The notes below the pieces were generated by a model. It was not told the DNA's origin, did no database searches, and was given only the letters and a program-made list of their open reading frames with translations. A stretch of DNA of 36,745 nucleotides from Bdellovibrio sp. GTDB taxonomy: Bacteria; Bdellovibrionota; Bdellovibrionia; Bdellovibrionales; Bdellovibrionaceae. Location of the stretch: assembly GCA_014376935.1 (NCBI GenBank), contig JACMQO010000167.1:1-36745 (forward strand), in the 5' to 3' direction. Shown here piece after piece: positions 1 through 36,745 of this stretch. The position numbers were made by a program, and so were the translations under genes. Positions within the stretch are counted from its first letter, which is position 1, and each line of letters begins with the position of its first letter.

Positions 1-7
1 AGAATTT

Positions 8-619
8 ATGTTTGAAACAAAAGATTTAAAAGGAAAAACAATCGCCATTTTAGCAACGGATGGTTTTGAAGAATCAGAACTTTTTAAACCAAAAGAAACC
101 CTTGAGGCCGCCGGTGCCACAACCAAAATAATTTCGTTAAAGGGTGGGTCAATTAAAGCCTGGAATAAGACAGACTGGGGTAAAAAAATTGATGTCGATG
201 AATTGGTTTCTGAAGCCAATTCAGAAGACTTCGACGCTATCCTTTTACCCGGCGGAGTCATGAATCCCGATAAACTGCGCATCGATGCGGACGCTGTTCA
301 ATTTGTAAAAGAATTTATTTTACTTGGAAAGCCCGTCGCGGCGATTTGCCATGGTCCTTGGATTTTAATCGAAACAGGTTTAATCGATGATTGCACGTTA
401 ACGTCTTGGCCTTCACTGAAAACCGATTTAATAAACGCGGGCGCAACGTGGTTAGATCAAGAAGTGATTGTCGATCAAGGTATTATCACCAGCCGAAAGC
501 CTGAAGACATTCCGGCATTTTGTCGCAAATTCATCGAACAAATTGTAGAGTATAGCGAAACACCGGTGACGGCCGAAAATAATAAGGCGAAAAGCGATCA
601 CCATCACGCAAGGATTTAG
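8..619 (+). CDS. DJ-1/PfpI family type 1 glutamine amidotransferase-like protein
   Basis: A 203-residue protein of the DJ-1/PfpI superfamily (PfpI/YhbO/YraA-like), whose members are cysteine-dependent proteins linked to stress survival or deglycase/protease activity. The nucleophile elbow is visible as Ala-Ile-Cys-His-Gly-Pro-Trp, with Cys114 followed by His115. An acidic pair, Glu21-Glu22, sits after the first strand where the family keeps its catalytic Glu. The central PGG loop (near residues 81-83) is also present. The last ~20 residues are a polar, His-rich tail beyond the normal domain. The CoA-binding protein gene starts 3 bases after the stop, so the two are probably co-transcribed. 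Only 7 bases lie upstream in this window, so promoter and ribosome site cannot be judged. The family is secure; the substrate is unknown. Confidence 0.9.
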   Translation: MFETKDLKGKTIAILATDGFEESELFKPKETLEAAGATTKIISLKGGSIKAWNKTDWGKKIDVDELVSEANSEDFDAILLPGGVMNPDKLRIDADAVQFVKEFILLGKPVAAICHGPWILIETGLIDDCTLTSWPSLKTDLINAGATWLDQEVIVDQGIITSRKPEDIPAFCRKFIEQIVEYSETPVTAENNKAKSDHHHARI

Positions 620-622
620 GGC

Positions 623-1000
623 ATGCAACAAAATGTAGTTATCTTAGGAGCTTCCGATAACCCAGATCGTTATTCTTACAAAGCTTTTAAAAGCTTAATG
701 AATCACGGGCACAAATCTTTTTTAGTTAGTCCGACAATTAAAAACTTAGAAGGTACGCCCGTGGTTTCTGACTTGTCCGATATTAAAATAAATGTCGATA
801 CACTAACGATGTACGTAAATTCTAAGATATCGTCTGGTCTTAAAAATAAAATTCTGGAATTAAAACCGAAAAGGGTGATTTTTAATCCCGGTAGTGAAAA
901 CCTAGAATTAGAAACAGCATTAAAAAAAGCGGGGATCGAAGTCTTGCAGGCCTGCACGCTTGTTTTACTGGCGACAGACCAATTTGAAAAAAAGTTTTAA
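623..1000 (+). CDS. CoA-binding domain protein (YccU-like)
   Basis: A 125-residue stand-alone Rossmann-type CoA_binding_2 domain. The N-terminal strand and glycine turn (VVILGAS, then [10 protein letters not shown]) match the Gly-Ala-Ser-x-x-Pro-x-Arg-x-Ser signature of the YccU group. A later Pro-Gly segment (FNPGSEN) and the closing segment with the family's Cys (LQACT) also fit. Length is typical of the stand-alone family, which binds CoA or a related nucleotide but has no established enzymatic role. The gene follows the DJ-1-like gene by 3 bases. Its stop codon overlaps that of the convergent oxidoreductase gene by 4 bases, so there is no room for an intergenic terminator. Confidence 0.85.
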
Positions 1001-1989
1001 TGTAATACTTCAGCTAATATTTCGAAAGAACGGAGGCGGGCTTGATGATCATACGGTTCAGACGTAATAATCACTTCATTGGCTTGCGTTTTTTCGATCA
1101 AAGCATTCAACTGCATTTTCACTTTTTCGGGCCCACCAAAAACAGCCGATTCAAAACGGCCTTTAACGTAGGGTTCTTCAGCGGGCGTCCACAACCCAGC
1201 CATATTTTTAACGGGTGGTTTCAATTGAATCGATTGACCGCGAATTAAAGATAAGAATCGTAAATACTGAGATGTTAATAAGAACTCGGCCTGTTCATTC
1301 TTATCCGCCGCCATCGCTTGTACACCAATCATGACGTAAGGCGCTTTTAAATGTTTCGAAGGCTTAAAGTGAGTCCGGTAAACATCTAATGCGCTCATTA
1401 AAAGTTCGGGCGCAAAATGACTGGCAAATGAATACGGAAGCCCTAACTGACCAGCAAGCTCTGCACTAAATAAACTTGAACCCAGTAGCCAAATTGGAAT
1501 ATCTAATCCTGTTCCGGGATTTGCTTTAATTTTATTATGGCGTGAACCTTCTGAAAAATAATAAAACAGCTCTTGAACTTGTTCGCCAAAATCTTGATTT
1601 TGTAAATCGCGACGTAGTGCACGCATCGTCGCTTGATCTGTTCCCGGAGCCCGACCTAGACCTAAATCGATGCGGCCTGGATATAAAGATTCTAATGTTC
1701 CAAATTGTTCCGCGATCACCAACGGGGCATGATTTGGCAGCATGATGCCACCAGAACCAACCCGAATCGTGTTTGTTTTTGAAGCGACATATCCAATTAA
1801 TACTGAGGTGGCCGCACTAGCAATTCCATCCATGTTGTGATGTTCAGCTAACCAATAGCGATTGAATCCTAAGCGTTCGGCATGTTGGGCTAATTCGGCC
1901 GTGTTTTTAAATGCATCCGAGATCGTTTGGCCAACAGCCACCGGAGCTAAATCAAGAACAGAATATTTAACTTTTGCTGATGAATTCAT
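997..1989 (-). CDS. LLM class flavin-dependent oxidoreductase (MsnO8-like)
   Basis: A bacterial-luciferase-like (LLM) monooxygenase that would use reduced FMN in a TIM barrel. The N-terminal strand (YSVLDLAP), the [15 protein letters not shown] segment, the [15 protein letters not shown] segment and the [13 protein letters not shown] segment are hallmarks of the MsnO8/YhbW-like subgroup. I start it at the ATG at 1989 (330 residues). An upstream in-frame GTG at 2043 would add 18 residues with no family match. No Shine-Dalgarno sequence precedes 1989, but a promoter-like pair (TTGGAT, 17 bp, TACATT) ends 7 nt before the ATG, which would give a leaderless message. It converges on the CoA-binding gene with overlapping stops. 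The substrate is unknown. Confidence 0.88.
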
Positions 1990-1996
1990 GGAGTTT

Positions 1997-2025
1997 AATG
2001 TAACACAGATAGATACGTTATCCAA
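1997..2025 (-). promoter_or_regulatory. Candidate promoter for the LLM oxidoreductase, leaderless geometry
   Basis: On the minus strand, TTGGAT (2025-2020), 17 bp, then TACATT (2002-1997). Seven bases separate the -10 box from the ATG at 1989, so transcription would start at or next to the A of the start codon. The -35 match is weak (only the TTG agrees), so the support comes mainly from the TANNNT box, its position and the absence of a ribosome site. Confidence 0.4.
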
Positions 2026-2103
2026 ATCGAAAGTCCAGAACACCTTTGAAAGCGCACGTGGTGTTACCTATTTAGGCGTCTTGGTTGTTAAAATAAATAG
2101 AAT

Positions 2104-2832
2104 ATGAATTTACAAGCCTATCAATTGAAAAAAGAAATGCAGCTGCAACAACAACCTCAATATCGCAACCTTTGCCAAGTTTGCATTCAGCCGCAGTTTA
2201 GCTGTTACTGCTCTCACATCAAGCCATTCGATGCAAAAATTAACTTTGTCGTTTTGATCCATCCGATCGAGATGCGTCGCCGAATTGCGACGGGCCGCAT
2301 GTCACATTTAACTTTAAAAGGTTCATACCTGATTATGGGACAAAATTATTCTGACAATAAAGATGTGAATCAGCTGATTGATGATCCTGAATATCATTCG
2401 GTTATTTTGTATCCGGGATTAAAATCAAAAAATTTAACGCCGCTATCAACTAAAGAGCGGGCCGAAAATTTTCCTACAAATAAAAAATTAAGGGTCTTTG
2501 TCATTGATGGAACCTGGGCGACCGCACGAAAAATGGTAAGGCTAAGTCAAAATTTGCATCAGTTACCACGCGTTGGTTTTTCACCGCCGGGTCCTTCTAA
2601 TTTTCGAGTTAGAAAGCAACCGCACGCAGGGTGCTATTCAACGATCGAAGCGATTCACCACATGATTGAACTTGTTGGTCCGACGCAAGGGTTCGATCCG
2701 AAGTCGCGTGAGCATGATAAACTGCTTAACGTTTTTGATGCCATGGTTGAAAGACAACTTGAGTTCATTCGTATTTCTGAAGAAAACCCAGCGCCGAATA
2801 AATACCGCCGCGAGAATAAAAAATCAGCCTAA
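2104..2832 (+). CDS. DTW domain protein, probable tRNA-uridine aminocarboxypropyltransferase
   Basis: A 242-residue DTW-domain protein. DTW enzymes such as E. coli TapT/YfiP make the acp3U modification on tRNA from S-adenosylmethionine. The N-terminal region carries a compact cysteine cluster (CQVC, then CYC near residues 24-36) that probably binds zinc. The signature Asp-Gly-Thr-Trp-Ala-Thr-Ala-Arg is followed by a Pro-rich segment (FSPPGPSNFRVRK) and the STIEA helix, all typical of the family. No clear Shine-Dalgarno is seen; an AT-rich TAAAAT box lies 9 nt upstream of the ATG. It is divergent from the LLM gene and overlaps the stop of the convergent phosphoesterase gene by 4 bases. The family is secure; the exact tRNA position modified is inferred. 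Confidence 0.88.
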   Translation: MNLQAYQLKKEMQLQQQPQYRNLCQVCIQPQFSCYCSHIKPFDAKINFVVLIHPIEMRRRIATGRMSHLTLKGSYLIMGQNYSDNKDVNQLIDDPEYHSVILYPGLKSKNLTPLSTKERAENFPTNKKLRVFVIDGTWATARKMVRLSQNLHQLPRVGFSPPGPSNFRVRKQPHAGCYSTIEAIHHMIELVGPTQGFDPKSREHDKLLNVFDAMVERQLEFIRISEENPAPNKYRRENKKSA

Positions 2833-3650
2833 GCGCGTTGCCAGCCAGCTTCAGTGTCTTTTGTAAATTTTTGTGATCCGACGGGTTGAAATCGAAAATT
2901 CTGATCAACGTCGTAACGAATAATTTCTAAACGACTTGAATTTTCAGTTTCGATATCAATCAGATGAAATGAATTGGGCGCATCCGCGCGCGTACGCCAA
3001 GATAAGCAAGTTCCGGCCACTGAAAAAATGGCGGCCCGTTTGACGTCTTTGTAGTGTTCAGTCGACAAAGCAACGTGGGGATCATGAATGTGACCCCCTA
3101 AGATTAAATCAATTTTTTTTTCTTCTAAAATTTTCATAACTTGTTCGCGACCTTTAAGCAGATTTTTGACGTCGACATGTTTCGGGCACGCCATCGGGTG
3201 GTGAAAAGTTACGATGCGAATTAAAGCCTCGTTCGACATTTCAGATAAATGTTTTTTTAATTTACTTATCACTAAATCACCTTGAATGTGGCGAAACCGA
3301 CTGGTTGAATTTAAAGCCAAAACTTGCACGCCGTTAACCATAAGCCGTCTTTGTAAAATCCCTTTAAAGACCGAACGAAACCCTGCGTAGGGGTAAAATA
3401 AGCGCGCGATCAAATTAAATAACGGAATATCGTGGTTACCGGGAATCGCGATCAATGGAAGGCCCGCTAAACTTTTTGTGAAAGCGCGCGCTTCGCGAAA
3501 CTGGCTGTAAGTGGCGCGCTGTGAAATATCGCCTGAAATCACGATCAGTGAAGGATTTAAATCTTTCATCGCATTGAGCAAGGCCTGCTTGATTTCCGGT
3601 TTGACGGTTCCAAAATGAGGATCTGATAAATGCGCGACGCGGACCTTCAT
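2829..3650 (-). CDS. Metallophosphoesterase (calcineurin-like)
   Basis: A 273-residue calcineurin-like phosphoesterase with the full set of dinuclear metal motifs: HLSDPHFG at the N-terminus (Asp-x-His), ISGDIS (Gly-Asp), PGNHD (Gly-Asn-His-Asp), FHHP, and GGHIHDPH near the C-terminus. The order and spacing match class III-type cyclic nucleotide or UDP-diacylglucosamine-like phosphoesterases, but nothing in the sequence fixes the substrate. It begins 2 bases after the stop of the lipid kinase-like gene upstream, so the two are probably one transcription unit. That raises the possibility of a shared role in lipid phosphate metabolism, which is an inference from position only. Confidence 0.9.
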   Translation of the reverse strand: MKVRVAHLSDPHFGTVKPEIKQALLNAMKDLNPSLIVISGDISQRATYSQFREARAFTKSLAGLPLIAIPGNHDIPLFNLIARLFYPYAGFRSVFKGILQRRLMVNGVQVLALNSTSRFRHIQGDLVISKLKKHLSEMSNEALIRIVTFHHPMACPKHVDVKNLLKGREQVMKILEEKKIDLILGGHIHDPHVALSTEHYKDVKRAAIFSVAGTCLSWRTRADAPNSFHLIDIETENSSRLEIIRYDVDQNFRFQPVGSQKFTKDTEAGWQRA

Positions 3651-3652
3651 AT

Positions 3653-4609
3653 TTAGATCCGATCCAGCTCAAGCGCTTCTAATTTTTGTTGTTCGGTTGG
3701 CTTCATCAGTTGCAATGCCGCTGGTAGTGCATCGACCTGAAACGGAGAAGTCATTTTAAAAATTTCACCATCTAGCGCGACCATTTGCTGCCTTTTCTTG
3801 GTCGTGATTTTTAAAGAATCAACACAGAAGTTATCTAAGGCTTCGTCGTGCTGTAACGCCTTACGTAGCCCGCGAAAAATAAGTCCAAATGTCTGCCATA
3901 ATGACAGCGGCTTCATCATCACAACGGCCAGCAAATCGCGTTTCATGCACTTGGCGACGTTCATCGACAGGTCGCGCAGTTGCAATGAATTATTTCCGAT
4001 AAAAATCATCGAAGTCTGAATACGCTTCGGAACGCCGTCGGCCTTCATATCAATCGTCATCAAACGATGACCTTTCAAAAGACTAATGACCGTCGAAATA
4101 ATGACCACCATTTGATTACGGCCCCAACGTTTTGTATTGGCTTCGCGCTCGCGAATTGCTTTGGCATAGAGTCCAAAGCTGGCGTTGATCAGAAAAATAC
4201 GACCATTGAATTCACCTAAACGAACCGCGCGTCGTTCACCATTTAAAGCAACGCGAAACGCTTGTTCAGGATCTTGCGGAATAGAATGCGTTCTTGCAAA
4301 AAAATTAAAAGTACCGCATGGAATCGCCGCAAAAGTAATATTTTTGCTTTGAACTTTTTCAGCCACAGCTCGAATCGTTCCATCACCACCAGCCGCCACT
4401 ACCGTACCGCCATCGGACAAAGCGGCCGCCACGGTAGCGTCGATGATTTTATCAAATTCAGATGCGTCAGGAATTTCGTGATTGATCAACTGCCAACCGT
4501 TTTGGTCGCAAACACGCTGCGCGATTTCGGCGATAGACCCGCCAGCCCCTTTGCCTGATTTTGAATTAGAAATTAAATGCAGTCGTTTTGTCGAAATTTG
4601 TTCAGCCAT
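3653..4609 (-). CDS. Diacylglycerol kinase family lipid kinase (YegS/DgkB-like)
   Basis: A 318-residue protein of the DAGK catalytic superfamily, which phosphorylates diacylglycerol or related lipids with ATP. Visible motifs are the N-terminal strand and Gly-rich turn (HLISNSKSGKG), the nucleotide-binding GGDGT (in AAGGDGTIRAVAEKV) and IPCGTFNFFA, equivalent to the family's lineage-typical GTxNxFA. A C-terminal DGE is the likely metal-binding acidic pair (MVALDGEIF). I chose the ATG at 4609, directly before the family start; an in-frame start at 4726 would add 39 residues without family character. Only a weak GGA lies before it. It is followed at 2 bases by the phosphoesterase gene. Confidence 0.88.
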   Translation of the reverse strand: MAEQISTKRLHLISNSKSGKGAGGSIAEIAQRVCDQNGWQLINHEIPDASEFDKIIDATVAAALSDGGTVVAAGGDGTIRAVAEKVQSKNITFAAIPCGTFNFFARTHSIPQDPEQAFRVALNGERRAVRLGEFNGRIFLINASFGLYAKAIREREANTKRWGRNQMVVIISTVISLLKGHRLMTIDMKADGVPKRIQTSMIFIGNNSLQLRDLSMNVAKCMKRDLLAVVMMKPLSLWQTFGLIFRGLRKALQHDEALDNFCVDSLKITTKKRQQMVALDGEIFKMTSPFQVDALPAALQLMKPTEQQKLEALELDRI

Positions 4610-4683
4610 TAGAATCCATTCATTAAGTCGGGCATTAAGCCCCAAGTTTGAGTCTTTATAACGAACTTTACAAAGCTTATGCC

Positions 4684-4721
4684 AAAAAAAAAGAGCCTCA
4701 AACATCATGTCCAAAGCTCTT
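4684..4721 (-). terminator. Rho-independent terminator of the Ala/Lys-rich protein gene
   Basis: On the minus strand, AAGAGC (4721-4716) pairs with GCTCTT (4696-4691) and is followed directly by a run of T to 4684, nine T in a row counting the end of the stem. It sits about 33 bases after the stop of the gene ending at 4755. The stem is short and the loop about 19 nt, so strength is moderate. Confidence 0.6.
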
Positions 4722-4754
4722 ATCAAAATTTAAAAATAGATTAAAAAATGAAAA

Positions 4755-5258
4755 CTATTTTTTCTTAGCAGGAGGTGCTTCTTTAGCAGATGCTTTCGCA
4801 GCTAAAGCAGCATTTTTAGAAGCTTTTTTCTTAGCTTCGATTTCTTCAGGAGAAGCTCCCCAAGGAGAAGATTTTGGAGCAGAAGATTTGTTATCTTTCT
4901 TGAAACCACCACCTTGACCTGGACGACCACCTTTACCTGCAGGTGCAGCAGCTGCAACTGGGGCTTTAGCTGGTTCTAAAACTTCAACTAAGTAGTGAGT
5001 GTCTTCAACTTGTTGGTATTTAGCAGGAGCTACTTCGCCTTCAGCAAAGCTAACAACAACAACACGACGAACCGCTTTTTTATCTGCGATTAAATCAGCC
5101 GCAGCCATTGCAAATTTTAATTTATCGCCTTCAAGCTTCAAAGATTCACCTAAGCCTGCAGCAAGTTCTTCAGCAGATTTTCCAGCAGCAACTAAAGCCG
5201 CTTTAGCAGCAGAAACTTTTTGTAAAGCAGCATTAGAAAATTCAGTAATTGATTTCAT
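4755..5258 (-). CDS. Uncharacterised Ala/Lys-rich protein with basic low-complexity tail
   Basis: A 167-residue protein I do not recognise. Residues 1-95 look like a small folded domain: helices rich in Ala, then two hydrophobic strands (VRRVVVVSFAEGE and THYLVEVLEP). Residues 96-167 are low complexity, with an Ala/Pro linker, a Gly-rich basic patch (GKGGRPGQGGGFKK) and an Ala/Lys tail ending KEAPPAKKK, similar in style to histone-H1-like or nucleic-acid-binding tails. No signal peptide or membrane segment is seen. The gene has a GAGG ribosome site 6 bases before its ATG, a good promoter and its own terminator, so it is probably monocistronic and well expressed. Nucleic-acid binding is a guess from composition alone. 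Confidence 0.75.
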   Translation of the reverse strand: MKSITEFSNAALQKVSAAKAALVAAGKSAEELAAGLGESLKLEGDKLKFAMAAADLIADKKAVRRVVVVSFAEGEVAPAKYQQVEDTHYLVEVLEPAKAPVAAAAPAGKGGRPGQGGGFKKDNKSSAPKSSPWGASPEEIEAKKKASKNAALAAKASAKEAPPAKKK

Positions 5259-5307
5259 GTTAACCTCGTAGAGTAAGATCGTAATTTTAACGATTGTTTA
5301 TGTAGAC

Positions 5308-5336
5308 GTCATATCGAACACAGCCCTTTTTGACAA
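5308..5336 (-). promoter_or_regulatory. Sigma-70-like promoter for the Ala/Lys-rich protein gene
   Basis: On the minus strand, TTGTCA (5336-5331), a 17-bp spacer, and TATGAC (5313-5308). That is five of six and four of six consensus matches. The predicted start near 5301 leaves a leader of about 43 nt containing the GAGG ribosome site. Confidence 0.55.
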
Positions 5337-5366
5337 GGAATCATCTGATTCTTAAGCAAAAAAGAC

Positions 5367-5873
5367 CTATTTTTTATAAGGCATCTTTCCTAAATAGTCT
5401 TTTTTACCAACTTCGACGCCATTGTGACGTAAAATCGAATACGCGGTCGTGATGTGGAAGTAAAAATTAGGAATGACGTGGTTTACGACGTATTCATGCC
5501 CGGTCAAATATTGGCCTTCCCAACGTGGCTGCGTAATGTGGCGTTCTGCGGCCGCATCAAAATCTTTGGCGCTTAAAGTTTCAAGGTAACTGATCACGCT
5601 TTCAATACGTGCTTTAACTTCAGACATCGTTTTTTCAGTATCGGCATGCGAAGGAGCCTCTTTCGCAGTCAGTCTAGACGCGCCTAATTTAGCCGTGTCA
5701 CAAGCAATTTGAATTTGGCGAACCAATGGGAATTGGTCGGCAGCTAACCTAGAATTCAATAGAACTTCAGGGTCGACTTTTTTAGATTCGGCAAATGTGT
5801 TCGCTTTATCTAGGATAGAAAGTAAGTTGTGAAACATTTTTGTGAATTGGGTGACGGTTAATTCGTATAGCAT
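5367..5873 (-). CDS. DUF1993 family protein (DinB-like four-helix fold)
   Basis: A 168-residue protein matching the DUF1993 family, which is related to the DinB/YfiT four-helix-bundle superfamily. Recognisable segments are the N-terminal helix (LYELTVTQFTKMFHNLLSILDKA), the LAADQFPLVRQIQIACDTAK segment, the short ETLSAKDFDAAAERHI region and the C-terminal PNFYFHITTAYSILRHNGVEVGKKDYLG segment. The conserved HITTAYSILRHNGV helix provides a possible metal ligand. A strong AAGGAG site sits 7 bases before the ATG. No function is known for the family. Length is typical. Confidence 0.88.
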   Translation of the reverse strand: MLYELTVTQFTKMFHNLLSILDKANTFAESKKVDPEVLLNSRLAADQFPLVRQIQIACDTAKLGASRLTAKEAPSHADTEKTMSEVKARIESVISYLETLSAKDFDAAAERHITQPRWEGQYLTGHEYVVNHVIPNFYFHITTAYSILRHNGVEVGKKDYLGKMPYKK

Positions 5874-5956
5874 ATTTAAATCTCCTTAAGACTTTTCGAA
5901 GGTAGATCTAAACAGAGACCGTTCACGGTGACAAGGGCGAACTGTTTTTGCGGCAA

Positions 5957-6154
5957 TTAGCTATGTTGTGAATCGTATTTTTTGATTTTTTCAGATAAAA
6001 TTTTGTCGAACGAATTTTTGTAGGTCGACTGACCAGAACTAGAGTCTTGCTTTTTAGAAGAATTATTCATATTTAAAGCCGAATTGGATCCATGTTGATT
6101 TGAAAATTCAGAGTTCGCTTTATAAATATTGATCACACGTTGTACTGGACTCAT
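5957..6154 (-). CDS. Small hypothetical protein, polar
   Basis: A 65-residue protein I do not recognise. It has an N-terminal amphipathic segment (PVQRVINIYKA), an Asn/Ser/Gln-rich middle and a C-terminal predicted helix (SFDKILSEKIKKYDS). There is no signal peptide or membrane segment. Support for a real gene is the strong AGGGGG ribosome site about 5 bases before the ATG and isolation between two annotated genes without a competing frame. The length and composition alone would not be convincing. It lies in the same orientation as DUF1993 and PPK2 but is separated from both by more than 80 bases. Confidence 0.55.
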   Translation of the reverse strand: MSPVQRVINIYKANSEFSNQHGSNSALNMNNSSKKQDSSSGQSTYKNSFDKILSEKIKKYDSQHS

Positions 6155-6319
6155 TGTTTCCCCCTAGTCTTCCTATTTACTAAAGCAAGATCAAAACCAA
6201 AGCAGAATCCATTCATTTCGATTTCAAATCGTAACTAAAATGCAAAGGCCTTTCTGGACGGACTTCGTGCTACAGGACCCACTTCGCTTAGGGAAATCTG
6301 GTTTAAGACCTACGTCGTC

Positions 6320-7189
6320 TTAGCGCTTCGAATTTTTAAGTTCTGAATGATACTTTTTCAAAAGCTTTTGCTTTTCAGCACTGACTTTCGGAAAGGATAA
6401 TTTGAGTTCTGACATTTTAGACGTAATCAAATCCGAAGCAATCACCCGCGCGGTTAACTTATGGTCGGCCGGAATCACGTACCAAGGGGCACTTTCATGA
6501 GTGGTGTGTTCGATACAAAAATTGTAAGCCTTTTGATATTTATCCCAAAAACCACGTTCGACCATATCAGACGGTTCGAACTTCCAATTTTTTTCTGGAA
6601 TTTCTAAACGACGTAACAAGCGATTTTTTTGCTCTTGCTTTGAAAGGTGTAAGAAAATTTTGATAACCAAAACACCTTGGCGCGCTAAATACTTTTCAAA
6701 GTTAACGATGTCGTGGCACCGATCGTTAATTAATTTTTTAGAGCGAACTTCATGAGGTAGCTGACTTGAGTCTAAAATTTCTGGATGCACCGACGGTACG
6801 ATCACGTCTTCATAGTAAGAGCGATTGAATACACCGATCCTTCCCCGTTGCGGTAGGTGTGCATGCGTTCTCCATAAAAAATCATGATCTAATTCTAAAT
6901 GCGTTGGCTGTTTAAAACTAGTTACGTCGCAACCTTGGGGATTTACGCTTTTCATCACGTGCTCGATCAGCCCATCTTTACCGGCAGTGTCCATACCTTG
7001 TAGGATAATCAGAACCGCCCATTGATTTTGCGCGTACAAAAGCTCTTGATAGTCAGAAAGTTGACTTTGAGTTTTCTTTAGCTCGTCCTTAGCTTCGTCT
7101 TCAGTTTTAAAAAGGAGCTTAATCACTGTCTTGTGTTTTTTTAACGGATTTTTTTCAGAATTTTTGATTTCAAAATTTTTTAGTTTCAT
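6320..7189 (-). CDS. ppk2: Polyphosphate kinase 2 family (class III-like) nucleotide phosphotransferase
   Basis: A 289-residue PPK2-family enzyme, which transfers phosphate between polyphosphate and nucleotides. The Walker A motif is GMDTAGKDG, and the lid/Walker B region reads GRIGVFNRSYYEDVIVPSVHPE. The Tyr-Glu-Asp-Val...Val-His-Pro-Glu pattern is closest to class III PPK2, whose members can phosphorylate both AMP and ADP from polyP; the class is my inference. An N-terminal Lys-rich helical segment precedes the core, and the length is normal for single-domain PPK2. No Shine-Dalgarno is present. A TTGCAA-17-TATTTT pair ends 6 nt before the ATG, which suggests a leaderless transcript. Confidence 0.92.
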   Translation of the reverse strand: MKLKNFEIKNSEKNPLKKHKTVIKLLFKTEDEAKDELKKTQSQLSDYQELLYAQNQWAVLIILQGMDTAGKDGLIEHVMKSVNPQGCDVTSFKQPTHLELDHDFLWRTHAHLPQRGRIGVFNRSYYEDVIVPSVHPEILDSSQLPHEVRSKKLINDRCHDIVNFEKYLARQGVLVIKIFLHLSKQEQKNRLLRRLEIPEKNWKFEPSDMVERGFWDKYQKAYNFCIEHTTHESAPWYVIPADHKLTARVIASDLITSKMSELKLSFPKVSAEKQKLLKKYHSELKNSKR

Positions 7190-7195
7190 AAATTA

Positions 7196-7224
7196 AAAAT
7201 AGGCGCAACTTTTTACTTTTGCAA
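7196..7224 (-). promoter_or_regulatory. Candidate leaderless promoter for ppk2
   Basis: On the minus strand, TTGCAA (7224-7219), 17 bp, TATTTT (7201-7196), then six bases to the ATG at 7189. Transcription would start at or beside the start codon. Each box matches the consensus at four positions. An imperfect palindrome lies just upstream at 7237-7252. Confidence 0.42.
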
Positions 7225-7236
7225 ACGAAAAGCCCA

Positions 7237-7252
7237 GGTCACCTTGGTAACC
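7237..7252. repeat. 16-bp imperfect palindrome upstream of ppk2
   Basis: The sequence GGTCACCTTGGTAACC is a near-perfect dyad (one wobble pair). It lies just upstream of the candidate ppk2 -35 box, where an operator or activator site could sit. No other copy was noticed in the window, and there is no T-run to make it a terminator. Confidence 0.3.
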
Positions 7253-7354
7253 ATATCATCGAAAACCCAATGCAATCGCCGAAAATATTATGGCCACCCC
7301 GACTTATTTTGTTTGATTTTTGCGCCAGTTTTTTATTTGTCCCTAAGCTTTAAA

Positions 7355-9115
7355 TTAATTCATTCGCCGCATAAAAATATTTGAAGATAAAAATTGCTGT
7401 TTAAAAACTTCAAGTACCGTCGCGTTTGGTTTGATGATCGTTTTTTCATACATTCCATTCAGCAAACACGCGTCATCAGATGATTCTAACTGAATGCGGT
7501 AAAAACGTGAAACTTGCTTAACAAAACAACCGGCTAAAACATTTTCTTTCATGATCGCATCCACTAAACCTGAACCGTCTTGAATACTAATTGACGTTGG
7601 ACCGCCCAATGTAACCGACGAAGAACTGGTTTTAATTGGGTATTGCGCAATGGCTTTACCCGCGCTAGAAAATGCAGTTTCTATTTTACGCGGCCGACCT
7701 AAGCTATCAAAATTTTCAAAAGAAAACCCCACCGGATTGATCGAGCTGTGACAACCCATGCAAGTTTGGCCGGCGGTGATTCCGGCGCTGCGATCGCGCG
7801 TCGAAAGATGAAGCCTGGCTTCGTCTGAAAAAAAAGTTGGATCGTTGGTGTTAATTCCTGATGGTAATCCGAAAGCTTCACACAAAAAACGATTTCTGAA
7901 TTTAACTCCGCGCACGATCGGGTGGGTTTCGTTTCCGTCGGTGGCGATAACAGGGGAACGCATCAATAGACCTTTGCGTTCGGCCGCCATGCGCGCAGGT
8001 ATTCCAGCAGATGTTGGCGTGTGCCCGTAAACACCAGCCACGCTCGCGGTTTGCGCGAATGACTCTTGACCTAAAATCAAATCATCGAACGTGCCTTTTT
8101 TGGTAAAGATCACGTAATCAATGTACTGAAGCATTTCCCGTGAATACTCATCGTTTGCCGCGGATACGTCGAATCCCTGTAGAAAATCAGCCGAAAAATT
8201 GGCCGCCGAATAACGGCGTGGATCCAACCAGAAAATGAAAAAGTTTCGAATTTTAGTTTTGGCTTCAGGGGTGTTTAATAGACGATCGACTTGTTGTTCA
8301 ACTTGGTTTTGGGTCGCTAGCTGATTCGCGGCGGCGGCTGCATACAAAGTCTGATCGGGTGGAGCATCGGCAATTCCGTAACTGATGCGCGCCGCTACTT
8401 CGTAGGGTGTTAACTGAAAAGAAGATGCCGACCCCGACGTTTGATCTCCTAATTCTAAGTGCAAAAGAAATTCAGGTGAAAGCATCATCGCGTAAATAGA
8501 AGTGGCTAGACTATCTGCGGGCGAATCGCCTTGCGCATAAATCGTGGCGACCCAATTTTTAAGTTCGGTGGTTGTCCATGGTCTGCGAAATGCCAGTAAC
8601 CCTAAATTTTGTAAAGCGGCATCACGGCAAGCATCGGTGACCTGTGTTTGGGCGTAGCACGCGCCGCCTAACTGTTGCAAAGCGGTGGGCGTAGCTTTTA
8701 AATAAATTAAAACTTTTTCAGCCAACGCCTGGTAACCAGTCATTTGTTTGTCTGATATGGTATTACTAAAATCACTGACATTTTTTTTAAGCGTGTCTTC
8801 GTACAACGAATTAATTAATGGCGCAGCTTGGTTAAATATTTCGCTGCCAACTAAGCTTTTTAAATTATTTGAATACTGAATTTGAGTCATGCGTTGTAAT
8901 GACCGCACGGCCTGGTTTGTGGGCAATTTGCAAGTGAACGGATTTTGCTTATAGGCACCCGGAGTTGTCTCTAAGCGACTGGCTAAACCTAATGACGAAA
9001 AATTTGAACTATTAACGTAAGCCGGACCGCAGTTTTGAAACGCGAACAAACACAATCCGCAAATAGCCACGATCGAAAAAAGTTGGGCTGAATGTGATGT
9101 AAATATTTTTTTCAT
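7355..9115 (-). CDS. DUF1592/DUF1588/DUF1585 lipoprotein with one haem c motif
   Basis: A 586-residue exported protein of the family described from Planctomycetes and Myxococcota. After the leader come a DUF1587/1595-like segment (LQRMTQIQYSNN, then LLAFRRPWT), DUF1592 (MMLSPEFLLHLELGD to FWLDPRRY), DUF1588 (RKGLLMRSPVIATDGNETHP) with a c-type haem motif Cys452-Met-Gly-Cys455-His456, and DUF1585 at the C-terminus. The start is the ATG at 9115, preceded by AAGGAAGA; an in-frame start at 9229 lacks a leader. The N-terminus is a hydrophobic signal ending Phe-Gln-Asn-Cys29, an atypical lipobox. The DUF1552 gene ends 13 bases upstream, so they form an operon. A periplasmic redox role is an inference. 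Confidence 0.88.
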   Translation of the reverse strand: MKKIFTSHSAQLFSIVAICGLCLFAFQNCGPAYVNSSNFSSLGLASRLETTPGAYKQNPFTCKLPTNQAVRSLQRMTQIQYSNNLKSLVGSEIFNQAAPLINSLYEDTLKKNVSDFSNTISDKQMTGYQALAEKVLIYLKATPTALQQLGGACYAQTQVTDACRDAALQNLGLLAFRRPWTTTELKNWVATIYAQGDSPADSLATSIYAMMLSPEFLLHLELGDQTSGSASSFQLTPYEVAARISYGIADAPPDQTLYAAAAANQLATQNQVEQQVDRLLNTPEAKTKIRNFFIFWLDPRRYSAANFSADFLQGFDVSAANDEYSREMLQYIDYVIFTKKGTFDDLILGQESFAQTASVAGVYGHTPTSAGIPARMAAERKGLLMRSPVIATDGNETHPIVRGVKFRNRFLCEAFGLPSGINTNDPTFFSDEARLHLSTRDRSAGITAGQTCMGCHSSINPVGFSFENFDSLGRPRKIETAFSSAGKAIAQYPIKTSSSSVTLGGPTSISIQDGSGLVDAIMKENVLAGCFVKQVSRFYRIQLESSDDACLLNGMYEKTIIKPNATVLEVFKQQFLSSNIFMRRMN

Positions 9116-9128
9116 CGGTCTTCCTTTT

Positions 9129-10589
9129 TTAAGCGACAAACGGTAGGACATCATTGCGAAATTTTTCGTACGCCAAGTAATGCCCATTCGAATACGATGA
9201 ATTTTTATTAAAGCTTCCGAAACCTCCACCGTCTCCGGACGTTAAATAATCGGACGGTTGCAACCCTAATGAGCGCATAAAAGTAATTAATAATTGTGTG
9301 TACGAACGTCCCATGCCGGTGTCTTGGTCAGGGTGGGGAACGAATGGTCTTGTGCGGTAATCGACGTAATAACCTGTTTTTAAAGCTCCGCCGGCGCTTC
9401 CTAAAGAAACGGCGGGCATACTCATGCACGTGTGAGCTCCGCCGACGGCGTCTTCTGAACCCCAGTATAAAATAGAGTTATCTAGCATGCTTGAACCGTC
9501 GATTTCTTTATACGCGTCCATCTTGCGGGCTAGTTCAGTGTACACGGCTGAAATCTTTTTTGTGTTCGCTAAATATTGAAGTTGGTTGCCCCGATTGTTT
9601 GGATCAGCATGTGATAATGCGTGATCGTGGCCATGTAACCGCATACTGATAACGCTGATGCGAGTTAGATCACAAGCCATTGCTGAAACCATTGTATCAA
9701 TATAATTTGAAAAATGATTCGCGCGATCTTGCTCGGTCATAAGATCCCAATAGCCGCTCGACAAAGTTCGTAGTGTTGGTGTCGAACACGACAATATTGT
9801 CGGGCTAGAATTTATTCTAGAATTTAAATCCTGAAGTTGCGTGACGAAATTATCTAACGTTACTTTATCTTCTGAAGAAATACGTCGGTGACCCATCAGC
9901 GTTTTATAATTCGCTAATAATAGATCTCCAAGTTTAACCTTTTTGGCATTGAACTGCGCGGCGACTCCGGGGTCGGCGATGCGGTTGCCAAAAACCTGTT
10001 GAAACATATCTTTCGGATTTGTGTCGTAGGGTAAACAAATCGTTTTGTTATTTGCATCTTTATCAAATGACTGACTGTAATTGTAAGAAGGCTCTTGACC
10101 GCGCAGGGCTGAAAACTGCGGAATCGATTTGTAAAAATTAGATGATTTTGCTAAAAGTACATCAATCGATTTAGACGTGCCTACGGGATCAACTGGATTG
10201 TCATCACCGAAAACTTCACGTGCGGCCGCACACAGCATGTTCGCGCGTGAGTGGCCTGTGCTACCAGGAATATCTAATCCGCGGTAAATATTCATTTTCG
10301 AACGAAAGGCATCAAACTCAGGTCCGAAAACTTCAGAGATAGGCCCGTCGATATCATTTAATGATTTATAAAATACGTCAGATGAAAATTGATTATTGGC
10401 GTTGGCAGTGGGGTAGTAAACAGATTGGTAATACCCATCAAAAGTGCAAAGTGCGACGAACCTTTTGGGTATTGTATTCGGTGCCGCATTCGAAGTACCC
10501 GGCGCAAGTAATGACGGCATAAATGGAAGAGCTAGCGATAGTCCGCCCACACCATGAATAAACTGACGCCGTGAAAGTGGCTTTTTCAT
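9129..10589 (-). CDS. DUF1552 family protein, Tat-exported
   Basis: A 486-residue DUF1552 protein. The N-terminus carries a twin-arginine signal (SRRQFIHGVGGLSLALPFMP), so it should be exported folded. The family's conserved segments are visible: RFVALCTFDGYY, GLDIPGSTGHSRANMLCAA, the MACDLTRISVISMRLHGHDHALSH stretch with several His/Asp residues, and DNSILYWGSEDAVGGAHTCMSMP. These conserved acidic and His residues suggest a metal-dependent hydrolase-like fold (sulfatase/alkaline-phosphatase-like), but that is inference. It is always or nearly always paired with DUF1592-type cytochrome proteins, as here (13-base gap). A G-run lies 4 bases before the ATG. Its promoter must lie in the 310-base gap upstream. 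Confidence 0.9.
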   Translation of the reverse strand: MKKPLSRRQFIHGVGGLSLALPFMPSLLAPGTSNAAPNTIPKRFVALCTFDGYYQSVYYPTANANNQFSSDVFYKSLNDIDGPISEVFGPEFDAFRSKMNIYRGLDIPGSTGHSRANMLCAAAREVFGDDNPVDPVGTSKSIDVLLAKSSNFYKSIPQFSALRGQEPSYNYSQSFDKDANNKTICLPYDTNPKDMFQQVFGNRIADPGVAAQFNAKKVKLGDLLLANYKTLMGHRRISSEDKVTLDNFVTQLQDLNSRINSSPTILSCSTPTLRTLSSGYWDLMTEQDRANHFSNYIDTMVSAMACDLTRISVISMRLHGHDHALSHADPNNRGNQLQYLANTKKISAVYTELARKMDAYKEIDGSSMLDNSILYWGSEDAVGGAHTCMSMPAVSLGSAGGALKTGYYVDYRTRPFVPHPDQDTGMGRSYTQLLITFMRSLGLQPSDYLTSGDGGGFGSFNKNSSYSNGHYLAYEKFRNDVLPFVA

Positions 10590-10899
10590 TGAACCCCCAA
10601 AGAAAATGTTCCCATATTTCGTATCGGTTCGGAGAAAAAAAATTAAAGCGAAGTCGCGATTTGAGACGAAAATATTGGAGCAACAGTTCGATATGTATCA
10701 CTTTAGACCTTTTTGCCGTGTTTTTTATTTCTGTTCTTCTACTCACGAAAACGAGGCATTATTTCAACTAAAGTCCTAAAATGCCCTTACTGTAGATTTT
10801 AGCCTCAACTTACGCGAATAGACCCTAGCATTTGAATTGCTAAGTAGTATGTAAATCAAGTAATCCAAACGCAAAATACGGACTTATTAGGAGGTCGTT
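10590..10899. other. Divergent intergenic region between DUF1552 and hemerythrin
   Basis: The longest gene-free stretch in the window (310 bases), between two divergent genes. Open frames here are short and run on from the reading frames of neighbours, with no ribosome sites, so I see no gene. A short inverted repeat (TAGCA, 7 nt, TGCTA) lies at about 10826-10842 upstream of the hemerythrin gene. No promoter pair was convincing on either strand. It must nonetheless hold the regulatory sites for both genes. Confidence 0.5.
10889..10894 (+). promoter_or_regulatory. Ribosome binding site fixing a TTG start
   Basis: A perfect AGGAGG lies 5 bases before the TTG at 10900. No nearby in-frame ATG has a comparable site, and the family alignment begins at this codon. 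Confidence 0.8.
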
Positions 10900-11364
10900 T
10901 TGAAATACACAAATGTACTTATCGAAGATCATGAAGCTTTACGCAAATTAATGAAGCAGGTGAAGTCAGCCCGCTTAGCACCGGCCAAAAAAGAAAAAGC
11001 TTTGAAGTTATTCTTTGATCTTTTGGATTCACATACCGAAGCCGAAGAAATGTCTTTATATAAGATCCGTAAAGAGAATGAATGGTTACGCCCAGATATC
11101 TTAGAAGGTCTGCAAGAGCATCGCATCGCCGAAGAGCTTATGGCCAAAATTAAGCGCACAAAAAAACGGGATTTGCGCGAAGCAAAAATTAAAGTATTGT
11201 GCGATTACGTTAAACATCATTTGGATGAAGAAGAAGAAAAATTATTTCCACACTTTGAAAAAACAATATCGGCAACGCAGTCTAAGAAGCTGCAAAAGAT
11301 GTATTTGGCAATTCGTGAAAAAACACAAAAGCATCAGACCGAAATCAGTCACGGTGCTTTGTAA
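10900..11364 (+). CDS. Hemerythrin HHE domain protein
   Basis: A 154-residue four-helix-bundle protein of the hemerythrin HHE cation-binding family. Candidate di-iron ligands are His11 (EDHEALR), His45 and Glu49 (SHTEAEE), His74 (QEHRIAEE), His106/His107 and Glu111 (KHHLDEEEE), in the expected helix order. Such proteins bind oxygen or nitric oxide, or sense or store iron. The start is TTG with a perfect AGGAGG 5 bases before it, which suggests efficient translation. A strong terminator follows, so it is monocistronic. It is one of two oxygen-binding protein genes in the window, the other being the truncated haemoglobin at 27431-27832. Confidence 0.92.
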   Translation: MKYTNVLIEDHEALRKLMKQVKSARLAPAKKEKALKLFFDLLDSHTEAEEMSLYKIRKENEWLRPDILEGLQEHRIAEELMAKIKRTKKRDLREAKIKVLCDYVKHHLDEEEEKLFPHFEKTISATQSKKLQKMYLAIREKTQKHQTEISHGAL

Positions 11365-11397
11365 TTCGCAGTTATACAATGAATTGATTTTAAAGCG

Positions 11398-11420
11398 GGC
11401 CCGTGAAGGGCCTTTTTTTT
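11398..11420 (+). terminator. Rho-independent terminator after the hemerythrin gene
   Basis: The stem GGCCC (11398-11402) and GGGCC (11408-11412) with a 5-nt loop is followed by eight T. It lies 34 bases after the hemerythrin stop. Its T-run overlaps the stop codon of the convergent gene at 11419. Confidence 0.85.
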
Positions 11421-12501
11421 ATTTTGCTTCAAGATTTTTCAAAGAGATTGAATTATCAAAACCCTTCTTTAAAGGTTCTTTTCTATTTTCGATCGCAGAT
11501 GAAAAAGCTTCTCCGTATTTCACATCAAATTTTTCACCCGTTTTAGAAAATGGAATATGTGCGGCCAGAACTTTCTCTTTATTCTTTAAGATCCAATTAG
11601 CTGCCGCAGAGATTACTTCAATAAAGAAATGCTTAACTCCTAATAGCTTTTGATCCGGAGCCACAACGTCGACATCCTTTAAAAATAAATTAATGTAACC
11701 GATGACATTACCTTTCGACATGGCCGTTTCTCCGTAAAGGCTTATTTCTCCCGATGTTAAATCGAGTGGTAGGTAAGATAGCAGTAATGCATTCACTGAT
11801 TTGGGATGAAATTCTACAAGTGAAAAATTGACGTCTAATCGGATCGGGGTGGCTAGGGCATCAACTTTGCCGTCTATTTTTATTTGCGAATGACCCATCG
11901 CAAAGCCTTCAAGTTCAAAAGGGCTAATCGATTCAGATAGGCCGCGTGCGCGCGTTAATAAATCCTCAACTTTACCGTAAATACTTTCAATTTGAACAGG
12001 CAGTGCGATTTTTAAATCGTTGTTGGTAAAATAAAAGGCTGAATTTTTTACGACCACGCTTTCAACCGAGACTGGAATAATAGCTTTTGCAGCGTCTTCC
12101 GCTCCGGGCTCATCATTACCGAGTTGTTTTTTTTCTTTTTTATCACTGTCCATTAGGCGGACGACCATTCGATCAATTTGCACGTCGGCTGCGATTTTGC
12201 CACTCAACAAAGTACGCCATGCAATCGAAAGATCAATTTCTTTCACCGCTAAAATCGGTGGTAAATCAGAATTTTTCTTTTTAATTTGTAAGCCTTGTAA
12301 TTGATAGGCTCCACGATAAAGGCTTAGGTCAAAGTCCTGAATTCGCCCATCGTAGGTACCCATTTTATTCGCTAGCGCCCAATTAATTGTATATAGGCCA
12401 ACGTAAGGCAGAGCCAAGCGAATGACGACTAAAATTAAGATGGTAATCCATAACCATTTCGGAAAACGACCCAACTGAAGTTTTTTTAGATTAAGCGGCA
12501 T
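11419..12501 (-). CDS. DUF748/AsmA-like membrane-anchored protein
   Basis: A 360-residue protein with one N-terminal transmembrane helix (WLWITILILVVIRLALPYV), after which the chain should lie in the periplasm. The segment INWALANKMGTYDGRIQDFDLSLYRGAYQLQGLQIKK is typical of DUF748, related to AsmA/TamB-type proteins of the cell envelope with repeated beta structure. I start it at the ATG at 12501, because the AAGGA ribosome site at 12510-12506 lies between the upstream TTG at 12513 and this ATG. It follows the DUF962-like and DUF924 genes on the same strand. Function is not known; an envelope role such as lipid transport or outer-membrane maintenance is an inference from the superfamily. Confidence 0.72.
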   Translation of the reverse strand: MPLNLKKLQLGRFPKWLWITILILVVIRLALPYVGLYTINWALANKMGTYDGRIQDFDLSLYRGAYQLQGLQIKKKNSDLPPILAVKEIDLSIAWRTLLSGKIAADVQIDRMVVRLMDSDKKEKKQLGNDEPGAEDAAKAIIPVSVESVVVKNSAFYFTNNDLKIALPVQIESIYGKVEDLLTRARGLSESISPFELEGFAMGHSQIKIDGKVDALATPIRLDVNFSLVEFHPKSVNALLLSYLPLDLTSGEISLYGETAMSKGNVIGYINLFLKDVDVVAPDQKLLGVKHFFIEVISAAANWILKNKEKVLAAHIPFSKTGEKFDVKYGEAFSSAIENRKEPLKKGFDNSISLKNLEAK

Positions 12502-12572
12502 AGATCCTTTCAACGACTATTTATATTCGTTTAGAATCCATACAATATGCGGGCCAGTATTTTTAAGTTTTT

Positions 12573-12896
12573 TTAATAAGAATCGATTTTAGGAAACGCT
12601 TTTTTTAATATCCAAATTGGGCCGACAAATAAAAAAGTTAAGTCTTTCAAAAAAGAAGGTCTTTTGCCTTCGACATGGTGACCATAAAATTGACCAATCC
12701 ACGCCAATACAAAAACGGTCAGCGAAACAGTTAACAAGTGTGGAATAAACTGAAATGAAAATAGAAATAGTCCTGAAATTAAAGCCATCGATGCAACGAT
12801 TGCTGCTTTTTTAAAAAACGAATAATAGACCAATGCAAATAATACGAATGCATGAGAATCGGCATATTCATTTAGATATGTTGTAATTGATTGCAT
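12573..12896 (-). CDS. Mpo1/DUF962-like membrane protein lacking the N-terminal His motif
   Basis: A 107-residue membrane protein with the second half of the Mpo1/DUF962 family clearly visible: LAWIGQFYGHHVEGKRPSFLKDLTFLFVGPIWIL. In yeast, Mpo1 is an iron-dependent dioxygenase that breaks down 2-hydroxy fatty acids. The N-terminal half starts like the family (YLNEYADSH) but then goes straight into a membrane helix, without the usual Asn-x-x-x-His-x-x-Gly segment that supplies part of the metal site. It has two to three transmembrane helices. No Shine-Dalgarno is present; TTTTCA-17-TATAAT ends 6 bases before the ATG, consistent with a leaderless message. The activity is doubtful given the missing His residues. 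Confidence 0.75.
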   Translation of the reverse strand: MQSITTYLNEYADSHAFVLFALVYYSFFKKAAIVASMALISGLFLFSFQFIPHLLTVSLTVFVLAWIGQFYGHHVEGKRPSFLKDLTFLFVGPIWILKKAFPKIDSY

Positions 12897-12902
12897 CTAT
12901 TT

Positions 12903-12931
12903 ATTATAGGTAGAAAATGCCGCACTGAAAA
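12903..12931 (-). promoter_or_regulatory. Candidate leaderless promoter for the Mpo1-like gene
   Basis: On the minus strand, TTTTCA (12931-12926), 17 bp, and a perfect TATAAT (12908-12903), then six bases to the ATG at 12896. There is no ribosome site between. The start of transcription would fall on the start codon. Confidence 0.5.
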
Positions 12932-13498
12932 CTAAAAACTAGATCCTGGTTCTTTTAAGAACTCGATCTCTGCCATTGACGATTCGCGGTTCAAAACCTT
13001 GTTTCGATGCGGGAATTGTCCGAAGCGGTCAATAATGCTTTTGTGCTTCATTTCATAATCTAAGTTTGATTCAAGTCCTGCTTGAGAGAAAAGTTTAACC
13101 GCTATTTCGTGAATCAATTTTGATTCGCTATGCATATAGGGCATATACATAAAGGCCTTATACTTAGTCGGTAATTTGTTATCGGCCTCATTCGCGATAG
13201 CTTCTTGCGCAAGTACCAAAGCCATATCATCCGTCGCGTAAGCTTTTCCATGACCCCGAAAAATATTTCTAGAAAATTGATCTAAGATAATAATTTCGGC
13301 TAAGCGCCCTTCTTCGGATTCACGCCAAGTATAAAGTTCGCCGGCGGCCGCTTTTTGGTAAATTTCTAAAAACCGTTCGCGGATTAAATTGTCTAATTTC
13401 GTATCAGCCGAAAACCAATCTTTTTCGTTTAATTCATTAAACCAAAATTGAATAATTGTATTTGCATCCACGGGGGGACGTACTATCGTTGTATTCAT
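12932..13498 (-). CDS. DUF924 family protein
   Basis: A 188-residue DUF924 protein (all-helical, TPR-like fold). Family hallmarks are IIQFWFNELNEKDWFSAD near the N-terminus, the central LAEIIILDQFSRNIFRGHGKAYATD and the YMPYMHSESK segment. Length is typical. Its ATG (13498-13496) overlaps by two bases the ATG of the divergent GST gene. The GGAG ribosome site 7 bases upstream therefore lies inside the GST reading frame. No other in-frame start fits the family. The biochemical function of DUF924 is not established. Confidence 0.9.
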   Translation of the reverse strand: MNTTIVRPPVDANTIIQFWFNELNEKDWFSADTKLDNLIRERFLEIYQKAAAGELYTWRESEEGRLAEIIILDQFSRNIFRGHGKAYATDDMALVLAQEAIANEADNKLPTKYKAFMYMPYMHSESKLIHEIAVKLFSQAGLESNLDYEMKHKSIIDRFGQFPHRNKVLNRESSMAEIEFLKEPGSSF

Positions 13499-14168
13499 GA
13501 TTACACTCCATCATTTAAATAATTCTAGGTCGCAGCGTATTTTATGGTTACTTGAAGAACTTAATCTTCCCTACGACATTAAGTACTATCAACGTGATGC
13601 AAAAACGATGCTTGCGCCACCAGAATTAAAAAAAATCCATCCTTTGGGAAAATCGCCCCTGATCACGGATGGCGACGTCGTGGTTGCGGAATCAGCCGCC
13701 ATAATTGAATACATACTAGAGAAATATGCCCCAGGACTTCTTAAGCCTGTGGCAGGAACACCCGACGCACGCCGTTTTACATATTGGTTGCATTACGCCG
13801 AAGGTTCTTTGATGACCCCTTTGTTGCTAACATTGATTTTTTCGAAAGTCGCAAGTGCTCCTGTTCCATTCTTTATTAAGCCCGTGACAAAGGGAATTGC
13901 AGCCACGGTGATGAGTTCGTTCGTAACTCCACAATTAAAATTACATTTAGATTATGTCGAATCTGAATTAGGAAAAACAAAATGGTTTGCAGGCAGCGAA
14001 TTTTCGGCCGCCGACATTCAAATGAGTTTTCCAATCGAAGCTGCCGAAGCCCGCGGCGGATTGAATGCAAGTCGACCAAACTTAATGAAATACTTAAAAG
14101 CGATCAAATCCCGCCCAGCTTTCAAACGCGCCCTAGAAAAAGGCGGCCCCTACGATCTAATGAGCTAA
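13497..14168 (+). CDS. Glutathione S-transferase family protein
   Basis: A 223-residue GST with a thioredoxin-fold N-terminal domain (ITLHHLNNSRSQRILWLLEELNL, then LGKSPLITDGD and AESAAIIEYI, the glutathione-binding cis-Pro and Glu-Ser elements) and an all-helical C-terminal domain with the ADIQMSFPIE motif. The Ser within NNSRSQR is the likely catalytic residue, as in bacterial GSTs of this type. The start codon overlaps that of DUF924 on the other strand. No Shine-Dalgarno is seen, and any promoter must lie within the DUF924 gene. A second, different GST lies at 27832-28446. The substrate is unknown. Confidence 0.9.
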   Translation: MITLHHLNNSRSQRILWLLEELNLPYDIKYYQRDAKTMLAPPELKKIHPLGKSPLITDGDVVVAESAAIIEYILEKYAPGLLKPVAGTPDARRFTYWLHYAEGSLMTPLLLTLIFSKVASAPVPFFIKPVTKGIAATVMSSFVTPQLKLHLDYVESELGKTKWFAGSEFSAADIQMSFPIEAAEARGGLNASRPNLMKYLKAIKSRPAFKRALEKGGPYDLMS

Positions 14169-14204
14169 AAAAAGGTTCCAGCTCACTTTTAGTATGGCGC
14201 TGTG

Positions 14205-16538
14205 TTATTTTTTCTTGGCTTGGTCTAGTACTTTTATTTTCTGCTTCACTTTAAAATAGCCGTCCCAAGGGTCTTTGCGCCGACTCAGAATTTTTTCTAC
14301 GGTCTTCAGCGTAAAACTATTTGGAGCTGCCAACTTTGTTAATTCTTTCCACGAAATGGGTAGGGCTACCGACGCTTGTGGTGTGGCTCGTACCGAAAAG
14401 GGAACGATGGCTGTAGCTCCTTCACCATTTCGTAAATAATCTAAAAATATTTTATTTTTTCTATTCTTTTTAAGTAACTGGGTGGTGTAGCGATCCGGAT
14501 CATTAGAAACCATTTGATCACAAACACTTTTTGCAAAGTTTTTAATTTCATCCCATGCGTAAACGGGAGCAACGGGAACATGAATGTGTAAGCCTTTGTT
14601 ACCGCTGACTTTCAAAAAGTTCTTTAAATTTAATTGATCCAATATTTTTTTTAGTTGTAATGCAGCCGTTTTAACTTCTTTCCAGGACACTGTTGGATCA
14701 GGATCTAAATCGAAAACAATTAAATCTGGGTTATCCATATGATCAACGTGCGTGCCCCAAGCATGCAGCTCTAATGCATTGATCTGAATCAAATGCAGTA
14801 AGCCATCTAAGTCACGAATAGAAACATCTTCAGCTTCGCGGTCTAAGTGTTTTTGAAAAAAGCATGGTTTACCTTGGCCGAAAGGGCAGCGTAACAAGGA
14901 AAGGGGGCGATTTATAATATGCGGTAAAATCCATTTCTGAATAGATTTGTAATAATTGACCAAATCTAATTTTGTGACTCTTCCTTCTTTAAAAATCACT
15001 TTATCTGGATGAGTTACCCGAATCCCGTCCGATTTTAATCTGACCGCAATTTCTTTTTTCACAGTTTTAGCTTTCTTGTCTTCGCGTAAACCTTTAAAGG
15101 CCGCATGACGTAAAATGTGCTTAGAAGTCCAAGCGCCGAATTCAACGTTGGCAACAAGCTGGGGTTTCAGCCATCGAACAGATCCAGCCGTCGAAGGTTT
15201 TATAAAAAATGGATTTTCTTTCGATAATAACTTTGCCATTTTTTTTTCTAATCCAAGAGAATTTTTGCTATTAAATCCGGTGCCGACGCGACCCACATAA
15301 GTCAGATACCCTTTGTCGTCGTATTCACCTAAAAGGAGCGCGCCAATACTTTTACTGTTTTCTTGAACAGAGTACCCGCCAATGACAAACTCCTGAACGC
15401 GAGTACATTTTGTTTTTACCCAATCGGTACTGCGTCCCGAATTGTAAGCGGCGTCAACGTTTTTTGAAATGATACCTTCAAAACCTAGTCGGCAGGCCTC
15501 TTTAAAAACGTCGTTACCGTCAGCGATTTGGTGATCGCTAAAAATTATATTTTTTAATTTGGCGTTTTTTATCAGTTCTGAAAGTAACTTTTTTCTTTCA
15601 AGTAGCGGCAAGTCTTTCAAATCTTTGCCGTTTAAATAAAGAAGATCAAAGACGTAATAGACTAAATCTTGGCTTCGTCCATCTGTCAGTGCATCTTGTA
15701 GGCCGTCAAACTGGCTGCGGCCCTTGTCGTCAACCCATGCTATTTCGCCGTCAATGAAGAATGATTTGGCTTTAATTCTCTTCATTTCGTCGACGGTGGC
15801 TTTGTATTTGGCGCTCCAATCTAGTCCACTGCGCGTTAACATTTGAACGCGAGTATTTTCTTTACGACATAGGCTTCGGTACCCATCGAATTTTATTTCG
15901 TGAATCCATTGATCGCCTTTGGGGGCTTGGTCAACCAAGGCGCACAGTTCGGGTTCGATAAAAGCGGGTAATTTTTTTGAGGGTAATTTAGAAATAGATT
16001 TCGCTACAACTTTCATTTCAGTTTTTTCGTCTGACTTTTTTGTTGGTTTCGACACGGTTTTCTTCGGCATAGACCCTGATCTTTTCATCAAAAGCCAATT
16101 CGCTTTTTTAGCTTTCAAATGAGTACGAACAAGTAACCAGCGCCCAGATAGACGATCGCCTTTTAACTCAAAATCAAGATGACCTTTTTTTAATTGCTGT
16201 TGCGGATTTCCGATTGGTTCCCAGGTGCCGTGATCCCAAATTTCGACCGTACCCGCGCCGTATTCTCCCTTAGGAATAGTTCCTTCAAAAGTTGCATAGC
16301 TGACGGGATGGTCTTCAACCTCGACGGCTAAGCGTTTTTCTTTCGTTGTTTTCGGAGGGCCCTTTGGAACGGCCCAACTTTTTAGAACTCCATCTAATTC
16401 TAAACGAAAATCATAATGTAAATGGGATGCATCATGTTTTTGAATAACAAAAATATGACCTTCTTTGCCCGGTTTGCGACCGTCCGGTTCCTTCGTCCTT
16501 TTAAAGTCACGTTTCAGATGGTATTCTTTAAGACTCAT
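14205..16538 (-). CDS. ligD: ATP-dependent DNA ligase D (non-homologous end joining)
   Basis: A 777-residue LigD with domain order phosphoesterase, ligase, polymerase. Residues ~5-155 are the 3'-phosphoesterase (KHDASHLHYDFRLELDG, then WAVPKGP and DHPVSYATFEG). Residues ~190-500 are the ligase, with motif I HEIKFDGYR and adenylated Lys216, the DGEI motif and the FEGIISK motif. Residues ~510-770 are the primase-like polymerase (YYKSIQKWILPHI, LIVFDLDPDP with its catalytic acidic pair, KVSGNKGLHIHVP). The order matches Pseudomonas-type LigD. A Ser/Lys-rich linker spans ~155-185. It overlaps the end of ku by 4 bases (ATGA), so translation is probably coupled. With Ku it would repair double-strand breaks without a template. 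Confidence 0.97.
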   Translation of the reverse strand: MSLKEYHLKRDFKRTKEPDGRKPGKEGHIFVIQKHDASHLHYDFRLELDGVLKSWAVPKGPPKTTKEKRLAVEVEDHPVSYATFEGTIPKGEYGAGTVEIWDHGTWEPIGNPQQQLKKGHLDFELKGDRLSGRWLLVRTHLKAKKANWLLMKRSGSMPKKTVSKPTKKSDEKTEMKVVAKSISKLPSKKLPAFIEPELCALVDQAPKGDQWIHEIKFDGYRSLCRKENTRVQMLTRSGLDWSAKYKATVDEMKRIKAKSFFIDGEIAWVDDKGRSQFDGLQDALTDGRSQDLVYYVFDLLYLNGKDLKDLPLLERKKLLSELIKNAKLKNIIFSDHQIADGNDVFKEACRLGFEGIISKNVDAAYNSGRSTDWVKTKCTRVQEFVIGGYSVQENSKSIGALLLGEYDDKGYLTYVGRVGTGFNSKNSLGLEKKMAKLLSKENPFFIKPSTAGSVRWLKPQLVANVEFGAWTSKHILRHAAFKGLREDKKAKTVKKEIAVRLKSDGIRVTHPDKVIFKEGRVTKLDLVNYYKSIQKWILPHIINRPLSLLRCPFGQGKPCFFQKHLDREAEDVSIRDLDGLLHLIQINALELHAWGTHVDHMDNPDLIVFDLDPDPTVSWKEVKTAALQLKKILDQLNLKNFLKVSGNKGLHIHVPVAPVYAWDEIKNFAKSVCDQMVSNDPDRYTTQLLKKNRKNKIFLDYLRNGEGATAIVPFSVRATPQASVALPISWKELTKLAAPNSFTLKTVEKILSRRKDPWDGYFKVKQKIKVLDQAKKK

Positions 16539-17389
16539 GCGTGTCTTTCGTGACTTGCGCTTTTGCGGATTTTAGCTCGCGTCTTCGTTTTTTTATGTTT
16601 GGCTGCCAAACTTTTTTGTAAAAGCGGCATTAAATCAACCACATTTGTATTTGTGCGTTCTTCTTTTTCTAAAGGTTCTGACTCTTTTGTCTCGCCTTTT
16701 TTTATTTTAGCTTTAATGTATTTTCGAAGCTCATCTTGATAAGTATCTTTATATTGCTCGGGTTTCCATTTAGCCGTCATATCTTCAACCAGCTTTTGCG
16801 CGACTGCTAACTCTTTTGCAGAAACTTTAACTTTTGCTAATTGTGCTTTATCTAAAAATTCGGCTTTTCCAACCTTCTGTACTTCGTGAGCGAAGCGAAG
16901 CACTTCAAGGATTAAGTATTCCCCTTTCGGAATGACACAGACTAGATGTTGGGAGTTATGCATGACGACTTTCGCAATGGCGACTTTTTTTGTTTCTTCT
17001 AAGACTTTACGCAAAAGCACGTAGCCTTTTTCGCCGTTTTTAGCTGGAGTTAGGTAGTAAGGATGGTCGAATAATAAAAAATCTAGATCTTCAAGCTGTA
17101 CAAAGTCTTCGATGTCGATCGTTTGCGTGGCTTTTGGATTCGCTTTGATAAAATCTTTCTCTTCAAGTACGACGAACTGGTGGGGTTCGTATTCATAACC
17201 TTTCACGATATTTGTGCGGGTAATATCTTTACCGGTAGATTTGTTGTATTGCTTATAGCCGATCATAGAGTTGTCGCGTTTGTCTAACATATGAAAGCTA
17301 ATTTTTTTTTCGTCTTTTGCGCTAAATACTTCGATAGGAATATTTAATAATCCAAAACTGATCGCGCCCTTCCAGATTGCTCGTGCCAT
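16535..17389 (-). CDS. ku: Ku DNA end-binding protein (non-homologous end joining)
   Basis: A 284-residue bacterial Ku homologue. The N-terminus (ARAIWKGAISFGLLNIPIEVFSA) is highly typical, followed by the family's KGYEYEPHQFVVLEEKDF and YYLTPAKNGEKGYVLLRKVLEE segments. The C-terminal extension is Lys-rich (KHKKTKTRAKIRKS), as in other bacterial Ku proteins that use basic tails for DNA binding or LigD recruitment. AAAAGGA lies 7 bases before the ATG. ligD follows with an ATGA overlap. Bacterial Ku forms a homodimeric ring on DNA ends and recruits LigD. Confidence 0.97.
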   Translation of the reverse strand: MARAIWKGAISFGLLNIPIEVFSAKDEKKISFHMLDKRDNSMIGYKQYNKSTGKDITRTNIVKGYEYEPHQFVVLEEKDFIKANPKATQTIDIEDFVQLEDLDFLLFDHPYYLTPAKNGEKGYVLLRKVLEETKKVAIAKVVMHNSQHLVCVIPKGEYLILEVLRFAHEVQKVGKAEFLDKAQLAKVKVSAKELAVAQKLVEDMTAKWKPEQYKDTYQDELRKYIKAKIKKGETKESEPLEKEERTNTNVVDLMPLLQKSLAAKHKKTKTRAKIRKSASHERHA

Positions 17390-17510
17390 GGTAATTCCTT
17401 TTCAAGTCTTAAAATTGCAGTCTTGTTCTTTTGTTCGCCGCCTACGCCAAAAGTCATTGCAATTTTGGTGCAAAAGACAGTTTAAAAATAAAGAAGGACC
17501 AGATCAAAGC

Positions 17511-17949
17511 ATGAAACGATTGCCTATTGATTTTGACCAGAAGAATCATCATCGAAACCGAGGCGTATTTGGGATTAGAAGACCCAGCTTGCCACACTTA
17601 CAAAGGCCGAAATACGACGCGCGTGCAAAGCATGTATAAGATGGGTGGCCACGGTTATGTCTATTTAATCTATGGAAATCATTTCTGCTTTAACGATATC
17701 ATGCGGAAGCGGCGTATACTTAAGAATGAAAAAAATTTGGCTGAGCTATGTTCAGGTCCAGGTAAGTTGTGTCAGGCCATGGGAATTGATCGAAACTGCG
17801 ATGGATTACGTCTAACAAGTAATGAACTTTGGATTGAAGAAGAAATACCTTTTGTTAAAGTAAAAAATCGGATTGATTCCAGTGCTCGCGTTGGAATCGA
17901 ATATGCGGCTGCCGCAAAAGAGTGGCCTCTGTTTGCGTCTAGGTCCTGA
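17511..17949 (+). pseudogene. mpg: Decayed 3-methyladenine (alkyladenine) DNA glycosylase gene
   Basis: Remnant of an AAG/Mpg-type glycosylase in at least two pieces. The ATG at 17511 encodes the family's opening (MKRLPIDF). The next family segment (RRIIIETEAYLG, with the catalytic Glu) is in the +1 frame, and the ~30 residues expected between (FYxxDTxxVARxLLGK) are missing, so a deletion also caused a frameshift. The sequence then runs well (GGHGYVYLIYGNHFCFN) but jumps straight to DIMRKRR, losing the AVLIRALEP segment in frame. ELCSGPGKLCQAMGI follows. The C-terminus ends early after KEWPL, and a family-like continuation appears in another frame. An ATG at 17527 could give a 140-residue product, but it would lack core elements. 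Confidence 0.75.
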
Positions 17950-18156
17950 ACAAAGAATTTTGACCCGAATAAGTTGTTCTCTGGGGGCGAATTTCCATAC
18001 GAACCTCTAGTCTCGGCTAGGAAAAATACTTCAAATAAAAATGAAGGCTAGTTAGGGCTCTTAAAGCTGCAAAATGACATGTTCCTAAACTCTGGTTGAA
18101 CATTTGCATTGAAAGCGATCAGCAGCCGAATGGGTTTGTAAAGTAAACAAGTTTAA

Positions 18157-19797
18157 ATGGTGGTCGAAGGGCTTTTGAAAGTAAGTGTGAAAAAACTAAG
18201 TGAACGCGTTTTAATATTATTAAATAGTTCAGTCGACCATGAATCCTTCATTCAGGCCCTTTCAAACTCTATGGAAACTTTTGGGTCAACGTCGGCCTCG
18301 AAAATTTTAAGCGAAATTGATAAGGGTGTTGGAGTATTGTTAGTTTCGAAAGAGGCCATTTCTTATGATGCCGTGATTAAACTTTCAGGCGCTCTGAATG
18401 CACAACCAACTTGGTCTAATATTCCTGTTGTAGTTTTACTGAACGAGCAAGATTTTGCAAAACGGAACGATTCTACTTTTAAACTATTAAAGACTTTGCG
18501 TAACCTAACGTTTTTAGAAAGGCCTGTCCCAATGAGTACTGTAAAAAGTGTCGTTCAAGCGGCCTTAGCTGAACGAAAACGACAATTCGAAGTGCACGAC
18601 CTTTTAAATACTTTAGAAATTTCTAAGAAAGAAGCCACCGACGCCAACCAGGCAAAAAGTAATTTTTTAGCAAACATGAGTCACGAAATCCGAACACCAT
18701 TGGCCGCGATTCTTGGCTATTCAGAATTGTTGGTCGAACCCAACATTACCGATATCGAACGGCAATATTATATTGATTCGGTTCGCCGTAACGGAAACTT
18801 AATGGTTTCATTGGTCGATAATATTTTGGACCTATCAAAAGTTGAATCCGGAAAATTTGAAGTTGAGTCTGTTGAGGTCTCAATTAAAGAAATGATTTCT
18901 GAAATTATATCTGAACTTGAACCTGCAGCTGCATCAAAAAAATTACGTCTGATGATCAATTACGATTCGTTTCGTTCAGATCTAATTGTGACAGATGTGA
19001 TTCGCTTGAAACAAATCTTGATGAATATCGTCGGAAACGCAATCAAGTTCACTCTCAATGGAACAATCCATTTAAAAGTGGGTACCGAGCCTTTAGTTGC
19101 TAATGAAAACAAAATGCACCTGAATATCGAAGTCACTGATAGTGGAATCGGTATTAGCGATGAACAAGCCAAGACTTTATTCCGCCCATTCACACAAGCC
19201 GACAATTCGATTACCCGCAAATTTGGTGGAACAGGCCTTGGTTTAGTCTTATCAAAAAAGCTGGCTCAAGCGATGGGTGGAGATTTAATATTAAAGAGAA
19301 GTGAGCCAAGCAAAGGCAGTACATTTAAAATTACGACGGTCGTAGGTCGTCCAAGCCATGACCAGGTCACCAAATTTAATACGATGAAAGATGTTACACC
19401 TGATAAATTTCATTCGTTACCACTGTATAAGCTTAAAATTTTAATCGTCGACGATTCGCAAGATAATCAATTCCTGATTAGCCATTTACTAAAAATGTAC
19501 GGAGCCGACGTTGAAACGGCAGATGACGGCGTCATGGCCATCGAAAAGGCCACGCGCGAAAATTACGAAATCGTGTTAATGGATATTCAAATGCCGAAGC
19601 TAGGCGGGTTAGAGGCGACGACCGAATTAAGAAGACAGCGCTACTTTAAACCCATTGTCGCGTTGACTGCGAACGCTTTAAAAGGCGATCGCGAAAGATG
19701 TTTCAGTGCTGGGTGCGATGGTTATTTAACAAAACCAATTCAAAGAAATGAATTGATTCAAACCATCTGCGACGTTTCAAGACGCCCTTTTAATTAA
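18157..19797 (+). CDS. Hybrid sensor histidine kinase with receiver domain
   Basis: A 546-residue soluble hybrid kinase. Residues ~17-138 form a receiver-like domain without a phosphorylatable Asp, with a Leu-Glu-Arg-Pro-Val loop in place of the usual Lys-Pro; this N-terminal domain is common in one group of hybrid kinases. HisKA follows with His176 (NFLANMSHEIRTPLAAILGYSE), then HATPase_c with N, G1 and G2 boxes (MNIVGNAIKFT, DSGIGIS, GGTGLGL). A C-terminal receiver starts near residue 425, with Asp476 (MDIQMP) and KPI. No membrane segment is present, so it senses cytoplasmic or partner signals. The start is uncertain: no ribosome site precedes the ATG, while GAAGG precedes an in-frame TTG at 18175. 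A terminator follows. Confidence 0.93.
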   Translation: MVVEGLLKVSVKKLSERVLILLNSSVDHESFIQALSNSMETFGSTSASKILSEIDKGVGVLLVSKEAISYDAVIKLSGALNAQPTWSNIPVVVLLNEQDFAKRNDSTFKLLKTLRNLTFLERPVPMSTVKSVVQAALAERKRQFEVHDLLNTLEISKKEATDANQAKSNFLANMSHEIRTPLAAILGYSELLVEPNITDIERQYYIDSVRRNGNLMVSLVDNILDLSKVESGKFEVESVEVSIKEMISEIISELEPAAASKKLRLMINYDSFRSDLIVTDVIRLKQILMNIVGNAIKFTLNGTIHLKVGTEPLVANENKMHLNIEVTDSGIGISDEQAKTLFRPFTQADNSITRKFGGTGLGLVLSKKLAQAMGGDLILKRSEPSKGSTFKITTVVGRPSHDQVTKFNTMKDVTPDKFHSLPLYKLKILIVDDSQDNQFLISHLLKMYGADVETADDGVMAIEKATRENYEIVLMDIQMPKLGGLEATTELRRQRYFKPIVALTANALKGDRERCFSAGCDGYLTKPIQRNELIQTICDVSRRPFN

Positions 19798-19808
19798 GGC
19801 GTTTTTTT
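19782..19808 (+). terminator. Rho-independent terminator after the hybrid kinase
   Basis: The stem ACGCC (19782-19786) and GGCGT (19798-19802), with an inner AT palindrome, is followed by seven T (19802-19808). It spans the overlapping stop codons of the convergent kinase and ABC-F genes. It has the right polarity for the plus strand only. Confidence 0.72.
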
Positions 19809-21385
19809 GATTCAAGATAATCTTCGTACGTTGTTTCTTTATCGTAAATAATTGATTGATCAATTTCAATAATGCGATTTGCTACGGTTTGAACGAATTC
19901 ATGGTCATGTGAAGTAAAAATTACGTTGCCTTTAAAACGTTTAATTCCATCATTCACAGCCGAAATACTTTCTAAATCCAAGTGACTTGTAGGGCCATCA
20001 AGCAAAAGTACGTTCGCGCCAGATAACATCATTTTAGATAACATGCAGCGCACTTTTTCTCCGCCGGATAAAACATTTGGTTTTTTTAAAGCATCGTTTC
20101 CACCAAAAAGCATTTTACCTAAGAAACCACGAATAAACGTAGAATCTTTTTCTTCAGAGTACTGGCTTAGCCAGTCGACCAAAGTTTCTTCTTCGCCATT
20201 AAAATATTTAGAATTGTCTGTCGGGAAGTAGTTACGAACCGTTGTTCCACCCCAAGCGAAAGTTCCTGAATCTGCTTCCATTTCGCCAGATAAGATATCC
20301 ATCAAAACGGTTTTTGCTAAGTCATTACGACCTAATAAAGCGATCTTTTCGCCTTTGCGCATAATAAAGCTAACGTTTTTCAAGATCACTTCGCCATCTA
20401 TTTTTTTCGAAATATTGTCGACTGTTAAAATGTCATTGCCTAATTCGCGTTTCAATTCAAAACCGATATAAGGTTGTTTGCGCGAAGATTTCGGCATTTC
20501 GGCGAAGTCTAACTTTTCTAATTGTTTTTGACGTGACGACGCTTGTCTAGACTTAGAAGCGTTCGCACTGAAGCGGCGAATGAAGGCTTGAAGCTCTTCG
20601 GCTTTGTCAGAGGCTTTCTTGTTTTGATCAGATAATAAACGTTGGCTTAACTCGCTCGCTTCGCGCCAGAAATCGTAGTTACCAGAAAATGTTGTCACTT
20701 TTGAATAATCGATATCGGCGATGTGCGTACAAACTTTATTTAAGAAATGACGGTCATGCGAAATAACGATGACGGTATTTTCAAAGTTTAATAAGAAATT
20801 TTCTAGCCACTGAATTGCGTAAATATCCAAGTGATTCGTAGGCTCATCTAGTAATAAAATATCGGGCTGTCCAAAAAGGGCTTGGGCTAAAAGGACTTTT
20901 ACTTTTTCTCCGCCGACTAGCTCGCTCATTAATCGGTGATGGTACGATTCATCGATGCCTAAGCCAGCTAACATGGTGCCGGCTTCAGATTCAGCTTCCC
21001 AACCGTTCAGTTCGGCGAATTGCATTTCTAGTTCAGAGGCTCTAACGCCGTCAGCTTCAGAAAAATCAGGGTTTGCGTACAAACGATCTTTTTCTTCCAT
21101 GACGTTGTATAATTTTTGATTACCCATCAAAACTGTTTTTAAAACAGGGTGGTTATCGAACGCGTAATGATCTTGTTTTAAAACAGAAAGGCGTAAATTT
21201 GCCCCGATGATGACTTCGCCGGTATTTGGTTCGATCTCTTTGGCTAAGATTTTTAAGAATGTTGTTTTACCCGCACCGTTAGCGCCGATAAGGCCGTAGC
21301 AGTTTCCTGGAGTAAACTTAACGTTTACCTCTTCAAAAAGTTTTTTTCCGCCAAAGCGTAAGCTGACATTTGATGTGCTGATCAT
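19790..21385 (-). CDS. ybiT: ABC-F ATPase, YbiT type, with degenerate second nucleotide site
   Basis: A 531-residue ABC-F protein with two ATPase domains and no membrane segment, of the ribosome-acting EttA/YbiT group. Domain 1 has Walker A GANGAGKT (34-41), an unusual signature LVGGE (156-160) and an intact Walker B with catalytic Glu181 (LLLDEPTNHLD). The linker (~245-310) is Arg/Lys/Ser-rich, as expected for the part that contacts tRNA. Domain 2 has GRNDLAKT in the Walker A position (352-359), a normal LSGGE (439-443) and LLLDGPTSHLD, where Gly464 replaces the catalytic Glu. Site 2 is probably unable to hydrolyse ATP. It overlaps the hybrid kinase stop by 8 bases. The ribosome site is only a weak GGA. 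Confidence 0.92.
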   Translation of the reverse strand: MISTSNVSLRFGGKKLFEEVNVKFTPGNCYGLIGANGAGKTTFLKILAKEIEPNTGEVIIGANLRLSVLKQDHYAFDNHPVLKTVLMGNQKLYNVMEEKDRLYANPDFSEADGVRASELEMQFAELNGWEAESEAGTMLAGLGIDESYHHRLMSELVGGEKVKVLLAQALFGQPDILLLDEPTNHLDIYAIQWLENFLLNFENTVIVISHDRHFLNKVCTHIADIDYSKVTTFSGNYDFWREASELSQRLLSDQNKKASDKAEELQAFIRRFSANASKSRQASSRQKQLEKLDFAEMPKSSRKQPYIGFELKRELGNDILTVDNISKKIDGEVILKNVSFIMRKGEKIALLGRNDLAKTVLMDILSGEMEADSGTFAWGGTTVRNYFPTDNSKYFNGEEETLVDWLSQYSEEKDSTFIRGFLGKMLFGGNDALKKPNVLSGGEKVRCMLSKMMLSGANVLLLDGPTSHLDLESISAVNDGIKRFKGNVIFTSHDHEFVQTVANRIIEIDQSIIYDKETTYEDYLESKKRLN

Positions 21386-21482
21386 AAGAAATCCAGTTTC
21401 AAAAATGAAGGTTTTTAAGAGTTAAAATATGAATCAGTTGTATACTTTGAATGGCCGAAAATGACAACATTCTCAGTAAAAA

Positions 21483-21698
21483 TTACCAAAGATAATAAGA
21501 TAATCCGCATAGGGCGATACCGACGCCCCAATCGGCTAAGGGCCCCTTCGTAAAATAGGGGTAGACCATCAGTAAAATGCCGATAATCAAGACGGAATGG
21601 TTAAGGTTTCGTTTACCTTGTCGAAACATCCAAAGACCAGCCACGCCAAAAACAATGTTAGCCATGATACTTGAAAGTGTGATCGACGATAAATCCAT
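21483..21698 (-). CDS. Small membrane protein (three predicted helices)
   Basis: A 71-residue very hydrophobic protein. Three helices are visible, around IMANIVFGVAGLWMF, SVLIIGILLMVYPYF and WGVGIALCGLSYYLW, separated by a basic turn (RQGKRN). The Gly-Ile-x-Leu-Met-Val-Tyr-Pro-Tyr-Phe motif resembles short proteins often labelled as amino acid transport proteins without experimental support. I prefer the ATG at 21698, which gives the usual family length; in-frame starts at 21719 (ATG) and 21731 (GTG) are possible. There is no ribosome site at any of them. A TACAGT box 5 bases before 21698 could make it leaderless. Function is unknown. Confidence 0.6.
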   Translation of the reverse strand: MDLSSITLSSIMANIVFGVAGLWMFRQGKRNLNHSVLIIGILLMVYPYFTKGPLADWGVGIALCGLSYYLW

Positions 21699-21800
21699 GT
21701 CTAACTGTATCAACCCCATGGGCAGTTGCACATAAAATTCAGTTGCCCTGGTCTTCTACATTTTATAAAACAAGGCCTGTTCTATTCGAAAGGATTCGCT

Positions 21801-23768
21801 TTGGATATCTTGAGTTCACTACTGGCACAAAATACGACGAAAGAAAGCGATTACGACAAAGTTTTTTGGTTTGTCAAAATCATGAAGTGGATGCAAAAGC
21901 CACTGGATTTAGAAAACGCCAGCATTAAAAAAGAAAATACGTACAACGTCCACATTAAATACTTATTATTGATGTTGAACAAAAATCCCGAGTGGAAGAA
22001 AAATTTTGTTTCAACCATCACTGATTTATTAATAAAATTATCTTCGGTATCACCACTTTTAAGCGTCGGTATTTCGTCGAATACAAGTTTTCTTCAAGAT
22101 TTTATTCATCGCTTACAAGAAAAGATCTTACCCGCATCACCACTGTCTGAAGATTTAGCCAGTCTTCTATATGAAGTTTTTCCTGACGAAGAAGAAAGTA
22201 CGTTCGTCAACGGCGTGGACGAAGCGGTTTTGGTCGAGATCTTCGCGTTATTCGCTGAACAAAAAGAATTACACCAGCGTTTGCAAGAAGACGTGCTGAC
22301 GGCCTCGTTCGTTTTAAGCATCCAAATGTTAAGCTCAACATTTTCGATTCAATCTGAACTATTAAGTTTCGCAAAAAAACCAGATGCCTTACCAGAATTT
22401 CGTATTGCCGGTGCTTTAAGAATACAGCAAGAGCAAAAGGCATTCATCGTTGCTTCTGGATTAGACGGTCAGCTTGATATGGCCGAGCAAAATATTTCGA
22501 CACTTTATGCAGAGATGCATCAACGTGGAGTTAAAATCGATTTAGTTTACCTTTTTGAAAATCAGAAACGTAAAATCAGAAGACTTCGTAGTTTACTTAA
22601 TTTCTTCAGTCCGAACGTATCAAAAGCGCAGGCCTTTAAGCTTTTTATTTCGCAAATTATTTTAGATATTCATCATCAACGTAGTTTACGCTCATTCTTC
22701 TCTGAAAATTTAACTTTAATTACGCAAAGAATCGTGCAGGCCAATTCTGAAATTGGTGAACACTATGTGACTTTTAATTGGATTGAATTCCGAAAAATGT
22801 TCCGGTCTGCCATGGGTGGCGGAGCCGTTACGGCGATGACCGTTTTTATTAAATTTATCCTTTCGAATTTTAAACTTGTTGGTTTTATAAAAGGTATTTT
22901 TGAAAGCTTAAATTATTCCAGCAGTTTCATTTTAATTCAAATTATGGGTTGGACTTTGGCGACCAAGCAGCCGTCGGCAACAGCTCCCTTTATAGCGTCG
23001 GCCTTACAAAAATCGATGACTGAATCGCGCCGTGCGATTGTGGCTTTGTTAAGAACGCAGTTCATTGCGGTGCTGGGTAATCTGAGTTTAGTGTTTCCAA
23101 TTTGTTTTGCGGTCTCTTGGATTTTTTTAAAGTTAGATCGTCCGGTTATTTCGGTTGAACATGCCTTAGAGCAATTCTCTTCAACCTATTTTTTTGGACC
23201 GTCAGCTATTTACGCTGCATTCACCGGGCTTTTGCTGTTTACGGCAAGCTTGTTTGCAGGTTGGTTTGAAAATTGGACTTTATTGAATCGCCTTGAAGAA
23301 CGGCTGATGAATAACGAACGGCTGCATCAAGTTTTAGGGTCGAAAAAAGCGATCGGCTTTGCGCAGTTCGTAGGTCAAAATGCGAATGGTCTTGCGGCTA
23401 ACATTACTCTGGGTTTTCTATTAGGATTACTGCCGCAAGTGTTGAAGTTCTTTAGTATCCCACTTGAAGCCCGTCACATTACTTTAGCGACGGGTGGCTT
23501 TGCGACTGCACTACCTATCGTGATTGATCACGGCGTAAAGGCCTGGGATTATGTGAATGCGATTGGTGGTTTATTTATTATCGGGATTTTAAATATTTCG
23601 GTTAGCTTTGCCTTAGCGTTCTTGCTGGCTTCGGTGTCATCAAAAGTGAAGTTTTCATCATTCTTAAGATTACTTCAGTGGGGGGGCGGGCTTATTCTGA
23701 CTCGTCCGTGGTTATTGATTGTTCCTGAAAAAGGAAAAGAGTTAGCCGAAGAAGAAGAAAAACATTAG
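21801..23768 (+). CDS. PF10136-type integral membrane protein ('site-specific recombinase', Gcr-like)
   Basis: A 655-residue protein of the family named site-specific recombinase after Neisseria Gcr (PF10136). Recognisable parts are the HQRGVKIDLVYLFENQKRKIRRLRSLL-like segment, split by charged helices, and the C-terminal membrane half with GGAVTAMTVFIKFIL, SLNYSSSFILIQIMGWTLATKQPSATAP and about six hydrophobic helices. Nothing here resembles a tyrosine or serine recombinase, so the name should be treated with caution. I start at TTG 21801, which has AAGGA 7 bases upstream; an in-frame TTG at 21726 lacks a ribosome site. The protein ends in a short Glu-rich tail encoded by one arm of an inverted repeat. 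Confidence 0.85.
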   Translation: MDILSSLLAQNTTKESDYDKVFWFVKIMKWMQKPLDLENASIKKENTYNVHIKYLLLMLNKNPEWKKNFVSTITDLLIKLSSVSPLLSVGISSNTSFLQDFIHRLQEKILPASPLSEDLASLLYEVFPDEEESTFVNGVDEAVLVEIFALFAEQKELHQRLQEDVLTASFVLSIQMLSSTFSIQSELLSFAKKPDALPEFRIAGALRIQQEQKAFIVASGLDGQLDMAEQNISTLYAEMHQRGVKIDLVYLFENQKRKIRRLRSLLNFFSPNVSKAQAFKLFISQIILDIHHQRSLRSFFSENLTLITQRIVQANSEIGEHYVTFNWIEFRKMFRSAMGGGAVTAMTVFIKFILSNFKLVGFIKGIFESLNYSSSFILIQIMGWTLATKQPSATAPFIASALQKSMTESRRAIVALLRTQFIAVLGNLSLVFPICFAVSWIFLKLDRPVISVEHALEQFSSTYFFGPSAIYAAFTGLLLFTASLFAGWFENWTLLNRLEERLMNNERLHQVLGSKKAIGFAQFVGQNANGLAANITLGFLLGLLPQVLKFFSIPLEARHITLATGGFATALPIVIDHGVKAWDYVNAIGGLFIIGILNISVSFALAFLLASVSSKVKFSSFLRLLQWGGGLILTRPWLLIVPEKGKELAEEEEKH

Positions 23769-23783
23769 ATTCTTCTTCTTCGG
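23746..23783. terminator. 14-bp perfect inverted repeat between convergent genes
   Basis: The arms CCGAAGAAGAAGAA (23746-23759) and TTCTTCTTCTTCGG (23770-23783) are perfectly complementary with a 10-nt loop. It spans the last codons and stop of the plus-strand gene and lies 19 bases past the stop of the convergent methyltransferase gene. No clear T-run follows on either strand, so it may be a bidirectional weak terminator or an RNA-stabilising 3' hairpin. Confidence 0.5.
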
Positions 23784-23801
23784 AATTGATTCAAAGCTGA
23801 A

Positions 23802-24965
23802 TTAATTTAATACGATATGCACGAATTTAAGATAACGAAGTTCGTGGGCGCTATGCGGAAATGGGTGATCAGGCCCTTGGCCTGAAACTCGTAAAATTCG
23901 CCCACGGCGTTTCGCTTGTGATAAAGACTCTTCGATAATTTCATTAAAATCTGAAAACGAAACATGGCTCGAACACGAACTGACAGAAAGTTGACCTCCG
24001 GGTTTTACTTTCTTTGCTACGGCTGCAAAAAGCTCAATGTACTTTGTCTTCGCACGGTCACGGTGTTCTTCAGAATGTCCCATTGAAGGCGGATCCACGA
24101 TAATATGATCCCATGCATCGTGCGGAGAATTTAAATATTCAAAAACATCAACGCAAAGGCCGGTGTGTTTTTCAGGGTTTAGACCATTTAAGGCCCAATT
24201 CTGTGTTGCTAGGTCTATGGCGCCTTCAGCGATATCAAGGCTTGCGACCTTAACCGCTCCGCCAAGGCCTGCGTAAACTGAAAAGCCGCCCGAGTAACTA
24301 AATAAATTCAGAACCGACTTTCCTTTACTGACCGAACGAATGTAGTTGCGATTTTCGCGTTGGTCTAAAAAGAAACCTGTCTTTTGTCCTTTTTCTAAAT
24401 TCACTAAAAATTTAACACCATGTTCTGTTGCGACCACTTCGTTTTCACACGGAACACCCGCTAACAGAATAATTCCACCTTCGGTATGGCGGCGCAATTT
24501 TTCAATAACTGTTGTGACCACATTTTCTTTAATCAACCAATCGGCGATTCTTTTTTTATCCCAGAATTCATTTGAACCCTGGCCGTCGAATTGAAGAACG
24601 GCGACCTTGTCGTAAACGTCACACACAAGTCCTGGTAATAAATCACCTTCGCCATTAAAAAGACGGTAGCTATTCGTATCCGCCGATAGAACGGCCCGGC
24701 GAATTTCTAAAGCCAGGGCAAAACGTGATTCATACGTTTCAAAAGTGGGTGGCTTTTTATCAAGGCTTAATATGCGTAAACACAAAGGACTATGTGGATC
24801 GTAATACGCCCAAGCTAAGAATTCATTCTTAACATCATTTAATTGGCAAAGCTGGGCTTGCGCTACTTTAGGATTGCCCGCAACCGCGTCGCGGTAGATC
24901 CAGGGGTGACCACGTAAAACAGTGCGGCGTAAATTTCTATGAAGTTGGATTTGTAGCTTTGACAT
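23802..24965 (-). CDS. Class I rRNA methyltransferase with PUA domain (RlmI/RlmK-like)
   Basis: A 387-residue S-adenosylmethionine-dependent methyltransferase of the RlmI family, which makes 5-methylcytosine in 23S rRNA. The N-terminal PUA domain is visible (LRRTVLRGHPWIYRDAV to the AYYDPHSPLCLRIL end). The Rossmann domain has motif I VLNLFSYSGGFSVYAGLGGA, the acidic SLDIAEGAID and motif IV IIVDPPSMG. The catalytic Cys expected in the SVSSCSSHVS segment (motif VI, Ser-Ser-Cys-Ser) is present. Length is typical. The exact rRNA position cannot be read from sequence. No clear ribosome site or promoter is seen before the ATG. It converges on the PF10136 gene across the inverted repeat at 23746-23783. 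Confidence 0.88.
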   Translation of the reverse strand: MSKLQIQLHRNLRRTVLRGHPWIYRDAVAGNPKVAQAQLCQLNDVKNEFLAWAYYDPHSPLCLRILSLDKKPPTFETYESRFALALEIRRAVLSADTNSYRLFNGEGDLLPGLVCDVYDKVAVLQFDGQGSNEFWDKKRIADWLIKENVVTTVIEKLRRHTEGGIILLAGVPCENEVVATEHGVKFLVNLEKGQKTGFFLDQRENRNYIRSVSKGKSVLNLFSYSGGFSVYAGLGGAVKVASLDIAEGAIDLATQNWALNGLNPEKHTGLCVDVFEYLNSPHDAWDHIIVDPPSMGHSEEHRDRAKTKYIELFAAVAKKVKPGGQLSVSSCSSHVSFSDFNEIIEESLSQAKRRGRILRVSGQGPDHPFPHSAHELRYLKFVHIVLN

Positions 24966-25087
24966 ATGCGCCGTACCCTATAAGAAACGCGCCCTGCAGT
25001 ACAGTAAAACGTCTGATCTTACCCAATCAAGGTCGGTTTTTCGATGCGGCTTTGAAAAAGGGTAATGCTATATGGGCAAAGTCTGTT

Positions 25088-25093
25088 TATAAT
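25088..25093 (+). promoter_or_regulatory. Candidate -10 box for the glutathione peroxidase operon
   Basis: A perfect TATAAT with a start predicted near 25100, leaving about 23 nt of leader with AAGGAA before the ATG at 25123. No good -35 box is found at 16-18 bp, so it may rely on an activator or a nearly extended -10 (TG two bases upstream). Confidence 0.4.
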
Positions 25094-25122
25094 TTGGGTT
25101 ACTTCACGAAGGAATCGATTTT

Positions 25123-25653
25123 ATGAACAAAATTTTCGCCCTATTTTTCAGTCTGTGTTTGGGTTTTTCTGCATATGCGGCCTCTGATTTCTATTCGTTT
25201 CAAGTCAAAACGGCTGATAACAAAGACCAATCATTGGGTGATTATAAAGGCCAGGTTGTTTTAGTTGTGAATGTGGCCAGTCGTTGCGGTTACACTCCCC
25301 AATACGAAGGTTTACAAAAACTATATTCAACTTATAAAGCCAATAAGTTTGCCGTTTTAGGGTTTCCATCAAATCAATTTTTAGGGCAAGAGCCCGGAAC
25401 AAATGAAGAGATTCAAAAATTTTGTAAATTATCCTACGGCGTCGATTTTCCCGTATTTGCAAAAGTTGATGTGAACGGAAAAGATCAAGCGCCACTTTAC
25501 AAATGGTTAAAATCAAACAAAGGTTTTGAGGGCGACATAGGCTGGAACTTCAATAAATTTTTAATTAATCGTTCGGGTGAAGTCGTTAAACGATACGGCT
25601 CTTCAACAAAGCCTAGTGAAATAGAAAAAGATATTAAAAATTTAGTTAATTGA
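25123..25653 (+). CDS. Secreted glutathione peroxidase family protein
   Basis: A 176-residue peroxidase of the glutathione/thioredoxin peroxidase family with a cleavable signal peptide (hydrophobic stretch ending AYAA-SDF), so it acts in the periplasm. The catalytic cysteine is Cys55 (NVASRCGYTPQY), not selenocysteine. The family's FPSNQF and WNFNKFLI motifs supply the Gln and Trp/Asn of the catalytic site. A second cysteine (KFCKL) could act as resolving Cys with thioredoxin-like reductants; that is family knowledge. AAGGAA lies upstream. The DUF2779 gene starts 13 bases after the stop, so these are probably one operon. A role in peroxide defence is likely. Confidence 0.93.
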   Translation: MNKIFALFFSLCLGFSAYAASDFYSFQVKTADNKDQSLGDYKGQVVLVVNVASRCGYTPQYEGLQKLYSTYKANKFAVLGFPSNQFLGQEPGTNEEIQKFCKLSYGVDFPVFAKVDVNGKDQAPLYKWLKSNKGFEGDIGWNFNKFLINRSGEVVKRYGSSTKPSEIEKDIKNLVN

Positions 25654-25666
25654 TTAAACTAATTGG

Positions 25667-27145
25667 GTGAAGCAGCTACCCAAATTATTAAGTAAAACAA
25701 AAATCATGCAGGGCTACCAATGCCCTAAGAATTTATATTTGGCTGTTCACAATAAAGAAATTAAAATTGAAATAACCCCTGATCAACAGGCCTTGTTCGA
25801 TCAAGGTAATGCCGTTGGTGAATTCGCCCGCAAGCGCTTTTCGGGTGGAGTCCTGGTCGACAATAAGCCGTGGGACTTTTTTGGGTCTTTGAAAAAAACT
25901 CGTGACCTATTACGCGAAGAAACTGAAGTTATTTTTGAAGCCGCCTTTGAATATCAGGGTTGTTACGCACGTGCTGATATTATTCAATATTCAAAAGCAA
26001 CTAAGCGTTGGACAGTTTACGAAGTTAAATCATCGACAAAACTAAAAGATGAATACATTGATGATGTGGGTTTACAGACCTGGATCATGAAAAATAGCGG
26101 TCTTGAAATTGAAAAGATCTGCGTTTTACATATCAATAGTGAATGTATTTATCCAAACTTAGAGCAGCTTTTTAAAGAAGTCGATGTGACTGATATCTTA
26201 AATGATAAATATGACGAAATCGCACCGCAGTTAAAGAAAATCTTTAGTTCGCTGAAGCAGGATGATGTTCCGAACGTCGATATCGGTCCTCAATGTTTTG
26301 CGCCTTACGAATGTTCTTACAAAGCGCTTTGTTTTGCAGAAAAAAATATTCCAGAACTAAGTGTTTTTAATCTACCAAAAATTGGCGATGCCAAATGGGA
26401 TTTGTATAAGAAAAATATTGTTCAATTAACCGATGAACGTTTAACAGAATTGTCAGATATTCAAACTCGCATGGTGCAAGCCCATAATAAAAACGAACGC
26501 TTCGTTAATATCGAAGCTATTCATCAAGAGATCGCGACCTGGCAGTATCCACTTGCGTATTTAGATTTTGAAACGATTGCGCCGGTCATTCCGCGATATG
26601 TGGGTACGCGTCCGTATCAGCAGGTGCCAATTCAGTTTAGCGTGCATATTCAAAAAGAAAAAGATGGCGCGATCGAACATTTCGAATACTTACATATCGA
26701 TAAAATGGATCCTAGACCGTTACTGATTAAGAAATTGTTAGAAGCTTGTCCAGAAAAAGGAACAATTGTGGCCTATTACGCCCAATTTGAAATTGCAAGA
26801 ATCAAAGAGTTAGCTGATTTTTCAAAATCAGACGCAGACCAATTGTTAGGTTTAGTTGAACGCTTCAAAGATCCATTGCCTCTGATTCGTGAAGCTATCT
26901 ATGATGTTGGTTTCGGCGGAAGCTTCAGTTTAAAAGCGGTGGCCCCAAGTTTGTTAGGTCAAAAATATTCTTATGATGGAATGTTAGTTGGAAACGGAAC
27001 GGCCGCGCAACGAGCTTTCGAAGAAATCATTTCTGAAAATTCATCGCTAGATCGAAAACAAACTATGATCAAAGCCATGCTTGAATACTGCGAACAAGAT
27101 ACGTTAGTGATGGTCGAATTAGTAAAATTTTTAAACCATATTTAA
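25667..27145 (+). CDS. DUF2779 protein: Cas4/RecB-like nuclease fused to DEDD-like exonuclease domain
   Basis: A 492-residue protein. The N-terminal half looks like a Cas4/RecB-type PD-(D/E)XK nuclease: Asp103 (ARADII), Glu119-Val-Lys121 (VYEVKSS) and Gln137 (DVGLQ). One cysteine at the front (Cys19, YQCPKNLYL) and three behind (Cys210, Cys216, Cys222 in QCFAPYECSYKALCF) could bind an iron-sulphur cluster as in Cas4. The C-terminal half is DUF2779 with an RNase-H-like, DEDD exonuclease pattern: Asp300 and Glu302 (LDFETI), AYYAQFEIARI, a possible Asp402, SLKAVAPSLL and Asp478 (YCEQDTLVM). The start is GTG; the next Met is inside the conserved N-terminal motif. No Cas genes or repeats are near. 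Substrate and pathway are unknown. Confidence 0.85.
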   Translation: MKQLPKLLSKTKIMQGYQCPKNLYLAVHNKEIKIEITPDQQALFDQGNAVGEFARKRFSGGVLVDNKPWDFFGSLKKTRDLLREETEVIFEAAFEYQGCYARADIIQYSKATKRWTVYEVKSSTKLKDEYIDDVGLQTWIMKNSGLEIEKICVLHINSECIYPNLEQLFKEVDVTDILNDKYDEIAPQLKKIFSSLKQDDVPNVDIGPQCFAPYECSYKALCFAEKNIPELSVFNLPKIGDAKWDLYKKNIVQLTDERLTELSDIQTRMVQAHNKNERFVNIEAIHQEIATWQYPLAYLDFETIAPVIPRYVGTRPYQQVPIQFSVHIQKEKDGAIEHFEYLHIDKMDPRPLLIKKLLEACPEKGTIVAYYAQFEIARIKELADFSKSDADQLLGLVERFKDPLPLIREAIYDVGFGGSFSLKAVAPSLLGQKYSYDGMLVGNGTAAQRAFEEIISENSSLDRKQTMIKAMLEYCEQDTLVMVELVKFLNHI

Positions 27146-27162
27146 TAAACAAAGGATAACCC

Positions 27163-27438
27163 ATGAATAAATTAGTTTTAATGACAGCGTTAACAATGAT
27201 CAGCCAAGTTTCTTTCGCGGCCGAATGTAAAAATGGTAAATCGGTACGCAAAGTCGATATCGTTTACGAAGCCGAAGGAAAAAAAGCGCCTTGTTCTGTG
27301 AAATACACAAAAGAGGACGGTACTGAAAAAACATTATTCACGGCCAAAGCTGAAGAAGGCTACTGTGAAAAAAAATCGACAGAATTCATGGATAAAATGA
27401 AAACAAACGGTTGGGTTTGCGAATCAGACGCTAAGTAG
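27163..27438 (+). CDS. Small secreted Cys-containing protein
   Basis: A 91-residue protein with a clear signal peptide (hydrophobic core then SFAA, cleavage before ECKNG). The mature part of about 70 residues has four cysteines (in ECKNG, APCSV, GYCEK and WVCES), which suggests two disulphide bonds in the periplasm. It is Lys-rich and has no recognised domain. AAAGGA lies 7 bases before the ATG. It follows the DUF2779 gene by 17 bases, so it may be part of the peroxidase operon. Its last codons overlap the end of the convergent haemoglobin gene by 8 bases. I do not recognise the family. Confidence 0.75.
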   Translation: MNKLVLMTALTMISQVSFAAECKNGKSVRKVDIVYEAEGKKAPCSVKYTKEDGTEKTLFTAKAEEGYCEKKSTEFMDKMKTNGWVCESDAK

Positions 27439-27832
27439 TCTCCACCTGATTTCTCATGTGGTCGGCTAAATGGGCTAACGACTTTCTTAGAATGTCGGCC
27501 GCATCGGGATGAATATTTGTTTGCTCGATCGCTTTAAACATACAGAACAGCCATTGATCACGCTCTTTGATTCCAATTTGAAATGGCAAATGGCGTGCGC
27601 GCAGTTTTGGGTGACCGTATTTTTCAATATATAGCGATGGACCGCCTGTCCACCCACTTAAAAATAAATATAGTTTTTCTTCGGCGGCCGCCAGATCAAG
27701 GTGCTGCTTTCGAATATCTGAAGCCTCAGGTAACGAATCCATATTTTTATAAAATTGGCTAACCAATTTGCGCAAATTGGCTTCGCCACCGATGACTTCG
27801 TAAATGGGTTTTTGGTCTAGCGGGTCGCTCAT
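27431..27832 (-). CDS. Group II truncated haemoglobin
   Basis: A 133-residue truncated haemoglobin (trHbO-type). The opening IYEVIGGEANLRKLVSQFYKNM is the typical two-over-two globin start with a Tyr at about position 28 in the distal pocket. GGPSLYIEKYGHPKLRARHLPFQIG contains the proximal His81 within Arg-x-Arg-His-Leu-Pro-Phe, and Trp94 (RDQWL) is the group II Trp. These proteins bind oxygen or nitric oxide and can detoxify reactive nitrogen species. Its ATG overlaps the stop of the GST gene by one base (TAATG), so translation is probably coupled. It converges with the small secreted protein gene, overlapping it by 8 bases. Confidence 0.93.
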   Translation of the reverse strand: MSDPLDQKPIYEVIGGEANLRKLVSQFYKNMDSLPEASDIRKQHLDLAAAEEKLYLFLSGWTGGPSLYIEKYGHPKLRARHLPFQIGIKERDQWLFCMFKAIEQTNIHPDAADILRKSLAHLADHMRNQVETT

Positions 27833-28446
27833 TAATTAAAAACTTCGGCCTTCACGGCTGCCGGACGTTTCATAAGTCGGTCCATATATTTTTTGATGGC
27901 TGATCCGTCTTCCATTAAGTATTCAGCCGCACCCGGAATGACCGCGGCCATCATGATGTCAGCTGCTGAAAACCCACTAGCAAGTAAGTAGTCTTGCTTT
28001 TGTAAAACCGAATTTAAAGCTAATTTTAAAATCGTACACTGCTCTTGAACTTGCGTTTTAATTTCAGCGACTTGTGAATCAGTTTTGCCAGCGAATGTAA
28101 ACATGCGCGCGACTACGGCTTCGAGTGATCCAACTGAAAATACCATCCATTGTAGATACGCTGCACGTTCCGCAGAATCTAGCTTTGGAGCTAAGCCTTT
28201 TTCTATAAATTTATCTGCTAAATACAAGCAAACTGCGCCTGATTCATAGACAACAGTATCGCCATCAACAATCGTAGGTACGCGGCCCATGGGATTTAGT
28301 TTTAGGTACTGAGGCGATTGCATTTCTCCGGCAGATTTTTTTAAAAAATGATCTTCATAGGGAGCATTAAGTTCTTCTAAAAGCCAACGAACGCGGTCAC
28401 TGCGGTCTTGCTTGGCCATGGCGTAAATTTGAATCGGCTTAGACAT
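27832..28446 (-). CDS. Glutathione S-transferase family protein
   Basis: A 204-residue GST. The N-terminal thioredoxin-like domain is visible (IQIYAMAKQDRSDRVRWLLEELNAP, NPMGRVPTIVDGD with the cis-Pro, and ESGAVCLYLAD). The helical C-terminal domain carries SGFSAADIMMAAVI. In place of the usual Ser/Cys after strand 1 there is AKQDRSDR, with Ser the possible catalytic residue. AAAAGGA precedes the ATG. It lies 18 bases after the phoD-like gene and overlaps the haemoglobin gene by one base. These three look like one operon, and a stress-response link is an inference. It is distinct from the GST at 13497-14168. Confidence 0.92.
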   Translation of the reverse strand: MSKPIQIYAMAKQDRSDRVRWLLEELNAPYEDHFLKKSAGEMQSPQYLKLNPMGRVPTIVDGDTVVYESGAVCLYLADKFIEKGLAPKLDSAERAAYLQWMVFSVGSLEAVVARMFTFAGKTDSQVAEIKTQVQEQCTILKLALNSVLQKQDYLLASGFSAADIMMAAVIPGAAEYLMEDGSAIKKYMDRLMKRPAAVKAEVFN

Positions 28447-28464
28447 ATTTTTCCTTTTAAGAAC

Positions 28465-29802
28465 TTAGCGGGTGATCGTTGCCGTATGTTCTAATGTTTT
28501 TATTAGACCCATTTTAAAAGACTGCGCCGCGATAGTCCAGTCCCCAGTTTTATTTACATCCGTTTGCACAATGGCAAATTGGTGGGTGCTGCTAGCATCA
28601 ATTCGACGCGGGTTCTTTTTTCTTAAATGAAGGCCTGCAATGGTTGTACTGTGAATTGAGCTTGAGGTGATTTCATAAGTTGTGTAGCCCAAAATCTCGG
28701 GTTCAATTTTCATATATTCGCTGAAATGAACGTCGCCTGAAGCAAAAACCACCGGGGCTTCAATGCGTGCCAGTCGTTGGCAAATGCTTTTTAAATTTTC
28801 ACTATGCCAGTATTCGAAGGCATCTTTTTGTAAGTAGCCACCAAAAAATTGACTGCCATTCATTAACCAGCTTGGTTTTGCACCTTTAGATATATTTTCA
28901 AATAAGAAATCTTCTTGTTGCTCTCCCCACTGGACGGGGTTTGAAGATCCACGTGGCGATCGATAAAAGCGTGAATCCATCATAAAAAAGCGTTGTCCAA
29001 AAGCATTAAAAAGTTGCGCGACGCCAGGACCTTTGGTGATGGCCCCTTCTTGTGGTTCGTTATCCCAAAATATTTTGAACAGATCTTTGGTCATTTCTTT
29101 TTTAGCAAATGTGCCGTCGGCATTATTGTCAGCAAAATCGTGATCATCCCATACCGCTAAGGTTGGGATTAATCGCTTTTGTCTAAAATGGGATAGTAAA
29201 CTGCGTGTTTCACAGTAGCGGCGCCAGTAACCGGCATCACTTCCGTCGTTGCCGTTATCAGAATAACAGGTATCGCCGATCAAAAAAACAACGTCAGGCT
29301 TGGCCTCGGCTACGTTATCCCACATGACCTCGCGCTCTTCTTCTTTATTGTCTTTCATGCAGCTAGCAATCATTAGTTTTGGATTTTTAAGATCGGTATC
29401 TAAACTTTTAAATAGGCGCTCGTCGATCGGTTTTCCTGTGTTGGGGTCAATCACTTGTAAAGTGTAATCTGTATTCGTCTTTAGCCCCGTGACTAAAATT
29501 TTCTCGATGGCGAATTTAGAAAAGGTTCTAGATTCGCGACGGGTGATGGCTAATGAATATGGCCCGCCTTTAGAATCAATTGCAGCGTAGCCATATTTAA
29601 TTGCCGCATCCGTAAGAATAACAAATTGTGATGTGGACTTCGTCGCTAAGCCTTGCATGATCGGTACTGCTCCACGAAATTGGCCGACGGCAAAATTTTG
29701 ATTTTGAAAAAGCGTTAATGCCGACGCTTTCGAACTCATTAAAGCAGCCGATGCCGTAGCAGTTAAAGAGGCGCCAATAAAATTTCGTCGTGAAAATTTC
29801 AT
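28465..29802 (-). CDS. phoD: PhoD-like alkaline phosphatase/phosphodiesterase, Tat-exported
   Basis: A 445-residue PhoD-like protein. It has a twin-arginine signal (SRRNFIGASLTATASAALM) and is exported folded, as expected for PhoD, whose active site is built from iron and calcium. An N-terminal Fn3-like PhoD_N domain (~40-135) precedes the catalytic domain, with its metal motifs ASCMKDNKEE, FLIGDTCYSD, LAVWDDHDFADNN and FASGDVHFSEY. AAGGA lies just before the ATG but falls in one arm of a 9-bp inverted repeat, so translation may be controlled. No pho box was recognised. GST and truncated haemoglobin genes follow in an apparent operon. Confidence 0.9.
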   Translation of the reverse strand: MKFSRRNFIGASLTATASAALMSSKASALTLFQNQNFAVGQFRGAVPIMQGLATKSTSQFVILTDAAIKYGYAAIDSKGGPYSLAITRRESRTFSKFAIEKILVTGLKTNTDYTLQVIDPNTGKPIDERLFKSLDTDLKNPKLMIASCMKDNKEEEREVMWDNVAEAKPDVVFLIGDTCYSDNGNDGSDAGYWRRYCETRSLLSHFRQKRLIPTLAVWDDHDFADNNADGTFAKKEMTKDLFKIFWDNEPQEGAITKGPGVAQLFNAFGQRFFMMDSRFYRSPRGSSNPVQWGEQQEDFLFENISKGAKPSWLMNGSQFFGGYLQKDAFEYWHSENLKSICQRLARIEAPVVFASGDVHFSEYMKIEPEILGYTTYEITSSSIHSTTIAGLHLRKKNPRRIDASSTHQFAIVQTDVNKTGDWTIAAQSFKMGLIKTLEHTATITR

Positions 29803-29864
29803 ATCTATCCTTGATAAAATGTTTTAACTAGAGCTTTGAATCTAGTAAACTCTTCGGATAGATA
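29802..29864 (-). promoter_or_regulatory. 5' leader hairpin that can hide the phoD ribosome site
   Basis: A perfect 9-bp inverted repeat: TATCTATCC (29864-29856 on the minus strand) and GGATAGATA (29810-29802), the second containing the GGA of the ribosome site and reaching the A of the ATG. Inside it a 6-bp hairpin (ACTAGA, 8 nt, TCTAGT) brings the arms closer. In RNA the ribosome site would be paired, as in thermometers or antisense-controlled leaders. Folding strength was not computed. Confidence 0.45.
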
Positions 29865-29921
29865 ATATTCAACTGTGCGAACGTCTAGACAGGCGATCTT
29901 AATGAAAAAATAAAAATTGGG

Positions 29922-30563
29922 TTACGCAACTTTAGCAACAGGGCTTGCGGCAGAATCTGAACCCTCATCATCGAAGACGCGGTTCACATCCATTAAAGAG
30001 ACGAAGTAGAGCGAATCAACTTTTGGCATCGGCTGAGCCAAATGCATATTGTTGTAAGATTCAATTCTACGATTTAAATCGGCGCTGGCTTCAGTCATAA
30101 CTTTGATAAGACGAATTATGGCTAATTCATTTTTAAAATCAGAACTCATAAAGTCTTCAAACACCTGCGTTGATTCAGCGACGATCGGGGGAGCATGAGG
30201 ATCAGCCGCGACCGGCAGCGCATCGGCTTTCAAGAAAATATTTATTTTTTTGCAAATATCAAAGTAACGTTGAAAATCTTCACCAGTTTCAAATTTCAAT
30301 TCAACCATTTCCTCTAAGGCAATGTCGGCAACCTCTCCTTTAGGAATGGTTTTTCTGAAAGAGGCGCGAAACTGCAAAGCTTTCTTCTTAATTTTTGCTT
30401 TGAAGTTAATTCGTAGCATCGCCAGGCGAGCCTGAGTTGCAGAAATCTGCTTTAAGCCAATCATTCTGCGGCGATCGCGTAAAACTTTAAAAACAAAGAA
30501 CATCGACGTTCCTAAGAACGAGATATATGCGACGTATGATAATAAGGTTTGAATGGCATCCAC
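29922..30563 (-). CDS. Membrane-anchored protein of unknown function
   Basis: A 213-residue protein I do not recognise. It has one N-terminal transmembrane helix (YVAYISFLGTSMFFVFKVL) followed by a strongly basic stretch (RDRRRMIG, then KAKIKKKAL), so the rest is cytoplasmic. The remainder is mostly helical with many charged residues. The last third has a helix with a faint LemA-like feel (ASADLNRRIESYNN), too weak to name. The start is GTG with no clear ribosome site; no in-frame ATG lies near enough to replace it without cutting the membrane helix. It is on the same strand as the phoD operon, 120 bases upstream. Confidence 0.7.
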   Translation of the reverse strand: MDAIQTLLSYVAYISFLGTSMFFVFKVLRDRRRMIGLKQISATQARLAMLRINFKAKIKKKALQFRASFRKTIPKGEVADIALEEMVELKFETGEDFQRYFDICKKINIFLKADALPVAADPHAPPIVAESTQVFEDFMSSDFKNELAIIRLIKVMTEASADLNRRIESYNNMHLAQPMPKVDSLYFVSLMDVNRVFDDEGSDSAASPVAKVA

Positions 30564-30615
30564 AAGACATTCATCGGCTTATGTCGCCACCAAATTAACT
30601 GCGGTTTAGCGATTA

Positions 30616-30645
30616 ATTTTTTGTTCTTATTTTGGAACAAAAAAT
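30616..30645. repeat. 11-bp perfect inverted repeat upstream of the lipoprotein gene
   Basis: The arms ATTTTTTGTTC (30616-30626) and GAACAAAAAAT (30635-30645) have an 8-nt loop. It lies between the divergent genes at 30563 and 30779. A separate 10-bp palindrome CGCTATAGCG follows at 30679-30688. Either could be an operator. Neither has the layout of a terminator for a neighbouring gene. Confidence 0.4.
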
Positions 30646-30778
30646 GGAACTTGTTAAATTTCTTTACACTGATTTCGTCGCTATAGCGGTTTAATTCATT
30701 CTGGGCGTTTCAAAAAATGGCCAGCTAAATGCTAGATGTTATATGGATAACTTTAATTCTGATACCAAGGAGCCACGT

Positions 30779-31903
30779 ATGAAAACTAACTTATCGACAC
30801 TCATTATAGGTGCAGCATTTGTGGCGTTGACCGGCTGTGGTGACAAGGGATCTGATAATAAAAATGCCGCTATCCCAGGATTACCAGAGGGCCGCATCGC
30901 TGTGACTTCGGCGAACGGACAAACCGACCTGAATAATTACTGTGATGTGGCGCCTGACCAAAAATCAATGACTTGTGCAACGTCGGTTCCGGGTGCAAAC
31001 GGAACGGCTGTGGCTTGTCCTGGAATCACCGTGGCCTATACAGATCAAATCTCAATGTGTAATAACTTAGCCGCGGCACTTCGTCAGAATGTGATTAACA
31101 ACAATGGTTTAATCAATGGCCAATGCTCATCCAACTCGGGCCGTGTAGCGATGCAATTTACTTATCAAAGACTTTGCGCCAATGTGGCCAACACAAACAA
31201 TACAAATAACAACGGATTACCAGGCCAATTGATTCCTCCGATGGTCGGTGGCGGCACTATTATTCAAAACACAAGCCGTGTTATTCGTTGCGATTTTAAA
31301 GCAGTTCATACGGTTGGAAATTACGTCAAAAGAATTTTCCCATTCAGTAGCTCTGAAGGTTTAGCGATTCAAAAAAGAAAAGCGATAATCGATGGTGGCG
31401 AGCGTTTTGGTAAAGCTGAATTTTCGTATGATAATCGCAACGATAAAATCACAATCAAGGCGACGGGAATCAATAAAGATACAGACGTTATTCAAACGGC
31501 TTCTGCTGATCAAGAAGTTCGCTTAGAAGTACGTAATGATGATGGATCGGTCAACGTTGTGCTTTCATGTAAAGATGTTGCAGGTGTTGCGGTAACAAGA
31601 TCAGAATTTTCTTCTTACAATTGTAAGGGTAAATCACGCTTGGGACTTAAAACAGAAACGGTAAATAAAACGGTTTCGCTTGAAGATTTAAATTATGATC
31701 AAGTCGAATTAGCAAAAGGCCTTACAATCGGCATGCGCCAAGGCATGACTGGACTAAATAACGCTTTGATTAGCCTTGAAGCAACGGGCGTTTCTGTTGC
31801 TGACAGCACTGTGCTTTCGTCGGCTTCGATCTATTCTGCAGCACAAATCTTAATTGATGACGGAGCAAGCAAAGTTGATGTCGTTTGCCAGCCTCAACGT
31901 TAA
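30779..31903 (+). CDS. Predicted lipoprotein of unknown function
   Basis: A 374-residue protein with a classical lipoprotein signal: a hydrophobic segment (LIIGAAFVA) ending Leu-Thr-Gly-Cys. The ATG at 30779 is preceded by AAGGAG at 7-8 bases; an in-frame start at 30743 adds 12 polar residues ahead of the signal and is not used. The mature part starts Asn/Gly-rich, contains several cysteines (NYCDVAPDQKSMTCATS, then MCNN and GQCSS) and Asn/Thr repeats, and ends in a beta-rich domain (~residues 165-370). No family was recognised. It would sit on the periplasmic face of one of the membranes. A strong hairpin follows the stop. Confidence 0.82.
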   Translation: MKTNLSTLIIGAAFVALTGCGDKGSDNKNAAIPGLPEGRIAVTSANGQTDLNNYCDVAPDQKSMTCATSVPGANGTAVACPGITVAYTDQISMCNNLAAALRQNVINNNGLINGQCSSNSGRVAMQFTYQRLCANVANTNNTNNNGLPGQLIPPMVGGGTIIQNTSRVIRCDFKAVHTVGNYVKRIFPFSSSEGLAIQKRKAIIDGGERFGKAEFSYDNRNDKITIKATGINKDTDVIQTASADQEVRLEVRNDDGSVNVVLSCKDVAGVAVTRSEFSSYNCKGKSRLGLKTETVNKTVSLEDLNYDQVELAKGLTIGMRQGMTGLNNALISLEATGVSVADSTVLSSASIYSAAQILIDDGASKVDVVCQPQR

Positions 31904-31916
31904 TCCTGAAAATCTG

Positions 31917-31944
31917 AACGCAAGCAGTCATGGCTGCTTGCGTT
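31917..31944 (+). terminator. Hairpin terminator between the lipoprotein gene and mreB
   Basis: A perfect 11-bp stem, AACGCAAGCAG (31917-31927) and CTGCTTGCGTT (31934-31944), with a 6-nt loop, starts 14 bases after the lipoprotein stop. It has no T-run, so termination may be partial or depend on Rho. The mreB -35 box begins 12 bases later. Confidence 0.5.
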
Positions 31945-31955
31945 AAATATCCGCA

Positions 31956-33036
<1,081 letters not shown>

Positions 33037-33045
33037 TATGTTTCT

Positions 33046-34437
33046 ATGACTAATTTAACTGAACAACGCCTTTGGGTCGTTGTTCATCTTTTATATCCGA
33101 ACTCATCGCAAGCTTTAGATGTTTATTATACATTGCTAAGCTTCGTTTCTAAAAAATCGGAAAAATATTACGCCCACAATTTATATAAAAAATTAGTTCA
33201 GCTTTATTTAAAAACCGAGCCCGTTCGTTCAAGTCAGCCGTTTCAAGTTTTTGAAAATCAGAAGTTAGATAATTGGAATATCATTTATAAAAGATCACCG
33301 AAGCAACAGTTGCTGGTTCTTTGCGGTTTAATCGTATTTAAATTTACAACTGAAGAGCTGGGTGAAATTTTAGGAATTCCCGAACAGAAGATTAAATTTT
33401 TAGTGAATCAGTCTTTTAAAAAGACGTCACAAATTAGTATTTTGAAGCCTGCGGTAAAAACAGATTTTTCATACAAAAAGAAATCTGAAAACCAAGTTTC
33501 CTATTTGTTTACGAACGAAAATTTGGTCGAACACGGATTGGGACTGTTAAACGAAGACGAGCGAAGCCGAGTCGATCAGGGTCTATCGATTTACAAACAA
33601 TTAGTGCCGTTACAAAGTTACTACAAAGAAATTATCGACGAAATGCAAAACTTAATCGGTGATCAGGCCAATCCTTACTTCGTGCAAGCTGCCGAAGCGC
33701 AACCTGAATTAGATTATGAACAACCTACGATCAGTTTTGACTTTTTAAAAGTTAGAAAGAAACTGATCGCATTATCAGTCGCTTCGGTTCTATTTATTGC
33801 ATTGGTTAGTATTCGTCCAAGCTGGTTGCGAAACTTATCATTTAAATCGGGAACAAAATCGATCGTCGTTCAAGAAATTAAAAGTCAGCCGTATATGACA
33901 GAAAAAGATTCGGTCGCAAAAAATGATGATGATCAAATCAATTTACATGAAATGCCGGTTGCCAAAAATGAAGCCGCCAATAGTACAAAAGATAAACTAC
34001 CAGGCACGGTCGTTGCCGCGGTGGGCTTAAAGTCAGTAACTAAGGCCGAGACGAAGATCGAGCCCAAACCAGAAGCGAAGCCGATTGTGGCTAAAGCAGA
34101 TTCAAAGCCGGTTCAAAAAACCGCAGAGCCTTCAGCTAAAAAAGTTAGCGGTTTGTACCGGGCTTCGATTGTCGTGACCGATTTAAATTCAACGGCGTCT
34201 CGTATCACCGAAAAATTGGTCGCACTGGGTGGTAAAAAAGCTGGTGAAGTGGAATTAGGTTGGAAAAAAACACCAACGTTGTCATATTACCATTTAACAA
34301 TTCCTGAAGAAAATTTAGAAGCGGCTAAAACTTTCTTGGGTAACTTTGGTAAGCTGAATATTCAATTTGAAAATCATCCCCGTCTAGTAACTGCAGGCAC
34401 AAACCGAATTATCTTAGAGGTTAAAGAAAGTGAATAA
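33046..34437 (+). CDS. Membrane-anchored sigma-factor-like protein with DUF4349-like outer domain
   Basis: A 463-residue protein of unknown function with an unusual layout. Residues ~1-60 are helical with a faint ECF-sigma region 2 feel. Residues ~98-126 (FTTEELGEILGIPEQKIKFLVNQ, split here by its turn) look like a sigma region 4 helix-turn-helix. A transmembrane helix lies at ~240-257 after KVRKK, which places the N-terminus inside. Residues ~258-367 form a linker rich in Lys, Pro, Ala and Glu, long enough to cross the periplasm. Residues ~370-461 resemble DUF4349, with the GG turn and the alternating hydrophobic pattern (YHLTIPEENLEAAKTFLGNF). It starts 9 bases after mreB and overlaps the kinase gene by 8 bases. 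Function is unknown. Confidence 0.72.
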   Translation: MTNLTEQRLWVVVHLLYPNSSQALDVYYTLLSFVSKKSEKYYAHNLYKKLVQLYLKTEPVRSSQPFQVFENQKLDNWNIIYKRSPKQQLLVLCGLIVFKFTTEELGEILGIPEQKIKFLVNQSFKKTSQISILKPAVKTDFSYKKKSENQVSYLFTNENLVEHGLGLLNEDERSRVDQGLSIYKQLVPLQSYYKEIIDEMQNLIGDQANPYFVQAAEAQPELDYEQPTISFDFLKVRKKLIALSVASVLFIALVSIRPSWLRNLSFKSGTKSIVVQEIKSQPYMTEKDSVAKNDDDQINLHEMPVAKNEAANSTKDKLPGTVVAAVGLKSVTKAETKIEPKPEAKPIVAKADSKPVQKTAEPSAKKVSGLYRASIVVTDLNSTASRITEKLVALGGKKAGEVELGWKKTPTLSYYHLTIPEENLEAAKTFLGNFGKLNIQFENHPRLVTAGTNRIILEVKESE

Positions 34438-36370
34438 TCTTAGGCCAATAAAAAAGTATCGTTCACTGCGAACGATACTGGTTTTATGGTTTTTTATATT
34501 TTCGATCATTCCGCTTGGTTTTGTGGCTTGGTATTCATTGGTTAAATTTGAAAAAGCGATTGATAATGAATTATCACAAAGATTAAGCGGCAATGGCCGC
34601 GAAATCGAAGTTATGATTGCCGACTACTACGCCACTTTTATGGTAAACCAAGATAACTACATAAAAAACCCCCACTTAATTTACAATATGTCAGTTTCAG
34701 ATGGTCCAGCCATTCGTGAAATGTCTTTAAGTTGGATCGCATCCGACATCGCAACGTCTTTGTCTTTTTATGATCGTGAAGGCAAACTTTTATCGTCTGT
34801 TTTCAAAGATGATAAAGGTGTCGTTAGAACGTTTGAGCCGACCGCCGGAAAAATTTTACTGAACGAAAAGTATCTAAGCCATTTAAAGCAAAAGCCCAAC
34901 CTAGGGTTAGCGGATTTTCCAAATTCAAATAAATTATCGTTAATTCTTTTTTCAAAAGTGCTGTCAACGTCGGGTAAAATCGTAGGTTATTCAGAGCAGA
35001 TTATTGATTTAAAAGAGCAGTTTTTAAATAAAGTAAAGGCACGCTTAAAGCTAGATGCATTTTTAGTCCGCGATACGGGTCAAATTTTGGCATCGACTCA
35101 AAAAGAATTTAAAACCATTTCGAAAGATTTTATCCATCAGTATTTACAAGCACAAGAACCTGATAAATTCTTTGAAATTAAAACTGAATCGCAACCTTAC
35201 GGATTTATTCTATATCCGATTAATTGGGATAAATCGCGCTTTTATATCGCTTTAGGTACGACAAAGGTTGAAGCAAAGTCAGTTCTAAAAAACGTCAACA
35301 TCGCCTTTTTATCTGTCATTGCTCTAGTCATTTTATTTTTAATAATCACAATTTTTATCAGCACGGACTGGTTCTTAAAACCCATCAATGAATTGATTCA
35401 AGGATTAAAGTTTTTTGAAAGAACAGACAACTTAGTTCAACTGCCCGTTAAGAATAACACCGAAATCAGCCAGTTAACCGTCGCTTTTAATGAAATGAGT
35501 TTAAAGATCTTTCAAACACGAACAGATCTAAAAAAGAAATTAAAAGAATTGGAATTAACAAACAGTGAATTGAAAGAAGCCCAGACAAAGCTTGTGCATT
35601 CGGCTAAGATGACTAGTCTGGGGCAATTGGTTGCGGGGGTTGCGCACGAATTGAATAACCCAATTGGATTTATCTATAGTAATACGGCACATTTAACTGA
35701 TTATTCTGAAAAGCTATTTCAAATTATTGAAGGGGTTGAAAAAAACCCCACGAACTTAGCGCGTTTAAAAAATGAACTTGAGTATGACTTTATCAAAATG
35801 GATTTACCTCGTTTGATTAAGTCCTGCCAAGACGGGGCGCAAAGAACTAAAGACATTGTTTTGGGTTTAAGAAATTTCTCGAGATTAGAAGAGGCTCAGC
35901 TTAAAGAAATCGATTTGCGTGAATCGATCGATACAACACTTGAACTATTGCAGGGTGAAATTAAAAATCGCATCCAGATTCATAAGCAATATGAACCTGT
36001 ACCTAAAGTTCTGTGTTACGCTTCGCAAATCAATCAGGTGTTGATGAACATCTTATCGAATGCGGTGCAGGCTATTCCGGGTACGGGCGAAATTTGGATC
36101 TCAACTCTACCCATAAAAGCTTCTAACGATAGCCAGGGTCGCGTTCAAATATCCGTTCAAGATAGCGGTGCCGGAATGAGTACTGAAGTTTTAGAAAAAA
36201 TATTTGAACCCTTCTTTACCACGAAGGGTGTGGGGCAAGGCACAGGTCTAGGTTTAAGTATTTCTTACGGCATTATTCAAAATCATGGTGGTGAAATTCA
36301 AGTGCGATCGCAAAAGGGCATTGGAACCGAGTTCACTTTGATTATCCCGGTCAGTCCTCCTAAAAGATAA
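34430..36370 (+). CDS. Membrane sensor histidine kinase with Cache-like outer domain
   Basis: A 646-residue kinase. A first transmembrane helix (~14-36) and a second (~284-308, [19 protein letters not shown]) enclose a periplasmic domain of ~245 residues with dCache-like features. HAMP follows, with a coiled coil ([22 protein letters not shown] split across ~365-390). The dimerisation helix carries His406 ([16 protein letters not shown]). HATPase_c has the N box ([13 protein letters not shown]), G1 (DSGAGMS), F box (FEPFFTTK) and G2 (GQGTGLGLS). No receiver is attached. The start is GTG, with GAGG about 9 bases upstream inside the preceding gene, so translation is probably coupled to the sigma-like protein. 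The response regulator is not in the window. Confidence 0.93.
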
Positions 36371-36428
36371 TCGTCTCAAAATAAGAATTATTTATTTTTA
36401 CCGGCGAAATAGCCGATAAATACTGTAA

Positions 36429-36745
36429 GTGAAAAAGTTAAGCCAATATTTAAATTACGCTATTTTAACTCTGGTTTTAGGGTTAGTTGCTTTTTATTTT
36501 TTAGACTCTAAAAAAGTAGCGTCGGATCGTAAATTAGCAAACTCGAACGAAGCTAAGAAGCCAGTCAATGTGGATGAAGTTGTTAATAAATACATGCAAC
36601 AAACGGCGACCCAAATCATGCGTGACCAAGTCAGTTCACAAGCGGCTATTCGAATGCAGTTAAATCGTCCGGTTATCGTTAAGAAAGAAATAAAGCCAGA
36701 AATAAGACCTGAAGATATTCCGGCCGATCAGCAAATTTGGAAAAA
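36429..36745 (+). CDS. Membrane-anchored protein, truncated by the window end
   Basis: An open frame from a GTG at 36429 that stays open to the last base (105 codons plus 2 bases). It begins with Lys and a hydrophobic helix (YAILTLVLGLVAFYFL), a signal anchor or uncleaved signal, followed by a polar Lys/Ala/Asn-rich stretch and a helical region (VDEVVNKYMQQTATQIM). No domain is recognised in the visible part. It starts 58 bases after the histidine kinase, on the same strand. No clear ribosome site was seen before the GTG, so the start is the only plausible one rather than a proven one. Confidence 0.6.
   Translation, partial: MKKLSQYLNYAILTLVLGLVAFYFLDSKKVASDRKLANSNEAKKPVNVDEVVNKYMQQTATQIMRDQVSSQAAIRMQLNRPVIVKKEIKPEIRPEDIPADQQIWK

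Follow-up and report, generated by a model that had tools for sequence, protein, structure and literature searches.

A probable fusion of an ECF-type sigma factor with its membrane anti-sigma factor beside mreB in Bdellovibrio

Sigma factors that carry an anti-sigma-like regulatory extension in the same chain are described for groups ECF52, ECF48 and ECF53, for some members of ECF36 and ECF270, and for IutY, which is ECF243 (PMC8999054, PMC9249621). In IutY of Pseudomonas putida, an N-terminal ECF sigma2-sigma4 unit, one transmembrane helix and an outer regulatory domain form a single chain (PMC9249621, PMC8999054), and Prc and RseP activate this protein by proteolysis (PMC9249621). Its anti-sigma part is of the FecR type with a FecR-like outer domain, and it serves iron cell-surface signalling with a TonB-dependent receptor. 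ECF52 (SCO4117 of Streptomyces), together with ECF48 and ECF53, is arranged as ECF sigma, zinc-finger-type anti-sigma domain, transmembrane helix, Pro-rich linker and outer domain; it is described as exclusive to Actinobacteria, with a carbohydrate-binding outer domain and the zinc finger kept (PMC5826349, PMC8999054). Proteolytic release has been proposed for ECF52 (PMC5826349). In SigW-RsiW, CnrH-CnrY and RpoE-NepR, the sigma and anti-sigma factors are separate proteins.

The window analysed here is a stretch of 36,745 nucleotides from Bdellovibrio sp. (contig JACMQO010000167.1). It encodes a protein of 463 residues (33046..34437 including the stop, forward strand), which we consider, with a probability of about 0.93, to be an ECF-type sigma factor translationally fused to its cognate membrane anti-sigma factor. 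The protein shares its one-chain layout with IutY and the order of its parts with ECF52, and its sigma part is predicted to take the compact arrangement of the anti-sigma-bound SigW, CnrH and RpoE. It differs from IutY in its mreB locus, in an outer domain without a family match and in a recoded recognition helix; it adjoins mreB, whereas the accessible parts of PMC5826349 and PMC8999054 make no mention of an mreB linkage for ECF52. Because fused sigma-anti-sigma proteins are already known (PMC8999054), this one belongs to an established kind. In the literature searched, we met no precedent for its lineage, for the mreB linkage of the cassette, for this outer domain or for the recognition-helix change that accompanies the fusion. 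A preliminary description of this DNA had called a sigma part tied to the membrane unusual: the tethering is backed by the fold and by split homologues, while the groups named above are precedents for it.

The mreB locus

The mreB gene (31993..33036, forward strand; 347 aa; Pfam MreB_Mbl, E 1.2e-151) ends 9 bp before the 463-residue open reading frame, which overlaps by 8 bp the gene of a histidine kinase of 646 aa (34430..36370, forward strand); this spacing agrees with the preliminary description. The kinase consists of a transmembrane helix, an outer sensor region, a second transmembrane helix and HAMP-like, HisKA and HATPase_c domains, for which Pfam gives E 1.3e-25 (HATPase_c) and E 1.4e-6 (HisKA), with HAMP under its cut-off. 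An open reading frame for a small membrane protein follows on the same strand (36429..36743) and is truncated at the contig end; several members of the genus have a homologue of it 3' of the kinase. MreB is essential in Bdellovibrio (PMC6985089). A second, more distant mreB (47% identity) is present elsewhere in the same genome (contig C125:6433-7428, reverse strand) and fits the two-MreB pattern reported for Bdellovibrio. We found no mention of Bd0211-Bd0214 in our literature search.

A conserved promoter-like block precedes mreB (31940..31984, forward strand), comprising an upstream box GCGTTAAATATCCGC, a -35 element TTGACT (31956-31961), a 17-bp spacer and a -10-like TACCAT (31979-31984). 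The block is kept in 13 aligned members of the genus, including three without the fused gene, and a similar one is found in 19 genomes of another genus (g6). Its elements would make it a promoter of the sigma70 type, not of the ECF type, and no ECF-type promoter was seen before mreB; thus, autoregulation of the operon by an ECF sigma factor is not supported. The GCGTTAAATATC box lies upstream in the block. Only 8 bp separate the -10-like hexamer of the window from the mreB ATG, and the mRNA may therefore be almost leaderless.

Parts of the 463-residue protein

Residues 1-134 are predicted to have the two-domain fold of an ECF sigma factor, with sigma2 and sigma4 only, and this stretch of the model matches ECF sigma structures. 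The sigma2-like domain (residues 2-56; 33049..33213, forward strand) is modelled by AF2 with a pLDDT of 85-97, and its Q22, A23 and D25 are invariant across the genus. The sigma4-like helix-turn-helix domain (residues 75-131; 33268..33438, forward strand) emerges from the model, the fold matches and hhalign, and W77 is common to all 31 fused and split sequences. Taken alone, the window protein matches only Sigma70_r4 in Pfam (residues 99-126), with an E of 0.11 that is below the cut-off; no Sigma70_r2 match was listed for the fused or split proteins, in which sigma2 is recognised by its fold, and the fused profile gave only chance matches against PDB sequences.

The assignment becomes solid through relatives and structure. 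Many relatives have a split pair in place of the single gene, made up of an ECF-like sigma gene (SIG) and its membrane anti-sigma-like neighbour (ASF). Pfam finds Sigma70_r4_2 in 13 of 21 SIG proteins (best E 4e-7), and the SIG profile, run against the PDB, places SigR, SigC and SigH first among matches that are mostly ECF sigmas. For one split SIG (genome G018), the AF2 model has a pLDDT of 90.9, and its best structural matches are ECF sigmas in their anti-sigma-bound form, aligned over nearly the whole length: SigW-RsiW (Z 14.6, rmsd 2.1, 129 residues aligned), RpoE-NepR (Z 14.6) and CnrH-CnrY (Z 13.8). The same structures are matched by residues 1-133 of the fused model, at Z 13.2 for RpoE-NepR (130 aligned), 11.7 for CnrH-CnrY and 11.5 for SigW-RsiW; since the alignment behind this model contained split SIG sequences, its fold is consistent with the SIG result and is not independent evidence. 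By hhalign, the N-terminal part of the fused proteins matches the split SIG profile with E 1.2e-7 and the ordinary ECF sigmas of these genomes with E 1.7e-5. The region-4-like helix-turn-helix of the preliminary description is thereby upheld, together with a sigma-like fold for its residues 1-130.

That description covered half of the protein and missed the anti-sigma-like residues 153-201 (33502..33648, forward strand), which profile and model comparison bring out as helices like those of an anti-sigma domain. The fused family matches the split ASF profile with E 2.1e-43, aligned from residue 141. The split ASF proteins begin with a helical region, which in one of them comes just short of the zf-HC2 cut-off (E 3.1e-4; 21.2 bits against 22.2). 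Residues 153-201 correspond to what is presumed to be the anti-sigma domain in the split relatives, and the protein is therefore read as sigma plus anti-sigma. The model places helices at residues 153-158, 160-165, 170-182, 186-201 and 210-217, followed by the membrane helix. The zinc motif Hx3Cx2C is absent from the 463-residue protein, whose single cysteine is C93; this motif is not obligatory, as about 44% of class I anti-sigma members are without it (PMC7406223). From its position and homology, the domain at residues 153-201 would be expected to inhibit the sigma part. We also considered a free anti-sigma factor made by internal re-initiation and rejected it: codons 101-185 of the window gene hold no in-frame ATG, only GTG and TTG, and no candidate is common to the genus.

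The single transmembrane helix (residues 232-255 in the model; 33739..33810, forward strand) corresponds to the sole hydrophobic stretch of the protein, which peaks at residues 240-258; KVRKK precedes the helix, and the N-terminus would be inside the cell. It is followed by a linker predicted to be disordered from its low pLDDT and its Lys/Ala/Val/Pro-rich composition (residues 257-366; 33814..34143, forward strand), holding 18 K, 12 A, 10 V and 9 P among 110 residues. The chain ends in a conserved outer domain (residues 367-463; 34144..34434, forward strand) with the order b-a-b-b-a-b-b, a pLDDT above 90 and the motif GGxKAGEVELGW...YxHxxxP...HPR; it is the best-conserved part of the protein, with a mean pairwise identity of 0.49 in the genus and 0.44 in the split set. 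One membrane helix, a linker of about 110 residues and a folded C-terminal domain are thus as the preliminary description had them. It had also likened the outer domain to DUF4349 (PF14257), and here the comparison gave way: the window protein has no match, two of 22 relatives reach an E of 0.0083 at best, and in 114 genomes of the phylum, its own genome included, none was over the cut-off. Membership of DUF4349 is thus not established and a distant fold relation is possible. In a search with the fused model, the outer domain met weak structural matches to glyoxalase halves and ribosomal S6 (Z ~5). On another contig of the same genome (C41:11977-12075, reverse strand; near L120:5977-6076), about 32 codons survive that share 59% identity with the extreme C-terminal part of the fused protein; they are what is left of a second, decayed outer domain.

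Split, fused and lost forms among relatives

A homologous protein was found in 33 of the 40 relatives searched, and considering this together with the conserved gene order, the 463-residue gene is far beyond chance. Elsewhere in the family and order, 22 loci from genera other than that of the window have the arrangement mreB, SIG (~150 aa), membrane ASF (~300-430 aa) and kinase. This split cassette is homologous to the fused protein part by part and occupies the same position; it differs in having two genes and an intact sigma4 recognition motif. In the window genus, the gene is one open reading frame of 438-475 aa in each of the ten genomes that carry it, and one genome outside it (G023, locus L061) has a single fused frame of 524 aa. 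Across 369 genomes of the phylum, the fused model gives a full-length match uninterrupted by a stop only in the window genus and in G023; elsewhere it gives two matches or, in six genomes, reads through one stop. In these six split genomes, both genes are in one frame with a lone stop between them, which is one step from fusion. Bdellovibrio sp. qaytius (CP025734) and Pseudobdellovibrio MAGs are among the named organisms of the fused group. Outside the class, phylum-level matches are weak and confined to parts of the fused protein; a phage collection had no match to it.

L061 stands apart from the window genus in the MreB tree and in a concatenated tree, and it is a long branch. Since the MreB data do not reject one common origin of the fusion (p-AU 0.35), and considering this long branch, we do not claim two independent fusions.

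The sigma/anti-sigma module is gained or lost as a whole, and the kinase stays with mreB without it. The module is absent from three genomes of the window genus that sit inside the fused clade (G010, G007 and G011) and from G029 and G036 (loci L114-L118), where mreB adjoins the kinase with gaps of 5-11 bp. A trimmed form is seen in G027 (L119:6740-7482), with a SIG of 142 aa, an anti-sigma-like protein of 106 aa that has a C-terminal transmembrane helix, and no outer domain. The mreB-linked cassette of sigma, anti-sigma and kinase is widespread across Bdellovibrionales, and we found no description of it in the literature searched. Close relatives carry the pair split, fused or trimmed, or have lost it; this natural series can be used to test what a sigma-anti-sigma pair does beside a cell-shape gene and whether fusion accompanies loss of promoter recognition.

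The recognition helix and possible roles

We propose the following mechanism. In the split form, the second protein would use its anti-sigma domain to keep the sigma factor of ~150 aa at the membrane and, presumably, its outer domain to sense an envelope signal. In the window genus, the stop between the two genes would have been lost, which placed sigma2, sigma4, anti-sigma domain, membrane helix, linker and outer domain in one chain. The fused protein would then most likely sit at the inner membrane, clamped and auto-inhibited, until an outside signal leads to regulated intramembrane proteolysis that frees the sigma part in the manner of IutY; the freed part may bind RNA polymerase and act on target genes. 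RseP-type M50 proteases are encoded in the genome; neither a cleavage site nor a target gene was found for the fused protein. For the whole of this account, the fusion together with an auto-inhibited, tethered sigma factor released by proteolysis, we would give even odds.

The recognition helix (residues 113-127; 33382..33426, forward strand) bears directly on this account. The 20 aligned split sigmas all carry G at position 114 and R at position 119; position 115 is T or S, position 117 is R in 18, and position 122 is R or K in most. Further split loci have the same pattern (L098 read by eye), and L096/L131 and L099 depart from it at position 117 only. The motif G-(T/S)-x-x-x-R is present in all split sigmas examined and lost in the window protein, in its genus and in L061. 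In the genus, 114 is D, E, Q, N, S or K, 115 is mostly K, 119 is L in nine of ten and 122 is Q in nine of ten; in L061, 114 is still G, with E at 117, I at 119 and D at 122. With G114 and R119 changed or largely lost in both fused lineages, ordinary promoter reading by the fused form is doubtful, and a released sigma part might fail to read a -35 element. The preliminary description had suggested that the protein, with its sigma-type DNA-binding part, could link cell-wall or outer-membrane state to transcription: the sigma-derived part stands, and the DNA binding has become questionable.

These changes raise the possibility that the protein is a domesticated sigma factor blind to DNA, clamped to its own anti-sigma domain and serving as an envelope sensor or scaffold instead of a sigma factor. 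The replacement residues are conserved within the genus and sigma2 is as uniform as sigma4, so the recoding looks like a change of job, not decay. In known complexes, helix 1 of the anti-sigma factor normally engages sigma4 close to its -35 contacts, and helix 4 touches sigma2 (PMC7406223); a permanent clamp in cis could thus explain the recoding. However, the recognition helix of the genus remains basic, with a mean charge of +2.7, and altered DNA binding is possible. In addition, sigma2 retains A-x-D-(V/I)-(Y/F)-Q, which we take to resemble the core-binding region 2.2 of ordinary ECF sigmas. On this evidence, a DNA-blind protein is a real contender, somewhat short of an even chance. A fuller version, in which a sigma factor was captured by its anti-sigma factor in the mreB operon, lost promoter reading in both lineages with the fusion and now persists, tethered to the membrane, as a signalling domain with no role in transcription, is offered tentatively and is on balance doubtful.

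The preliminary description went further and suggested that the three act together, which would be a new type of cell-shape sensing module; in this model, the fused protein would be an obligate partner of MreB and the kinase. The operon spacing is tight and the order mreB, sigma/anti-sigma, kinase is long conserved among relatives, as our survey of the neighbourhood bears out; for cell-shape sensing itself, the indication is gene position and is indirect. However, the whole module can be deleted with the adjacency of mreB and kinase intact, as in the five genomes above, which argues against an obligate machine of three proteins, and the trimmed locus of G027 has no kinase. Such a sensor is thus improbable. 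Least probable of all, and hardly to be expected, is a sigma mimic like PhyR, whose N-terminal part would titrate some other anti-sigma factor and have no sigma activity: the sigma-like domains of PhyR do match structurally (Z 11.2 with the fused model, 12.2 with the split sigma), but true ECF sigmas score equal or better, neither Pfam nor the order of structural elements gives a receiver domain in the 463-residue protein, and the chain carries in cis an anti-sigma-like domain of its own.
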